A stretch of DNA of 64,000 bases from the NCBI RefSeq assembly GCF_000300235.2, contig NZ_CP004388.1, positions 3,976,001 to 4,040,000 on the forward strand, read 5' to 3'. This stretch comes from Thalassospira xiamenensis M-5 = DSM 17429 (GTDB lineage: Bacteria; Pseudomonadota; Alphaproteobacteria; Rhodospirillales; Thalassospiraceae). The position numbers were made by a program, and so were the translations under genes. The notes under the pieces are model-generated. The model saw only the letters and a program-made list of their open reading frames with translations, made no database searches and had not been told where the DNA came from. Of the stretch, positions 1 through 64,000 are shown one piece after another. How positions within the stretch are numbered: the stretch's first letter is position 1; every line of letters begins with the position of its first letter.

Positions 1-3000
1 CCTGACAGCGTGTCATCCCCGGCACCGCCATAGATGATATCGTCACCTCCGGCCCCGTCGATCGTATCATTGCCATCAAGACCATCGATTATTTCGCCAA
101 ATCCGCTGCCGACAATTGTGTCATCAGCTTCGGTCGCGCCGATGAATTTGATGTCGACAAAATGATCCGGGGTCAGGTCTTCGGGCGCAATGCCGGTTAA
201 TGTGATCTTGCTTTGTCCAAGGTCGATAACCGTCCCGCCGTTGCCGTTCGAGACAATCATCTTCCGTAAGGCTTCCCAGGTCGGAACACCAAAGGCCGAA
301 AGATTCAGACGATCTGCAGAAAGATCAAAATCAGCAATGGTATCGACACCAGACCCGGGCGCGAACACGAAGGTATCAGCTCCTTCACCGCCAACCAGAA
401 GATCGTTTCCGCCGCCGCCAATGATAAGATCATCGCCCGCACCACCTTCGAGCGTATTGGAAATCAAAGATCCGATGATCGTGTCATTGCCGTCAGAACC
501 GATAACGTTTTCGATACCGTTCAGATGACTGGTTCCGCTCTCGGTCGTTGCAGAACCCTCGTCAAGATCGACCGAAACCCCACCATCGATACCATCATAT
601 GTAATGGTATCTTTGCCTGCACCGCCCAGAAGGCTGTCATTTCCGGCCCCTGCAATCAGGGTGTCATCGCCAGCACCACCATCGAGAAGATCATCCCCCG
701 CGCCCCCTGAAAGGGTGTCGGCACCCTCTCCGCCCAGAAGAGTATTGTTTGCATCATTCCCGGAAATCACATCATCAAAGTCAGAACCCGTAACATTGTC
801 GATGTTGGCAAGTGTATCGTTGCCCGCGCCACCCGACGCGTTACCTGCCGCCAGATCGACCTGCACCCCCGCAACGGCATCGTCATAAGCAACGGTATCA
901 TTACCATCACCACCATCGATCAGGTCATTGCCCAGACCACCAGAAAGCGTGTCGTCGCCTTCCCCGCCAAACAATGTGTCGTCGCCATCCATGCCAAGAA
1001 TGGTGTCATTCCCGGCCAAACCATCGATGACATCACCAAGCGAAGTACCGATCAAAACATCGGCATTTTCCGTACCCTCAAGTGACCGAATGCCAACGAA
1101 ATTCGAATATTTCAGCATATCTGGCGATATGCCGAGCAACGTCATGGTCGCATCGCCAAGCGAAATCGTCGTATTGCCCGCTTCATCAACACCGACCAAC
1201 CCGGCAATATCGGAAAGCAAACCAACGCCATCGATCCCCTGAACATCAATCATATCCAGTTCCGGATCGAAATCAGTCACGGTGATCTGACCGTCGTTTG
1301 CGGAAATCACAAAGGTATCGCCGCCCGCACCACCGGTCAGCGTATCGTTACCGCCTCCACCGGAAAGCGTGTCATCACCGGCATCGCCAAGCAGGGTGTC
1401 GTCACCGGCACCGCCAAGCATAACGTCGTTACCAGCGCTACCCTTGATCGTTTCGAAACCGTCAATCGTGTCAACAAAGGTGGAACTGGTAACGGTGCCT
1501 GCATCCAGATCAAAGGTAAGCCCGGTATTGCTCTGACCTGAGCCTTTTACTGACTCATAACTCAGAACATCGTTACCATCGTCACCCGATAGCGTGTCCG
1601 ACCCAAAGCCGCCCAGAACAGTGTCATCACCCGCCCCTGCAGCAATGATATTGTCAGACGATGTACCTGAAATCACATCATTGCCATCACCGGTGACGAC
1701 ATTTTCAAATCCCGTAAATTCATCCGTCCCCATGCCGGATGCCGTTCCCGCCGCAAGATCAATCGTCATATCGGCAGAAAATTCGCTATAGTCGACGGTG
1801 TCGGTTCCTTCTCCACCGATGAAGGTGTCGTCGCCCCCGCTGCCAAGAACCGTATCGTCAGAACTTCCGGCATCTATAATATTTTTGCCACTGTCGCCGC
1901 GAATGATATCGGCTTGGCCCGAACCGGTCACATTTTCGATATTTTCCAGCGAAACAGTGCCGGACGCGTTTTTTGCGTATCCCGCGGAAAGATCAATCTC
2001 GACCCCACCCTGACCGTTGAAAAGGGCAGTATCGATACCGTCGCCACCGTCAAGCGTATCATCGCCACCACCACCGGTAAGTGTGTCATCGCCTGCACCG
2101 GTGGAAATATGGTTGTCATCGGCATTGCCAATCACCGTATCGTTGCCCGAACCGGTGACGATGTTCTCAATTCCGCTCAGACGATCCGTTTCACCGTCTG
2201 TCGTATCGTTGGCAACACCGCTTTCCAGATTGACGAATTGGTCGTTGATCTCTGCGCTGTAATCAACGGTGTCGATCCCGCTACCGCCGCCATAGCTGTC
2301 GTTCCCCGCCTCGGCAAAGAACATGTCGTTGCCATCGCCACCCGATAGGACATCATCGCCGTCACGCCCCACAAGCGTGTCATCACCGGTACCGCCAGAC
2401 AGGGTATTTGTTCCGGCATCCCCCATAAGGGTGTCGTCGTATTCAGAACCGATAGCGTTTTCGATACGATCCAAAATGTCATTGCCATCGACACTGCTGG
2501 CCGTTCCGGCATCAAGATCGAGCGTCACACTACCGGTAGCGCGGGAATAATCGACGGTATCGTCACCCTCCTGCCCGCGAAGCGTATCGTTCCCGGCCCC
2601 GGCAATCAGCGTGTCATCACCAAAACCACCAGACAGAACATCGTTCCCGGCACCACCCGCAAGGATATCGTCACCATCATATCCGTATATCGCGTCATCG
2701 CCATCGGTTCCCTGCTGATCATCATTGTCATCAGACGCAAGGATTCGGCCAAAACCGCGGAAATTATCATGCGACAACTGGTCAACAGAAACGTTTTCAA
2801 GCGTCAGGACACCGTCATCACCAAAATCGATAACGGTGTTGCCGTTACCGTCGTCGGACATCATCGACTGCAAGGTCACAAAATCCGTGATACCGAGCCG
2901 CGCCAGATCGACCGTATCTTCTGCAACATCAAAGTCGGTAACGGTGTCGTTGCCAAATCCGACAGTCAGTTCAAAATCGTCTTCACCCGTCCCCCCGGTC

Positions 3001-3525
3001 AGGACATCGTCACCCGCCCCCCCGGTCAGCGTATCAACACCCGCCCCACCGATCAGGACGTTGTCTCCGGCATCACCTGTCAGGTGATCGTCGAAATCGG
3101 ACCCGACAAGATTTTCAAACATCTGGACGACGTCGTTACCGGCAGCACCGGTTGCGATGCTTTTCGACAAATCAACAAACACGGCACCGGTTGCATCGGC
3201 ATAGCTGGCTGTATCTATGCCATCGCCACCCTGCATGTGATCATCGCCCGCCCCGCCTTGCAGGAAGTCATTTCCATCCCCGCCTTGCAGAACATCATTG
3301 CCCGCTGCGCCATAAAGGGTGTCGTCCCCCTTGCCACCTTGCAGAACGTCGGCCCCTTCACCTCCATAAAGAGTGTCGTTGCCGTCACCGCCCTGTAAAA
3401 TGTCGTCGCCCGCATTGCCAAGCAGGGTGTCATCCCCCGCCCCACCCTGAAGGGTATCCAGATCAGAAGACCCTTCCAGAACGTCATTGCCCGTCGTGCC
3501 TTCAACGATGATACCGTCATCGACG
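1..3525 (-). repeat. Main RTX nonapeptide repeat array with three flank modules
   Basis: The coding sequence repeats GGxGxDxL-type nonapeptides, with local sequences such as GGAGDDTLLGDAGDDTL, broken into blocks by the flank modules at about 2990-2757, 1335-1090 and 395-145. These form parallel beta-rolls that fold on Ca2+ binding outside the cell in known RTX proteins. The array continues beyond position 1. Confidence 0.85.
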
Positions 3526-5945
3526 GGCTCCTGATCAGGCGGCGCGCTTTCCCCCACATTACCTTCGCCGGGGTTTTCCGGGGTGTCAGGGTTCTCTGCG
3601 CTATCATTGTCACCAGAAGTCTGATCTTCACCCGTCGTGCCGGATGTATCAGGGTCACCTTGGTCAATGTCTGCTTGACCGGTTTCACCGCCAACTGCTT
3701 CTTGCGAACCGTCTGCACCGGCCTGCGCGCTGTTATTATTGTTGTCCTGCTCACTCTGGGATGGCTGTTCTTCGCCGTCCGTGCTGTCATCCCCCTCACC
3801 CGACGCAGGCGTATCTTCATTCAGAACGTCTTCGCCCGCACCGTCCGAACCGCCAAGACTGTCATCTTCGGCACCGTCACCCGCGTTCGTTTCATTACCC
3901 GCCGCGTCCGAACCGGTTTCAGCCGGGGGTGTTTCCTGATCGGGCGGGGTTTCCCCGTCGATGACCTCATTCGGTAAACCATCGGAAGTCTCACCATCGG
4001 CTTCAGTCGAAGGGCCTTCTTCGGTTTCGGATGTTTCCGAACCGTTTTCTGCCGGGGCCTCTTCGCCTTCCGTTACCGGATCAGCCGAACCTTCCTCGGT
4101 TGTCTCCGCAGTATCGGTGCCATCCGCGCCATTTGAAGTTTCTTCACCAGATGCACCGGCTTCACCCGAACCATCACCCGATGCCGTGTCCTCGACCTGA
4201 TCCGGCGATGTGTCATCAGATGCGTTATCGGATGCGTTATCGGATGCTTCATCCTGTGCACCGGTTTGCGTCTCACCCGTCTGCGGCTGATCCCCGCCGG
4301 TGGTCGATCCGGTTTCAGTTTCCTGCGAAGTGCCACCGGTTTCGTCGGCACCATCCGTCCCGTCACTGCCGGTTTCCGATCCCGTACCGGCATCGGATTC
4401 GGTATCAGACCCCGTTTCGGTGCCATTTTGATCGGTCGGGGTTGTTTCATCGACAGTGGTGTTCGGATCGGTTTCTTCATCCGCTCCGGCATCACCAGTG
4501 GCTTCATCACCCACACCCGAACCTGTGTCGGTTCCTGCATCGGCTCCTGTGTCGCCGGTTTCTTCAGCAATGGTGTCATCACCCGATCCACCAGATGCAG
4601 AATCATCGCCAGCCCCGCCATCGGTTTCCGACTGGGAACTGTCTCCACCGTTACCGGAAGAAGCCTGATCACCGGTTTCGTGATCGGTCGTATCACTGCC
4701 GGACGTATCAGTTTCGCCAGCCACCGGCCCCTCCGACGGGTCCGATGCCTCGTCGGTCGCGTCACCACTATCTGCCCCGGCAGTATCGCCGGTCGTTTCA
4801 CCAGAAGCTTCGGTGTTCGCGTCCGTGCCGGTGTCAGTTGCCGTTTCACCGCCGGATGCATCGCCACTTGCCGTGCCGGAATCCGTGTTGCTGCCGGTTT
4901 CAGATGCGGCATCATCGCCGGTTTCAGTTTCTGTCCGGCTTTCGGTCGCGCCATTTTTCAGATCGACAACAACACCCTGTTCGGAGGTGCTGTAATCAAG
5001 GGTGTTGCGGCCCGCGCCACCGTCAATAGAGTCATTACCGCCACTGGTGCCAAAGGTATCGTCGCCTGCACCACCCAAAAGCGTATTGTTTCCGGCATCC
5101 CCGCGCAGAACATCATCGCCCGATGTCCCGGTCAGATTTTCGATATTGCCAAACGAAACGGTATCGTTGCCTGTCGCACTGCCTGCCGTACCGGTCGAAA
5201 GATCGGCCGTTACGGCATCATCCGAACCGTCAAATGACAGCGTATTGTTGCCAGAACCGCCATCAACAATATCGCCGCCGCCATTGCCCGAAATCACATC
5301 GTCGCCAGACGTGCCCTGGATAACGTCATCACCCGACGTTCCGTCAATGACGGTTGCGTCGCCCGACGACAGATCGCCGGAACTGTCCAGCGCGACATCG
5401 GTCAGTTTCGGGGCATCAACAAGGGTGATTTCGGAAAGCTGGGCAATGCTAATGCCCTTAAGCGTAAGCTGATCGCCGGACGCAAAGGTAATGACGACAT
5501 TGCCCTGACCGTCATCCGAGGCGCGCGAAACCAGATCGGCCGCACTTTCAATGCCGAGATCGTCAAGGGCCAGATAATCTTCGCCAAGGGTGAAATCGGT
5601 GATGGTCGCCTGACCAAATCCGGCCTGCAAAACAAATGTATCGCGGCCTTCGCCACCCGTCATTTCATCCTGGCCCTCGCCCGGTACCAGGATATCGTCA
5701 CCCGCACCACCGATCAGGGTGTTGTCGCCCGCATCCCCGATCAGGATGTCGTTAAACGACGTGCCGATGACGTTTTGAATATTGGTGAAGGCCTGCGTTG
5801 CAGGGGATTGTGAACCTGACGCGCCCGACGAACCGGAATCAGAATTACTCGCAACAGAGCTATCCTCTGCGCGGTCATCCAGCACCTGTTCGATATCAGC
5901 ATCCGTTAAACCGGTGCCATCGTCCTGATTGGCGGGCGAAGCCAA
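1..5945 (-). CDS. Giant RTX calcium-binding secreted protein (5' part, runs off the left edge)
   Basis: One reading frame stays open from a TTG codon at 5945 to the window edge, giving 1,981 residues without the C-terminus. The TTG is preceded by an AGGGAG ribosome site about nine bases upstream; no ATG fits as well. The protein has no N-terminal signal peptide, as expected for type I secretion, whose signal is C-terminal and lies outside the window. It carries many GGxGxDxL-type calcium-binding nonapeptides, interspersed with blocks of the form DTVDYS...VDL.AGTA...GNDTL..IENV.GS. A flank module of about 80 residues (DTFV...G..TITDF...D.L.L...GI...GN.VI...LTL.GI) occurs four times, near nt 5665-5420, 2990-2757, 1335-1090 and 395-145. 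Between the first and second copies lies a long acidic low-complexity linker. The HlyD and ABC exporter genes directly upstream on the same strand are the likely secretion partners. Adhesin, matrix protein and enzyme carrier all remain possible, because no catalytic domain is visible. Confidence 0.9.
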   Translation of the reverse strand, partial: MASPANQDDGTGLTDADIEQVLDDRAEDSSVASNSDSGSSGASGSQSPATQAFTNIQNVIGTSFNDILIGDAGDNTLIGGAGDDILVPGEGQDEMTGGEGRDTFVLQAGFGQATITDFTLGEDYLALDDLGIESAADLVSRASDDGQGNVVITFASGDQLTLKGISIAQLSEITLVDAPKLTDVALDSSGDLSSGDATVIDGTSGDDVIQGTSGDDVISGNGGGDIVDGGSGNNTLSFDGSDDAVTADLSTGTAGSATGNDTVSFGNIENLTGTSGDDVLRGDAGNNTLLGGAGDDTFGTSGGNDSIDGGAGRNTLDYSTSEQGVVVDLKNGATESRTETETGDDAASETGSNTDSGTASGDASGGETATDTGTDANTEASGETTGDTAGADSGDATDEASDPSEGPVAGETDTSGSDTTDHETGDQASSGNGGDSSQSETDGGAGDDSASGGSGDDTIAEETGDTGADAGTDTGSGVGDEATGDAGADEETDPNTTVDETTPTDQNGTETGSDTESDAGTGSETGSDGTDGADETGGTSQETETGSTTGGDQPQTGETQTGAQDEASDNASDNASDDTSPDQVEDTASGDGSGEAGASGEETSNGADGTDTAETTEEGSADPVTEGEEAPAENGSETSETEEGPSTEADGETSDGLPNEVIDGETPPDQETPPAETGSDAAGNETNAGDGAEDDSLGGSDGAGEDVLNEDTPASGEGDDSTDGEEQPSQSEQDNNNNSAQAGADGSQEAVGGETGQADIDQGDPDTSGTTGEDQTSGDNDSAENPDTPENPGEGNVGESAPPDQEPVDDGIIVEGTTGNDVLEGSSDLDTLQGGAGDDTLLGNAGDDILQGGDGNDTLYGGEGADVLQGGKGDDTLYGAAGNDVLQGGDGNDFLQGGAGDDHMQGGDGIDTASYADATGAVFVDLSKSIATGAAGNDVVQMFENLVGSDFDDHLTGDAGDNVLIGGAGVDTLTGGAGDDVLTGGTGEDDFELTVGFGNDTVTDFDVAEDTVDLARLGITDFVTLQSMMSDDGNGNTVIDFGDDGVLTLENVSVDQLSHDNFRGFGRILASDDNDDQQGTDGDDAIYGYDGDDILAGGAGNDVLSGGFGDDTLIAGAGNDTLRGQEGDDTVDYSRATGSVTLDLDAGTASSVDGNDILDRIENAIGSEYDDTLMGDAGTNTLSGGTGDDTLVGRDGDDVLSGGDGNDMFFAEAGNDSYGGGSGIDTVDYSAEINDQFVNLESGVANDTTDGETDRLSGIENIVTGSGNDTVIGNADDNHISTGAGDDTLTGGGGDDTLDGGDGIDTALFNGQGGVEIDLSAGYAKNASGTVSLENIENVTGSGQADIIRGDSGKNIIDAGSSDDTVLGSGGDDTFIGGEGTDTVDYSEFSADMTIDLAAGTASGMGTDEFTGFENVVTGDGNDVISGTSSDNIIAAGAGDDTVLGGFGSDTLSGDDGNDVLSYESVKGSGQSNTGLTFDLDAGTVTSSTFVDTIDGFETIKGSAGNDVMLGGAGDDTLLGDAGDDTLSGGGGNDTLTGGAGGDTFVISANDGQITVTDFDPELDMIDVQGIDGVGLLSDIAGLVGVDEAGNTTISLGDATMTLLGISPDMLKYSNFVGIRSLEGTENADVLIGTSLGDVIDGLAGNDTILGMDGDDTLFGGEGDDTLSGGLGNDLIDGGDGNDTVAYDDAVAGVQVDLAAGNASGGAGNDTLANIDNVTGSDFDDVISGNDANNTLLGGEGADTLSGGAGDDLLDGGAGDDTLIAGAGNDSLLGGAGKDTITYDGIDGGVSVDLDEGSATTESGTSHLNGIENVIGSDGNDTIIGSLISNTLEGGAGDDLIIGGGGNDLLVGGEGADTFVFAPGSGVDTIADFDLSADRLNLSAFGVPTWEALRKMIVSNGNGGTVIDLGQSKITLTGIAPEDLTPDHFVDIKFIGATEADDTIVGSGFGEIIDGLDGNDTIDGAGGDDIIYGGAGDDTLS
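3525..4950 (-). other. Acidic low-complexity linker inside the RTX protein
   Basis: This stretch encodes about 475 residues (roughly residues 332-807) made almost only of Gly, Ser, Thr, Asp, Glu, Ala, Asn, Gln and Pro, in patterns such as TGSDTESDAGTGSETGSD. After its first few residues I find no Lys, Arg, Cys, Trp, Phe, Tyr or Met and a single His. It separates an N-terminal RTX block from the main RTX array. Such a segment should be disordered and strongly negative. Its DNA is correspondingly repetitive, with short GGTGTC and TCGGTT motifs, so it could vary in length between strains. Confidence 0.85.
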
Positions 5946-6109
5946 GATTCTGCTCCCTACTTGGGATTAATTTTTCAATCCATTGAATACAGAAGACAAA
6001 GCGGCCTTCTATATACAGTAGTATAGACACCAATCAAGCACCCATCAACGGAAGATGCGCACTGGAATCGCTAAATTACATTTTTTTCATGTTTTCCCGC
6101 GATTTGAAA

Positions 6110-6175
6110 GGCGAAATTCGCCTCTGACAGAATCTGTCAGGTTGTATAGGGTAGGTAGAAAGACCCCGAATCGGG
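6110..6175. promoter_or_regulatory. Three short palindromes between the HlyD gene and the RTX gene
   Basis: Three perfect short inverted repeats, each with a one-base centre, sit in the 239-bp gap: GGCGAA-A-TTCGCC at 6110-6122, CTGACAGA-A-TCTGTCAG at 6124-6140 and CCCGA-A-TCGGG at about 6165-6175. None is followed by a T-run on the minus strand. They look more like operators or mRNA-processing hairpins than terminators. Their place before the RTX start suggests separate control of exporter and substrate; this is inference. Confidence 0.4.
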
Positions 6176-6184
6176 CTGGAAGAC

Positions 6185-7489
6185 CTATTGTTCGCGGAAT
6201 GCGCGATCAAAACTGTCGGTGATCGGAGCAAACAGATAGGCGAGAATCGTTCTGGCACCGGTGACGATTTCAAGCTGTGCTGCCATTCCCGGCGATAAAA
6301 TCATGCCTTCATGTTCGGCAAGGCTTTCCGAATCGATTTCGATCATTGCCTGAAAATACGGGCGGCCTTCCGGGTCGGTCAGACGATCCGGCGACACATC
6401 CGCCACAACGCCCTTTACCGGCGCAAACCAGCGCTGGCTGAAAGCCGTCACCCGGATATTAACTTCAAGCCCCTCATGCACGACATCGATATCGTTCGGC
6501 GATACCCGCGCCTCGATCACAAGCTTGTCGTCCTGCGGCACGATTTCAAGCACTTGCGCACCGGGCGGGATCACTCCGCCAACGGTGGAAAACTGCAAAT
6601 TGGTGACCGTACCGGAACGCGGTGCCTTGATGTCGGACCGCACCAGAATATCCTCGGCCGAGCGTAACCGTTCATTCAGGTCTGAAATCTCGCCCTGGAT
6701 ATCGCGAAGCTCGGTATTGATGGTTTGCAGATTATCGCGAGTCAGCTGGGCCTGACTGGATTTGACCTGTTGGATTTGTTGTTCGATGCGCGCGATATCG
6801 GCCGAAAACCGCCCGATATTACCAAGAACCTCGACCAACCGGCTTTCAAGCTGAAGCAGACGGGTGCGTCTGGCATAGCCAAGATCGACCATGGGTTTGA
6901 CCATGGCAAGCTCCTCCTTGACGATACCAACCTGTTGTTCGGATGCGGTTTTCTGTTCCTGCGTGCCGATGATTTCGCGGCGCAGTTCCTTGATCCGTTC
7001 GTCATACAGTTCAAGTTCACCGCGAAACGCGTTCATGCGGCTTTGAAACAGGGTTTCCTGCGATTCAACAATCCCGGCATATTTCGGATCATAAAGCGGC
7101 GCGGGAAACTGGATTCTGTCCTTGCCGCCACGTTCGGCAATCAGGCGGGCCTGTGTCGCCAGCGCATTGAGATAGCGGTTGTTAAGCAGGTCATAACTGG
7201 CCCGCGCACGCGTATCGTCAAGCCGGATCAGGACATCGCCACCCTGCACACGCGCACCATTGCGCACCAGAATGTCACGAATGATCCCACCTTCAAGATG
7301 CTGAACACTCTGCCTGCCCGAAAACGGTGCGACCACGCCGCTTGCCGTTGCGGCGGAATTGATGCGCGCGGTTGCCGCCCACAAGAACACCGACCCGACA
7401 CCCAGGATCAGGATCAGAAGGCCGATCCGCACCAGCGGTCTGACATCGGTTTCAAGTTCACGCGCGGTTGGAAGCTCCACCCCTGCCAT
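6185..7489 (-). CDS. HlyD-family type I secretion membrane fusion protein
   Basis: This is the periplasmic adaptor linking the inner-membrane ABC exporter to an outer-membrane TolC-like channel. The 434-residue protein has a short cytoplasmic N-terminus, one membrane segment near residues 22-45 (GLLILILGVGSVFLW), a lipoyl-like half (VQHLEGGIIRDILVRNG), a long coiled-coil hairpin at about residues 140-300 and a C-terminal barrel beginning DIKAPRSGTVTNL. Length and order fit the PrtE/HlyD family. The start codon overlaps the exporter stop by one base (TGATG), so the two are translationally coupled. No TolC-type gene is in the window, so the outer-membrane partner is encoded elsewhere. Confidence 0.93.
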   Translation of the reverse strand: MAGVELPTARELETDVRPLVRIGLLILILGVGSVFLWAATARINSAATASGVVAPFSGRQSVQHLEGGIIRDILVRNGARVQGGDVLIRLDDTRARASYDLLNNRYLNALATQARLIAERGGKDRIQFPAPLYDPKYAGIVESQETLFQSRMNAFRGELELYDERIKELRREIIGTQEQKTASEQQVGIVKEELAMVKPMVDLGYARRTRLLQLESRLVEVLGNIGRFSADIARIEQQIQQVKSSQAQLTRDNLQTINTELRDIQGEISDLNERLRSAEDILVRSDIKAPRSGTVTNLQFSTVGGVIPPGAQVLEIVPQDDKLVIEARVSPNDIDVVHEGLEVNIRVTAFSQRWFAPVKGVVADVSPDRLTDPEGRPYFQAMIEIDSESLAEHEGMILSPGMAAQLEIVTGARTILAYLFAPITDSFDRAFREQ

Positions 7490-9801
7490 CAGCCACCACC
7501 CTGTCTGCGACCAGCCGATCCCTCAACCACCCGAAGCTGTGGCGGGTCACTGCGTTTCGGGCGCGGGGCGGCGGCGGGCTGTTGTGCCGGGCTGCGCTCG
7601 CTGGTACGGCGCGCCTTGCGCGCCTCTTCACGGGCAGCGGCCTTTTTCGCCAGAACCTGTGCACGCGCTTCCTTGCGGCTGGCCTCAAGGGCGGCTTCGC
7701 GGGCGGTCTTGCGTGCGCTCAGTCTTTGTTTTTCCTGTTTTTCACGGGCAATGCGCATCCGTTCGACACGGTCGTCCGCTGTTGTTTCGGCCTTCTTGCG
7801 GGTGGCCGGGCGCATGGTCATCATGGTGCCACCCGGAGTCGGTTGCGGCACCATTTCGGTGCGCTCGATCCCGGCCTTTGCCCTGGCTTGTGTTGCACGC
7901 CCTGCCTGTGCGCGGGTTGGGGTCGGCATAATACCGGCGGGCAAAGGCGGCTGTTCCGGCGTCTGATTTTGCGCCGAATTCTTTTCAATGATCGGACGCG
8001 GTGCATCCGGGTTGGGCACGGCAATCCGTTTGGGCGTGATCCGCATTTGTCCATCACGCGCCGGTTCGGCAGCAGGCGATGCCACGGGTGCAGGTGGTGG
8101 CGCGATCATCTGATCGGCCTTGGCCCGCACCGGCACAACCTGAATCTGCCCATTGGCAAGGGCAAGGATCGCATCGGCACGCACCAGAATTTCGCGTTCG
8201 TGACTGACGATAAAGGTCGTAATCCCGGCCCGGCGCACGATATCAATCAGCGCGCTGATATGACCAACACCATTATCATCAAGGGCGGTTGTCGGTTCAT
8301 CAAGCAACAACATACGCGGCCGCCCGAACAGCGCCGCGGCAAGGGCGATCAACTGTCGCTGCCCGCCCGAAAGGTTGCGCCCGCCCCGTTCAACCCGGGT
8401 TTCATAGCCATCGGGAAGATCAAGGATGAATTTATGTGCCCCGGCCAGTTCGGCGGCCTGAATGATGTCGCGCATTTCGGCATTGCCAAGACGGGCAATA
8501 TTTTCGGCAATCGTCCCGGGAAACAGGAACGGGTTCTGCGACAGATAGCCGACCTGCGGGCCAAGTTCACCGCGATCAATACGCGATGCTTCGATTTCAT
8601 CAAGCTTGACCGATCCCGATCCTGGCACCCAGATGCCCATGATCAGCTTCAAAAGGGCTGTTTTACCAACCCCGTTGAACCCGGCGATGGAAATCACCTG
8701 CCCCGGTCCGGCCTTGAAGGAAAATCCCTTGAACAGAACATTGCGGCTGCCCGGCGGGGCAAAAACCAGCCGATCGACCGTCACCGAGATACCGCGTCCG
8801 CGTGGCAGCGGCGCAGGTGTCGATTGACGTTTATCCAGAAGGATCTTGTTGAGCCGTTCGAACGAATTGCGCGCCGAATTCCAGCTGCGCCATGCCGAAA
8901 CCGCGCCATCAAAGGGCGCCAGCCCGCGCATCCCCATGATCATGGAGGCCACCATGATCCCGATCGTGATGCTCTCGGACAGCACCAGATAGGCACCAAC
9001 CCCGATAAAACAGACCTGCATGGCCAGACGGATGAAATGCGAAAGCGTGGTCGATGTTCCCACCCGGCGGCTGGCCTGACCTTCCCAATACAGGGCATCG
9101 GACTGGTCTGCCTGCCAGCGCTGGCGCGCGGCCGGAGTCATGCCCATGGCTTCCATCGCCTCGGCATTGCGGATATAGGTTTCTTCCTGCGCAATACCCC
9201 GGTTCTGGCTTTCTTCGGACCGGTCGACGGAAATCTTTGCCGCCGCCTCGTTCGCAATCGCGATCAGGATCAGGATCGTCGCCCCGGCACAGGCGACAAG
9301 CCCAAGCCGCGTGTCAAAGATGAAAACCACACCGATATAGACCGGGGCCCACATGAAATCGATCAGGGTAAAGGGCCCCGACCCGGTCAGGAACCCGCGC
9401 AGACCATAAAGATCGCGCAACGGTCGCTGGCGCATATTGTTGCCGCGTGCGGCCTGTTGCACGACATGGGCAAACAGATCCCCGCCAAGCCGAAGATCAA
9501 GTGCGGTGCCAACCCGGATCAAAAGGCGCGAACGCAACTGTTCCATCGACGCAATGAACAGCAGCACCAACGCGATGCCAAGCGTCAGAAGCAAGAGCGT
9601 ATCGACACTGCGGCTGGAAAGGACACGGTCAAACACCTGCATCGAATAGATCGGGATGACCATGTTCAGCATATTGATGACCATGCTGAATCCGCCGACA
9701 AGGGCAATCGACCGCCAGAACACCCGTTCCAGCGGGGTGCGATCCCCTTCCCGTGTCGCGCCCGCCTTGCGGACCGACTGGATTTTGTCCAGCAGGGTCA
9801 T
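7489..9801 (-). CDS. Type I secretion ABC exporter (PrtD-like) with a long basic C-terminal tail
   Basis: This is a fused permease-ATPase that powers export of RTX substrates across both membranes. The chosen ATG at 9801 follows GGAAGGA by about six bases; an in-frame ATG lies 15 bases upstream. The N-terminal membrane domain spans roughly residues 20-300. The ATPase domain shows Walker A GFNGVGKT, Q-loop YLSQNPFLF, signature NLSGGQRQ and Walker B RMLLLDEPTTALDD. Usual PrtD proteins end soon after this domain, near residue 560. Here about 210 extra residues follow: first Pro/Ala-rich, then an Arg/Lys/Ala-rich helical stretch (KKAAAREEARKARR), then a Pro-rich end. No peptidase-like C39 domain is present. 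The gene heads a minus-strand operon with the HlyD gene and probably the RTX gene. Confidence 0.93.
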   Translation of the reverse strand: MTLLDKIQSVRKAGATREGDRTPLERVFWRSIALVGGFSMVINMLNMVIPIYSMQVFDRVLSSRSVDTLLLLTLGIALVLLFIASMEQLRSRLLIRVGTALDLRLGGDLFAHVVQQAARGNNMRQRPLRDLYGLRGFLTGSGPFTLIDFMWAPVYIGVVFIFDTRLGLVACAGATILILIAIANEAAAKISVDRSEESQNRGIAQEETYIRNAEAMEAMGMTPAARQRWQADQSDALYWEGQASRRVGTSTTLSHFIRLAMQVCFIGVGAYLVLSESITIGIMVASMIMGMRGLAPFDGAVSAWRSWNSARNSFERLNKILLDKRQSTPAPLPRGRGISVTVDRLVFAPPGSRNVLFKGFSFKAGPGQVISIAGFNGVGKTALLKLIMGIWVPGSGSVKLDEIEASRIDRGELGPQVGYLSQNPFLFPGTIAENIARLGNAEMRDIIQAAELAGAHKFILDLPDGYETRVERGGRNLSGGQRQLIALAAALFGRPRMLLLDEPTTALDDNGVGHISALIDIVRRAGITTFIVSHEREILVRADAILALANGQIQVVPVRAKADQMIAPPPAPVASPAAEPARDGQMRITPKRIAVPNPDAPRPIIEKNSAQNQTPEQPPLPAGIMPTPTRAQAGRATQARAKAGIERTEMVPQPTPGGTMMTMRPATRKKAETTADDRVERMRIAREKQEKQRLSARKTAREAALEASRKEARAQVLAKKAAAREEARKARRTSERSPAQQPAAAPRPKRSDPPQLRVVEGSAGRRQGGG

Positions 9802-10244
9802 TGTGTTCCTTCCCAAACCCCGTTCGCAGCAAATCTTGTATCACATCAAATATGGCGCACGCGCCAAGCGACCCGCGACAAACCTGTTACGAGCCACCTA
9901 TCCGATTGCATAAGCACTATTCTAGGGCAACATATAAGGATGTGTTAACAAATTAAGGAACTTCAACGATTTGCGGGCAATAATACGCTGGTTCCGGCAT
10001 TGCGGAATGCTGCGTTTTGCCGCGAATCCGAAAAAACATGCCCGAAGGCGGACATGCCGGAATTTCCGACAACCTGTTGGAAATCTTCCTTTTTCTCATT
10101 TGAATTGCGCCAACTCAAATCAGGCGGCGCGCGTTTGGCTTACCCTTGGAGCACGTCGCAAGGCAAAGGCAAAGGTACGTTGCCCTTGCCCTTAACATCT
10201 AAAAACATACCTTTTAAATCAGGGAAAAAGAATCGGGACACCCC
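9802..10244. other. Divergent intergenic region between the secretion operon and the M48 protease gene
   Basis: This stretch must hold the promoters of both the type I secretion operon (leftward) and the protease gene (rightward). An AT-rich patch around 9905-9965 is the likeliest promoter area for the exporter. I see no clear inverted repeat, RNA gene or convincing small open reading frame. Confidence 0.4.
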
Positions 10245-11141
10245 ATGGAAAACGAACCCTCAAGCCTGCCTGTCTTCCTGCAACGCTTTCTTGCCATCAG
10301 TCCGGGCGGCAATTCGCACACCTTCCCGTTAATGGCCTGCATGGCCGGGGTTCTGGCGACCTGCGCATGGATGCTCGGTGGATTATCCATGGCAATTTCG
10401 GCCGCGATTGCCGTTGCACTGATGCTTGTGCTTGCCCCGATGATATCCCCCGAAGTCCTGATGAAATTATTGCGCGCCCGCCCGCTGGATGCCGCTTCCT
10501 TCCCTGCCATTCACGAAATGGCGGCGATGCTGGCGCGCCGTGCGGGACTTGATTACCTGCCAAAGCTTTTCCTGCTGCCGGGCAAGGGGGTGAATGCAAT
10601 CACCACCGGCACCGCCGAAGAAACGACCATCGCGATATCAAATGATGCCCTTCATACGCTTTCCCCGCGCCAGATGCGCGCCCTGCTGGCCCATGAAATC
10701 GCCCATGCATGGCACGGCGATACGCGCATCCTTCTGATGACCGACGTGCTGTATCGGGCCACATGGACCATTGCCCTGTTCGGATTGATGCTTTTCATTT
10801 TTGGCGATTTTGATCCGCCGAACTGGATGGTCATTGTCTTTGGCGTGGTCCCGACCGTAAGCTTCCTGTTGCAGCGCGCCGTGATCCGGGATCGTGAATT
10901 CATTGCCGATCACGGCGCAAGCGACCTGTTGAACGGCCCCGAAGACATGATCGAGGCCCTTTTGCATATCGATCAGATCAATCGCCGCCGTTTGCGCCTG
11001 ATCCCTTATCGCAGCACGCAACCACCCTCATTGCTTGATACCCACCCACCGGTCAGCGCCCGCATCCGGGCATTGCGCGACCTTAAACCCGGCACGTGGC
11101 AGAAATTCTTTGAAAACCGGCGACCTCCCGGCACAAAATAG
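10245..11141 (+). CDS. M48-family (HtpX-like) membrane zinc metalloprotease
   Basis: This predicted inner-membrane protease has the zinc motif HEIAH at residues 150-154 inside ALLAHEIAHAWHGD, and a downstream REFIADHGASDL segment supplying the third ligand. Hydrophobic segments lie at about residues 35-68 and 165-205, the usual HtpX layout around the catalytic site. Its 298 residues match the family. HtpX proteins take part in quality control of membrane proteins, usually under envelope or heat stress. The residues around the motif differ from classical E. coli HtpX, so I give no gene symbol. The ATG at 10245 has only a weak upstream ribosome site. Confidence 0.85.
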   Translation: MENEPSSLPVFLQRFLAISPGGNSHTFPLMACMAGVLATCAWMLGGLSMAISAAIAVALMLVLAPMISPEVLMKLLRARPLDAASFPAIHEMAAMLARRAGLDYLPKLFLLPGKGVNAITTGTAEETTIAISNDALHTLSPRQMRALLAHEIAHAWHGDTRILLMTDVLYRATWTIALFGLMLFIFGDFDPPNWMVIVFGVVPTVSFLLQRAVIRDREFIADHGASDLLNGPEDMIEALLHIDQINRRRLRLIPYRSTQPPSLLDTHPPVSARIRALRDLKPGTWQKFFENRRPPGTK

Positions 11142-11172
11142 CCCAACCTGACAATAACCACGTGCTTCTTTC

Positions 11173-11505
11173 ATGCCCCTCTCGCCCACGCCCGATCAGG
11201 AACTTGGTCCCTGCCCGATTTGCGGACGGATGATGATCGCAGGCGACAGTGTCGACCGCCATCACTGGACCCCGAAATCAAAGGGCGGCACGGATACCCA
11301 ATGGCTGCACCGCGTCTGTCATCGCATGATCCACCGATTGTTTGACGAAACCACCTTGGCGCGCGATTTCGATACACCGGAAAAAATCATCGCCCATCCC
11401 GATATGCAGACATTCATCCGATGGATACGCAAAAAGCCCGTTGATTATATCGACTGGCCGGAAAATGCCGGACGATACGGACGCAATCGCCGCCGCAGCC
11501 GTTAA
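11173..11505 (+). CDS. Small HNH-type zinc protein
   Basis: A 110-residue protein with a CPICG zinc knuckle at residues 14-18 and a compact HNH-like core (DRHHWTPKSKGG followed by HRVCHRMIH). These are the elements of a one-domain HNH nuclease fold: the paired Cys residues, the HH pair and a final His. It starts 31 bases after the protease stop and may share its transcript. It has no methylase or phage neighbours, so a restriction or phage role has no support here. The C-terminus is very basic (GRNRRRSR), consistent with nucleic-acid binding. No good ribosome site is visible, so the start is uncertain. Confidence 0.65.
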   Translation: MPLSPTPDQELGPCPICGRMMIAGDSVDRHHWTPKSKGGTDTQWLHRVCHRMIHRLFDETTLARDFDTPEKIIAHPDMQTFIRWIRKKPVDYIDWPENAGRYGRNRRRSR

Positions 11506-11666
11506 AATCACGAAAACACATAACAGGCCGATTGCATTTTGCAGCCGACATAAAGGTTTACCTTGGGCGACCGGGCCGATATACGGCCCCAGTTTTGCGG
11601 CGACAAACCGTGTTGCAATTGGCACTATGAAGACCAATCACCCCAAGAACGGACAAAGGAAACCAG

Positions 11667-12365
11667 ATGCCAAGCCTCGACATGCTGAGCGAACTGATCC
11701 CGGCCTTTGTCACGTTATTTGTGATCATCGATCCGATCGGGCTGGTGCCGGTCTTCATCGTCCTCACACAGGGGACCGATACCAGACATCGCCGCCGCAT
11801 GGCGATCCGGGCCTGTATCGCAAGCTTCCTGATCCTTGCCGCCTTTGCCGTTATCGGCGAAAGCGTGCTTGGCATTTTTGGCATACATATGCCGGCCTTC
11901 CGGATTGCCGGCGGAACGCTTCTGTTCCTGATCGCGCTTGAAATGCTGTTTGAACGCCGCAGCCAGAAACGCAACCAGCGCGCCGAACAGGTTCATCAGG
12001 AACTTGAAGACGAACACGAACTTGATCAGCAGATCACCGATGCCAAACCGGCGCAACCCGACGAAGAACCGGACGATATTTCAATCTTCCCGATGTCGAT
12101 CCCCTTCCTTGCCGGTCCCGGTTCCATCGCAACCGTGATGCTGCTTATGGGAAAATATGAAGACAGCGTGGTGATGCAGGTCAGCGTCGTCGCGGTTGTC
12201 GGCCTTGTCATGCTCTGCGCGCTTACCATGTTCCTTCTGGCCAATCTGGTCGCCAAACGCCTGAGCCCGACAGTCGCGACCGTGATCTCCCGCCTGCTCG
12301 GCATGATCCTGGCCGCCCTTGCGGTCCAGTTCATCATTGATGGCATCAAGCAGGCGTTTTTCTGA
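11667..12365 (+). CDS. MarC-family integral membrane protein
   Basis: This 232-residue protein has about six hydrophobic helices and the family pattern FVIIDPIGLVPVFI near the N-terminus and FPMSIPFLAGPGSIATVM in the middle. The loop between the two halves (about residues 95-135) is highly charged, rich in Glu, Asp and Gln, and longer than usual. MarC proteins were once linked to multiple antibiotic resistance, but that link was withdrawn and their substrate is unknown. An AAAGGAA ribosome site precedes the ATG at 11667. The gene converges on the HPP-CBS gene, with only 19 bases between the stops. Confidence 0.88.
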   Translation: MPSLDMLSELIPAFVTLFVIIDPIGLVPVFIVLTQGTDTRHRRRMAIRACIASFLILAAFAVIGESVLGIFGIHMPAFRIAGGTLLFLIALEMLFERRSQKRNQRAEQVHQELEDEHELDQQITDAKPAQPDEEPDDISIFPMSIPFLAGPGSIATVMLLMGKYEDSVVMQVSVVAVVGLVMLCALTMFLLANLVAKRLSPTVATVISRLLGMILAALAVQFIIDGIKQAFF

Positions 12366-12384
12366 TCGACACCTTCGACGTTAC

Positions 12385-13530
12385 CTAGCCTTTCAAACCG
12401 GCATGAGCCAAAGCAGCAATAAGGTCCGTTCGGGTGACGATGCCGATGATCCGGTGATCTTCAAGGACCGGAACCGCATCACAGGCCCCATCCGCCATCA
12501 ATGGCAGCAGGGCGGCAATCGGGGTATTTGCCGTTGCCCGCGGTTCTGTCACCGACATGATTTCGATGGCCCGGATCGGGACATTGCGACGACGATCAAT
12601 CAGGCGCGCCATCGACGCCAGCAATCCGCGATCCAGACGAAGGGCGTCTTCGGTTGCACGCCGGATCAGATGTATCTGGAAAATCACGCCGATAAATCGT
12701 CCATCATCCTCAATGACCGGCAATGATGTAAACCCGTGACGGCGGAACAGGTCCGCGACCTCGTTAAGCGGGGTTTTGGCATTCACCGTCACCAGATCGC
12801 GTGACATGATCTGACCGGCCGTAATTGGCCCGGCGCGATGGGCCGCGACCTGAAATTCGGCCGCCCCGATCAGGCGTGCGAGGTCTTCGACGCCAAGGTT
12901 AAGCGACTGGCGATATTGCTGCAAAATCGAATTCAGCTCCCCCTCGTCCAGACCAAGCCGTTCAATCGGGGAACGGTCGGTTGTCTGAAAGGGGCTCTTG
13001 TCATCGAAATGGCGTAACGGATATTTCCGCCCGGTTGCCCGGGCATAAAGTACTGCCGTCAGAACAAGAATGGCCGTGATTGCGGCAACCGGTGTCAGGG
13101 CGAACTGAAAGCCAAGCTCGGTCGCGATATCCGGGTTCATCGCAACAACCATCGCAACCGCCCCGCCCGGCGGATGGACGGCACGCGCAACGATCATCAC
13201 GGTAATCGCAAGCCCGACCGCCACCGCCACCCGCAAAACCGGATCGGGAATCACGTAACAAACCGCAACCCCGGCAAGGGCGGCAACAAAGTTGCCGACA
13301 ATCGCCGACCACGGCTGCGCAAGCGGACTGTTTGGCACGGCAAACAGCAGCACCGACGACGCCCCAAACGGCGCAATCAGATAAAGCCCCGCCCCCTGCA
13401 GATCAAGGAACGACAGAAGAAAACCGGCAATCCCCAGCCCGATCAGCGCCCCAAGCCCGGCACGGATGGCTTCCTTATGCGTGCTGGCCGGTATCGCCGG
13501 ATAAAGCGCGCGAAAATTGCGAAATTTCAT
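12385..13530 (-). CDS. HPP-family membrane protein with C-terminal CBS pair
   Basis: The 381-residue protein has an N-terminal HPP membrane domain at about residues 20-170, including the diagnostic VHPPGGAVA segment and FGASSVLLFAVPNSPLAQPW. Two CBS domains follow at about residues 245-375 (MSRDLVTVNAKTPLNEV...FTSLPVIEDDGRFIGVI and ...DAVPVLEDHRIIGIVTRTDL). HPP proteins are thought to transport small anions, with nitrite proposed for plant and cyanobacterial members. CBS pairs usually sense adenine nucleotides. The substrate here is unknown. The ATG at 13530 is the first good start. Confidence 0.88.
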   Translation of the reverse strand: MKFRNFRALYPAIPASTHKEAIRAGLGALIGLGIAGFLLSFLDLQGAGLYLIAPFGASSVLLFAVPNSPLAQPWSAIVGNFVAALAGVAVCYVIPDPVLRVAVAVGLAITVMIVARAVHPPGGAVAMVVAMNPDIATELGFQFALTPVAAITAILVLTAVLYARATGRKYPLRHFDDKSPFQTTDRSPIERLGLDEGELNSILQQYRQSLNLGVEDLARLIGAAEFQVAAHRAGPITAGQIMSRDLVTVNAKTPLNEVADLFRRHGFTSLPVIEDDGRFIGVIFQIHLIRRATEDALRLDRGLLASMARLIDRRRNVPIRAIEIMSVTEPRATANTPIAALLPLMADGACDAVPVLEDHRIIGIVTRTDLIAALAHAGLKG

Positions 13531-13655
13531 CGGATTGTTTCATTTCCCGGCCCATTATTGAACATTTAATTATTGTTCAATTTTTATAAATGCGATTTTT
13601 TCTAGTACTTATAATCCGCATCCCCGTCAATAACGGCAACCGATAAGCGCCCAAT

Positions 13656-13681
13656 AAAAAGGAGGGCACCGGGCCCTCCTT
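13656..13681 (-). terminator. Intrinsic terminator downstream of the Ca/Na exchanger gene
   Basis: A GC-rich hairpin with 7-bp arms (GGAGGGC / GCCCTCC, loop ACCGG) at 13661-13679 is followed on the minus strand by a run of five T. It lies about 80 bases beyond the exchanger stop and before the HPP gene promoter region. Confidence 0.75.
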
Positions 13682-13759
13682 TCAAACTTTTACCGGCAAG
13701 ACCTTCGGTCGCAATATCTTGCGACAGGCGGGACCACACCCGTACTGGCTGGTAATATT

Positions 13760-14689
13760 TTACTGTGCGGCAAAAACATATCCGCCATAGGCAACAAGCA
13801 TCACAATCCCGATCCCCCGCCCGATGGTTTGACGGCGCAACAGCAAAGTCAGGACCAGCGATACCGCGATCATGATCGGCAGATCAAAGGTCAGGAAACG
13901 GCTGGCAACCGGGATCGGGGTAATGATCGCGGTCAGGCCAAGAATACCCAGAATGTTGAAAATGTTCGATCCGACGATATTGCCGATGGCAATTTCCGAC
14001 TGCTTTCGCAACGCCGCGATTAACGAGGTGGCGAGTTCCGGCAAGGATGTGCCAACCGCCACGACCGTAAGCCCGATAAACGCCTCTGACACGCCAAAGG
14101 TCCGGGCAATCGTTACCGCCCCATCGACCATGAAGCGCGCGCCAAACATCAACGCCACCAGCCCGCCAATCACCCAGATCAGCGACAGCCACAATCCACG
14201 CGCCGGAACCGGCAGATCACCCTCATCGGCAAGTGGCGCATTGGGCGCATTGCGCGACTGGCGATAGGCAAACACAAGATAGGCAACAAGCGACGCAAAC
14301 AGGATCCCCCCGGCAACCCGCCCCATCATCCCGAAGGCAAAGATCGGCACAAGGGCAATGGCTGCCGCCATCATCACCGCCGTGTCGCGTTTCAGGGTAT
14401 CGCCAGAAACCCGGATCGGCCAGACAAGCGCTGACACACCCACGATCAGCAGAATATTGGCGATGTTCGATCCCACAACATTGCCAAGCGCAATATCAGA
14501 AACCCCGCGCAACGCGGCATCAACCGAAACCAGCAATTCCGGGGTCGATGTGCCAAAGCCAACCACGGTCAAACCAATCAGAAGCGGCGGCATCGCCAGA
14601 CGCTGCGCAATCCCGACACTGCCACGCACCAGCGCCTCGCCGCCGAAAAACAGACCAACAAGGCCCGCCAGCAACATCAGATATTCCAT
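13760..14689 (-). CDS. Calcium/sodium antiporter (CaCA, YrbG-type)
   Basis: This inner-membrane cation exchanger has two homologous five-helix halves, each with the alpha-repeat motif GTSTPELLVS (first half) and GTSLPELATS (second half), plus GNVVGSNIANILL and GNIVGSNIFNILG. These acidic and polar residues form the Ca2+/Na+ sites in known members. I start at the ATG at 14689 (MEYLMLLAGL), which gives 309 residues and matches the family N-terminus. A GTG 39 bases upstream at 14728 is also open. The gene stands alone, with terminators on both sides. Confidence 0.88.
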   Translation of the reverse strand: MEYLMLLAGLVGLFFGGEALVRGSVGIAQRLAMPPLLIGLTVVGFGTSTPELLVSVDAALRGVSDIALGNVVGSNIANILLIVGVSALVWPIRVSGDTLKRDTAVMMAAAIALVPIFAFGMMGRVAGGILFASLVAYLVFAYRQSRNAPNAPLADEGDLPVPARGLWLSLIWVIGGLVALMFGARFMVDGAVTIARTFGVSEAFIGLTVVAVGTSLPELATSLIAALRKQSEIAIGNIVGSNIFNILGILGLTAIITPIPVASRFLTFDLPIMIAVSLVLTLLLRRQTIGRGIGIVMLVAYGGYVFAAQ

Positions 14690-14805
14690 AACCAAAGCCC
14701 CCAAAGCGCTAATGATCAATAGTGTCACAGCATACAGCGCGCAGATGTGTGTGCGTTTCCGACCCTGCGCAAGTGACCCCGATTACATTTCCGCCCGCAA
14801 AGCAA

Positions 14806-14830
14806 AATGGCCGGGAAATTCCCGGCCATT
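14806..14830 (-). terminator. Terminator downstream of the AceE/MdeB-like gene
   Basis: A perfect inverted repeat with 12-base arms (AATGGCCGGGAA) and a one-base centre at 14806-14830 lies 23 bases after the stop on the minus strand. It is followed there by TTTGCTTTG. Confidence 0.7.
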
Positions 14831-14852
14831 GATGCAGATTTCCAGATGGATA

Positions 14853-17237
14853 TCAATCCCAGCGCTTGGTCGCGCGGATGATTGCATCGGTGTCGATCTG
14901 GTAATATTTATACAGATCAATGCTGTCGCCGCACTGACCAAACGCATTGACGCCAAGCGGGGCGACGGCGTGACCGCGGACCGAACCCAACCACGCCAAT
15001 GCCGCCGGATGACCGTCAATCACCGTGACAAGGCGCGCATCCGATGCCAGCGGTTTCAGAAGGTTTTCGATATGGGCCATGCGGCCATCGGCCTTTCCTT
15101 CAAGGCGCGCCCGTTCCAGATCCTGCCATTCGTTATAAAGACGGTCGGTCGATGTCACGGCAAGCAAGCCAGTCCCCGGATGATCGGCTTCAAGCTTTTC
15201 CCATGCGGCAATCGCTTCGGGGGCCATCGCCCCGCAATAGGCAATCGCCATTTTGCAATTTTCGCCCGGTTCACGCAGCCAGTAGCCCCCCGATACGATT
15301 TCGGATTTGGTGGCATCGGAAAGGTCACGTTCGGGCTGTGCCAGCGGCTTGGTCGACAGGCGCAGATAAACCGATCCGCCATCGGGATTTTGCAGATGAT
15401 CAAATGACCAGCCCATGATGGTCGCAAGTTCGTCGCCAAAGCTTGGCTCGAAACTGGTCAGACCCGGCTGCCCCATGCCGATCATCGGGGTTGAAATCGA
15501 CTGATGCGCGCCCCCTTCGGGCGCCAGCGTAATACCGCTTGGCGTGGCAACAACCATAAACCGCGCATCCTGATAACAGGCATAATTCAACGCATCGAGG
15601 CCGCGCGCAATGAACGGATCATAAAGCGTTCCAATCGGAAACAGGCGTTGGCCAAACAGGCTGTGCGACAGGCCAAGGGCGGCCAGGTTCAAAAACAGGT
15701 TGTTTTCGGCAATGCCCAGTTCGACATGCTGGCCTTCGGGCGATCTGATCCATTTCTGGGCCGAGGGCACCTTGCGTTCGCGGAATTCATCGGCAAGATT
15801 TTCGCGCGCAAACAGCCCGCGCTGGTTCACAAACCCGCCAAGGTTGGTCGATACCGTCACATCGGGCGATGTGGTGACGATCCGGTCCGCCAGATCGCTA
15901 TCCTTCAGTTTCGCAAGCTCGTTCAGGATTTTGCCAAAGACTTCCTGCGTGCTCGATGTATCAACCCGCGCATAGGGCATTTCGGGAATATCGATGACGG
16001 TCGCCAGCTTCTTGCGCGATTTGCCATCATTAAACGGGGCGGCGTCGATATAGGCACGCACCTTATCCTCGGCCACGTCAAGACCGGCGGCATAATCCCA
16101 TTCCTGCCCGTCCCCGATATTGTTCTGTTTTTTGAATGCGTCCATCTGGGCCACATTCATAAGGCCCGCATGGTTGTCCTTGTGCCCCTGAAGCGGGGTG
16201 GCATAGCCCTTGACCGTATAGGCGATAAAGATTGTCGGCTTGTCATTGGGCACGGAATCAAACGCATTAAGGACCGCTTCCATGCAATGCCCGCCCAGAT
16301 TGGTCATCAGGTCATGCAGGGCATCATCATCATAATCGCCAAGCAAACTTGCCAGCGCATTGTCGCCCGGCATATCGCCAAGGATCTGTTTGCGCCATGC
16401 AGCTCCCCCCTGGAAGGTCAGGGCGGAATAAACATCGTTCGGCGCCTCGTTCAGCCATTTTTTCAATGACCTGCCACCCGGCTTGGCAAAGGCATCATGC
16501 AGTTTGCGGCCATATTTGATGGTGATCACGTTCCAGCCAACCGCACGGAAAAACCGGCCGATCACCCGGAACAGATGCGCATCAATCATGCCATCAAGGC
16601 TTTGACGGTTGTAATCGATCACCCACCAGACATTGCGAATGTCATGCTTCCAGGTATCAAGAAGCGCCTCATAGATATTGCCTTCATCGAGTTCCGCATC
16701 ACCGACAAGGGCCACCATGCGACCGGGCTGCTCCCCACGCGGCAGCATATCCTTGTAACGCAGGTAATCCTGCGTAAGCGCCGCAAAGTTGGTGACCGCC
16801 GCCCCAAGCCCGACCGACCCGGTCGAAAAATCAACAACATCGCCATCCTTGGTCCGCGACGGATAGGATTGCGCGCCGCCAAAGGCGCGGAAGTTTTCAA
16901 GCTTTTCCCTGGACTGGCGACCGAACAGATAATTGATCGCATGGAAAACCGGCGATGCATGCGGCTTCACCGCGACCCGGTCCTGCGGGCGCAGAACATT
17001 GAAATAAAGTGCTGTCATCAGGGTTGTCATCGATGCGCAGCTTGCCTGATGGCCGCCGACCTTGATGCCATCGCGCTTCGGGCGGATATGGTTGGCGTTA
17101 TGGATGGTCCAGCTTGATAGCCAGCGCACCTTTTTTTCAATCTGGCCCAGCATCTCAAGATCCTTGGCCGCCACGCGCCCGGTCGAGGTTGCTTCGATCA
17201 TTTCGCCAATTTCAGGTGTGCTGTTCTGTGCTGACAT
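14853..17237 (-). CDS. Homodimeric E1-type thiamine-diphosphate enzyme (AceE/MdeB-like, transketolase family)
   Basis: The 794-residue protein has the thiamine-diphosphate motif GDAELDEGNIYEALLD followed by VIDYNRQSLDG, and an overall order like the homodimeric pyruvate dehydrogenase E1 (AceE, about 890 residues), but shorter. Databases often label such proteins simply transketolase. Its neighbour upstream on the same strand is methionine gamma-lyase. In Pseudomonas putida the mdeA lyase is followed by mdeB, an E1-like 2-oxo acid dehydrogenase acting on 2-oxobutyrate, the lyase product. By analogy this enzyme probably oxidises 2-oxobutyrate or a related 2-oxo acid; that is inference. The ATG follows GAGATAAAG. 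No E2 or E3 gene is nearby. Confidence 0.8.
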   Translation of the reverse strand: MSAQNSTPEIGEMIEATSTGRVAAKDLEMLGQIEKKVRWLSSWTIHNANHIRPKRDGIKVGGHQASCASMTTLMTALYFNVLRPQDRVAVKPHASPVFHAINYLFGRQSREKLENFRAFGGAQSYPSRTKDGDVVDFSTGSVGLGAAVTNFAALTQDYLRYKDMLPRGEQPGRMVALVGDAELDEGNIYEALLDTWKHDIRNVWWVIDYNRQSLDGMIDAHLFRVIGRFFRAVGWNVITIKYGRKLHDAFAKPGGRSLKKWLNEAPNDVYSALTFQGGAAWRKQILGDMPGDNALASLLGDYDDDALHDLMTNLGGHCMEAVLNAFDSVPNDKPTIFIAYTVKGYATPLQGHKDNHAGLMNVAQMDAFKKQNNIGDGQEWDYAAGLDVAEDKVRAYIDAAPFNDGKSRKKLATVIDIPEMPYARVDTSSTQEVFGKILNELAKLKDSDLADRIVTTSPDVTVSTNLGGFVNQRGLFARENLADEFRERKVPSAQKWIRSPEGQHVELGIAENNLFLNLAALGLSHSLFGQRLFPIGTLYDPFIARGLDALNYACYQDARFMVVATPSGITLAPEGGAHQSISTPMIGMGQPGLTSFEPSFGDELATIMGWSFDHLQNPDGGSVYLRLSTKPLAQPERDLSDATKSEIVSGGYWLREPGENCKMAIAYCGAMAPEAIAAWEKLEADHPGTGLLAVTSTDRLYNEWQDLERARLEGKADGRMAHIENLLKPLASDARLVTVIDGHPAALAWLGSVRGHAVAPLGVNAFGQCGDSIDLYKYYQIDTDAIIRATKRWD

Positions 17238-17564
17238 CTTTATCTCGCCTCTCGCTGGCGTTTCGGCCCGGTTGCACCGGTTTTGCCGTACGCCTTATTT
17301 CGGTATGGATTTGCGTATTTTTGCTGCTACGCGATGCCAATCAAGCGAAAGCACCAAAAATCGCAGGATTGACGAAACTTTCAAAAAACCCTCGTTCAGC
17401 CCACGCAAGTTTTTTGAAATTCGTCGAATGTGGCACACAGGCCCGGAAGGGGTTTTTAGCCGTTTGCGATCCCGATTCGGGAGGCCCTAACGCTGCCAAG
17501 GCGGTTGCCGCATGGCGCGGACATTATCCACGCCATGTGCAACCTTAGTACGGAAAATGCCGGA
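17238..17564. other. Intergenic gap between the lyase and the E1-like gene
   Basis: This 327-bp stretch separates two same-strand genes expected to act together. It shows no convincing T-run hairpin, TyrR-type box or small gene. It is long enough to carry a separate promoter for the E1-like gene, so co-transcription with the lyase gene is not certain. Confidence 0.35.
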
Positions 17565-18782
17565 TTATTCAGCGGCAATCGCCATCTGATCCCCATCCAG
17601 CGCCTGTTCAAGATCAGCCAGAATATCGTCGATGCTTTCAAGACCGGCGGACAGACGGATCAGGCCATCGGTGATCTGATATTCGGCGCGTTCTTCGGGC
17701 GTATAGGTCGAATGGGTCATCGATGCCGGGTGCTGGATCAGGGTTTCGGCATCGCCAAGGCTGACCGCGCGCGTGATCATGTTAAGCCCGTTCATAAGCT
17801 TGCGGCCCTCTTCGATCCCGCCTTTAAGTTCAAACGCGATCATGCCGCCAAAACGGGCCATCTGCTTTTTCGCCAGTTCATATTGCGCAAAGCTTTCAAG
17901 ACCGGGATAGAAAACCTTTTCGACCTTCGGGTGGTTTTCAAGGAAGGTCGCGATTTTTTCGGCATTGTCGCAATGGCGTTCCATACGAAGTTCAAGCGTC
18001 TTGAGCCCCCGCATCACCAGATTGGCATCCTGCGGCGACAGAACCGCACCGGTCATGTCTTTCAGGCCGACCAGACGGACCTGCTCAAGGTCTTCCGCAC
18101 GGCCAATCACCGCCCCCGCCGTCAGATCCCCATGACCGCCCAGATATTTGGTTGCCGAATGCACAACAATATCAGCCCCCAGCTCAATCGGGCGCTGCAG
18201 ATACGGCGTGCAATAGGTGTTATCAACCACGACCTTCGCCCCATGTTTATGGGCAATGTCGGAAATGGCTTCGATATCGACCAGACGCATGTTGGGGTTG
18301 GCCGGGGTTTCGAAATAAACGATCTTGGTTTTGTCCGAAATCGCCTTTTCAAGTTCCTTCGGATCGGTCAGATCAACATGGGTATGCTTGATCCCGAATT
18401 TCTCAAGCCCGTGGCGGAAATAGGCGAATGTGCAGCCATAAAGCGTGCGATCGACAATGATCTCATCCCCCGGCGCAATGAATGTCCAGAAGACCGACGT
18501 AATCGCCCCCATGCCCGATGCGGTCGCAAGGGCCGCCTCACCACCCTCAAGCACCGCCAGACGGCTTTCAAGAAGGGCCAGCGTCGGGTTGCCGATCCGC
18601 GAATAGATAAAGCCCTGTTCTTCCCCGGCAAACATCCGCCCGCCCTGCTCGGCGGTTTCGAATGCAAAGGTGGAGCTCATGTAAACCGGCGGGTTCAGCG
18701 CGCCATTATGGCTTTGCGGATCATACCCATGATGGATGGCGCGGGTGGCAAAACCGGATTTGGTGTGACGCGGATCAGACAT
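17565..18782 (-). CDS. mdeA: Methionine gamma-lyase (PLP, Cys/Met metabolism family)
   Basis: This enzyme splits L-methionine into methanethiol, 2-oxobutyrate and ammonia. The 405-residue protein has all Cys/Met-family marks: YSRIGNPTLALLESRLAVLEGGE, the SGMGAI phosphate loop, the Tyr/Cys pair in DRTLYGCTFAYF (a Cys at this position is typical of methionine gamma-lyases), VDNTYCTPYLQRP and the PLP lysine in HSATKYLGGHGD. The C-terminal SLGDAETLIQHPASMTHSTY and LIRLSAGLES segments are complete. An upstream GGGAG supports the ATG at 18782. It could also act as homocysteine or cystathionine gamma-lyase, but the active-site Cys and the E1-like neighbour favour methionine. A perfect TyrR box lies 109 bp upstream. 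Confidence 0.88.
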   Translation of the reverse strand: MSDPRHTKSGFATRAIHHGYDPQSHNGALNPPVYMSSTFAFETAEQGGRMFAGEEQGFIYSRIGNPTLALLESRLAVLEGGEAALATASGMGAITSVFWTFIAPGDEIIVDRTLYGCTFAYFRHGLEKFGIKHTHVDLTDPKELEKAISDKTKIVYFETPANPNMRLVDIEAISDIAHKHGAKVVVDNTYCTPYLQRPIELGADIVVHSATKYLGGHGDLTAGAVIGRAEDLEQVRLVGLKDMTGAVLSPQDANLVMRGLKTLELRMERHCDNAEKIATFLENHPKVEKVFYPGLESFAQYELAKKQMARFGGMIAFELKGGIEEGRKLMNGLNMITRAVSLGDAETLIQHPASMTHSTYTPEERAEYQITDGLIRLSAGLESIDDILADLEQALDGDQMAIAAE

Positions 18783-18890
18783 GAAAGGCTCCCGTTATTT
18801 GAAATATTCTGCCCCCATCTCCGCAAAGCCCGTGCCAGAATTGAAAAACGTTCCTTTGCAAGGACTTAACGCCATTCCCCATTCATTAAC

Positions 18891-18908
18891 TGTAAACTTA
18901 AGTTTACA
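18891..18908. promoter_or_regulatory. Perfect TyrR box in the mdeA / regulator divergent region
   Basis: TGTAAACTTAAGTTTACA is an 18-bp perfect palindrome that exactly matches the TyrR-family consensus TGTAAA-N6-TTTACA. It lies between mdeA (leftward) and the TyrR-like gene (rightward), so it is the probable main binding site of that regulator. Confidence 0.8.
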
Positions 18909-18966
18909 AAAATCTTCCCATGCACCACGGACAGCACGAAACCATTGGAAAACAGCCCCTTACGAC

Positions 18967-19003
18967 TGTATAGTTTTCGATACAGTGTAAACATTTCGGT
19001 ACA
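18967..19003. promoter_or_regulatory. Two weaker TyrR-like boxes abutting the regulator start codon
   Basis: TGTATA-GTTTTC-GATACA at 18967-18984 and TGTAAA-CATTTC-GGTACA at 18986-19003 keep the TGTAAA-N6-TTTACA spacing with degenerate halves. The second ends three bases before the ATG at 19007. Strong-plus-weak box sets are typical of TyrR-repressed promoters, so autoregulation is likely. Confidence 0.6.
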
Positions 19004-19006
19004 GTC

Positions 19007-20617
19007 ATGCGTTTTGAAATCACCGGGGAAAACAGGGTCGGCATCACGCGGGACGTCGTCAATGTGCTGGCGGATTTCAAGCTTGATATTCGCGCCTTTG
19101 AGGTCACAACCCACCATATCTTTGCCGATATCCCGGCAATCCGCCCGGAACGTTTTCCTCTGCTCGCCCATCGCCTGATGCAGCTACCCGGCATTGAGGA
19201 CGTCAAACCGATTGACCGCCTGCCGACCGAACGCAGGCGCGCGCAACTTCACGCAACCCTTGCCGCCCTTGGCGATCCGGTGATCGCGGTGGATGCCAAC
19301 GGCCTGATCGCCCAGGCCAACCCCGCCGCGCAAAATATCGCTGGCTCCCCCGATGCGCCGCTGCGTGACCGGCCACTGGCCGATTTCCTGACCGACCCGG
19401 ATATTGATGACCTGCGCCAAAGCCATTTCCGCCTGCCGGAACGCGAGGTTACGCTGGGCGGGCAGACCTATCTGCTACAGGTCGAACCCATCGGCCATGT
19501 CGATGACGGTACCGATGCCGCCGATGACGCACCATGGGGCGGGGTCATGGTATTTCACCGGGCCGCACGCCTTGGCCGCGTCATGACCGCCCTTCAGGAT
19601 CGAAGCCACACCGGATTTGACGACATCATCGGCCAAAGTAAGGTCCTGGCACGGGTCAAGGCACAGGCAAAACGCCTGGCTTCGGTCGATGCCCCGCTTC
19701 TGATCCTGGGCGAAACCGGCACGGGGAAGGAGCTTTTTGCCCGCGCCTGCCACCGCGCAAGCAACCGGGCCGATCAGCCTTTTCTGGCGCTAAACTGTGC
19801 TGCCATGCCCGAAGGACTGGCCGAAAGCGAACTGTTTGGCTATGCCGCCGGGGCCTTTACCAGTGCGCGGCGTGGTGGCAAGCCGGGACTTCTGGAACTG
19901 GCCGATGGCGGCACATTGTTTCTCGATGAAATCGGCGAACTGACACCGTATCTGCAGGCGAAGCTTCTGCGCGTGTTGCAGGATGGCCGGTTCCGGCGCG
20001 TCGGCGGGACGGATGAAATTGCGGTTGATGTCCGCATCATCAGTGCGACCAACCGCGATCTTGACGCCATGTCGCATGACGGCACATTCCGCGAAGACCT
20101 TTATTTCCGCCTTAACGTCCTTGGCATCACCCTGCCGCCCCTGCGCGACCGGCGCGAAGACATTGCCGAACTGGCGCTTTATTTCGTCACCCGCACCGCC
20201 CAGCAAACCGAACGCGCAACACCCCATATCGCAAGTGATGCCCTGTCCTGGCTTGCCAGCCACGATTGGCCCGGCAATGTCCGCGAACTGGAAAACACAT
20301 TATTCCGGGCGGTCGCCCTTCTGGATGGCGACATCCTTACCGCACGCGACCTGACCACAACCGCAAGCAACCCGCCTGCCACGGTCGCGGATGATCCCGG
20401 CAGACTCCGCGATCCGGCAAACTCCGCCCCAGCAACCGACCCGATCAATGCCGCCATCGCCCAAGGAACCCTTGCCGAGGGGATGGACATGCTGGAACGT
20501 GAAATGCTGATACGCCTATACCCGGATTATCCAAGCTCGCGGAAGCTTGCCGAACGGCTTGGCGTCTCGCACACGGCGATTGCCCGCAAGCTTCGCAAAT
20601 ATGGCATTTCCGGTTGA
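19007..20617 (+). CDS. TyrR-like enhancer-binding regulator (ACT-PAS-AAA+-HTH)
   Basis: The 536-residue protein has an N-terminal ACT domain (MRFEITGENRVGITRDV), a PAS domain at about residues 80-180 (GDPVIAVDANGLIAQANPAA), a sigma-54-type AAA+ domain and a C-terminal HTH of TyrR type (SSRKLAERLGVSHTAIARKL). The AAA+ domain has Walker A GETGTGKE and Walker B GGTLFLDEIGE. This order is that of TyrR/PhhR. The sigma-54 contact loop, normally GAFTGA, reads GAFTSA. The change may weaken sigma-54 activation, so it could work mainly on sigma-70 promoters like E. coli TyrR. The divergent mdeA gene is the obvious target. There is no clear ribosome site ahead of the ATG, so translation may be leaderless or weak. 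Confidence 0.88.
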   Translation: MRFEITGENRVGITRDVVNVLADFKLDIRAFEVTTHHIFADIPAIRPERFPLLAHRLMQLPGIEDVKPIDRLPTERRRAQLHATLAALGDPVIAVDANGLIAQANPAAQNIAGSPDAPLRDRPLADFLTDPDIDDLRQSHFRLPEREVTLGGQTYLLQVEPIGHVDDGTDAADDAPWGGVMVFHRAARLGRVMTALQDRSHTGFDDIIGQSKVLARVKAQAKRLASVDAPLLILGETGTGKELFARACHRASNRADQPFLALNCAAMPEGLAESELFGYAAGAFTSARRGGKPGLLELADGGTLFLDEIGELTPYLQAKLLRVLQDGRFRRVGGTDEIAVDVRIISATNRDLDAMSHDGTFREDLYFRLNVLGITLPPLRDRREDIAELALYFVTRTAQQTERATPHIASDALSWLASHDWPGNVRELENTLFRAVALLDGDILTARDLTTTASNPPATVADDPGRLRDPANSAPATDPINAAIAQGTLAEGMDMLEREMLIRLYPDYPSSRKLAERLGVSHTAIARKLRKYGISG

Positions 20618-20653
20618 TCTTGCCACCCATGTTGCATTGCGGCATGATCCATA

Positions 20654-20916
20654 GGGTCAGGACCCATTAATTTGATTGAAATGGTCAATCAGATTTGTGC
20701 GGATACGCGAAGCAAAACCGCAGGAAGATATTTATCTTTCAAGGTTTTGCGACAAAGTAGCCCGTGCAAATCCGATTGATCCGAAGGACAGGTGTTATAT
20801 TTGCGAACTCCGGCGTCAAATCCCTTGTCCGGGATGCCGACCCGCCCGGCGTGCTTCTCCTTGGATTTCGCAAATATAACACCTGCCATTACAATCAAAT
20901 TAGTGGGCCCTGACCC
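20654..20916. mobile_element. MITE-like element with nested inverted repeats
   Basis: The ends form 25-base terminal inverted repeats (20654-20678 and 20892-20916) with two mismatches, beginning GGGTCAGGACCC. Inside, a second perfect 19-base inverted repeat (CAGGTGTTATATTTGCGAA at 20789-20807, complement at 20867-20885) encloses about 60 bases. No transposase frame fits within the 263 bp and I see no clear target duplication. It looks like a non-autonomous element or a remnant mobilised in trans. It ends just before the leader of the 3-hydroxybutyrate dehydrogenase gene, so it may affect that promoter. Confidence 0.7.
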
Positions 20917-20923
20917 TCACTTA

Positions 20924-20943
20924 TGAGGAGGAACAACTCCTCA
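20924..20943 (+). promoter_or_regulatory. Hairpin with a decoy Shine-Dalgarno sequence in the bdhA leader
   Basis: TGAGGAG-GAACAA-CTCCTCA forms a perfect 7-bp hairpin, immediately upstream of the real ribosome site (AGGGAG) of the dehydrogenase gene. Its 5' arm itself resembles a Shine-Dalgarno sequence and overlaps an upstream in-frame ATG at 20923. It may stabilise the mRNA or influence start choice. Confidence 0.45.
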
Positions 20944-20961
20944 CCCACAGGGAGAAACATC

Positions 20962-21747
20962 ATGCTGACAGGCAAATGCGCACTTGTTACCGGCTCCACC
21001 AGCGGCATCGGACTTGCGATGGCCAAGGCCCTCGCAGGGGCCGGGGCGGATATCATGCTGAACGGCTTTGGCGACAAGGACGAAATCGAGGCCACCCGCA
21101 AATCGCTTGAAACCGAATTTGGCGTGACCGCGCATTACAATGGCGCGGACCTCTCCAAACCCGATCAGATCGAAGCAATGATGATGGACGCCGCCGCAAA
21201 ATTCGGTGGTGGTGCCGATATCCTGATCAACAATGCCGGCATCCAATACACAGCACTCATCGAAGATTTCCCGCCGGAAAAATGGGATGCGATCATCGCG
21301 ATCAACCTGACTTCGGCCTTCCACACGACGCGCTTTGCCCTGCCGAACATGAAAAAGAAAAACTGGGGCCGGATCATCAATACCGCATCAGCCCACGGTC
21401 TGGTCGCATCGGTGCAAAAGGCCGCCTATGTCGCGGCCAAACACGGCATCATGGGCCTGACCAAGGTAACAGCCCTTGAAACCGCCGAAAGCGGCATCAC
21501 CGCCAATTCAATCTGCCCGGGCTGGGTACGCACCGAACTGGTCGAACGCCAGATCGAAGCCAAGGCCAAGGAAGGCGGCATTTCCATCGAACAGGCCGCA
21601 ACCAATCTGGTCTCGGACAAACACCCGTCCAAACAGTTCGTCACCCCCGAACAGATCGGCCAGACCGCCCTGTTCCTGTGCTCGGACGCCGCATCACAGA
21701 TGACGGGTACGCATATGTCGGTCGATGGTGGCTGGACCGCACAGTAA
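20962..21747 (+). CDS. bdhA: D-3-hydroxybutyrate dehydrogenase (SDR family)
   Basis: This enzyme oxidises 3-hydroxybutyrate to acetoacetate with NAD+, in the use of polyhydroxybutyrate and ketone bodies. The 261-residue protein starts MLTGKCALVTGSTSGIG with the TGxxxGIG cofactor motif, has INNAGIQ, and the catalytic Tyr-x3-Lys in YVAAKHGIMGLTK. It ends in the family-typical DGGWTAQ. The SEMP-like motif of general SDRs is absent, but the length, GIQYTALIEDFPPEKWD and the C-terminus all fit HBDH. The ATG at 20962 follows AGGGAG; an upstream in-frame ATG at 20923 lies in a hairpin and is less likely. The MITE-like element sits directly before the leader. Confidence 0.9.
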   Translation: MLTGKCALVTGSTSGIGLAMAKALAGAGADIMLNGFGDKDEIEATRKSLETEFGVTAHYNGADLSKPDQIEAMMMDAAAKFGGGADILINNAGIQYTALIEDFPPEKWDAIIAINLTSAFHTTRFALPNMKKKNWGRIINTASAHGLVASVQKAAYVAAKHGIMGLTKVTALETAESGITANSICPGWVRTELVERQIEAKAKEGGISIEQAATNLVSDKHPSKQFVTPEQIGQTALFLCSDAASQMTGTHMSVDGGWTAQ

Positions 21748-21754
21748 ATTTTTC

Positions 21755-21800
21755 ATGCGCTACTTTGATACCGTTTGGTGTCAAAGTAGCGCATTTTGCT
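21755..21800 (+). terminator. Long hairpin after bdhA whose loop carries a hip operator
   Basis: Perfect 14-base arms (ATGCGCTACTTTGA at 21755-21768 and its complement at 21781-21794) flank a 12-base loop, followed by TTTGCTT. An A/T-rich run also precedes it. It probably terminates bdhA. The loop and inner arms contain the first copy of the hip operator motif. Confidence 0.65.
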
Positions 21801-21860
21801 TGAATGATACCGAATAGTTACATAACCTTGCCTCAGGCAAGAAAAAAACCGTTCGGTGAC
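21767..21860. promoter_or_regulatory. Upstream hipBA operator array: three motifs at 39-bp intervals
   Basis: A 16-bp motif with consensus GATACCG-NN-CGGTATC occurs at 21767 (GATACCGTTTGGTGTC), 21806 (GATACCGAATAGTTAC) and 21845 (AAAACCGTTCGGTGAC). Start-to-start spacing is exactly 39 bp both times. The second lies between candidate promoter boxes and the third ends three bases before the hipB start. This fits cooperative binding by a HipB-type repressor. Confidence 0.7.
21796..21824 (+). promoter_or_regulatory. Candidate hipBA promoter
   Basis: TTGCTT at 21796-21801 and TACATA at 21819-21824 are separated by 17 bases, the optimal sigma-70 spacing. The middle operator copy occupies the spacer, so repressor binding should exclude polymerase. 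Confidence 0.5.
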
Positions 21861-21863
21861 ATC

Positions 21864-22130
21864 ATGATCATTCGAAACATTGACGATATTCGGGCGGCCG
21901 CGCGTAGCTTACGCAAGCAGCGCGGCCTTACCCAAAGCCAGACCGCGGCCCTTATCGGCTACAGCCGAAAATGGCTATCGTCATTCGAGCGGGGCAGCAG
22001 CACCCCACCCATTGACATGATCATTCGCCTGTTCGTTTTACTGGGCAGTCCACTATCGCTGACCGATCTTCAGGCCACCACAACACCAAACGATGCTTCC
22101 GAAATCATCGACATTGACGAGGGGCTTTAA
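21864..22130 (+). CDS. hipB: HipB-type antitoxin / transcriptional repressor
   Basis: An 88-residue XRE-family helix-turn-helix protein: IRAAARSLRKQRGLTQSQTAALIGYSRKWLSSFERGSSTPP is a complete HTH domain at about residues 8-48. HipB antitoxins neutralise HipA and repress the operon. I start at the ATG at 21864 (MIIRNIDDIR); an in-frame codon 60 bases upstream would place the start within the operator array. The stop overlaps the hipA start (TAATG), so translation is coupled. Operator motifs upstream overlap the promoter and ribosome-site region, which supports autoregulation. Confidence 0.88.
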   Translation: MIIRNIDDIRAAARSLRKQRGLTQSQTAALIGYSRKWLSSFERGSSTPPIDMIIRLFVLLGSPLSLTDLQATTTPNDASEIIDIDEGL

Positions 22131-23440
22131 TGGCACAGGAAGCCTCTGTTCGATTGCACGGTATCGAAATCGGCACACTTGGCACCGACGATAAGGGTGG
22201 CCTGCGCTTTCGCTATAGCCCCGATCACATCCAACGATCTGCCACTGCTCAAACCGTCACCCCCCAACTGTCCCTTCGCCTGCCGGTGCCGCCCCAAGCG
22301 GTTGAAAATCACTGGTTTGATGATGCTGAATGCGGGCCTTTCTTTGCCGGGCTGTTGCCGGACAACAAATTGACCCGCCGAAAACTTGCTCTTGTTCTAA
22401 GCAAAGATCACGACATCGCCGCAGATGACGAATTTGCAATGCTATTTGCCCTTGGCAAGGATTGTGCGGGGGCCGTATCCATCGCCCCGGTCGGTACTGC
22501 TGAAACCCCCGAAGATACAACCCATCCGGAATATCGCATTCTCGACGAAGCAGAACTTGCCAGGCACATCCGCGACTTGCCCGCACGTCCCCTATTCGTT
22601 GATGCGCAAGGCGAAGTCCGCATTTCGCTGGCAGGCGTGCATGACAAGGCCGTTGTTATTCGAACCGGCGAAAAGATTGCCCTGCCGCATGGCAACACAC
22701 CAAGTTCCCACATCCTCAAGACCGATATTCAGGGCCTTCCGGAATCGATCCGCGTCGAACATTATTGCCTTGAAATCGCCCGTGAAATCGGGCTTCCCTG
22801 CCCCCGGTCACACATTTTGCAGGCAGAAGATCAGATTTTCATGCTTGTCGCACGATACGACCGGACATTGCGCGAAAGATCCGGCCAACGATATCTGACC
22901 CGCCTGCATCAGGAAGATTTCTGTCAGGCGCTCGGATATTTTCCGCACCAGAAATACGAGCGTGACGGCGGCCCAAACTGGAAAAAAATGTTTGCCGCGC
23001 TGGATTTCAGCCTCGATCCTGCCCGCGATAAACTGCTGCTGCTACGATATGCGATTTTCCAATATCTTGTCGGCAATCCTGATGCGCATGCCAAAAATTA
23101 CAGCCTGATCTGGCAGGCTGGCGGTGTGCGCCTCGCCCCGCTTTATGACCTCAATAACGCCGCAGCATTCCGTAATTTTTACAAAGAGCAACGCATTCTC
23201 CTTGCCATGTCCATCGGTGGCGAACGCAACCCGAAACTGCTTGGCCGCGAACATTGGGAATCTTTTGCATCCGATATCAATATCAGCCCGAAACTGGTGA
23301 TCGACGAACTTGCAACACTCGCCAGCCTGACCGAAAAAGCAGCAACCAAACTGCGCCAAGCCACGCGCGGAACAATTGCGGATACAAGCCTGCTTGATCT
23401 CGCCTTGGAAGACATTAAATCGCGCTGCCAGAACCATTAA
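22130..23440 (+). CDS. hipA: HipA-type serine/threonine kinase toxin
   Basis: HipA toxins phosphorylate glutamyl-tRNA synthetase and induce growth arrest and persistence. The 436-residue protein matches the family in length (E. coli HipA has 440) and in landmarks: the N-terminal FFAGLLPDN segment, the phospho-loop region ISLAGVHDKAVV, the catalytic loop GNPDAHAKNYSL and the metal-binding APLYDLNNA. All key kinase residues appear present, so the toxin should be active. The protein begins with an N-subdomain and is not a split HipS/HipT form. It ends three bases before a second operator array, in the space shared with the convergent LysR gene. Confidence 0.9.
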   Translation: MAQEASVRLHGIEIGTLGTDDKGGLRFRYSPDHIQRSATAQTVTPQLSLRLPVPPQAVENHWFDDAECGPFFAGLLPDNKLTRRKLALVLSKDHDIAADDEFAMLFALGKDCAGAVSIAPVGTAETPEDTTHPEYRILDEAELARHIRDLPARPLFVDAQGEVRISLAGVHDKAVVIRTGEKIALPHGNTPSSHILKTDIQGLPESIRVEHYCLEIAREIGLPCPRSHILQAEDQIFMLVARYDRTLRERSGQRYLTRLHQEDFCQALGYFPHQKYERDGGPNWKKMFAALDFSLDPARDKLLLLRYAIFQYLVGNPDAHAKNYSLIWQAGGVRLAPLYDLNNAAAFRNFYKEQRILLAMSIGGERNPKLLGREHWESFASDINISPKLVIDELATLASLTEKAATKLRQATRGTIADTSLLDLALEDIKSRCQNH

Positions 23441-23442
23441 GC

Positions 23443-23497
23443 GATACCGAACGGTATCATTTCCTCGATTTCAAGACGAATGATACCGTTCGGTAAC
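23443..23497. promoter_or_regulatory. Downstream hip operator pair, also 39 bp apart, between convergent genes
   Basis: Two more copies of the same motif lie at 23443 (GATACCGAACGGTATC, 7-bp arms perfect) and 23482 (GATACCGTTCGGTAAC), again exactly 39 bp apart. They fill the 61-bp space between the hipA stop and the convergent LysR stop, where no promoter for either gene is expected. The last copy shares an extended CAAAGT tail with the first upstream copy. Confidence 0.65.
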
Positions 23498-23501
23498 AAA
23501 G

Positions 23502-25603
<2,102 letters not shown>

Positions 25604-25631
25604 GACCAATCAGCTTCATGAAATAAAACCG

Positions 25632-25656
25632 CCTTGCCGGTAAAATTCCGGCAAGG
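25632..25656 (+). promoter_or_regulatory. Intra-operon hairpin between the two formaldehyde genes
   Basis: A perfect 9-bp stem (CCTTGCCGG / CCGGCAAGG) with a 7-base loop sits between frmA and the hydrolase, about 20 bases before the hydrolase start. There is no T-run, so mRNA stabilisation or tuning is likelier than termination. Confidence 0.5.
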
Positions 25657-25676
25657 TGGACGAACGGGAGAATAAA

Positions 25677-26534
25677 ATGGGCATCGAAAATTCATCCAGC
25701 AACAAGGTATTCGGCGGCTGGCACAAACAATATACCCACAGGTCCGATGTGCTGGGCTGCGATATGCGGTTTGCCATCTTCCTGCCGCGTCAGGCGGGCA
25801 AGGGCAACCGTGTGCCGGTGATGTACTGGCTATCGGGACTGACCTGCACGGATGAAAACTTCATGCAGAAGGCCGGCGCGTTTCGCATCGCAAGCGAGCT
25901 TGGCATTGCCATCGTCGCCCCCGACACCAGCCCGCGCGGCGACCATGTGACCGATGACGAAGAAGAAGCCTATGACTTCGGCAAGGGGGCCGGTTTTTAC
26001 GTCAACGCGACGCAGGAACCCTGGGCGCGCAATTACCGCATGTATGATTACGTGACCCAGGAGCTTCCGGCCCTTGTGCGTGATCATTTCCCGATTTCCG
26101 ATGATGCGGTGATTTCCGGCCATTCGATGGGCGGGCACGGCGCGCTTATGATCGCGCTTAAAAACCCGGGCATGTTCAAATCGGTAACGGCCTTTTCGCC
26201 GATTTCAAACCCGATCAATTGCCCGTGGGGCCAGAAGGCGCTTGGCAATTATCTCGGTGATGACAAATCCGCCTGGAAACAGTGGGACAGCTCGGAACTG
26301 ATGAAGGCCGCCACCGCCAAGGATATGCAAACGCCAGCCCTTGTCGATCAGGGCGATGCCGATGGCTTCCTGACCGAGCAGCTTAAACCCGATACGCTTT
26401 TTGCCGCCGCAAGCCACGCCGGTTATCCGCTGAACCTGCGCATGCAGGAAGGCTACGACCACAGCTATTACTTCATCGCGAGCTTTATCGAAGACCATCT
26501 GCGTTTCCACGCATGGCACCTTGGTATCGCCTGA
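25677..26534 (+). CDS. fghA: S-formylglutathione hydrolase
   Basis: This esterase-D type enzyme hydrolyses S-formylglutathione to formate and glutathione. The 285-residue alpha/beta hydrolase has the nucleophile elbow GHSMGGHGAL, the oxyanion region WLSGLTCTDENF, the Asp in VDQGDADGFL and the His in EGYDHSYYFI, completing the triad. The N-terminal SNKVFGGWHKQYTH is typical. The ATG at 25677 has an upstream GGGAG. It forms an operon with the dehydrogenase. Confidence 0.95.
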   Translation: MGIENSSSNKVFGGWHKQYTHRSDVLGCDMRFAIFLPRQAGKGNRVPVMYWLSGLTCTDENFMQKAGAFRIASELGIAIVAPDTSPRGDHVTDDEEEAYDFGKGAGFYVNATQEPWARNYRMYDYVTQELPALVRDHFPISDDAVISGHSMGGHGALMIALKNPGMFKSVTAFSPISNPINCPWGQKALGNYLGDDKSAWKQWDSSELMKAATAKDMQTPALVDQGDADGFLTEQLKPDTLFAAASHAGYPLNLRMQEGYDHSYYFIASFIEDHLRFHAWHLGIA

Positions 26535-26575
26535 GATCAGGCAATCACATCAGAACCCGCACCCAAGCGGTTTTC

Positions 26576-26620
26576 ACCCGGCACGCGCCTCGTCCCTGTA
26601 GGCGTGCCGGGTCTTTTTTT
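26576..26620 (+). terminator. Strong intrinsic terminator of the formaldehyde operon
   Basis: A long GC-rich stem (ACCCGGCACGC...GCGTGCCGGGT, 26576-26612) is followed by CTTTTTTT. It lies 42 bases after the hydrolase stop, just before the convergent bioN stop. Confidence 0.9.
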
Positions 26621-26622
26621 GA

Positions 26623-27225
26623 TTAATCCGGGTCGAAGCTGCGCGCATCAATGGCATCGGCCACATCGTCCGCCGTTTTAAGCGTGCGGATGATCAGCGG
26701 CACGACAAGTGCCAGCACCGATTTATCATGTCCGCGCGCCCGTTGCGCATCGCGGATTTCATGACCGATTTGCGCAATCACCGGGATGAATCGCAACACC
26801 ATCGAAAACGCCAGACTGACCTTTTCCGGGTTAACCCCAAACCGCGCCAGCGGCTTCATCGCCCGCTCCAACGCGGCCAGCATGTCCGACGTTCTGGTCG
26901 TCAGGGTGACAAGCCCGGCGAAGGTAACAATCGCGGCGAGCCGGAAAATCACCACAAGCCCCGCCTGCCAGTCATGGAGCCAAAGCTGCACGGCAAAGAA
27001 CAAAGCCAGCAACCACAGGATCGGCCTGATCTGCGCCCAAAGGATGCGCGGGCCAAAACCCGAAACCGGATACAGGACAAAAACCGTCACCAGCACCCCC
27101 GCCAGAACCGGCCAGTCAGGGATCAGAAAAACACCGGTCCCCAGCAGGACAAGGGCAAGCACCTTTAACCCCGCCGCCGCCCGATGCAGCGCGGAATTGC
27201 CATCGATGTAAAGTCCGGCAATCAC
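26623..27225 (-). CDS. bioN: Biotin ECF transporter transmembrane component BioN
   Basis: BioN (EcfT) couples the ATPase to the substrate-binding BioY. The 200-residue protein has about five hydrophobic helices and the two cytoplasmic coupling motifs near the C-terminus: IRDAQRARG and [12 protein letters not shown]. The second normally reads Ala-Arg-Gly; here it is Ala-Arg-Ser. Its start overlaps the bioM stop by four bases. Gene order bioY-bioM-bioN on one strand identifies the substrate as biotin. Confidence 0.9.
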
Positions 27226-27896
27226 GCCATCATCTCCCGATAGCGGGGAATGGCGATGGCCGGGACATCGTCACAGGCGATGCGGCCATTTTCAAACACC
27301 AGAACCCGGTCATAACCGGCGATCAGATCAAGGTCATGGGAAACCGTAATCACGGTCTGATCCAGTTCGGCAATCGCCCGTTCGACCCGGTTACGATTGC
27401 GCAGGTCAAGCAAGGTGGTCGGCTCGTCAAAGATGATGTAACGCGGCGCCATCACCAGCACCCCGGAAATCGCCAGAAGCTGTTTCTGCCCCCCGCTTAA
27501 CAAATGGCTGGGATGGTTGCGAAATTCCGACAGGCCATATCGCGCAAGGACTTCGTCGATACGACGGTCAATCTCGTCCTTTGGCAGTTTAAGCGCCTTC
27601 AGGCCAAAGGCGATGTCTTCCTCGACCACCGGATAGACGATCTGATTATCCGGGTTCTGAAAAACAAAGCCGACATGGCGGCGCAATTTGCGCCCGTCCT
27701 TGGCAGCATCGAAGTCATCGACGCGCACAATCCCCGACGATGCCACCTGAAGCCCGTTCAGCAGCCGGACAAAGGTGCTTTTGCCCGATCCGTTGGCCCC
27801 GACAATCCCGATCCGCTTTTCGCAAAGTGACAGTGAAATATCGTCAAGCACGCGACGCTGATCAAATTCCACGGTGACATTTTCAAGCGTGATCAT
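27222..27896 (-). CDS. bioM: Biotin ECF transporter ATPase BioM
   Basis: An ABC ATPase of the CbiO/EcfA type with Walker [11 protein letters not shown]-loop [24 protein letters not shown] (the QNPDNQ form is typical of ECF ATPases), signature HLLSGGQKQ and Walker [14 protein letters not shown] start at the ATG at 27896 ([13 protein letters not shown]), giving 224 residues; a TTG at 27923 is also in frame. The single ATPase presumably homodimerises, as in BioMNY. Confidence 0.9.
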
Positions 27897-27934
27897 CGGC
27901 ACCCGGCGCAAAATTTCAGACAAGGGATAACAGC

Positions 27935-27960
27935 AAAAGGCGCGACCTTCGGATCGCGCC
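27935..27960 (-). terminator. Terminator-like hairpin between bioY and bioM
   Basis: On the minus strand a 7-bp GC-rich stem (GGCGCGA / TCGCGCC, 8-base loop) at 27960-27939 is followed by TTTTGCTG. It lies ten bases after the bioY stop, inside the operon. Partial termination would make more BioY than BioMN. Confidence 0.6.
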
Positions 27961-27970
27961 TCATCAAAAC

Positions 27971-28519
27971 CTAGCGTGCCTTGGAAATCAAGGGATAGGC
28001 ACGGCGCACGGCAAGGCAGGCTGCGGTTGCAATCGCAACCTTGATCACATCGCCAATCAGGAACGGTGCGGCCCCGACGGTCGCCTTCCAGTAACTGACA
28101 TCAACAACGATGCTGACCCAAAGATTGCCAATCGCATACAGGACAACAATCCCGCCAACCGCAATCGACAATGCCGCGTTGAAGATATTCAGCCTGTCCC
28201 AGAATTTTTCAATCAGCAGGCCGATCACGAAGGCCGAAATCACCCAGCCAACGATAAATCCGCCCGTCGCCCCCAGAAGAACACCAAAACCACCGCGACC
28301 ACCCGACAGAAGCGGCAGACCAAGCGCCACCAGCACAACAAACAGCAGGATCGAAAGCCCGCCACGACGCGCCCCCAAAATCGCCCCGGCCAGCATCGGC
28401 CCCAACGATTGCGCGGTCACCGGCACCCCGGTAATCGGCAGGGTGATGGGTGGAAACAGCCCAAGCACAGCGGTCACTGCGGCAAACAGCGCGACATAGA
28501 CGATATCTTTGGTGTTCAT
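27971..28519 (-). CDS. bioY: Biotin transporter BioY (ECF S component)
   Basis: BioY binds and transports biotin across the inner membrane. The 182-residue protein has six hydrophobic helices and the family segments [30 protein letters not shown] and [11 protein letters not shown] start at the ATG at 28519 ([13 protein letters not shown]), which follows AAGGAAGGA by about ten bases; the longer frame adds an implausible charged leader. It heads the bioYMN operon. A short palindrome (TCCCAT-CAGG-ATGGGA, 28603-28618) upstream could be an operator, but it does not match the known BioR consensus. Confidence 0.92.
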
Positions 28520-28663
28520 GATTTTACGATCCTTCCTTCCCGTTCTCCCCGGCGAAGGGATAGCCGCAAAACCGCAGACCGCCAAGCAAAATGACGCTTC
28601 ATTCCCATCAGGATGGGATAAGGATCGCCAAATAGGTTTTTGGTTTCAGAAACTTGTCGCGGA

Positions 28664-29023
28664 TTAATCGCTGCTTTGCTCAGCAAAGGATTTAAGCCGC
28701 ATCAGGGCAGAATCCCAGCGCCCCGCAACATGGTCAAGCCACGCCCGCGCAAGGGCCAACCGATCCGGGCAAAAAGCATATCGGCTTTCGCGGCCGATCC
28801 GATGACTTTCGACCAGCCCCGCCATTTCAAGCACGCGCAAATGTTTCGTCACCGCCTGCCGGGTCATGTCGGCATCATTGGAAAGAGATGCGATTGACCG
28901 CGCCTGACCGTCCGATAGCCGATCAAAAATCGCCAGTCGGGTCGGATCGCCCAAAGCGGCAAAGATTTCGGCAAAACCCGGATCACCACCAGATCCCGGC
29001 ATGTGATTTTCAGTTTTCGACAT
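28664..29023 (-). CDS. ArsR-family transcriptional regulator
   Basis: A 119-residue winged HTH protein. The core is ALGDPTRLAIFDRLSDGQARSIASLSNDADMTRQAVTKHLRVLEMAGLVESHRIGRESRY, the classic ArsR layout. No metal-binding ELCVCDL-type motif is present, so it belongs to the non-metal group that is normally paired with SRPBCC genes. The ATG at 29023 follows AGGA. Its first codons overlap the end of the SRPBCC gene by 14 bases, so the two are coupled, with the SRPBCC gene first. Confidence 0.88.
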   Translation of the reverse strand: MSKTENHMPGSGGDPGFAEIFAALGDPTRLAIFDRLSDGQARSIASLSNDADMTRQAVTKHLRVLEMAGLVESHRIGRESRYAFCPDRLALARAWLDHVAGRWDSALMRLKSFAEQSSD

Positions 29024-29456
29024 ATTTCCTGATATTTTCCAACTGGAACGCCCAGCCATTTGTGTTGGCCTGCAAGGCCGCCGAAAGACGATGTGCAGGC
29101 AGTTTGTCAAAGCCGATTTCACGCACGGTCACCCGTGTCACACCCGCTTTTTCTTCAAGCCAGAATTCGACAAGCGTTTCCGGCTCCCTGCTGTAATCCA
29201 CATCCGGCTCAATCGCATAGGGATGCCACGTATAGGCAAAATAGGCCGGTTCCTCCATCGCCTTGATGGTCGATTGCCATTTCACATGCGTGAAACCTTC
29301 AATCGTGATCTGGCCATTTGAAACCTGCCCGACGACAAAGGCATCTTTGATATTCACACCAAACCATGTTCCGAATTGCCTGTGATCCGTCAAGGCAGTC
29401 CAGACACGCTGGCGCGGAGCGTTGATCTCGATTTTCTTTTCAATGCTATTGGTCAT
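29010..29456 (-). CDS. SRPBCC / Aha1-like ligand-binding domain protein
   Basis: A 148-residue START-like protein beginning with the typical IEKKIEINAPRQRVWTALTDHRQFGTWFG, with central VEFWLEEKAGVTRVTVREIGFD and a C-terminal helix QANTNGWAFQLENIRKYV. Such proteins bind a hydrophobic ligand in a helix-grip cavity; the ligand is unknown. It is co-transcribed with an ArsR regulator, a pairing seen widely in proteobacteria. The ribosome site GGAGG lies within an ArsR-type operator. Confidence 0.88.
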   Translation of the reverse strand: MTNSIEKKIEINAPRQRVWTALTDHRQFGTWFGVNIKDAFVVGQVSNGQITIEGFTHVKWQSTIKAMEEPAYFAYTWHPYAIEPDVDYSREPETLVEFWLEEKAGVTRVTVREIGFDKLPAHRLSAALQANTNGWAFQLENIRKYVEN

Positions 29457-29460
29457 TTAA

Positions 29461-29521
29461 GCAACCTCCTGGTTGCATTTAATCTGACATACAACATCCC
29501 AATACGCAACCCAGAAGTTGC
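29461..29521. promoter_or_regulatory. Two ArsR-type operators, one covering the SRPBCC ribosome site
   Basis: GCAACC-TCCT-GGTTGC at 29461-29476 (perfect) and GCAACC-CAGA-AGTTGC at 29506-29521 (one mismatch) lie 45 bp apart. Both are followed by ATTTAA-like sequence. On the minus strand the first contains the AGGAGG ribosome site of the SRPBCC gene in its centre. Autoregulation by the downstream ArsR protein is likely. Confidence 0.6.
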
Positions 29522-29530
29522 GCATTTAAT

Positions 29531-29970
29531 TTACCATCCTCGCCCACAAACGGCCTTCGGTCCCACAGCGCACTCCGATCACTCCCGGCCATGTCAACAT
29601 TTCCGACAACCGAAGAAGCCCAGACACATTTCGGGCGTCTGCCATCCTCGCCAACTGACAATCTCCGCGCCCACCACCCGCTTCGGTCACTTTCGGCCAA
29701 GGTGACATTTCCGGCAAACGATGAAGCCCGGACGCACCTCGGGCGTCTGCCATCCTCGCCAACTGACAATCTCCGGGCCCACCACCCGCTCCGGTCACTT
29801 TCGGCCACGGTGACATTTCCGGCAAACGATGGAGCCCAGACACACCTCGGGCGTCTACCATCCTCACCGACGGACAGCCTTCGGGCTCACCCCTCGCTCC
29901 GGTCACTTTCGGCAATCGTGGTTTTACCGCAACCGATGGAGCCCGGACACACTTCGGGCGTATGGCCCCC
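29531..29970. repeat. Tandem array of about four 108-bp units
   Basis: A unit marked by GCCC(A/G)GACxCA...TCGGGCGTCT recurs at 29618, 29726, 29834 and 29941, giving spacings of 108, 108 and 107 bp. A more degenerate unit precedes the first. Units two and three are nearly identical (CCATCCTCGCCAACTGACAA...CGGTCACTTTCGGCCA). Since 108 is a multiple of three, several frames stay open on both strands. However, no ribosome site or recognisable protein supports a gene, so I treat the array as non-coding. Confidence 0.75.
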
Positions 29971-30249
29971 AATGGTCCACCATCGACGGGTCACAGATCA
30001 CCGCTGCCCGCTGCTGCCATCGCTGCCGCTCCCGGCAAATCTAACGCTCCCTCTCCAACAAGACGCACCTCTCCCGTCATGACAAATGACCGGGTTAGCC
30101 CCCTTAGTCCTCTGCCTTAGTCCTTAGGCAGAATGCCGCCGTAACGGCTTCGCCATCCGCCGGTCAATACCCTGCGGATCGCCCCGCCACCCTGCCTCAA
30201 TCTTTGCCGCATCATCCTGATCACCTCTTTCATCCGGCCCCAAACGCAA

Positions 30250-30282
30250 AAACCCGCAAGGCTCAAGGCCTCGCGGGTTTCG
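30250..30282. terminator. Hairpin resembling an intrinsic terminator
   Basis: AAACCCGC...GCGGGTTT arms with an internal AGGC/GCCT pair and TCAA loop form a stable stem, with A-rich and T-rich flanks on the two sides. It may be a bidirectional terminator downstream of the urease operon; no rightward gene ends here. Confidence 0.5.
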
Positions 30283-30419
30283 GTCCGGGTGGATTTCTCC
30301 CGTTGACTTTTCTCTTATGCCATAATTAAAAGAACAGATCAAGAACTTTTTGAAAAAAGTTTTATATGCAGTCCGCGCACGCGACTATCGTCCGTGCTCC
30401 ACCTTCCGGCCAAATAGTT

Positions 30420-30448
30420 CAGGCCCGGCCATTTTCAGGCCGGGCCTG
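30420..30448 (-). terminator. GC-rich hairpin after ureG
   Basis: Perfect 11-base arms (CAGGCCCGGCC / GGCCGGGCCTG, 7-base loop) lie 41 bases after the ureG stop. There is no T-run directly behind it on the minus strand. It may act as a 3'-end stabiliser, with termination at the later hairpin. Confidence 0.5.
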
Positions 30449-30488
30449 TGTGCTCCCGTCATCCGGTATTATTGCGTCCTGATCCCCA

Positions 30489-31109
30489 TCAGGACGCGGC
30501 GGATTGACGGAGCCCCCCTGTCTCGATGATGAAATTCTTGACGTCTTCAAGGCCATCCATCGCCTTGAGATTGGTAAACAGGAACGGACGGGTGCCGCGC
30601 ATTTTTCTGGCGTCGCGGTCCATCACCCCCAGATCGGCCCCGACAAGCGGTGCCAGATCGGTTTTGTTGATCACCAGCAGATCGGACCGCGTGATGCCAG
30701 GCCCCCCTTTGCGCGGGATTTTGTCGCCCGCCGAAACATCGATGACATAGATGGTGATATCGGCCAGTTCCGGCGAAAAGGTCGCCGACAGGTTATCGCC
30801 ACCCGATTCAATAAAGATCGCCTCAAGCCCCGGATGTTTGGCGCTCATATCCTCGACCGCGGCAAGGTTGATCGATGCGTCTTCGCGAATGGCGGTATGC
30901 GGGCAGCCCCCCGTTTCAACACCGGCAATGCGGTCCGCGGCCAATGCACCCGACCGGGTCATGAATTCGGCATCTTCGCGGGTGTAAATATCATTGGTGA
31001 TCGCGGCGATATTGAACTCGTCGCGCATGGCCTTGCACAGCCGTTCCAGAAGGGCGGTTTTGCCCGAACCAACCGGGCCACCGATACCGATGCGAAGGGG
31101 GGAGCTCAT
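30489..31109 (-). CDS. ureG: Urease accessory GTPase UreG
   Basis: UreG hydrolyses GTP to drive nickel delivery to apo-urease with UreD, UreF and UreE. The 206-residue protein has the P-loop [17 protein letters not shown], the nickel-binding CPH motif in [20 protein letters not shown] and the GTP-specificity motif [15 protein letters not shown]. It is last in the minus-strand urease operon, overlapping ureF by four bases. Confidence 0.97.
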
Positions 31110-31831
31110 GATCTGAAAAGCCTCGTATATTGGGTTTCATGTTTCATCGACGTCCAGTCAACCATCGGGGCCGCCGCCCCAAGATTGACCAGATCGCTAT
31201 TCATCGCGGTTTCGGTCGCCATCGCCACCGCCGCATCAAGGGATGCCAGGGTTCGCACCCCATCGGTCTGCCCCAACGGCACCAGACGCACGGCACTCGA
31301 CACCAGATTGGCCGCCATCGCGTGCAAAAACGCGCTCAGCGCATCGCGCAACGGCACATCCGCCTCGGCCGCGGCAATACCCACCGCAACCGGATAGGAT
31401 GGCAGACGATCATCATCGCGCATTCGTTTGGCCCAGCGGGTCAAAATGCCATCGCCCCAGACCTTTTGCGCGGTCGAGACAAAGGCACGCCCCTGCGCCG
31501 TTGCCTCCAGCGCCATTTCAGCCGTCCCGCGCCAGCAATCGGCATCCACCCCGATATCAAACAGCGCATCCATATCCCCTGCGCGCGCCGCCCGCCATGC
31601 GGCACAAAACAGCACCGCATCAATCCGCCCGGCACCGAATTCCAGAACCCCTTCGATCCAGGTCGTCAGGCTTTCGGCACTGATGACCCGGCGATCCTCG
31701 ACCGCGTATTCGACACCATGGGAATAGGTATAGGCACCAACCGGGAATGACGGGCTAAGCCATGTCATCAACCGCATCAGGCCACCCGGCGTCAGGTTGG
31801 CGGGGGAACGGGGATCAAGTTCAGTGGTCAT
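31106..31831 (-). CDS. ureF: Urease accessory protein UreF
   Basis: UreF works with UreD and UreG in assembling the nickel site. I start at the ATG at 31831 ([13 protein letters not shown]), which overlaps the ureE end by 11 bases, giving 241 residues. Typical segments are [25 protein letters not shown] near the N-terminus, and the helix-rich [36 protein letters not shown] longer frame reads through the ureE His-tail region and is not real. Confidence 0.95.
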
Positions 31832-32408
31832 GCGGCTCCCCGATTGCGTGGGCGTGCGCATGAGAATGGGAATGCCCGTGAGAATGCGCATGATCATGAT
31901 TGTGACCGTCATGATCATGCGGTTCTTCGAAATGATCATTGCCGTGGCTGTGACCATGGCCACCGCCGCCCAGCCCGTGATAGGCCCCATTCAGCGGATC
32001 AAACGGGGCAACTTCGGCAAAAACAACACCGCCCAGCCCCTCCACCATATCGCGCATGACATGATCATCAATGATGCGAAGCCGCCCGTCTTTCAGGACC
32101 TGAAGCGGGGTATGACGGTTGCCGATATGCCATGCCATTTTGGTAGTCGCAATCGGGCCGGAACAGGTAATCGTCAGGACATCTTCGGCAGCCGCGCGCA
32201 CCACGATCACCCCGCCATCGACCAGACGCAACCGGTCGCCATCCCCCAATCGCACGGCATGGGGCAGATCAAGCAGGAACGCATCCCCGGCATCATCCAA
32301 CAGCCGGATACGCCGCCGGTGACGGTCGGCAAAGGCAAGTGTCACCGTACCGCGCACCTCGGATGTGTCGGACTGGCTGACCGGGATATGTTCAATGGCG
32401 CGACGCAT
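31821..32408 (-). CDS. ureE: Urease nickel metallochaperone UreE with His-rich tail
   Basis: UreE delivers Ni2+ to UreG. The 195-residue protein has the peptide-binding N-domain (LAFADRHRRRIRLLDDAGDAFLLDLPHA) and metal-binding C-domain (WHIGNRHTPLQVL). It ends in an about 53-residue tail with roughly 19 His alternating with Gly, Ser, Asp and Ala. Such tails store several nickel ions in Klebsiella-type UreE. The ribosome site GGAG precedes the ATG at 32408. Confidence 0.96.
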   Translation of the reverse strand: MRRAIEHIPVSQSDTSEVRGTVTLAFADRHRRRIRLLDDAGDAFLLDLPHAVRLGDGDRLRLVDGGVIVVRAAAEDVLTITCSGPIATTKMAWHIGNRHTPLQVLKDGRLRIIDDHVMRDMVEGLGGVVFAEVAPFDPLNGAYHGLGGGGHGHSHGNDHFEEPHDHDGHNHDHAHSHGHSHSHAHAHAIGEPHDH

Positions 32409-32419
32409 GATCCGGGCTC

Positions 32420-34129
32420 CTAGAACAGGAAGTAACGCTGTGCCATCGGCACGCGATCAACCGGCTGGCAGGTCAGAAGTTCGCCATCGGCACGGACCTG
32501 ATAGGTTTCCGGATCGACTTCCATTTTCGGCAGGGCATCGTTCAGTTTCATGTCCTTTTTGCCGATATTGCGCGTGTTCGAAACCGCCAGAAGCTGCTTT
32601 GCCAGACCAAACTCGGCGGCAATCCCGGCATCGATCCCGGCCTGGGACACGAACGAGAAGCTCGATTTCGACAATGCCGAACCATAGGCGCCAAACATCG
32701 GGCGATAATGAACCGGCTGCGGTGTCGGGATCGAGGCATTCGGATCCCCCATCGCCGCCCCGATGATCATGCCGGCCTTGATGATCATGTCGGGTTTGAC
32801 GCCAAAGAACATCGGTTTCCAGACCACGATATCGGCGATCTTGCCGACCTCGATTGATCCGACATGCGATGCGATCCCCTGCGCGATTGCCGGGTTGATC
32901 GTGTATTTCGCGACATAACGCTTGGCACGGAAATTATCATTCCCCGGCCCGTCTTCCGACAGGTTGCCACGCTGCTTTTTCATCTTGTCCGCCGTCTGCC
33001 AGGTGCGCGAAATGACTTCGCCCACGCGGCCCATGGCCTGACTGTCCGATGAAATGATCGAAAACGCGCCAAGGTCATGCAGGATATCCTCCGCCGCGAT
33101 GGTTTCACGGCGAATACGGCTTTCGGCAAAGGCGACGTCTTCGGGGATTTTCGGATCAAGGTGATGGCACACCATCAGCATATCAAGATGCTCGTCGATG
33201 GTATTGACCGTAAAGGGTCGCGTCGGGTTGGTCGAACTTGGCAGAACGTTGGCCTCGCCGCACAGCTTGATGATATCGGGTGCATGGCCGCCACCGGCCC
33301 CTTCGGTGTGGAAGGTATGAATGGTGCGGCCCTTGAACGATGCGCGGGTATGTTCGACAAAACCACTTTCATTCAGCGTATCGGTATGGATCATCACCTG
33401 CACGTCAAGGTCATCGGCCACCGACAGGCAGGTATCAATCGCCGCCGGGGTCGTGCCCCAGTCTTCATGCAGTTTAAGCCCGCAAACACCGGCTTTGACC
33501 TGTTCGATCAATGATCCCGGCAGGGTCGCATTGCCCTTGCCAAAGAAACCGATATTCATCGGCAATCCGTCGGCGGCCTGCAACATGCGGGCAATGTGCC
33601 ACGGGCCGGGTGTGCAGGTGGTGGCGTTCGTGCCCGCCGCCGGGCCGGTCCCGCCGCCCAGCATCGTGGTCACACCGGAATACAGCGCATCTTCGACCTG
33701 CTGTGGGCAAATCCAGTGAATATGGGCGTCAATCCCGCCTGCGGTGATGATGTTGCCTTCACCGGCAATCACCTCGGTTCCCGGACCGATGATGATATCG
33801 ACACCGGGCTGCACATCGGGGTTTCCGGCCTTGCCGATCCCGGCAATGCGGCCATCGCGAATGCCGATATCGGCCTTGATGATACCGGTATAATCAAGGA
33901 TCAGCGCGTTGGTGATCACGGTATCGACCGATCCCTCGGCCCGCGATGCCTGCGACTGGCCCATGCCGTCGCGGATGACCTTGCCACCGCCGAATTTGAC
34001 TTCTTCGCCAAGGATCGTGAAATCCTGTTCGACCTCGATCAAAAGCTCGGTATCGGCCAATCGGACCTTGTCGCCCACGGTCGGGCCAAACATGGCGGCA
34101 TAGGATGCGCGATCAATTTCATAAGCCAT
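32420..34129 (-). CDS. ureC: Urease alpha subunit UreC
   Basis: This catalytic subunit hydrolyses urea to ammonia and carbamate. The 569-residue protein keeps all nickel and catalytic residues: HIHWICPQQ, the carbamylated Lys in [30 protein letters not shown], the flap His in MVCHHLDP and the Asp in [12 protein letters not shown]. One substitution stands out: HIHW where many ureases have HIHF, which is conservative. A GGGAG site precedes the ATG. Confidence 0.98.
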
Positions 34130-34131
34130 TT

Positions 34132-34443
34132 TTACGCTCCCAGCTTGCCGTTGATTTTGGCATTAAAGCCATAGACCACACCCGACCCGGCATATTTCAC
34201 CAGATTGACCTCCCGCGTCTGGCCCGGCTCGAACCGAACGGCGGTTCCGGCCGGGATATCAAGGCGAAAACCACGCGCGGCCTCGCGATCAAAATCAAGA
34301 CCCGGATTGGTTTCATAAAAATGATAGTGCGATCCGACCTGCACCGGGCGGTCCCCGGTATTGGCGACGGTCAGTGTTTTGGTTTCGCGATCCTGATTAA
34401 GGATCAGGCTGCCTTCTTTGGTAATGATTTCACCTGGAATCAT
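34132..34443 (-). CDS. ureB: Urease beta subunit UreB
   Basis: A 103-residue structural subunit beginning [20 protein letters not shown], with [18 protein letters not shown] and the C-terminal [12 protein letters not shown]. Separate A, B and C genes are the usual bacterial arrangement. It sits two bases before ureC. Confidence 0.97.
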
Positions 34444-34459
34444 GGCCTGTTTCCTTTGC

Positions 34460-34762
34460 CTAGCGGATCGGTTCGTGAACGGTCACAAGCTTCGTCCCAT
34501 CGGGAAATGTCGCTTCGACCTGAATTTCGTGGATCATTTCGGCAATGCCATCCATCACCTGATCACGCGTGATCACGGTCGCCCCGTCGCGCATCAGATC
34601 GGCAACCGATTTGCCGTCGCGCGCGCCTTCGACCACAAAATCCGTGATCAGGGCGATGGCTTCGGGATGGTTCAGTTTCACACCGCGCTCAAGGCGGCGT
34701 CGCGCCACCATGGCAGCCATTGAAACCAGCAATTTGTCCTTTTCGCGTGGCGTCAGATTCAT
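34460..34762 (-). CDS. ureA: Urease gamma subunit UreA
   Basis: A 100-residue structural subunit with the diagnostic [23 protein letters not shown] start, [10 protein letters not shown] and [21 protein letters not shown] end ([10 protein letters not shown] here). It follows ureD by nine bases, and GGAG lies before its ATG. Confidence 0.97.
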
Positions 34763-34771
34763 GCCGTTCTC

Positions 34772-35638
34772 CTAAATTTCCCAAAGACGCGGCAGGCGCG
34801 CCGGAAGTCCCCTTGTTTCATGGCGGAACTGTTTCCACCACGCGCCGTAAACCCGGCGCCATTTCATCGGATCGCGCGCCATGAAACGCGTGACCACAAT
34901 CCCCTTCATCGCCGTTGCCGCACACAACACATCCGTATCCGTCAAACCCTCGGATGCGCGCACAAGACAATCGCGGGCAATATCAAGCTTATCTTCGGCA
35001 CCCTGCCCGACCAGAATGGCGGTCGCCGCCGCCCGCGCACCATCAAACGATGCGGGATGATCCAACATGCGCAAAACATCACCTTCCAGATGCAGCGCAT
35101 CGCGCCAGACCGGCCGCCCGTCAATCGACACATCCCATGCATCACGTGCCAGCCCGGTCGTGAAAACCTCACCGCGGGCAAGGCGGCCAAACACCATGAT
35201 TTCCCCGGCCATCACCTGCCCGGAACCGACAACGGAAACCGTCGTCTTGCGGCGCAGACGCGCCTGATCAAACAGGATGGTTTCATGGGGCAACCATTCC
35301 AGCCAGCCGCTATCTTCAGCCACCAGATCAACCGACATCACGCAATCAGGTCCGGCGGAACGGTAAATCTTTTCGGCGGCCTGGGCGGTAAATAGCGCAG
35401 ATGCCCCTGCCTTGACCCGGCCTTCAAATGCCAGATGATCGCCCCCCACCATGCCACCCGACGTCGTCACCAGAACGGCAGTCACCAGATCCCCGGCAAC
35501 CGGCCGCGGGAACAGGATTTTCATCGGGTCGCGGTAATAAAGATGATCAAGGGTCGCAAACCCCGCACCCGGCGCGCCCGGCTTGAACGCAACCTCGGCC
35601 CGGCCATCGGTGACGATCGGGTTGGAAGCATCTGACAT
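34772..35638 (-). CDS. ureD: Urease accessory protein UreD
   Basis: UreD (UreH) scaffolds the UreFG complex on apo-urease. From the ATG at 35638 (MSDASNPIVTDGRAEV) the protein has 288 residues, within the usual range. A GTG at 35722 would add 28 residues lacking family similarity. Family segments are LVTTSGGMVGGDHLAFE, TAQAAEKIYRS and WLPHETILFDQARLRRKT. It heads ureDABCEFG. A 138-bp gap separates urtE from the GTG at 35722; in and beside it an 8-bp inverted repeat (35722-35751) lies just upstream of the gene. Confidence 0.93.
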   Translation of the reverse strand: MSDASNPIVTDGRAEVAFKPGAPGAGFATLDHLYYRDPMKILFPRPVAGDLVTAVLVTTSGGMVGGDHLAFEGRVKAGASALFTAQAAEKIYRSAGPDCVMSVDLVAEDSGWLEWLPHETILFDQARLRRKTTVSVVGSGQVMAGEIMVFGRLARGEVFTTGLARDAWDVSIDGRPVWRDALHLEGDVLRMLDHPASFDGARAAATAILVGQGAEDKLDIARDCLVRASEGLTDTDVLCAATAMKGIVVTRFMARDPMKWRRVYGAWWKQFRHETRGLPARLPRLWEI

Positions 35639-35860
35639 TTGCGGTTCCGCCTTCAAATCGCTGCGAACCGGGTTTTCGAATTTGCGAAGCTGCACAAAGC
35701 CACCTGAATATTTCAGTCGCACAACCGGTTAACCCATGGTCAGACCGGTTGGCCCATCGGCAAGCACAGCAAGATACGGGCCAAACCGCGCCGCCCGCAA
35801 TCGCGCCACTTGCAGGGCCGTGTCCAATTTCCCCATGCGCAAAATTTTGGCAAATGCTGA

Positions 35861-36556
35861 TCAAACAGTCAGATGGGACCGGACCTTTTCGCGGTCCAAA
35901 GTATCCTTTGCCCCCGCCAGCACCACCTCGCCACGTTCCAGCACGACAATCTCGTCGGCCAGTTCATGGGCGAAATCGAAATACTGTTCGACCAGAAGGA
36001 TCGCCATATCGCCTCGATCCGCCAGCTGTTTGATCACGCGCTGGATATCCTTGATGATCGATGGCTGAATGCCTTCCGTCGGTTCGTCCAGCACAAGAAG
36101 CCGCGGGCGTGTCACCAATGCCCGCCCAATGGCAAGCTGCTGCTGCTGCCCGCCCGAAAGATCGCCGCCACGACGGCCCAGCATGTCGCGCAGGACCGGG
36201 AACAGTTCAAAAATCTCGTCGGGGATATGACGAAGGGCGCGCGGAAGGGCGGCAAACCCGGTTTCAAGGTTTTCCTTCACGGTCAGAAGCGGAAAAATCT
36301 CGCGCCCCTGGGGCACAATTGCAATCCCCGATGCTGATCGTTTCCAGGCCGGATCACGCGAAATGTTTTTACCTTCCCAGGTGATGTTGCCATCGGCAAT
36401 CGGATGTTGCCCGACAACGGCGCGCATCAACGATGTTTTACCGACACCGTTGCGCCCCAGAACCGCCGTGACCTTGCCGGTTTCGGCACTAAGCGACACC
36501 TTGCGAAGCGCGTGCGACGCGCCATAAAACAGATCGATATTGGCAACTTCCAGCAT
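35861..36556 (-). CDS. urtE: Urea ABC transporter ATP-binding protein UrtE
   Basis: A LivF-like ATPase of 231 residues with Walker A GRNGVGKTSLMRAVVG, signature DLSGGQQQQLAIGRAL and Walker B LLVLDEPTEGIQPSII. The EGIQPSII form is typical of UrtE. It pairs with UrtD in the urea importer and follows it by two bases. Confidence 0.95.
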   Translation of the reverse strand: MLEVANIDLFYGASHALRKVSLSAETGKVTAVLGRNGVGKTSLMRAVVGQHPIADGNITWEGKNISRDPAWKRSASGIAIVPQGREIFPLLTVKENLETGFAALPRALRHIPDEIFELFPVLRDMLGRRGGDLSGGQQQQLAIGRALVTRPRLLVLDEPTEGIQPSIIKDIQRVIKQLADRGDMAILLVEQYFDFAHELADEIVVLERGEVVLAGAKDTLDREKVRSHLTV

Positions 36557-36558
36557 GA

Positions 36559-37350
36559 TCAGCGCCCCAAATATACTTCGATGACCCGCGGGTCTTTCTG
36601 AACATGGTCAAGGCGGCCTTCGGCCAGAACCGATCCTTCGTGCAGGACCGTCACCTTGCAATCAAGGTCGCGGACAAATTCCATGTCATGTTCGACAACC
36701 ACAACCGACCGGTCCGTTGCAATGGATCGCAGCAATTTCGCGGTCTGTTCGGTTTCGGAATCCGTCATGCCGGCAACCGGTTCATCCACCAGAAGCAATT
36801 CCGGCTCCTGCATTAGCAACATGCCAATCTCAAGCCACTGTTTTTGCCCGTGCGACAGGTTGGCTGCCGTCTCGCCCCGCTTGTCGGTCAGCATGATGGT
36901 TTCAAGCGTCTGTTCGATGCGGCGTTTTTCGTCATTGCCCAAGCGATGGAAAAGCGCCTGAAACACCCCCCGCCCGCCCGAACAGGCCAGCAGCAGATTG
37001 TCAAACACCGTATGGCTTTCAAACACGGTCGGCTTCTGGAACTTGCGTCCAATGCCAAGGTTTGCGATCTCGGCCTCGTCCAGTTTGGTCAGGTCGACTT
37101 CGCTTCGGAACATCACATCTCCGGTATCAGGCCGGGTTTTACCGGTGATGATATCCATCATCGTCGTCTTGCCCGCCCCGTTCGGGCCGATAATCGCGCG
37201 AAGTTCACCCGGCTCGACATAAAAGGACAGGCTATTGAGTGCACGGAACCCGTCAAAGGTGACGGAAACGCCATCGACATAAAGGATGGTGTTGGCTTGG
37301 GCCGCCTTGCGTTCGGCCTGCTCGATCATGATTTCGGCTGCCTCGCTCAT
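36559..37350 (-). CDS. urtD: Urea ABC transporter ATP-binding protein UrtD
   Basis: A LivG-like ATPase of 263 residues with Walker A GPNGAGKTTMMDIITG, the UrtD-typical RKFQKPTVFE, signature NLSHGQKQWLEIG and Walker B LLLVDEPVAGMTDSE. The start overlaps the urtC end by four bases. Confidence 0.95.
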   Translation of the reverse strand: MSEAAEIMIEQAERKAAQANTILYVDGVSVTFDGFRALNSLSFYVEPGELRAIIGPNGAGKTTMMDIITGKTRPDTGDVMFRSEVDLTKLDEAEIANLGIGRKFQKPTVFESHTVFDNLLLACSGGRGVFQALFHRLGNDEKRRIEQTLETIMLTDKRGETAANLSHGQKQWLEIGMLLMQEPELLLVDEPVAGMTDSETEQTAKLLRSIATDRSVVVVEHDMEFVRDLDCKVTVLHEGSVLAEGRLDHVQKDPRVIEVYLGR

Positions 37351-38534
37351 GCCTTGCCTCCTTCGTTTGCGCGCCCGTTCAGGAAACGCTTGCGCAGGGT
37401 GCTAAACGCCGATTGCCGGTCCGGTGACCCAAATGCCGGGACCGCACCGATCACACCCTTTGGCAGGAACAGGGTCACGGCGATGAACAACCCGCCAAGG
37501 AAGAACAGCCAGAAATCAGGCATCACACCGGTAAAGAAGGTTTTGGCATAGTTCACGATGAACGCCCCCAACACCGCACCATACAGCGTACCGCGCCCGC
37601 CAACCGCCACCCAGATAACGATTTCAATCGACAATGCCGGGGCAAATTCACCCGGATTGATGATGCCGACCTGCGGCACATAGAGCGATCCGGCAATCCC
37701 GGCCATGACGGCCGATACGGTAAAGACGAACAGTTTGTAATATTCGACCCGGTAACCGGTAAAACGCACACGCGCCTCGGCATCGCGGATGGCGATCAAC
37801 ACCTTGCCCAGACGGGAATTGGTGATGCAGCGCGCAACGACGTAACAGATGCCAAGCATCACACAGGATACAACGAACAAGGTCGCCCGCGTACCATCCG
37901 ATTGCAGGGAAAATCCAAGCAGATCCTTGAAATCGGTCAGGCCATTATTGCCGCCAAAGCCCATGTCATTGCGGAAGAATGCCAGCAACAGCGCATAGGT
38001 CATTGCCTGGGTTATGATCGAAAGATACACACCGGCTACCCGCGACCGGAAGGCAAGGAAACCAAACACAAAGGCCAGAAGCCCCGGCACGAACATTGCC
38101 ATCACGATGGCAAACCAGAACATGTCAAAGCCGTACCAGTACCACGGCAATTCGGTCCAGTTCAGGAACACCATGAAATCGGGCAATTCCGGGTTACCAT
38201 AAACCCCGCGGTCCCTGATCTGGCGCATCAGATACATGCCCATGGCATAACCGCCAAGCGCAAAGAACGCCCCGTGACCAAGGCTTAGGATCCCGCAGAA
38301 CCCCCAGATCAGATCAACCGAAAGCGCCAGCAACGCATAGCAAAGATATTTGCCGAGCAGACTCATCATCCATGTCGGAACATGAAAGGCCGATCCTTCG
38401 GGCACGATCAGATTGCCAACCGGGATCAGAACCGATGCCGCAATCAGGATCGCAAGCAGGATCATCCCGCCACGATCCCGCAACAGCCACCCGATCACCG
38501 GCGTCATTTGGTATTTCGTGCGATAGTCGGTCAT
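37347..38534 (-). CDS. urtC: Urea ABC transporter permease UrtC
   Basis: A LivM-like permease of 395 residues with about ten membrane helices. The CGILSLGHGAFFALGGYAMGMYLM segment is diagnostic of UrtC, as is the large extramembrane stretch MVFLNWTELPWYWYGFDMFWFA. It lies three bases after urtB. Confidence 0.95.
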   Translation of the reverse strand: MTDYRTKYQMTPVIGWLLRDRGGMILLAILIAASVLIPVGNLIVPEGSAFHVPTWMMSLLGKYLCYALLALSVDLIWGFCGILSLGHGAFFALGGYAMGMYLMRQIRDRGVYGNPELPDFMVFLNWTELPWYWYGFDMFWFAIVMAMFVPGLLAFVFGFLAFRSRVAGVYLSIITQAMTYALLLAFFRNDMGFGGNNGLTDFKDLLGFSLQSDGTRATLFVVSCVMLGICYVVARCITNSRLGKVLIAIRDAEARVRFTGYRVEYYKLFVFTVSAVMAGIAGSLYVPQVGIINPGEFAPALSIEIVIWVAVGGRGTLYGAVLGAFIVNYAKTFFTGVMPDFWLFFLGGLFIAVTLFLPKGVIGAVPAFGSPDRQSAFSTLRKRFLNGRANEGGKA

Positions 38535-38537
38535 ATA

Positions 38538-40241
38538 TCAGGCCTCCACCGCGCGACCCTTAAGGGCAAACAGGCCCTTTGGTCGTTTCTGGATAAACAG
38601 GATCAGCGCAATCAGAACAAAGATTTTCGCCAGCACCGCCCCCGCCGCCGGTTCAAGGAACTTGTTCACAATGCCAAGACTGAATGCGCCAAGGACCGTG
38701 CCCCAAAGATTGCCAACCCCGCCAAACACCACGACCATGAAACTGTCGATGATGTATGTCTGACCAAGGTTCGGACTGACGTTTGAAATCTGGCTAAGCG
38801 CGACACCGGCTATCCCGGCAATCCCCGAACCAAGCCCGAATGTCAGGGCATCGACATAACCGGTGCGGATGCCAACCGATCCCGCCATTCGGCGGTTCTG
38901 GGTCACGGCACGCATTTGCAGACCAAAGGCGGTATAGCGCAGCACAATCGCGATCCCGCCGACCACAATCAGGCTGAACAGGATGATCCAAAGGCGGTTG
39001 TAGGTCAGGACCAGACCGCTTGACAGCTCAAGCGCGCCACTCATGAAATCGGGTGCGGTAACCTGCTGGTTGGTTGCGCCAAAGATGCTTCGGATCGCCT
39101 GTTGCAAAACAAGGCTCACCCCCCATGTCGCCAGAAGCGTTTCAAGCGGACGCCCATACAGGAAGCGGATCACGCACCGTTCGATCACAATACCGACCAG
39201 CCCCGCGACAACAAATGCCGCAGGTACCGCAATCACCAACGACCACGGCGAACCGGACGGGAAGACAGATGAAAAAATCTGCTGCACGACAAAGGTGGTG
39301 TAGGCACCGATCATGATCATTTCGCCGTGCGCCATATTGATCACGCCCATCACGCCAAAGGTAATGGCAAGACCAACCGCGGCAAGTAACAGGACAGAAC
39401 CAAGGCTGATACCGCGATATACATCGCCCAGCGTCTGCCACATCGAAAGTCGCCCCTCGACATCGGCGAGCGCGTCTTTGGCGGCGGCAACGACTTCGGG
39501 CTGATACCCTTCGGCTTCGGCACTGGCAACGAATTGCGACAATACCGCACGGATTTGCGGTGTGGTTTCGCTGGCCAGCACTTCGATGGCCGTCAGGCGT
39601 TCCTCGGTGGTTTCACCAGCCGCCAGCGCCATGGTTGCCCGTGCAAGCTCCATCCGCGCCAAAAGTGTCGCATCTTCTTCACGTTCGATCGCGCGGATCA
39701 GCAATGGCAACATCGACGGATCGCGGGCATCCATGACCTGTTCAACGGCAGCGGTACGGATACCGATATCCTGACTAAACAGGTTAAGGGCCGCCAACGC
39801 ATCGCGCAGCGCACCGCGCAAACGGTTGTTGATCTTGATCTTGTCGAGTTCTCCGGAACCGCTTTCGCCCACCACCTCGCCGCTGACGACATCGATATGG
39901 CTCCAGACCTTGCCCTTTTTTTCGCCAATCACGACATGCTCGTCGCTGGCACGCACAAACAGATTTCCTTCAAGCATCGCATTCAGGATCGGCGCCACAC
40001 GGGGGTCGCCATCGGCCGCCATGGCCTCGATTGCGGCAAGCTTTTTGGTCGAACTTTTATCGTTCAGCTGTTCCGTTACATTGCGCAGTTCTTCGTCGCT
40101 AAATGCGTGTGCTGGCTGCGGAAATGCCAGCGTCATAACCGCGCAAATTGCGGCAACAGCAAACAGAGCGGACAGGGAATTTTTTGCGCGGAAACAGAAA
40201 CGGCACAGGACAGCGGTCATGACAGTACGCATGGTCACCAA
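38538..40241 (-). CDS. urtB: Urea ABC transporter permease UrtB with periplasmic N-domain
   Basis: A LivH-like permease of 567 residues. It begins with a signal-like segment ending PQPAHAFS, then a helical repeat domain of about 230 residues (KLAAIEAMAADGDPRVAPILNAML), and only then the membrane domain, starting near residue 270 (GISLGSVLLLAAVGLAITFGVMGVINMAHGEMIMIGAY). This long N-terminus is normal for UrtB. Its start is separated from urtA by a terminator-like hairpin. Three start codons are possible within the first 22 bases; I keep the outermost. Confidence 0.93.
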   Translation of the reverse strand: MVTMRTVMTAVLCRFCFRAKNSLSALFAVAAICAVMTLAFPQPAHAFSDEELRNVTEQLNDKSSTKKLAAIEAMAADGDPRVAPILNAMLEGNLFVRASDEHVVIGEKKGKVWSHIDVVSGEVVGESGSGELDKIKINNRLRGALRDALAALNLFSQDIGIRTAAVEQVMDARDPSMLPLLIRAIEREEDATLLARMELARATMALAAGETTEERLTAIEVLASETTPQIRAVLSQFVASAEAEGYQPEVVAAAKDALADVEGRLSMWQTLGDVYRGISLGSVLLLAAVGLAITFGVMGVINMAHGEMIMIGAYTTFVVQQIFSSVFPSGSPWSLVIAVPAAFVVAGLVGIVIERCVIRFLYGRPLETLLATWGVSLVLQQAIRSIFGATNQQVTAPDFMSGALELSSGLVLTYNRLWIILFSLIVVGGIAIVLRYTAFGLQMRAVTQNRRMAGSVGIRTGYVDALTFGLGSGIAGIAGVALSQISNVSPNLGQTYIIDSFMVVVFGGVGNLWGTVLGAFSLGIVNKFLEPAAGAVLAKIFVLIALILFIQKRPKGLFALKGRAVEA

Positions 40242-40302
40242 GCCTTTGAAAATCGGATGTCAGAAAATTACAAAAAGAATAGTCGCCCGATGATAAGGGC
40301 AA

Positions 40303-40337
40303 CGAAAAACAGGCTGGCTGCATCAACAGCCAGCCTG
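40303..40337 (-). terminator. Attenuator-like hairpin between urtA and urtB
   Basis: Perfect 11-base arms (CAGGCTGGCTG / CAGCCAGCCTG, 6-base loop) at 40337-40310 are followed on the minus strand by GTTTTTCG. It lies 12 bases after the urtA stop. Partial termination here would give the binding protein in excess of the membrane components, a common need of ABC importers. Confidence 0.75.
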
Positions 40338-40348
40338 TCCAATCCCGA

Positions 40349-41623
40349 TCAGTACATCGGTTTTTCACAGTTGCCGCAGACCCACGGATAGGTCCAGTCG
40401 GCGGTCAGCTTCGCGCTTTCGGGCAGGAAGTCCGACCATGCATCGCCAACGACGGTGCCTTCGGTTTCCCAAACGATGTCAAACTGGCCATCATCCTGCA
40501 CTTCGCCGATCAGAACCGGCTTGGACAGATGATGGTTGGTGTTCATGACAGCGATGCCACCGGTCAGGTTCGCAACTTCCTGGCCATACATGGCCTGACG
40601 GACGGCATCAACATCGGTGGTGCCAGCCTGTTCAACAGCCTGTTTCCACATGTTGAAACCGATATAGGTTGCTTCCATCGGATCGTTGGTTACGCGTTTT
40701 TCGTCACCGATAAAGGCATGCCATTTTTCGATGAAGGCCGTGTTGGCATCGGCTTCAACCGACTGGAAATAGTTCCAGGCCGCCAGATGACCGACCAGCG
40801 GCGAGGTATCGATACCAGCCAGTTCTTCTTCACCGACCGAGAAGGCAACAACCGGAATGTCTTCGGCTTTGATGCCCTGGTTGGCGAGTTCCTTGTAGAA
40901 CGGCACGTTGGCGTCACCGTTAATGGTCGAAACCACCGCGGTTTTCTTGCCGGTGGATGCGAATGCCTTCACATCGGCAACAATCGACTGCCAGTCGGAA
41001 TGACCGAACGGGGTGTAATTCTCCATGATGTCTTCATCGGAGATACCCTTGCCATTCAGGTAGGAACGCAGGATTTTGTTGGTCGTTCGAGGATAGACAT
41101 AGTCCGTTCCCAGAAGAACGATACGCTCGGCACCGCCGCCATCTTCGCTCATCAGGTAGTCAACAGCCGGGATTGCCTGCTGGTTCGGCGCGGCACCGGT
41201 ATAGAACACGTTGCGCGAGCTTTCCTCGCCCTCGTACTGAACCGGATAGAACAGCATGCTGTTCAGTTCCTCGAACACCGGCAGAACCGACTTGCGCGAG
41301 ACCGAGGTCCAGCAGCCGAACACGACATCGACCTTGTCTTTTTCAATCAGTTCACGTGCTTTTTCGGCAAAAAGCGGCCAATCCGACGCCGGATCGACAA
41401 CAACTGCCTCAACCTGTTTCCCCAACAGGCCACCATTTTTATTCAGATCGTCCACCAGCATCAGGACCGTGTCCTTCAGCGTGGTTTCCGAAATCGCCAT
41501 CGTCCCAGAAAGAGAGTGCAGAACGCCGACTTTAATCGTATCAGCGGCCTGGGCATTTGACATGGTCATTGCAGACCAAGCCAAGGCCCCTGCGCCCATA
41601 AGCGCCTGAAGCTTCTTATTCAT
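40349..41623 (-). CDS. urtA: Urea ABC transporter substrate-binding protein UrtA
   Basis: This periplasmic urea-binding protein has 424 residues. The signal peptide ends ...MSNAQA-ADTIKVGVLHSLSG. Family marks are GTMAISETTLKDTVLMLVDDLNKNGG (read in parts), FGCWTSVSRKSVLPVFE, LFYPVQYEGEESSRNVFYTGAAPNQQ and the C-terminal CGNCEKP. It heads urtABCDE, preceded by GGAGGC and a sigma-54 type promoter. Confidence 0.96.
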   Translation of the reverse strand: MNKKLQALMGAGALAWSAMTMSNAQAADTIKVGVLHSLSGTMAISETTLKDTVLMLVDDLNKNGGLLGKQVEAVVVDPASDWPLFAEKARELIEKDKVDVVFGCWTSVSRKSVLPVFEELNSMLFYPVQYEGEESSRNVFYTGAAPNQQAIPAVDYLMSEDGGGAERIVLLGTDYVYPRTTNKILRSYLNGKGISDEDIMENYTPFGHSDWQSIVADVKAFASTGKKTAVVSTINGDANVPFYKELANQGIKAEDIPVVAFSVGEEELAGIDTSPLVGHLAAWNYFQSVEADANTAFIEKWHAFIGDEKRVTNDPMEATYIGFNMWKQAVEQAGTTDVDAVRQAMYGQEVANLTGGIAVMNTNHHLSKPVLIGEVQDDGQFDIVWETEGTVVGDAWSDFLPESAKLTADWTYPWVCGNCEKPMY

Positions 41624-41665
41624 TCTATTGCCTCCACTGCGAGTTTATTGCACCGCAGTGTTGCT

Positions 41666-41681
41666 TGCTAAAATCGTGCCA
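41666..41681 (-). promoter_or_regulatory. Sigma-54 promoter of urtABCDE
   Basis: On the minus strand TGGCACG-ATTT-TAGCA matches the -24/-12 consensus, with GG and GC exactly ten bases apart. The predicted start lies about 30 bases before the urtA ATG. A near-repeat, TTATTGCACC(G/A)CA(G/A)TG, containing half of an NtrC-like TGCACC-N5-GGTGCA site, occurs at 41645-41660 and 41893-41908. Nitrogen control is therefore likely. Confidence 0.7.
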
Positions 41682-41836
41682 GATTCCGAATAATATGCTA
41701 CAACGCCAGAAATCGCGGCGACTCAACGCAATATCCAACTATTTAACAGGCAGAAAATGGAAAATATTTGCGCTACACGCGATTTCAATGATCACTTTTC
41801 GATCATTAATTAAAATTTGATTATTTTTTAATCACG

Positions 41837-41865
41837 TTGACCTTGGGCTTCTTCCCCCTTATCTG
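41837..41865 (+). promoter_or_regulatory. Candidate sigma-70 promoter for a small RNA
   Basis: TTGACC at 41837-41842 and TATCTG at 41860-41865 are separated by 17 bases. No rightward gene follows, but a strong rightward terminator does, about 90 bases on. Confidence 0.4.
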
Positions 41866-41871
41866 AGGGGC

Positions 41872-41958
41872 GGAAGTTTCGCCTTTCTGCGGTTATTGCA
41901 CCACAATGCCCATAGGCCGAAGCATCCCGCCCCGCCGGTTCGCCGGCGGGGTTGTTTA
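41872..41958 (+). ncRNA. Candidate small RNA upstream of urtA, opposite strand
   Basis: From the predicted start near 41872, a transcript of about 85 bases would contain a 5' stem (GGCGGAAGTTTCGCC region) and end in a perfect 9-bp stem with a TTCG tetraloop (CCCCGCCGG-TTCG-CCGGCGGGG, 41930-41951) followed by TTGTTTATA. The T-run follows only on the plus strand, so the hairpin does not serve the leftward LysR gene well. No open frame of note lies within it. It matches no RNA family I recognise. Confidence 0.4.
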
Positions 41959-41978
41959 TATATGACAATGCGGAACAA

Positions 41979-42932
41979 TCATTGCGCCGCGATGGCAGGC
42001 AGATCCGTTGAAATGTCACCGATCACCGATCTGATCTGATTGCGCAACCAGACCAGCCCGACATCTTTATCCGCCCAGATCGGCCAGTTCATGGTTACCG
42101 GCGGGAAATTCAGTGGAATGGGCATTTCACAGAATACCAGCCCGAATAAGGGCGCATATTGCGCCGCAATCCTGCGCGGTACAGTCGCAACAATCGGGGC
42201 ATTCCGGGCAGCGGCAAGCAACGGCATGAAATCTGGTGCGGCCAGAACAACATCAAGATCGATGCCAATCGCACGTAATGCATCCCCAACGCAGCCTTCG
42301 ACATTTCCGGTCTGAGACAGAACCGCGTGGCGCGCGCCAAGGTATGTTTCGCGCGATAAAGGCAGTGTCAGCTTGCACATATCGGGGTTAAAGCAACACG
42401 CAACACTGGACTCAAACAGCACTTCGCCGATCTGGCGAGACTCCTTGCATCCGATTGCCAGATCGATTTCACCTGCATTCAACATCAGATCGACCGTTTC
42501 AACCGTAATCGAACGACTTACCAGACGCACACCGGGTGCGGTTGATTGCAAATGGTGCACCAATGCTGGCAACAGGACCATTTCCATTTCGCCAGTGATA
42601 CCAATGCGAAATATGCGATCTGCCGTGTCCGGATCAAAACTGTCCGTCGCCTGAAGCGCACTTTGTGCCTGCGTCAAAGCCGCCCGAACCGGCCCGGCAA
42701 GGGCCCGCGCCTTTGCGGTTGGCTGCATTTTCTGTCCGACACGGACAAAAAGATCATCCTGCAACAGCATCCGGAGCGTTGATAAATTGTGGCTCATGGC
42801 GGACTGACCAATCCGCAATTTTTCCGCAGATTTTGTGACGCTCAGCTCTTGCATCATTGCGTCAAACGCAATCATGAGGTTGAGGTCAAATGACCTTAAA
42901 TTGAAATGATCAATAGTATCCATGACCCACAT
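41979..42932 (-). CDS. LysR-family transcriptional regulator (NodD/SyrM-like)
   Basis: A 317-residue LysR protein beginning NLRSFDLNLMIAFDAMMQELSVTKSAEKLRIGQSAMSHNLSTLRMLLQDDLFVR, the N-terminal form of the NodD/LinR/PcpR subgroup. Its effector domain starts near residue 100. It is divergent from the exported metallo-beta-lactamase-fold gene, with 95 bp between starts, and is the likely regulator of it. Confidence 0.88.
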   Translation of the reverse strand: MWVMDTIDHFNLRSFDLNLMIAFDAMMQELSVTKSAEKLRIGQSAMSHNLSTLRMLLQDDLFVRVGQKMQPTAKARALAGPVRAALTQAQSALQATDSFDPDTADRIFRIGITGEMEMVLLPALVHHLQSTAPGVRLVSRSITVETVDLMLNAGEIDLAIGCKESRQIGEVLFESSVACCFNPDMCKLTLPLSRETYLGARHAVLSQTGNVEGCVGDALRAIGIDLDVVLAAPDFMPLLAAARNAPIVATVPRRIAAQYAPLFGLVFCEMPIPLNFPPVTMNWPIWADKDVGLVWLRNQIRSVIGDISTDLPAIAAQ

Positions 42933-43027
42933 CGATTTGATTACTGACTGATTGGAACATAGCCTTTCCCTATCGCGTTACAAGCTGCCGGTTAAATCCC
43001 GGCATTTGATTGAGGGAGAATATTCTG

Positions 43028-44011
43028 ATGCTGTCACGCAGAGACATGCTTAAAGGTTCGCTCGCTGCCGCTGCCATCGGGGCGACGGCCAGCACCGTTT
43101 TTATTCCATTGCGCGCCGCAGCCAAGGCACCATTGGTTGGCACACAGGCGCCGGGCTATTACCGCCTGATGGTGGGCAACGTCGAAGTTACCGCACTTTC
43201 GGATGGCACCGGGCAGTTTCCACTTGCCGATCTGTATCTCAATACCAGCCCCGAACACGCACGCACGGCCCTTGCCAATGCATTTCAGGGAACTCCGACA
43301 TCGACATCGGTTAATGCCTATCTTCTAAACTTCGGTGATCGTCTTGTGCTGCTGGATGCCGGGACCAGCGACCTGTTGGGACCTGCCCTTGGCAAATTAC
43401 CGGCCAATATCATCGCATCGGGCTATCACCCCGATCAGATTGATGATGTGGTGATTACCCACATTCATACTGATCACACTGGCGGACTGACGTTTAACGG
43501 CAAGAAAGCCTTTCCCAACGCTACGGTGCATTTACCGAAACTTGATGCCGAATACTGGCTAAGCACGCAAAATCGCAACAAGGCCCCGGAAAATGCCAAG
43601 CAATATTTTGATCAGGCCGTCCTATCGACCAAGCCCTATATCGACAGCGGCACACTTTCGACTTTCGAAACCAATGGCTCGCCGGTGCCGGGCCTGATCA
43701 ATTCAACACATCGTCCGGGGCACACACCGGGGCACAGCGCCCTTTGGTTTGAAAGCAAAGGCGAAAAGTTCGTTTATTGGGGCGACATCACCCACGGCGA
43801 TGTCATCCAGTTTGATGAACCGGGCGTCTCGATTGCCTTTGATGTTAATCCCGCTCAGGCGATCATCACCCGTGAAGCCGCCTTTGCCGAAGCCGTATCG
43901 GAAAAATATCTGGTTGCCGGGTGCCATATCGCCTTCCCGGGCATTGGGCATGTCATCGAAGACAGCACGATGTTTGACTGGGTGCCGATGAACTATCGCG
44001 CTGACGTCTGA
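43028..44011 (+). CDS. Tat-exported metallo-beta-lactamase-fold hydrolase
   Basis: The 327-residue protein starts with a twin-arginine signal (LSRRDMLKGSLAAAAIGATAS), so it is exported folded. The MBL zinc motif THIHTDHTGG is followed by HRPGHTPGHSAL, the metal-bridging Asp in VYWGDITHG and a final CHIAFPGIGH. Relatives include quorum-quenching lactonases and arylsulfatase-type or organophosphate hydrolases, so the substrate cannot be assigned. GGGAG precedes the ATG at 43028. A LysR gene is divergent. Confidence 0.88.
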   Translation: MLSRRDMLKGSLAAAAIGATASTVFIPLRAAAKAPLVGTQAPGYYRLMVGNVEVTALSDGTGQFPLADLYLNTSPEHARTALANAFQGTPTSTSVNAYLLNFGDRLVLLDAGTSDLLGPALGKLPANIIASGYHPDQIDDVVITHIHTDHTGGLTFNGKKAFPNATVHLPKLDAEYWLSTQNRNKAPENAKQYFDQAVLSTKPYIDSGTLSTFETNGSPVPGLINSTHRPGHTPGHSALWFESKGEKFVYWGDITHGDVIQFDEPGVSIAFDVNPAQAIITREAAFAEAVSEKYLVAGCHIAFPGIGHVIEDSTMFDWVPMNYRADV

Positions 44012-44043
44012 TCAGGCTCCCCACGCGCATTTAAGACGCCAGA

Positions 44044-44079
44044 CGAAAAAGGGCGACCTGCATCACGCAGGCCGCCCTT
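44044..44079 (-). terminator. Intrinsic terminator of puuD
   Basis: A hairpin AAGGGCG-A-CCTGC / GCAGG-C-CGCCCTT (one mismatch, 5-base loop) at 44049-44079 is followed on the minus strand by TTTTTCG, 25 bases past the puuD stop. Confidence 0.8.
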
Positions 44080-44103
44080 GATTTCCGTCATCAACAGAAC
44101 CGG

Positions 44104-45300
44104 CTATTCCGGCATCCCGGCACGGATCCACTGCCCCAGTTGCCCCCGTTCCTCGTCCGTCATTTCGGTCATGTTGCCAAGCGGCATGGCACGCCCGATG
44201 ACGGCCTGTGCCAGAACGCGCTGCGCATTGGCTTTGACCTGTGCGATGTCATCAAACATTACGCCCATCGGCGCCTCGTCAAAGCCTTCATCGGTCGGGT
44301 TGGCAGAATGACAGGCCGTGCAGCGGGTCTGAACAATCGCCAGCGCATGATCGCCGGTGATGATTTCCTGATCGGCCAGCTTGGCGGCATCGGGATCATA
44401 GGACGCAAACATCGCTAGGATCGCCATGCCCACCGCAGCCGATGGCAGTTGCCATGCAATCGCCTTGCCGCTGCCCCCGGCATTACGCGTGTTGAAGAAA
44501 TGGCGCACCAACCCACCAATGATCAGGATCAGACCGACAATCAGCCAAGACTGATTATGGGAAAACAGCATCGAATAATGGTTGCTGATCATCATCAGCA
44601 ACACCGGAAGCGTCAGATAGTTGTTATGCGTGGACCGTTGCTTGGCCTGCAATCCCAGGGCCGGATCGGGTTTCTCGCCCGCCATCAGACTGGCGACGAC
44701 CTTTTTCTGGTTAGGGATAATGATGCGAAACACATTGGCGGCCATGATCGTACCCAGCATCGCACCAACATGGATGAACGCCCCACGACCACTAAACACA
44801 TGGGTAAAGCCATAGGCCGCAACCATCGCCAGAATGAACACGCCAATCGCAAGTTTTCCGGTGCTTTGGCCAATCGGACTTTTGCACATCAGATCGTAAA
44901 TCACCCAACCGGCAAACAGGCTGGCAAGCCCGATCAGGATGGCATCCCATTTGCCAAGCGGCATGACATTCGGATCGATCAGATAGCTCTCCGCACTCCA
45001 GTAATACATTGTCACCAGAAGCGCAAAACCGGTCAGCCAGGTGAAATAGGCCTCATACTTGAACCAGTGCAGTTCGGGCGGCATGGATTTCGGCGCAACC
45101 ATCCATTTATTCACATGGTAAAACCCGCCGCCATGGACCATCCAGGCTTCGCCATAAACGCCTTCATCCATGCCCGGACGCTTACGCAGGCTCAGATCCA
45201 GCCAGACGAAGTAAAAGGATGAACCGATCCACGCGATACCGGTAATCAAATGCGCCCAGCGCAGGATCAGATTGATCCAGTCCTGAAACAGAATATCCAC
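44104..45300 (-). CDS. puuD: Urate hydroxylase PuuD (membrane, cytochrome c tail)
   Basis: PuuD oxidises urate to 5-hydroxyisourate at the membrane and passes electrons to its own cytochrome c domain, replacing soluble uricase. The 398-residue protein has about eight membrane helices (WAHLITGIAWIGSSFYFVWLD; HNNYLTLPVLLMMISNHYSMLF) and a C-terminal heme site CTACHS with the distal Met in AMPLGNMTEM. I start at a GTG at 45300, which follows GGAGG by nine bases; an upstream frame start lacks a ribosome site. It links the urea block on one side to the xanthine and allantoin genes on the other. Confidence 0.92.
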   Translation of the reverse strand: MDILFQDWINLILRWAHLITGIAWIGSSFYFVWLDLSLRKRPGMDEGVYGEAWMVHGGGFYHVNKWMVAPKSMPPELHWFKYEAYFTWLTGFALLVTMYYWSAESYLIDPNVMPLGKWDAILIGLASLFAGWVIYDLMCKSPIGQSTGKLAIGVFILAMVAAYGFTHVFSGRGAFIHVGAMLGTIMAANVFRIIIPNQKKVVASLMAGEKPDPALGLQAKQRSTHNNYLTLPVLLMMISNHYSMLFSHNQSWLIVGLILIIGGLVRHFFNTRNAGGSGKAIAWQLPSAAVGMAILAMFASYDPDAAKLADQEIITGDHALAIVQTRCTACHSANPTDEGFDEAPMGVMFDDIAQVKANAQRVLAQAVIGRAMPLGNMTEMTDEERGQLGQWIRAGMPE

Positions 45301-45561
45301 CCGTTGAAACCTCCGTCTTGCAGGGCGTCGCTCATACCGCCCCGCTGCCCCCTTGCCGGTGATGCGCATCATGCGACCGCACTGATCCGGAATTATTCCA
45401 ATCAGAGTCCTAACATAGCGTATCCGGGTGCTCTATTATTAAGGGCAGGTGCATAATCGAAATGACTTTCAAGTTATTTTTTAAAATGGCACAGTAGCCG
45501 TCAGGATTTGGAAACACACAAATTCAGAAAATAAAAAAGCTGTATCAGGAGCCCGTAACCC

Positions 45562-46475
45562 ATGTCCGACTTTGAGGACATCCAGATTTTTGTCCGCGTA
45601 GCCGAACTTGGAAACCTGTCTGCCGCCGGGCGCGAGCTGCGCCATTCGGCGGCGGTCGTTTCAAACCGGATTGCGCGCCTTGAAGAACGGCTGGGTGTTC
45701 GGCTTTTGAACCGCACAACGCGCCGGGTCAATCTGACGACCGAGGGCGATGTTTATTACCGGCACTGCCTGCGCATTCTGGCCGAAATGCAGGAAGCCGA
45801 AAATGCCATCGCCAATCAGAAAAACACCACGCGCGGTCCGGTCACGCTGACGTGCCCGATTGCGTTTGGCAACAAATATGTCGCCCCTATCATCCCGAAA
45901 TTTGTTGAAAAAAACCCGGACGTTCAGATCAGGCTACACCTTTCCGACCGGTTGCTGGACCTGCTGCAGGACAAGGTCGATCTCGCCATTCGCATTGCCG
46001 AGTTAAAGGAAAGCTCTTTGATCGTGCGCAAGCTTGCAGCCAATAAACGTATGCTGGTGGCAAACCCGGCCTATCTGAAACGACATGGCATTCCCAAGGC
46101 GCCGGGCGATTTGTTGCATCACAACTGCCTGTTGTTGCGTTTTCCCGGATCACGGCAATATCAATGGACCCTTCATGGTGCCGAGACGGAAGGCCCGGTA
46201 ACCCTGTCGGTTTCCGGATCCATGGATTCAGACAATGGTGAAGTGCTGACCCCTGGTGCCTTGATGGGCATGGCATCGCGCTTAAATCCCACTGGGAAGT
46301 CGGCGACCATATCCGCAACGGCCAGCTTCAGGTGGTTCTGCCCGATTATACGCCTCCAGCCCATGCGGTTTACGCGCTTTATCCCGAAAACCGTTACCTG
46401 CCAACACGTGTGCGGGCATTTGTCGATTTTCTGGTAAGCGAGTTTGGCGGGACACCGCCATGGGATAAGAGCTGA
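45562..46475 (+). pseudogene. LysR-family regulator broken by a one-base deletion
   Basis: The first 236 or so codons encode a normal LysR protein (DFEDIQIFVRVAELGNLSAAGRELRHSAAVVSNRIARLEERLG read in parts; then the effector domain). Near 46271, where GGC ATG GGC ATC is expected, one G is missing. The original frame then runs into an unrelated tail to 46437. The other frame restores a perfect LysR C-terminus (IALKSHWEVGDHIRNG...YALYPENRYLPTRVRAFVDFL) ending at 46475. It is divergent from puuD. Either it is a recent pseudogene or a sequencing error. Confidence 0.85.
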
Positions 46476-46539
46476 TACAAATCCGTATATCCACAAAACG
46501 CTCCGATAGATGCAAGGCGTTTTGAGGCTTTTGTTTGTA

Positions 46540-47577
46540 TTACTTTTTGATTTCGGACAGATACCCACCCAGCACAGCCGCGACATTGAAACCGATGACG
46601 TCATGGGCATAACCACCTTCCATGACAAAGACGGTTTTCAATCCCAATCGCCCGATCATCTGGCCAATCCGTTTAAAATCATCGGTTTGCAGTTTGAAAT
46701 CGCACAGCGTTTCGGCCTCATGAGCATCAACGCCGAGCGCGATTACCAAAGCTTGCGGCTGCCAGGTGATAATTTTTTGAATAGCCTTTGCAAAACCTTG
46801 TGACCACGGCCCGAAATCCGATCCGCCGGGAAGCACGATATTCAGGTTCGCCCCCTGCCCGTCCAGACGACCGGTTTCGTTTTCATAACCCATAAAGAAC
46901 GGGAATTGATGCTTGGGATCTGCGTGGATCGACACGGTCAGAACATCACCACGGTCATAGAAAATATCCTGCGTTCCGTTACCGTGATGGTAATCGATAT
47001 CAAGGATCGCGACCTTTTTCGCACCTTTGGTAATCATCTGCTGGGCGGCAATGGCAGAGTTATTAAGGAAGCAATATCCGCCATAACGATTGGCATGTGC
47101 ATGATGCCCCGGCGGGCGGGTCAGGGCAAAGGATGCCTCTCCATCGTTCCAAACGGCTTCGGCCGCCGACACCACGGTTTGTGCGCCCCAATAGGCCGCC
47201 TTCCATGTCCCCTTGGTGATCGGGGTATCCGATGAAATGGCATATTGCCCAAGACGCGCGCTGATATGAGCGGGATAACCACCGGAAAAACCGGCTGTCG
47301 GCCAGACATAGGGAAAAGCATCATGATCATTGCCTGCGGCATTCCAGTCCGCCCAAGCGTTTTCAAGAAAGGACAGATAATCCGCATCATGAATGGCGGC
47401 AATCGGTGCCATGCCATGATCGGTCGGGTCAACCAGCTGCGCCTGTACGGAATGGGCCACCGCATCGCGGATGATTGCCATCCGGCGGGAATTTTCAAAG
47501 CATGGAATCAAACGCCCATGGTGCATTTCACCATTCCCGTCATGGGCATCGTGGCGGGAATTAAAAAACACACGCAT
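46540..47577 (-). CDS. Histone-deacetylase-family acetylpolyamine amidohydrolase-like protein
   Basis: A 345-residue zinc hydrolase of the arginase/deacetylase fold. Catalytic marks are TRPPGHHAHANRYGGYCFLNN (the His pair), the zinc ligands in DIDYHHGNGTQDIFY and the C-terminal EGGYAHDVIGFNV. The N-terminus (FFNSRHDAHDGNGEMHHGRLIPCFEN) resembles acetylpolyamine amidohydrolases, which deacetylate acetylated putrescine or spermidine. The start at 47577 follows AAGGAAG. It has no obvious link with purine degradation, although both release nitrogen. Confidence 0.85.
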   Translation of the reverse strand: MRVFFNSRHDAHDGNGEMHHGRLIPCFENSRRMAIIRDAVAHSVQAQLVDPTDHGMAPIAAIHDADYLSFLENAWADWNAAGNDHDAFPYVWPTAGFSGGYPAHISARLGQYAISSDTPITKGTWKAAYWGAQTVVSAAEAVWNDGEASFALTRPPGHHAHANRYGGYCFLNNSAIAAQQMITKGAKKVAILDIDYHHGNGTQDIFYDRGDVLTVSIHADPKHQFPFFMGYENETGRLDGQGANLNIVLPGGSDFGPWSQGFAKAIQKIITWQPQALVIALGVDAHEAETLCDFKLQTDDFKRIGQMIGRLGLKTVFVMEGGYAHDVIGFNVAAVLGGYLSEIKK

Positions 47578-47652
47578 GACTGACTTCCTTTCCGGCAAAG
47601 ACGATAAGGGGCATCTATCCCCTTATCGTAGCAGAAAGTTCTTAACAGGTAG

Positions 47653-48828
47653 CTATTTGCGCGCGGTGCTGTACAGCAGTTCGGCGATGGTATCGAGGAA
47701 CCCGCCCAGCTGCTTGCGCAGATTTTCAGACTCCCGCGCCAGTTTGCCCGCCATATCGCGGGTGGTATCGGCGGCCTCGCCAGTCTGACCGGCCATTTCG
47801 GAAACCACGGTGATATTGTCGGTCACTTCCTGTGCGCCGCTGGATGCCTGTTCGACATTGCGGGTGATGTTTGATGACAATGCCGTCTGGGTTTCAACAT
47901 TATTCGAAATCAGATCCGAACGGATGGCCAGATCATCAATGACAGATGCAATCTCGCGGATCGAATTGACCGATGCCTCGATTGCATTCTGGATGTCCTG
48001 TACTTTTTCCTCAATCGATTCCGTTGCCTTGCTGGTCTGGTTGGCAAGGCCCTTGACCTCGTTTGCGACCACGGCAAAGCCCTTGCCCGCCTCGCCTGCA
48101 CGGGCCGCCTCGATGGTCGCATTCAGAGCCAGAAGGTTGGTCTGTGCCGCGATATCGCGGATAAAGCTGACAACTTCGACAATCTCGCCTGCTGCTGCTT
48201 CGAGCTGGCCGATACGCCCATCCGTTTCCTGTGCCAGGCCATTCGCACGATTGGCAATTTCTACCGATTCACGAGCCTGATCGGCAACAGTGCGGATCGA
48301 CTGATTGAGTTCTTCGGATGCCTCGGACACACCAGCAACATTGGCCGCCGTTTGACGGGCCGCGGCGGCAACGTTTGTCGAACGCGAACTGGTTTCATGT
48401 GCAATACGATTGGCGTCACCCGATGCGCTTGAAAGCGCACCCGCGGCCTCGGCAATCTGATCAACGGCTTCGAATGAACCGCTTTTGAATTCTTCAACGA
48501 TGGTATTGAAACCGGTCAGTTTTTGTTCAATCGACGCGGTCGCCGCATTGATTTTCTGTGCCGACGTCAGATAGGCCCCGACAAGCCCGGTTTCGACAAT
48601 CCGACGATAATACCGGTTTTCAGAAACAGCCCCCATCGAAGCCGCACTTTCGCGCAAGAAAGCGTCATTTCGGTCAATCAACCTGTTGATCGCGATGAAA
48701 AGTTCGCGCATGTCGGGATGACTGTCGACGCTGGTTATGCGCGCTTCGTAATCCCCTTCGGCCGCGGCCAGAACAACGTCCAGTGCCTTTTTGATCCCCG
48801 ATTTGCTAGAACCACCAAATAGCGACAT
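47653..48828 (-). CDS. Soluble methyl-accepting chemotaxis protein
   Basis: This 391-residue protein has no membrane segment. The N-terminal part (about residues 1-90) is helical, and the rest is the signalling hairpin with the conserved tip [48 protein letters not shown] (read in segments). It lies 26 bases downstream of a separate PAS protein. Together they equal an Aer-type redox or oxygen receptor split in two. The ATG at 48828 follows GAGG. Confidence 0.88.
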
Positions 48829-48854
48829 TTTGAAACCTCGAATTAGCAAACAGC

Positions 48855-49388
48855 CTAAAGGCTTTGAATGAATTTGTCGTATGCCAGACCGGCATCTGAA
48901 AGCTTTTGCGCCAGAGCTTTTTCCGCGGCGATCATGCCGTCCTTACGATTGGCGGTGCTTTCTTCGATCTGGCGGAGTTCCGCATAAAGCGGGATGATCG
49001 TGTCTTTAAGAACCTTTGGATCAGCCACCCGACGGTTCGAGTGGTAGCCGATGATTTTGCCATTCGCGTCAAGACTGGGCGTGATATGGGCGTACACCCA
49101 GTAATGATCGCCATTCTTTGACATGTTGACGACATAAGCGAAGATCTCGTGACCGGCGGCGATTTCATCCCACAGCAATTTGAAAACACAGCGCGGCATA
49201 TCGGGATGACGAATAAGCGAATGAGGCTGCCCGAGAACTTCCTTTTCATGGTAGTCAGATAGACGCAGGAAAACCTCGTTAGCATATGTAATCCGGCCTT
49301 TAAGGTCAGTTTTGCTGACGATCAGTTCTTCCGGCTCGAAATGACGTTCCTTGCCCGTTGGCTTGGCCCTGACTGGCGTTTGGCTCAC
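48855..49388 (-). CDS. PAS-domain sensor protein (Aer N-terminal half)
   Basis: A 177-residue PAS protein starting at GTG 49388 with GGGGAAAG upstream. Its PAS core ([49 protein letters not shown] read in segments; then [29 protein letters not shown]) is that of the FAD-binding aerotaxis receptor Aer. A short helix follows. No signalling domain is attached; the following gene supplies it. Confidence 0.87.
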
Positions 49389-49654
49389 GTTTCTTTCCCC
49401 GATTTTCTGTCCGATTACCTGCTATTTTAGATCACAGCAGTTTGAATGCCCGGATACCATGTAACGATATATCCGAGAATGATAAATGTAAAATATCCAT
49501 GTGATACATAGACTAAGCGTGATGATAAAAATTAGATAAATATAATTGGCGCCCACAATCCCAACATACAATAGTAGGATCGACCAACGATCATGTCTTG
49601 TCAGGCGGTCATCCTTTTGATCTTCTGATAAGGGGGTGTTTGCAGGGAAGCAAC

Positions 49655-50038
49655 ATGACAAAAGATCTTCGGGACTTTCCATTTCGCGTGGTGATCCATG
49701 AAAAGCGCTCTGCCCAGGGCGTGCTTGACTGGCTGGACAAGAATATCCGCAGCGACAGATGGACCATGGGCATTCGCAATATCGAACTGCCGCGCGCGAC
49801 CCAATCCGCCCCCATCGTCGATCTGGTGATCTATTTTTCCCGGCGGGAGGATATGGAGCTTTTTCGCGAACGCTGGGCGGGTAAAACGCGCGAGCACAAG
49901 GTCAAACTGAAATTCTGGCGCGCTGCACTTTATGCCTTGCTACACCCGAAGATGGAAATGATCGCCTACGAAAAAGTCGATGACAGCCCAAAACGCATCC
50001 GTCCGGGGGATCCGGAAACAAGCATCAAGAACCCCTGA
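49655..50038 (+). CDS. Hypothetical 127-residue protein
   Basis: I do not recognise this family. The sequence is soluble and basic, with a WLDKNIRSDRWTMGIRNIELP segment, a possible beta strand IVDLVIYFSRREDMELFRERW and a C-terminal KFWRAALYALLHP helix. AGGGAAG precedes the ATG at 49655. A strong terminator follows 6 bases after the stop, and codon use resembles the neighbours, so the gene is probably real. It is alone on the plus strand, between chemotaxis and nucleoside transporter genes. Confidence 0.65.
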   Translation: MTKDLRDFPFRVVIHEKRSAQGVLDWLDKNIRSDRWTMGIRNIELPRATQSAPIVDLVIYFSRREDMELFRERWAGKTREHKVKLKFWRAALYALLHPKMEMIAYEKVDDSPKRIRPGDPETSIKNP

Positions 50039-50043
50039 AACGA

Positions 50044-50074
50044 AACAACCCCGCACATCAGATGCGGGGTTGTT
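50044..50074. terminator. Bidirectional terminator between the hypothetical gene and the BMP gene
   Basis: Perfect 12-base arms (AACAACCCCGCA / TGCGGGGTTGTT, 7-base loop) lie between two converging stops. The stem ends in GTT/AAC pairs that supply the U-rich tract on both strands. Confidence 0.8.
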
Positions 50075-50109
50075 CAGTACGTCGCCGTTACAGGACGTGC
50101 AAATCGTGA

Positions 50110-51192
50110 TTATTTCGGCAGTTCGGCATCAATGCCTTTGATGTACCAGTCCATGCCCAGAAGCATTTCGTCGGTTGCATCTTCGCCTTCCTTGATGCGC
50201 AATTCGCCAGCCTGATCATAGATCGGGCCTGCGAACGGATGAATTTCACCTGATGCGATCTTGGCTTCGGTTTCTTCGGCCAGTGCTTTTACGTCGTCCG
50301 GCATGTTGGTGTAAGGTGCCATGTCCACCATACCGGAATCAATACCGCCCCATGTGTCGATTGATTCCCAAGTACCATCCATGACAGCCTTGGCGCGTGC
50401 GACATAATATTCATCCCAATGGTCAACAATCGCGGTCAACTGTGCCTTCGGGGCGAATTTGATCATGTCGGATGCCTGACCAAAACCAACGATACCGCGG
50501 TTCTCGGCAACCTGAAGCGGAGCCGGGCTATCGGTGTGCTGGACCATGATGTCAGCACCCTGATCAATCAGGGCCTTGGCTGCGTCGCCTTCTTTGCCCG
50601 GATCGTACCAGGTGTTTGCCCAGACGATTTTGACTTTCACATCCGGGTTAACCGACCATGCACCCAGCATGAAGGCGTTGATGCCACGAACAACTTCCGG
50701 GATCGGGAACGAACCGACATAGCCGACAATGTTCGACTTGGTCATTTTACCTGCGATCACACCAGCAACGTAACGGCCTTCATAGAAACGCGCGGCATAG
50801 GTCGAAACGTTTGCATCACGTTTGTAACCGGTTGCATGTTCGAATTTCACATTCGGGAACTGCTTGGCGACCTTGACAGTCGGGTTCATGAAACCGAACG
50901 AGGTGGTGAAAATCAGGTTATGGCCGGTCTGGGCCAGCTGACGAATCACACGTTCAGCATCGGCACCTTCCGGAACGCTTTCGACGTAACTGGTGGTGGC
51001 ATTGTCACCAAGGGCCGCTTCGATCGCCTGACGACCGATGTCGTGACGATAGGACCAGCCATGGTCACCAATCGGTCCGACATAAACAAAGCCGGCTTTG
51101 ACGTCTTCGGCCTGGGCTGCACCCATGCCGAGTGCAAGTGCACCGGTTGCCACAACGGCGGCAAGCGTGCGCTTCACGAGGTTTGCATTCAT
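50110..51192 (-). CDS. BMP-family nucleoside-binding protein (PnrA-like)
   Basis: A periplasmic binding protein of 360 residues. The signal peptide ends GAAQAEDVKAGF; the BMP landmarks VGPIGDHGWSYRHDIGR, FTTSFGFMNP, FEHATGYKR and IMVQHTDSPAPLQ follow. PnrA-type proteins bind purine nucleosides and bases. It is last in the transporter cluster, 217 bases after the second permease, so it may have its own promoter. The purine genes around it support a purine substrate. Confidence 0.9.
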   Translation of the reverse strand: MNANLVKRTLAAVVATGALALGMGAAQAEDVKAGFVYVGPIGDHGWSYRHDIGRQAIEAALGDNATTSYVESVPEGADAERVIRQLAQTGHNLIFTTSFGFMNPTVKVAKQFPNVKFEHATGYKRDANVSTYAARFYEGRYVAGVIAGKMTKSNIVGYVGSFPIPEVVRGINAFMLGAWSVNPDVKVKIVWANTWYDPGKEGDAAKALIDQGADIMVQHTDSPAPLQVAENRGIVGFGQASDMIKFAPKAQLTAIVDHWDEYYVARAKAVMDGTWESIDTWGGIDSGMVDMAPYTNMPDDVKALAEETEAKIASGEIHPFAGPIYDQAGELRIKEGEDATDEMLLGMDWYIKGIDAELPK

Positions 51193-51409
51193 TATCTGGT
51201 CTCCCTGTTAATCAGCTAATCAGGATTTAAACCCAATTGTTTACGCAATCAATGACGTGTTCTTGTCCAGACCAAGACTCAGCCAAACCGGCCTGATGAT
51301 ATCCAGAGATAATATTCAGAACGGCTTGATTGAGTTTTGGTCCGATACGCACTTCCTCCCACCGGGTCGGGGAATCTTTTTGGCGTTCCCCGATCCCGTT
51401 GCACCAGCC

Positions 51410-52330
51410 CTATTGTGCGGGCCGGAACGCCTGCCCGATACAGGCAGGTGCATTCAATCTGATCTTGGCGCGATCACTGGAAATGATCACCAGAACAATC
51501 ACGGTCGCAAGGTAAGGCAACATCGACATGAATTGTGACGGGACATGAACACCCGCACTTTGCGCATGAAGCTGCAATACCGAAATAAGCCCGAACATAT
51601 AGGCCCCGGCCAACAATCGCCCCGGACGCCACGTTGCAAACACCACAAGTGCCAATGCGATCCAGCCACGACCCGCGGTCATGTTTTCGGCCCACATCGG
51701 CGTATATGAAAGTGACAGATACGCCCCGGCAAGCCCCGCCATTGCCCCACCAAACATGGTCGCCATATAGCGGATTTTGATCACCGAATAACCAATGGCA
51801 TGCGCGGAATGATGCGAATCACCAACCGCCTTGAGGATCAATCCGCCACGGGTCCGTGACAGGAAAAATCCGACCGCAATCACCATCACAATCGACAGAT
51901 AAACCAGAAAATCCTGACCAAACAGAATTTCACCAACCAGCGGAATATCGGTCAGAACCGGGATATGAAGCCCCGGAAGCGGTTCAATCGCAAAACCGAC
52001 AAAGCCGGAGCCAACAAGCGCTGAAAAACCGACCCCGAATATGGTTAGAGCCAAACCCGTTGCCACCTGATTGGCCATAAGGGTCAATGTCAGGAAGGCG
52101 AAGATCAACGACATCAGCATTCCGGCAACGATTGCCGCTAGGATACCCAGAATGGCCGATCCGCTTGACGCGGTAACCGCAAAGCCGGAAATTGCCCCGA
52201 CCAGCATCATGCCTTCGACGCCAAGGTTCAGCACACCGGATTTTTCGGTGATCAGTTCGCCGGTCGACGCCAGCAAAAGCGGGGTCGATGCCGTAATCAC
52301 AGTCAGCATCAGTGGAATGAGCCAATCCAT
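51410..52330 (-). CDS. Nucleoside-type ABC transporter permease (second permease)
   Basis: A 306-residue membrane protein of the BmpC/NupQ type, with ITASTPLLLASTGELITEKSGVLNLGVEGMMLVGA (read in parts) near the start and about eight helices. Its start shares one base with the preceding permease stop. With the other permease it forms the pore of the importer. Confidence 0.9.
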   Translation of the reverse strand: MDWLIPLMLTVITASTPLLLASTGELITEKSGVLNLGVEGMMLVGAISGFAVTASSGSAILGILAAIVAGMLMSLIFAFLTLTLMANQVATGLALTIFGVGFSALVGSGFVGFAIEPLPGLHIPVLTDIPLVGEILFGQDFLVYLSIVMVIAVGFFLSRTRGGLILKAVGDSHHSAHAIGYSVIKIRYMATMFGGAMAGLAGAYLSLSYTPMWAENMTAGRGWIALALVVFATWRPGRLLAGAYMFGLISVLQLHAQSAGVHVPSQFMSMLPYLATVIVLVIISSDRAKIRLNAPACIGQAFRPAQ

Positions 52331-53409
52331 TATGCGGCCTCCCCTTTGGCAGCAGGGGTTCCGAAACGAACCCGATACTTGGTCAAAACATCACATGCCA
52401 GCAGGAAGAACAGCAAAATCCCCTGGAACAGGCCGGTTACTGCATTTGGCAGCCCCAACGTAATCTGGGCCAATTCCCCCCCTAGGTAGGTCAGCGCCAT
52501 GATCAGCCCACCAAACAGAATACCCAGCGGATGCAACCGCCCAAGGAAGGCAACGATAATCGCGGTAAAGCCATAACCGGGCGATATGGCGGGTTGCAAC
52601 TGACCGATAGGTCCGGCAACCTCAAACAGACCGGCAAGACCGGAAAGACCGCCGCCCAGCAACAGGGTAAACCAGACCATGCGTTTCTGCCGGAACCCAA
52701 CATGACGCGCGGCCTGCGGGGCCTTGCCCACCACGCGCAACTGGAACCCGATCACGGATTTCGACAGCAAAATCCACCCGGCAATCACCACCAGTACCGC
52801 AAAGGCCGTTCCAAGGTGGACCCGCGTACCGTCATAAATGATCGGCAACAGGCCTGCATCCGGGAACGGGCGGGATTCAGGGAAGTTGAATCCTTCGGGG
52901 TTGCGCCACGGCCCATGCACAAGGAAGCTCAGGAACAGTGTTGCGACATAGGTCAGCATCAGGCTGGTCAGGATTTCGTTGGCATTGAATCTGGTGCGCA
53001 AAAGCGCCGGTATCGCCCCCCAGAAGGCCCCGCCAATCGCCCCAAGAACAAACATTGCGGGCAAAAGGAACATGCTTTCACTGTCATGAAAATACAGCGC
53101 AAGACCACCGCCGAATATGGCGCCCATGGTCAATTGACCCTCGGCACCGATGTTCCAGACATTGGCGCGGAACCCCATCGACAGCCCGATGGCAATGATC
53201 ACAAGCGGAGTTGCCTTAACAAACAGTTCCGAAAGTCCGTAGCTGTCGTTGATCGGCAGGATGAAGAAAGTATAGAGCGCATCGAACGGGTTCTTGCCCA
53301 TAAAGGAAAAGATGATCCCGCCGACAAACAGCGTCATGAGAATTGCCAGAACCGGCGACAGATAAACCATCGCCTGACTATGCTGGCGACGGGGTTCAAG
53401 CCTGATCAA
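52330..53409 (-). CDS. Nucleoside-type ABC transporter permease (first permease)
   Basis: A 359-residue membrane protein of the BmpB/NupP type with ATPLVIIAIGLSMGFRANVWNIGAEGQLTMGAI (read in parts), FNANEILTSLMLTYVA and about nine helices. It overlaps the ATPase gene end by 14 bases. Confidence 0.9.
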   Translation of the reverse strand: MIRLEPRRQHSQAMVYLSPVLAILMTLFVGGIIFSFMGKNPFDALYTFFILPINDSYGLSELFVKATPLVIIAIGLSMGFRANVWNIGAEGQLTMGAIFGGGLALYFHDSESMFLLPAMFVLGAIGGAFWGAIPALLRTRFNANEILTSLMLTYVATLFLSFLVHGPWRNPEGFNFPESRPFPDAGLLPIIYDGTRVHLGTAFAVLVVIAGWILLSKSVIGFQLRVVGKAPQAARHVGFRQKRMVWFTLLLGGGLSGLAGLFEVAGPIGQLQPAISPGYGFTAIIVAFLGRLHPLGILFGGLIMALTYLGGELAQITLGLPNAVTGLFQGILLFFLLACDVLTKYRVRFGTPAAKGEAA

Positions 53410-54979
53410 CGTGATCTCCTTCGATAAGCTCTTTCGTCTTCAGGGTTACGTCGCCGTCCAGATCGTGAAGTCCCCCCATCAACAAACCGATTTCCTCGAC
53501 ACTGACGTCGGCCATCGGCCGCGGGGCGGACATCTTGCCTTCGGCCATCACCACCACCTGATCACAGATGGCGAAAATCTCGTCCAGATCCTGCGAAATC
53601 ACCAGAACCGCCGTGCCCTTCGCCGCCAGATCAAGCAATGCCTGATGGATGGCACTTGCCGCACCGGCATCCACACCCCAGGTCGGTTGGGAAATCACCA
53701 GTACGCCCGGATCCTGAAGGATCTCACGCCCGACGATGAATTTCTGGAGGTTGCCACCCGAAAGGCTTCCGGCCTCGGCCGAGGCACCGGTGGTGCGTAC
53801 ATCAAATGTCTTGATGATCTTGTCGGCAAAGGTACGGGTCGGCACTTCGCGGATCAGACCACGTGCAGACAACGCCATACGACGAAACGCTGTTAAAAAA
53901 CCGTTTTCCGACAGGCTCATATCGGGAACGGCACCATGCCCGTTACGTTCTTCGGGCACAAACGCAGCACCAAGCCGACGGCGGCGGCGCGGACCCAAAT
54001 GCGCAACCGGATTACCATCAATTTTGATGCAGTCGGGCGTGCCGATGATTTCGGTTTCGCCAGCCAGTGCCTGAAACAGCTCGTTCTGACCATTTCCGGC
54101 GACACCGGCAACGCCCATGATTTCGCCGCCGCGCACCTTAAGGCCAATCCCCTTAAGGTCGGTGCCGAATTGTTCGTCGCTGATCAGTGAGAGATCGGAA
54201 ATATCAAGACGCACATCCCCGAATTTGCGTGTCCCGCTGCGATCGGGTGCGGTCAGTTTCTGGCCGATCATCATTTCGGCCATGGATTTCGCCGTTTCCG
54301 CGCGCGGATCACACCCGCCAACGACCTTGCCGCCGCGCAAGACGGTCGCCTTCTGACACAGTGCTTTGACTTCGTGCAGCTTGTGGCTGATATACAGGAT
54401 CGCGCAACCTTCATCTGCAAGACGGCGCAATGTTTCAAACAGCTTTTCGACTTCCTGCGGGGTCAAAACCGATGTCGGCTCGTCCAGAATAAGCAGTTTT
54501 GGATTTTGCAGAAGGCATCTGACGATTTCGATCCGCTGACGTTCACCAACCGAAAGTGTATAGACATGCCGATCTGGATCAAGCGGCAGACCATAGGTCT
54601 TTTCGACCTCGATCACCTGCTGACGCAGGGCGGCCATATCGCGCACGTCGTTCATCGCCAATGCGATGTTTTCCAGAACCGTCATGGTTTCAAACAGCGA
54701 AAAATGCTGGAATACCAGCCCAATGCCCATTTCGCGTGCGTCATGCGGGCTATGGATCGTGACCGGCTTTCCTTCCCACAGCAATGCGCCATGATCGGCC
54801 TGCAACACGCCATAGATAATTTTCACAAGCGTACTTTTACCCGCGCCATTTTCCCCCAGAAGGGCATGGATTTCGCCAGGTTCGATACGGAAACTGATAT
54901 CGTCATTTGCCAGACAGCCCGGAAAGGCCTTGGTCACACCGCGCACTTCAAGCTGTGCCGGTTTCACCGCGCCTGTCAT
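53396..54979 (-). CDS. Nucleoside-type ABC transporter ATP-binding protein (two ATPase domains)
   Basis: A tandem ATPase of 527 residues from the ATG at 54979 (MTGAVKPAQLEVRGV); a GTG at 55033 is also in frame. Domain one has Walker A GENGAGKSTLVKIIYG, the signature LSVGERQRIEIVRCL and Walker B LILDEPTSVLTPQE. Domain two has GVAGNGQNELF in place of a full Walker A and GSLSGGNLQKFIVGRE. This asymmetry is normal for RbsA/NupO-type ATPases. It heads the transporter genes and is the first leftward gene after guaD. Confidence 0.9.
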   Translation of the reverse strand: MTGAVKPAQLEVRGVTKAFPGCLANDDISFRIEPGEIHALLGENGAGKSTLVKIIYGVLQADHGALLWEGKPVTIHSPHDAREMGIGLVFQHFSLFETMTVLENIALAMNDVRDMAALRQQVIEVEKTYGLPLDPDRHVYTLSVGERQRIEIVRCLLQNPKLLILDEPTSVLTPQEVEKLFETLRRLADEGCAILYISHKLHEVKALCQKATVLRGGKVVGGCDPRAETAKSMAEMMIGQKLTAPDRSGTRKFGDVRLDISDLSLISDEQFGTDLKGIGLKVRGGEIMGVAGVAGNGQNELFQALAGETEIIGTPDCIKIDGNPVAHLGPRRRRRLGAAFVPEERNGHGAVPDMSLSENGFLTAFRRMALSARGLIREVPTRTFADKIIKTFDVRTTGASAEAGSLSGGNLQKFIVGREILQDPGVLVISQPTWGVDAGAASAIHQALLDLAAKGTAVLVISQDLDEIFAICDQVVVMAEGKMSAPRPMADVSVEEIGLLMGGLHDLDGDVTLKTKELIEGDHVDQA

Positions 54980-55101
54980 CACCAAGCCTTTATCTGAGCC
55001 GGTATTCCCGGTCCTCGACGTCACTGCTGCCACCCCTATTTTGCGATCCGATCACGCGCACCGTTGGTATTACCCGTTCACGGTTTGCTAATCAAACGGT
55101 C

Positions 55102-55584
55102 TCAATACGCGATTTTATCTTCTTTGGCATCCCAGGCCGCAAAGACATCACGCGCTTCCCCTAAATCCAGATGTTCGCACGGCAGGCTCCGATCCGGGAT
55201 CGGTTTTGCCACTTCATCATACAGGAATTGATCGTCAAAGCCGATTGCCGCGGCATCTTCGCGGGAATTGGCATAATAGATTCGGTCAAGACGGGCCCAA
55301 TAGATCGCGGCAAGGCACATCGGGCAGGGTTCGCAACTGGTGTAAATCTCGCATCCGGCAAGATTGAAGGTACCAAGCTTTTCGCAGGCCGCGCGTATGG
55401 CACTGACTTCGGCATGGGCGGTCGGATCGTTGCTGGATGTGACATTGTTCCATCCTTCGGCAACGACTTCACCGTTCCTGACAATGATTGCCCCGAACGG
55501 ACCGCCACAGCCTTCTTCCATTTTTGCCCGCGATAAATTCACGGCATGGAGCATGTGTTCATGCTTGGCATCACACACAGCCAA
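55102..55584 (-). CDS. guaD: Guanine deaminase (cytidine-deaminase fold)
   Basis: The enzyme deaminates guanine to xanthine, feeding XDH. The 160-residue protein has the zinc motifs HAEVSAI and TSCEPCPMCLAAIYWA. The C-terminal FLYDEVAKPI and EARDVFAAW segment is typical of the B. subtilis GuaD type, distinct from tRNA adenosine deaminase. The start is a TTG at 55584 or a GTG six bases on, both behind GGGAG. Placement between xdhC and the purine importer fits the role. Confidence 0.88.
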   Translation of the reverse strand: MAVCDAKHEHMLHAVNLSRAKMEEGCGGPFGAIIVRNGEVVAEGWNNVTSSNDPTAHAEVSAIRAACEKLGTFNLAGCEIYTSCEPCPMCLAAIYWARLDRIYYANSREDAAAIGFDDQFLYDEVAKPIPDRSLPCEHLDLGEARDVFAAWDAKEDKIAY

Positions 55585-55686
55585 ATCTCCCTATATGAAC
55601 TCCTGATCCGGTGAACGGATCCTCCTGATCAGGCCACTATTGGCGCGGCCCTTTATCATTTATATGCCTTGCAAAGAAGGCCTTTA

Positions 55687-56721
55687 TCATCCGGCAAGGC
55701 CGTCTTGTGCGACCCTGTTCACCAGATTTTGCGCCATTCGTGCTTCACGCACGGACAGCAATTGCACAGCGACCGATGCCGCGATGATTGCCGGTTGTTT
55801 GCCCACAATGCCTTGAATTCCAATCGGGCATGTCAAACGACCGATTTCCGCATCTCCCAACCCGCGATCTTTTAATCGCCGGACAAAACGCGCGCGTTTG
55901 GTTTGGCTTCCGATCATGCCGACAAAACCAAGATCATCCCGCATCAAAGCCGCCCGGCAGATGTCAAAATCCTGCGCGTGACTGTGCGTCAGGATCAGAG
56001 CAAAGGCACCAGGCGGCATGTCGCCCACTTCGTTCTGTGGCCTATCGCTTTGATGCAGATGCAGTTTTGCTGTTTCTGGCAGGGTCAGGTATTCATCACG
56101 CGAATCGATCAGATGAAGATCGAACGGCAAGGGCGCCAGTGCCTGAACAATCGCCTGCCCGACATGCCCGGCACCAAACAGCCAAAGCGGTGTTGCCCCG
56201 TCGTCAAGCCGCAGGCAAAGTTTCCGTTCCTCGCCCGCCCCCGACAAACCGCCGCACACGCCTGTAAAAAGACGATCCAGTGCTTCGGCATCCGCAGCGC
56301 TGGCAGTTTCAAGATGTCGACTTTCGCCCATCGGCAACAATACCCAGTCACCATGACCAATACCGGCGCGGTTTTGTGTGCTGCTTATTGCGGTGGCCAG
56401 CTGATGCTTTTGCATCGGGTTCAGCCGGTGAAATGCAATATCGACAGCGCCCCCACAACATTGCCCAAGCCCCGGCCCCAAGGGGAACGGGACCAGTTCC
56501 GTGATGATATCGCCCTGCGAGGCAAGAGTTTGACGGGCACGCAATGTGACCTGATGTTCGAGATTGCCGCCGCCAATCGTTCCGGCAATGGCATTTTCGC
56601 TGACCAGCATAAACGCCCCTGCCTCCCGCGGGGTGGACCCGCGAATGGCCGCCACACTGATTAGCATCACCGGATCAGGGGACTGCAACACAGCAATATG
56701 GGCGTCATGGGACAGGCGCAT
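55687..56721 (-). CDS. xdhC: Xanthine dehydrogenase accessory protein XdhC
   Basis: XdhC inserts sulfurated molybdenum cofactor into XdhB. The 344-residue protein has AAIRGSTPREAGAFMLV at the start, GGNLEHQVTLRARQ, the Rossmann segment WLFGAGHVGQAIVQAL and LGFVGMIGSQTKRARFVRRL. The ATG at 56721 has GGGGGAA before it and lies four bases after the xdhB stop. Confidence 0.93.
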   Translation of the reverse strand: MRLSHDAHIAVLQSPDPVMLISVAAIRGSTPREAGAFMLVSENAIAGTIGGGNLEHQVTLRARQTLASQGDIITELVPFPLGPGLGQCCGGAVDIAFHRLNPMQKHQLATAISSTQNRAGIGHGDWVLLPMGESRHLETASAADAEALDRLFTGVCGGLSGAGEERKLCLRLDDGATPLWLFGAGHVGQAIVQALAPLPFDLHLIDSRDEYLTLPETAKLHLHQSDRPQNEVGDMPPGAFALILTHSHAQDFDICRAALMRDDLGFVGMIGSQTKRARFVRRLKDRGLGDAEIGRLTCPIGIQGIVGKQPAIIAASVAVQLLSVREARMAQNLVNRVAQDGLAG

Positions 56722-56725
56722 GATG

Positions 56726-59134
56726 CTATTCCCCCGCCACCGGAACCGCATCATGACTTTGGGCGATCATGCCCTTTGCCACATTTGCGACCGCATTCAG
56801 GACGGCTTCGGGGGTTGCCGGCGCATCGAGCATCGGGATCACCTTGTAATTCCCGACCGATGCAATCGCATCAGCAATTGCACGATGCACTGAAATCGCC
56901 AGCATCAGGGGCGGCTCACCAACCGCCTTGGATCTGTGAATGGTTTCTTCAACATTTCTTCCGGATGACCACAACTCAAGCCGGAAATCATCCGGACGAT
57001 CCGAACATGCGGGAATTTTATAGGTGGACGGCGCATGCGTGCGCAAACGACCTGCATCATCCCACCACAATTCCTCAGATGTCAGCCATCCCATCCCTTG
57101 AATAAAGCCGCCTTCGATCTGACCGCGATCAATCGCCGGGTTCAACGACCGGCCGACATCGTGGCTGATATCAACGCGGGTCACCTTGTATTCACCGGTC
57201 AGGGTATCGATCATCACCTCGGAACAGGCCATGCCATAGGCGAAGTAATAGAACGGCCGACCCGATGCGGTTTCACGGTCATAATGGATTTTCGGTGTCG
57301 CATAATAGCCGGTTGCCGAAAGCGAAACACGCGCCAGATAGGCCTGTTTGATCAGATCGGCAAATTCCAGTTCGGTCACATCACCAACAATCACCCGGCC
57401 CGGAACAAAGCGAATGGCAGCCTCGGCCACACCGTATTTTTCAGCCGCAAATGCAATCAGGCGGGATTTGATTGTGATGGCGGCATCGCGCGCTGCCATG
57501 CCGTTCATATCCGCCCCGCTTGATGCCGCGGTTGCCGATGTGTTGGGAACCTTGCCGGTATTGGTTGCCGTGATTTTGATCCGGTCCAAATCAATCTGGA
57601 ATTCTTCGGCAACAACCTGGGCAACCTTGATAAACAGGCCCTGCCCCATTTCCGTCCCGCCATGGTTCAGATGCACTGATCCGTCCTGATAAATATGGAT
57701 CAATGCGCCTGCCTGATTAAGGAAGGTCGTGGTAAAGGAAATGCCAAACTTGACCGGCGTGATTGAAATACCGCGCTTGATCACCGGGCTTTCGGCGTTA
57801 AACGCATCTATTTCTTTGCGGCGCTTGCGATAATCGCAAGATGCCAGAATGTCGTCCGTCAGTTCCGCAAGGACATTATCCTCGACCGTCATGTGATACG
57901 GTGTCGTGTTGCGGTCGGTTGTCCCGTAATAGTTGGCGATCCGTACATCAAGCGGATCGCGGCCAATCGTCATAGCGATTTCATCGATGATCCGTTCAAT
58001 CGCCACCATCCCCTGCGGCCCGCCAAAACCGCGAAACGCGGTATTGGATACCAGATTGGTTTTGCAGCGATAGGACCGGATTTCAACATCGCCAAGGAAA
58101 TAGGCATTGTCGGTATGGAACATCGCACGATCACAGATCGCGGCCGACAGATCGGCCGAGAAACCGCAATTGACGGCATATTGAATATCCAGCCCGCAAA
58201 TCCGGCCATCATCGTCAAAGCCGACATCATATTCGACAATAAAGTTATGGCGTTTGCCGGTCATGACCATGTCATCATCCCGATCCAGACGCATTTTTGC
58301 CGGACGCCCGGTTTTGACCGCAACAATCGCGGCCAATGCCGCCCATTGCGATGCCTGGGTTTCCTTGCCGCCAAAACCACCGCCCATACGGCGAACTTCG
58401 ACCGTTACAGCATTGGCCGGACGACCAAGGACATTGGCGATATTGTGCTGAACCTCGGACGGATGCTGGGTCGAACAATGCAACAGCACATCACCGTCTT
58501 CCTGCGGGATGGCAAAGGTGATCTGTCCTTCAAGATAGAAATGATCCTGCCCGCCGATTTCCATCACCCCGGACCGGCGATGCTTGGCACGTGCCAGTGC
58601 CGATTTGGCATCGCCCTGCGCCATGACATGGGGTGGTGCAACAAATTGCTGTTTTTCCAGTGCTTCCCTAACGCTCAGGATCGCGGGCAGTTCTTCATAC
58701 TCGATCTCGGCCAGCTTGACGGCATTGCGTGCCTGTTCGCGGGTTTCGGCGGCAACACAGAAAACCGGCTGACCGTAAAACTGCACAATCCCGTCGGGCA
58801 GAACCGGATCATCATGGGTATGGGCGGGTGACACGTCATTGACACCGGGCACATCATCCGCCGTCAGGACACACACCACACCGGGTGCGGATCGCACCTT
58901 TGACAGATCCATCTTCGTGATCCTGCCATGTGCGATGGTTGCCGCACCGGGAGCCAGATGAAGGGTGCCGAACGGCTCAAGAATATCGTCAACATAAATA
59001 GCTTCGCCCGCGACATGTTTCGGGCCACTGTCATGCTTGCTGGCGGACCGGACCCCACCCGAAAGCCCCGGTGTCGGTGCCAGAAGTTCGTCCGGGTCTT
59101 TGGTATCGATGATTTTGGGTGCGTTGTCAGACAT
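56726..59134 (-). CDS. xdhB: Xanthine dehydrogenase molybdopterin-binding subunit XdhB
   Basis: This large catalytic subunit oxidises hypoxanthine and xanthine to urate. The 802-residue protein has the GSKHDSGPKHVAGEAIYVDDI-like opening (SKHDSGPKHVAGEAIYVDD), molybdopterin loops RRMGGGFGGKETQ and AFRGFGGPQGM, GGTEMGQGLFIK, and the catalytic Glu in AVGEPPLML. I start at ATG 59134, overlapping the xdhA stop by eight bases. Confidence 0.95.
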   Translation of the reverse strand: MSDNAPKIIDTKDPDELLAPTPGLSGGVRSASKHDSGPKHVAGEAIYVDDILEPFGTLHLAPGAATIAHGRITKMDLSKVRSAPGVVCVLTADDVPGVNDVSPAHTHDDPVLPDGIVQFYGQPVFCVAAETREQARNAVKLAEIEYEELPAILSVREALEKQQFVAPPHVMAQGDAKSALARAKHRRSGVMEIGGQDHFYLEGQITFAIPQEDGDVLLHCSTQHPSEVQHNIANVLGRPANAVTVEVRRMGGGFGGKETQASQWAALAAIVAVKTGRPAKMRLDRDDDMVMTGKRHNFIVEYDVGFDDDGRICGLDIQYAVNCGFSADLSAAICDRAMFHTDNAYFLGDVEIRSYRCKTNLVSNTAFRGFGGPQGMVAIERIIDEIAMTIGRDPLDVRIANYYGTTDRNTTPYHMTVEDNVLAELTDDILASCDYRKRRKEIDAFNAESPVIKRGISITPVKFGISFTTTFLNQAGALIHIYQDGSVHLNHGGTEMGQGLFIKVAQVVAEEFQIDLDRIKITATNTGKVPNTSATAASSGADMNGMAARDAAITIKSRLIAFAAEKYGVAEAAIRFVPGRVIVGDVTELEFADLIKQAYLARVSLSATGYYATPKIHYDRETASGRPFYYFAYGMACSEVMIDTLTGEYKVTRVDISHDVGRSLNPAIDRGQIEGGFIQGMGWLTSEELWWDDAGRLRTHAPSTYKIPACSDRPDDFRLELWSSGRNVEETIHRSKAVGEPPLMLAISVHRAIADAIASVGNYKVIPMLDAPATPEAVLNAVANVAKGMIAQSHDAVPVAGE

Positions 59135-60620
59135 AGGCAGCCTCCCTGCCAACCAGACGGGTGGCAATTTCAGGCGCCGTTGTTTCGATAAACAGTTTGG
59201 TCAGAAGGTTCTGCGCGACCAGCATGCGGTATTCTTTTGATGCCCGCATATCCGACATCGGTGCAAAATCCCTGGACAAAGCCAGTTGCGCCGCACTCAG
59301 GCTGGCCTCGTTCCAGTCCTTGCCGATCAGGGCCGCCTCGCACTTTTTGGCCCGCATCGGTGTTCCAGCCATGCCACCAAATGCCGCACGGAATTCGACC
59401 ACCTTGCCGCCATCAATCCGAATGGCAAAGGCCGCAAGAACCGCCGTAATGTCCTGATCAAACCGCTTGGAGATCTTGTAGGCCTTGAACTGCACCCCGG
59501 CGGCTGGTTTCGGAACGATGATGCTTTCAACGAACTCGCCCTTGGCCCGGTCCTGCTTGCCATAGGTGATAAAGAAATCTTCAAGGGCGACTTCGCGCCG
59601 GATATCACCAACGCGCAGAACAATCCGCGCGCCCAATGCAATCAAGGCAGGCGGTGTATCGCCAATCGGCGATCCATTGGCGATATTACCACCAACCGTC
59701 CCCGCATTGCGGATTTGCCGTGACCCGATCCGGCGAACCAGTTCCCCGACATCACCGGCAATCATGCCAAGCGCAGCATGAGCATCGCTATAAGTCACAC
59801 CGGCACCGATGGTCAGAGCACCGCCCTTTTCGCGGACCGATTTAAGATCGGCGACATCCCCGATATAAATGATCGGATCAATCCGCTTAAGCATCTTGGT
59901 CACCCAAAGCCCGACATCCGTTCCGCCCGCCAGCACCGTCGCATCGGGATGGGCCACCAAAAGTGCGGCCAGTTCATCGCTGCTGCGCGGGGCGAAGTAA
60001 CGACCCACCGGCATTTCGAGTGCCAGCATGCCTGCACCTTCGATCATCGCGGTCAATCGGGTCGCAATATCGGAACGGCGTTTTTGTTCGACCGGATCGG
60101 TTGCGCTTATGCCACCGGCCTTGCGGGCGGCTTCGATGATCGGGCCGTAACCGGTGCAACGGCAAAGGTTCCCGGCAAGGGCGTCATTGATGGCACCCCG
60201 GTCATCCTCGCCCCCATCCAGCCAAAGCTGATAGAGGCTCATGACAAAACCCGGCGTACAGAAACCGCATTGCGACCCATGAGTTTCTACCATGGCCTGC
60301 TGCACCGGATGAAGGCTGCCATCATCGGGTTTAAGATGCTCCACAGTCAGAAGCTGCTTGCCATCAAGGGTCGGCATAAACTGGATACAGGCATTGACCG
60401 TCCGGTAACGCATGCTGCCCATTCCATCCGGTTCACCCAGAATAACCGTGCAGGCACCACAATCGCCCTCGGCACAGCCTTCTTTCGTCCCGGTCTTGCG
60501 CTCGTTTAAGCGCAGCCAGTTCAAAACCGTCATTTGCGGATCGATATCGCGCAGGCGGCGTTCCTCGTTTCCGAAGAAGAACCGGATATCATCGCGTGTA
60601 TCAAGGGCCGGCTTGGTCAT
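59127..60620 (-). CDS. xdhA: Xanthine dehydrogenase iron-sulfur/FAD subunit XdhA
   Basis: This small subunit passes electrons from the molybdenum site to NAD. The 497-residue protein has two 2Fe-2S sites (C49 in KEGCAEGDCGACTV and the CGFCTPGF / CRCTGY set), and an FAD domain starting near residue 185 with TVLAGGTDVGLWV and GNIANGSPIGDTPPAL. The ATG at 60620 follows GAGG and lies seven bases after the uraH stop. Confidence 0.95.
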   Translation of the reverse strand: MTKPALDTRDDIRFFFGNEERRLRDIDPQMTVLNWLRLNERKTGTKEGCAEGDCGACTVILGEPDGMGSMRYRTVNACIQFMPTLDGKQLLTVEHLKPDDGSLHPVQQAMVETHGSQCGFCTPGFVMSLYQLWLDGGEDDRGAINDALAGNLCRCTGYGPIIEAARKAGGISATDPVEQKRRSDIATRLTAMIEGAGMLALEMPVGRYFAPRSSDELAALLVAHPDATVLAGGTDVGLWVTKMLKRIDPIIYIGDVADLKSVREKGGALTIGAGVTYSDAHAALGMIAGDVGELVRRIGSRQIRNAGTVGGNIANGSPIGDTPPALIALGARIVLRVGDIRREVALEDFFITYGKQDRAKGEFVESIIVPKPAAGVQFKAYKISKRFDQDITAVLAAFAIRIDGGKVVEFRAAFGGMAGTPMRAKKCEAALIGKDWNEASLSAAQLALSRDFAPMSDMRASKEYRMLVAQNLLTKLFIETTAPEIATRLVGREAAYV

Positions 60621-60627
60621 GATGGCC

Positions 60628-60981
60628 TCAGCTGCCGCGATAGGTGGAATAGCCAAACGGCGAAAGCAACAGCGGCACATGATAATGTGCCTGCGCATCT
60701 GAAATACCGAACCGGATTACGACCTGATCAAGGAATTTCGGCTCCGGCAGATCAAGACCGATGGCGTCGAAATACGCCCCGGCATGAAAGACAAGCTGAT
60801 ACTCGCCCGGCTTGAACGAGGCACCATCAAGCATTGGCACATCGGTTCGCCCGTCGGCATTGGTTACGGCTTTGGCGACCAGATCATCATGGCCGTCACC
60901 AAAACGGTGCAGCTCGATCCGGATGCCACCCACCGGGCAACCTTTTGCCGTATCTAGAACATGGGTAGTCAGTCGTCCCAT
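60628..60981 (-). CDS. uraH: 5-hydroxyisourate hydrolase (transthyretin-like)
   Basis: This enzyme hydrolyses the PuuD product 5-hydroxyisourate to OHCU. The 117-residue protein has the catalytic N-terminal LTTHVLDTAKGCPVGGI, the Arg in HYHVPLLLSPFGYSTYRGS and the invariant YRGS C-terminus. It heads the leftward uraH-xdhA-xdhB-xdhC genes, divergent from puuE. Confidence 0.95.
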   Translation of the reverse strand: MGRLTTHVLDTAKGCPVGGIRIELHRFGDGHDDLVAKAVTNADGRTDVPMLDGASFKPGEYQLVFHAGAYFDAIGLDLPEPKFLDQVVIRFGISDAQAHYHVPLLLSPFGYSTYRGS

Positions 60982-61135
60982 GCCGGGCCTCCTCTTTTCT
61001 CTCTCATGCGGTGGTCGGTCGCTTCTTCCCTGGTCGGCTTTTCTGATTGATCGTTTTATGCCGAACGAATTTATAGCGTTTCAAAAAGGTCGCATTAGGA
61101 CACGGATCGTGGAAAGAGGCGATAAAGTGAAACTA

Positions 61136-61274
61136 TATCAATAATTCTTTGAAAAACGATTGCCATAGCTTCGTGCAGAATACTATCAAAGTCGGATCAA
61201 AAGCTTTTAAAAGCCAATAAAAAACCGGCCAAAGCGATTTCCCGTCCAGGAACATTATCAAAGTCAGATTGATA
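61136..61274. promoter_or_regulatory. Three TATCAA-N7-TTGATA-type sites in the uraH / puuE divergent promoter
   Basis: The 19-bp motif occurs at 61136-61154 (TATCAA-TAATTCT-TTGAAA), 61184-61202 (TATCAA-AGTCGGA-TCAAAA) and 61256-61274 (TATCAA-AGTCAGA-TTGATA, perfect palindrome arms). The last two also share TATCAAAGTC(G/A)GAT. The shape fits a LysR T-N11-A box. They lie in the 421-bp gap between two divergent catabolic operons, which holds no gene. Confidence 0.55.
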
Positions 61275-61402
61275 GTGCGGCATGATCATCCACCAATCAG
61301 CGCGCAGGAGTTCTTCCTTGCTGCGCTTCGACCTATGGTTAATGCTACACCAAACAGCCCGCATGACAAAGCCGGGCGTTGCGATATCAGGAGAGGCCAA
61401 AG

Positions 61403-62323
61403 ATGACCGAACAGAATTATGCACGCGACCTGATTGGCTATGGCGCCAATCCGCCAAAGGCCAACTGGCCGGGCAAGGCCCGTGTTGCGGTGCAGTTCGT
61501 GCTGAATTACGAGGAAGGCGGTGAAAACTGCGTTCTGCACGGGGATCGCGCGTCAGAAGCCTTCCTGTCGGAAATCATCGGTGCCGACATGCGCGAAGGC
61601 GTTCGCCATATGAGCATGGAGTCGATTTACGAATATGGTTCGCGCGTTGGTGTCTGGCGGATCCTGAACCTGTTTCGCGAACGGCAAATTCCGATCACCA
61701 TCTTTGCCGTTGCCATGGCACTGGCCCGCCACCCGAAGGTTGGCGAAGTCGCGATGCGCGATGGTCATGAAATCTGTTCGCATGGTTATCGCTGGATCGA
61801 TTACCAATATTTCCCCGAAGAACTTGAACGCGAACATCTGCACAAAGCCATCGACATCATCAAGGATGTGACGGGCGAACGCCCGCTTGGCTGGTATACA
61901 GGCCGCACAAGCCCGAACACCCGGCGGCTTGTCGCCGAAGAAGGCGGCTTCCTGTATGACGCGGATGATTACAGCGACGAACTGCCTTTCTGGTCGACAC
62001 AGACAGAAACCCCGCATCTGATCGTGCCCTATACGCTTGATGTCAACGACATGCGCTTTGCCGCCATGCAAGGCTTCAATTCCGGCGAACAATATTTTCA
62101 ATATCTGAAAGACAGTTTTGATACGCTTTACGAAGAAGGTGCTGAAACCCCGCGGATGCTATCGGTCGGTTTGCATTGCCGTCTTGTCGGCCGTCCGGGT
62201 CGGTTTGCAGCCCTGAAACGCTTTGTCGATTATGTGCGCGGTCATGATGATGTCTGGTTTGCACGTCGCATCGATATTGCGCGTCACTGGCGCGAACATC
62301 ATCCGTTCACCGAAAACCAATAA
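61403..62323 (+). CDS. puuE: Allantoinase PuuE (polysaccharide-deacetylase fold)
   Basis: A cofactor-lean allantoinase converting allantoin to allantoate. The 306-residue protein has the N-terminal RDLIGYGANPPKANWPGKARVAVQFVLNYEEGGE (read in parts), HGYRWIDYQYF with metal ligands, WYTGRTSPNTRRL and GLHCRLVGRPGRFAAL. The ATG at 61403 follows AGGAG. It starts puuE-uraD-alc-allA. Confidence 0.93.
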   Translation: MTEQNYARDLIGYGANPPKANWPGKARVAVQFVLNYEEGGENCVLHGDRASEAFLSEIIGADMREGVRHMSMESIYEYGSRVGVWRILNLFRERQIPITIFAVAMALARHPKVGEVAMRDGHEICSHGYRWIDYQYFPEELEREHLHKAIDIIKDVTGERPLGWYTGRTSPNTRRLVAEEGGFLYDADDYSDELPFWSTQTETPHLIVPYTLDVNDMRFAAMQGFNSGEQYFQYLKDSFDTLYEEGAETPRMLSVGLHCRLVGRPGRFAALKRFVDYVRGHDDVWFARRIDIARHWREHHPFTENQ

Positions 62324-62347
62324 CCATGAAGAAAAACAAGAACTGAA

Positions 62348-62884
62348 ATGGCCGATATGACCAAACCTGCAAAATCATTGTTCGAAACCCGACCACCCAG
62401 CACATTGGCGCAAAGCGCCTTTGTCTCGCTGTATGGCGGGGTTTACGAACATTCGCCCTGGATCGCTGAACAGCTATATGATCGCGGCATCACGACCGCC
62501 CTTGATACCCCTGATGCACTCGCCGATGCCATGGCAGCCGTGGTAAATGGCGCGATTGATGGTGACAAACTGACACTGCTTCGCGCCCACCCTGATCTTG
62601 CTGGCAAGCTTGCATTGGCGGAACTCACGCATTCCTCGCAGAATGAGCAAACCGGTGCCGGGCTTGATCAATGCACGCCCGATGAACTTGCCCGTTTTAC
62701 GCAATTGAATGACGACTACAAAAAGAAGTTCGGTTTCCCGTTCATCTTTGCGGTCAAAGGGTTCCATCGGACCGACATCCTGAACGCATTCGAACGCCGC
62801 GTTAAGAACGATATCGAAACCGAATTTAACGAGGCCCTCAATCAGGTACACCGTATCGCCAAGCTGCGCCTCGAAGCCCTTTGA
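62348..62884 (+). CDS. uraD: OHCU decarboxylase
   Basis: Decarboxylates OHCU to S-allantoin. The 178-residue protein has YEHSPWIAEQLYD, LTLLRAHPDLAGKLA (catalytic His in RAHPDL), LTHSSQNEQTGAGLDQCT and FGFPFIFAVKG. It sits 24 bases after puuE; the ribosome site is weak. Confidence 0.95.
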   Translation: MADMTKPAKSLFETRPPSTLAQSAFVSLYGGVYEHSPWIAEQLYDRGITTALDTPDALADAMAAVVNGAIDGDKLTLLRAHPDLAGKLALAELTHSSQNEQTGAGLDQCTPDELARFTQLNDDYKKKFGFPFIFAVKGFHRTDILNAFERRVKNDIETEFNEALNQVHRIAKLRLEAL

Positions 62885-62935
62885 TCACCAATGACCGGCC
62901 CGAACAAAATAACCAATAATCAGGATCTAGAAACC

Positions 62936-63967
62936 ATGAGCCACCACACAAACCATGATGCCCCGGAATTTACCCGGCGTTTTGTCAATCTGGCCGACGA
63001 ACGTCTGGGCGCAGAAGCAATCTTTGCGACCGACGATTTCTTTGCCGACAAGCAACGCATGTTGCAAACCGCCGATGCCATTTTTTATCCGGATAAATAT
63101 GATGACAATGGCAAGTGGATGGATGGCTGGGAAAGCCGCCGCAAACGTGTGGAAGGTCATGATTACTGTGTGGTACGGCTGGCAACATCGGGCCGGATTT
63201 ACGGTGTCGATATCGATACCAGCCACTTCACCGGCAACTTCCCGCCCGCCGCATCGCTAGAGGCATGCTATTGCCCGGATGGTGATCCCGCCGAAGATAC
63301 GACCTGGATCGAAATTGTTGCCCCGATCGGGTTGCGTGCCGGTATCGGCGCAGAAGCCCACCATTATGCTGATGTCACGGCAGAGGGCGTTTTCACCCAT
63401 GTCCGCCTGCATATCTATCCCGATGGAGGCATTGCCCGTCTGCGCGTTTATGGCCGCCCGGATCGGGACTGGTCAAAAATGGCAAGCAGTGCCGATCAGG
63501 TTGATCTGGCAGCCATGATCAATGGCGGCGTGGTCCTGACATGGTCAGATGCCCATTATGGCAACCCGAATGCCATTCTGGCCCCGGGCAGAGGCATCAA
63601 TATGGGTGATGGCTGGGAAACCAGACGGCGCCGCGAACCCGGCAACGAGTGGCTTATCGTTGAGCTCGGCCATCCTGGCGAGATCGAGAAAATCATCGTC
63701 GACACCTGCCACTTCAAGGGCAACTATCCCGACCGGGTTTCCATTCAGGCCGCCTATGTGGATGGTGAAAAGGATAAGTCGCTGCGCGCACGTTCGATGT
63801 TCTGGCAAACCATTTTGCCTGAACAGAAAATGCAGGCCGACCATATCCACGAATTTGATGCGTCGGTCATCGCCAAGCTCGGCCCGGTATCGCATTTGCG
63901 CGTCAATTCCATTCCCGATGGCGGGATCAGCCGCCTGCGCATTCTTGGCAAACCGGCAAAGCGATAA
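62936..63967 (+). CDS. alc: Allantoicase
   Basis: Hydrolyses allantoate to ureidoglycolate and urea. The 343-residue protein shows two allantoicase repeats, each with a DGWE(S/T)RR motif ([10 protein letters not shown] and [10 protein letters not shown]) followed by HxGxI-type segments and R(L/I)Y/DGG(I)xRLR motifs ([14 protein letters not shown] and [14 protein letters not shown]). I start at the ATG at 62936 ([12 protein letters not shown]), with AGGA upstream; an earlier codon at 62891 is less likely. Confidence 0.94.
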
Positions 63968-63971
63968 GACT

Positions 63972-64000
63972 ATGAAACTGAAAGTCGAACCGCTAACCCC
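63972..64000 (+). CDS. allA: Ureidoglycolate lyase (first codons only, cut by window edge)
   Basis: Four bases after the allantoicase stop, ATG opens MKLKVEPLT, which resembles the N-terminus of AllA-type ureidoglycolate lyases. This enzyme releases glyoxylate and the second urea. Only nine codons are visible, so the call leans on context. Confidence 0.6.

Follow-up and report, generated by a model that had tools for sequence, protein, structure and literature searches.

A probable second operator array downstream of hipBA in Thalassospira, possibly bridging to the promoter

The hipBA module of Thalassospira xiamenensis M-5 is bracketed by five copies of a 16-bp palindrome, three on the promoter side (O1–O3) and two just past the end of hipA (O4 and O5). 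The module lies in a 64,000-nt stretch of the genome, referred to here as the window. We propose that the downstream pair serves HipBA as a second operator array, specific to this clade and dispensable, and that it bridges to the promoter; comparison of related loci leads us to give this reading an even chance. DNA looping between the two arrays, judged from their anatomy, is plausible and is the leading reading. The initial annotation had placed the motif starts at 21767, 21806, 21845, 23443 and 23482, and all five are exact, with within-cluster intervals of 39, 39 and 39 bp. It had also put three copies around the hipB promoter and start and two in a 61-bp space between converging gene ends. 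Both descriptions hold: O2 lies in the spacer between the −35 and −10 boxes, O3 at the hipB start, and the space runs from 23441 to 23501 (Table 1).

Table 1. Predicted features around hipBA, in window coordinates
Feature	Position	Strand	Basis
3-hydroxybutyrate dehydrogenase (SDR), upstream flank	20923..21747	+	TIGR01963 E 7e-105, above cut-off
18-bp hairpin around O1, then TTTTGCTT	21755..21794	+	terminator scan; RNA fold z −7.65
Operator O1	21767..21782	.	sequence; aligned in relatives
−35 box TTGAAT, hipB promoter	21800..21805	+	sequence; TTGAAT in 6/6 hipBA relatives
Operator O2, inside 17-bp promoter spacer	21806..21821	.	sequence and relatives
−10 box TAACCT	21823..21828	+	TATGAT in G011, TATACT in G018, TATAGT in G014
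Operator O3, ends 3 bp 5' of hipB ATG	21845..21860	.	sequence and relatives
hipB, 88-aa XRE-type antitoxin and repressor	21864..22130	+	HTH_31, HTH_3; start set by relatives
hipA, kinase toxin	22130..23440	+	HipA_C 1.3e-47; Couple_hipA 3.3e-16
Operator O4, perfect palindrome, 2 bp past hipA stop	23443..23458	.	sequence
Operator O5, 4 bp from lysR stop codon	23482..23497	.	sequence
LysR-family regulator gene, converging on hipA	23502..24377	−	family match; found in 29/29 genus genomes

HipA exceeds the gathering scores of both PF07804 and PF13657, the N-terminal coupling domain being present. Its best match among solved E. coli HipA structures is at 8.7e-42, and D318, H320, N323 and D340 are common to the two proteins. 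The hipB stop overlaps the hipA start at 22130, placing an HTH antitoxin gene directly 5' of hipA. A HipA kinase and an overlapping upstream HTH antitoxin gene are thus both present, and HipA and HipB are the predicted toxin and antitoxin of a type II hipBA module. The match of the hipB product to the NCBIfam Y4mF/HipB model is below the curated cut-off. We take the ATG at 21864, conserved in relatives, as the hipB start rather than the ORF-finder ATG at 21804. An orthologue of hipBA is found in 6 of the 29 genus genomes at 63–100% identity, the remaining HipA matches being at most 46%; Thalassospira xianhensis and T. lucentensis have nearly the same hipBA (HipA 96–97%).

Measured against a pattern with 14 fixed bases, GATACCGNNCGGTATC, O4 has no mismatch, O5 one, O1 two, and O2 and O3 four each. 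A window-wide scan allowing up to three mismatches returned five matches, three of them operators, where chance alone would give 2.46. In the whole 4.77-Mb, two-contig genome, GATACCGNNCGGTNNC is matched without a mismatch at O4 and O5 and nowhere else. The window's own triplet scores 21 in the de novo array finder, under the cut-off of 23 (controls were 60 mononucleotide shuffles per locus), and for this reason O2 and O3 rest on relatives; the triplets of three diverged relatives (L014, L015 and L016) pass de novo, whole or in part. Promoter palindromes with family-typical spacing are present, in the window by way of the relatives. The palindromes are very likely operators of HipB, a prediction made from sequence because they co-occur with hipBA, have promoter geometry and a hipBA-like array spacing, and because no further exact copy occurs in the genome.

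Symmetric ACCGNNCGGT-like cores are frequent regulator sites. This counts towards another regulator, for example of the TetR type, owning the palindromes, with hipBA one target among others, but we consider that highly improbable. Every further match in the genome has a mismatch, and matches number 25 per strand (palindromes counted on both strands) against 9 and 16 for a reversed control pattern. Other hipBA families, moreover, have the same type of array with different operator sequences. Two copies of ACCGNNCGGT set 38–40 bp apart, start to start, occur in 5 of the 29 genus genomes. Such a double is at the hipBA locus in G000, G007 and G008; G028 and G011 escape the strict pattern there. 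A second ACCGNNCGGT double, at 38 bp, is common to G007, G008, G019 and G028 (L158, L159, L155 and L157).

The promoter triplet is kept in all six orthologous hipBA loci at 38–39 bp (39/39 in G000, G028 and G007; 39/38 in G011; 38/38 in G018 and G014). In each of these genomes TTGAAT directly precedes O2 and the −10 box starts one base after it, O2 fills the 17-bp spacer, and O3 ends 3 bp before a conserved hipB ATG. We take this triplet as ordinary autoregulation. The hairpin around O1, with its T-rich tail, is a probable terminator of the SDR gene, and is among four terminator-like sites in the scan, where 2.5 are expected by chance. By eye, the O1 hairpin of G007 (L013) resembles an inverted form of window 21755–21794, as if the palindrome had been flipped.

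The downstream pair is present in four of the six hipBA genomes (G000, G028, G007 and G011), spaced at exactly 39 bp in all four. The pair is missing from G014 and G018, which carry hipBA at this locus too, with other genes after hipA. The only diverged genome with the pair is G011 (HipA 63% identical), where O4 lies 12 bp from hipA, versus 2 bp in the window. A hand count of G000 against G011 gives 23 of 32 bases identical in the two operators and 10 of 23 in the spacer. By that locus's own operators O4 of G011 is good, at 17.8 bits, and O5 is weak, with four mismatches and 7.5 bits, a score that the best chance sites of several other loci match or exceed; O5 also reaches 15.5 bits, with a matrix that included G011 O5 itself. 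It stands at the expected position with 10 of 14 consensus bases, a chance that we reckon at about 3 in 10,000 for one given position and equal base frequencies.

In the window the O4–O5 RNA folds strongly (+ strand z −6.51, − strand z −5.54), as does its counterpart in G008 (z −5.75), which raises the possibility that the two sites form an 18-bp hairpin ending or protecting the hipBA transcript. We find this very unlikely. Two copies of one palindrome automatically fold together, the hairpin has no U tract, and G011 keeps the sites and spacing without it (z −1.05, with 34 of 200 shuffles folding as well). The pair in this one diverged genome therefore appears to favor protein–DNA binding over an RNA element.

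The initial annotation had seen no obvious promoter for a repressor to block at the pair. A scan of 21600–23700 agrees, with no promoter-like site on either strand where 1.3 are expected, but the same scan missed the hipB promoter too. We also rejected a promoter at the pair itself, as by eye none of the four genomes has a −35/−10 arrangement there like that of O2, and the scan returned nothing. HipBA at O4–O5 might instead stop RNA polymerase at the converging gene ends with no need of a loop, so that hipA is shielded from antisense transcription out of lysR and lysR from that out of hipA. The tight fit of O4 and O5 against the two gene ends (2 and 4 bp) would suit such a block, as would the terminator scan, which places none of its four terminator-like sites between hipA and lysR. 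However, it leaves two sites at the exact promoter spacing unexplained; nor do G014 and G018 have the pair, although they carry inserted genes at that position. We judge it unlikely.

Array spacing was surveyed at hipBA loci chosen by similarity to the window HipA, related genomes included. Arrays were returned in 65 of 93 HipA-similar loci, the 28 under the cut-off including the window (L001) and its close copies L012 and L013. Outside this set stand four weak HipA matches (L002, L003, L038 and L039) and two duplicates (L040 and L041); plasmid records with a HipA match numbered 118, and six were taken into the locus set. Viral contigs gave arrays in 40 of 69 loci (35 being non-repeats within the set), with 19 too short upstream and 10 under the cut-off. 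Interval limits of 24–45 bp miss a class at 49–50 bp, and the survey was run with wider limits. Counting as distinct those arrays with distinct operator sets, 98 arrays yield 189 intervals, of which 91 are 26–28 bp, 7 are 38–39 bp and 85 are 47–51 bp (examples are L091, L017–L025, L027, L028 and L074). Four others, of 53–54 bp, would fit two 27-bp intervals with the site between them missed, and two are 68 and 80 bp; one 29-bp interval (L187) vanished on merging with an identical operator set. Steps of about 11 bp separate the three classes, which hold across hipBA families whose operator sequences differ; their best-fitting period of 11–12 bp is longer than the 10.5-bp helical turn. The 39-bp phasing does recur around other hipBA loci, but it makes up only these 7 of 189 intervals, and five of the seven come from orthologues of the window module (G011, G018 and G014); a Rhizobium plasmid and E. 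coli supply the remaining two.

Sites past hipA were scored by each locus's own operators over up to 600 bp. In the 65 + 40 array-bearing loci none came within 6 bits of the weakest promoter operator except in L014 (G011), a score comparison without a p-value in which some loci, L103, L104, L220 and L224 among them, had less than 600 bp. With shuffles, over up to 500 bp downstream in 44 loci, a site scoring above every shuffle was confined to L001, L012, L013 and L014. Every other surveyed array lacks a downstream operator as strong as those of its promoter. Because no other surveyed module has one, the downstream array is not needed for autoregulation. The titles and abstract openings searched mention neither operators downstream of hipA nor spacing classes, although other papers may remark on spacing.

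The hipBA locus of E. coli K-12 resembles that of the window in its hipB–hipA order, its palindromic operators upstream and one 39-bp interval. It differs in operator sequence and in having all four operators (TATCCN8GGATA, at intervals of 28, 39 and 28 bp) upstream. E. coli HipB is reported to bind its operators cooperatively, with the operator bent (PMC3376134). In MG1655 a fifth perfect TATCCN8GGATA lies 783 bp past hipA, in the fimbrial usher gene remnant ydeT, and in E. coli AMSHJX01 (L230), where the usher gene is intact, that hip-like operator lies within it at a distance of about 4 kb from hipA, with other rearrangements there. We rejected it as a parallel; it lies inside the usher gene, 4–5 such matches are expected per genome, and it is probably due to chance. 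For hipBA1 and hipBA2 of Caulobacter crescentus, a series of inverted repeats is reported in the promoter, with intervals that the authors consider consistent with the E. coli higher-order complex (PMC7029023). Compared by that description, the C. crescentus repeats are in the promoter region, whereas the window also has a downstream pair. The plasmid hipBA of Rhizobium rosettiformans (L147; HipA about 50% identical) has one 39-bp promoter operator pair and no downstream array, its best site there scoring 5.5 bits while the weaker of the promoter operators reaches 19.1. A locus from another alphaproteobacterial genus (L090), also with HipA about 50% identical, has by eye a 40/39 promoter spacing, below the automatic cut-off, and no downstream array in the genus-matrix scan.

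The interval between the dehydrogenase and LysR genes was readable in 26 of the 29 genus genomes; G028 was read separately, and G002 and G006 are outside. Five of the 26 carry hipBA, G028 being the sixth, three have operators without hipBA, and 18 have no operator pair (lowest p 0.085). The operators without hipBA were reached by 0 of 200 shuffles in G008 and G010 and gave p 0.02 in G020. The scan matrix was built from the six hipBA genomes only, and these three remnants are therefore independent finds. G010 (L082) and G020 (L088) have three promoter operators just past the dehydrogenase gene. Those of G010 score 18.8, 16.6 and 13.0 bits and are followed by what, by eye, resembles the first codons of hipB; in G020 O1 and the third operator have decayed. 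Because two of the three G010 operators stay good without hipBA, operator persistence alone is no proof of use.

G008, a close relative, has an O1/O4 hybrid and O5, 39 bp apart (L086, about 4417–4472). Sequence from the left of O1 is joined to sequence from the right of O4, and the breakpoint falls in 11 bp that the two have in common. This scar is apparently a deletion of hipBA through the 11-bp repeat, 1,676 bp in window terms, and in this one relative operators appear to have served as deletion endpoints. We infer loss rather than not-yet-gain because G010 and G020 hold remnants and hipBA occurs in each of the two LysR-tree clades. The pair could be an old copy of the promoter array, made by duplication or recombination and now mainly a repeat for module deletion. 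Consistent with this are the hybrid and its breakpoint, the survival of promoter operators only in G010 and G020, the weak O5 of G011 and the exchange of small cassettes at the locus. However, G011 has kept both the exact 39-bp spacing and a good O4 though its hipA has diverged to 63%, and a hand count gives only about 9 of 23 identical bases between the spacers of the upstream and downstream arrays, excluding a recent copy. We hold this account to be quite unlikely.

In the LysR tree, clade A comprises G000, G007 and G028 with G008 and G019, and clade B comprises G011, G014 and G018 with G010 and G020; the hipBA label needs three changes among nine labelled rows, the 20 unlabelled rows not being counted. 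Within clade A, dN/dS of hipA is 0.10–0.14, indicating purifying selection, and dS is 0.11–0.16 for hipA, 0.08–0.24 for hipB and 0.14–0.26 for the flanks. As hipBA dS is similar to or below that of the flanks, recent transfer is argued against. The suggestion in the initial annotation that the arrays are the ends of a transferred cassette is not supported on this count, nor by G014 and G018, two of the six genomes, whose hipBA occupies this very locus in the absence of O4–O5, so that the two end arrays do not always occur together. Between clades pS is 0.68–0.71 for hipA versus 0.47–0.59 for the flanks, and between G011 and G018 it is 0.60 versus 0.41–0.44, the hipBA divergence being higher but near saturation in both comparisons; hipBA may have been gained separately by clades A and B.

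Clustered operators flank a transcribed region for lambda CI at OL/OR and for the Lac and Gal repressors, where looping has been proven by experiment. The window resembles these loops in operator layout, but is known from its anatomy alone. In the bridging model that we prefer, all five palindromes would be bound by the module's own HipB, as HipB dimers and HipB2–HipA2 complexes. O1–O3 would form the autorepression array, blocking the promoter spacer at O2 and the hipB start at O3, and O4–O5 a further array with matching geometry at the operon end. HipBA complexes on the two arrays would touch and hold the 1.6-kb operon in a closed loop; with more repressor concentrated locally, basal toxin expression would fall and fluctuate less. 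At 39 bp, neighboring complexes would sit near the rotational register of the 27–28 and 49–50 bp hipBA arrays. A broader scheme, joining a helical-turn rule (about 27, 38.5 and 49.5 bp), a two-end loop and a deletion route leaving a solo two-operator scar, is tentative and in our view rather doubtful.

If the pair is used, this would be a toxin–antitoxin operon closed by its own repressor, with a layer of control that promoter-only models miss and that is relevant to the rarity of toxin escape. The three spacing classes extend the pattern beyond the window locus and offer a simple geometric rule with which to predict HipB operators and test models of HipBA on DNA. The solo scar in G008 points to a route by which such a module can be lost, and if the repeat reading is true an addiction module would carry a built-in deletion route.

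The dehydrogenase–LysR interval is a hotspot that also holds other toxin–antitoxin-like, pentapeptide-like, lipoprotein-like and small genes, named by eye. In L083, L084, L082 and L088 another antitoxin-like gene stands beside hipBA or replaces it and brings a TATCATATGATAA palindrome of its own; judged by eye, the gene probably belongs to a RES-type toxin–antitoxin pair.
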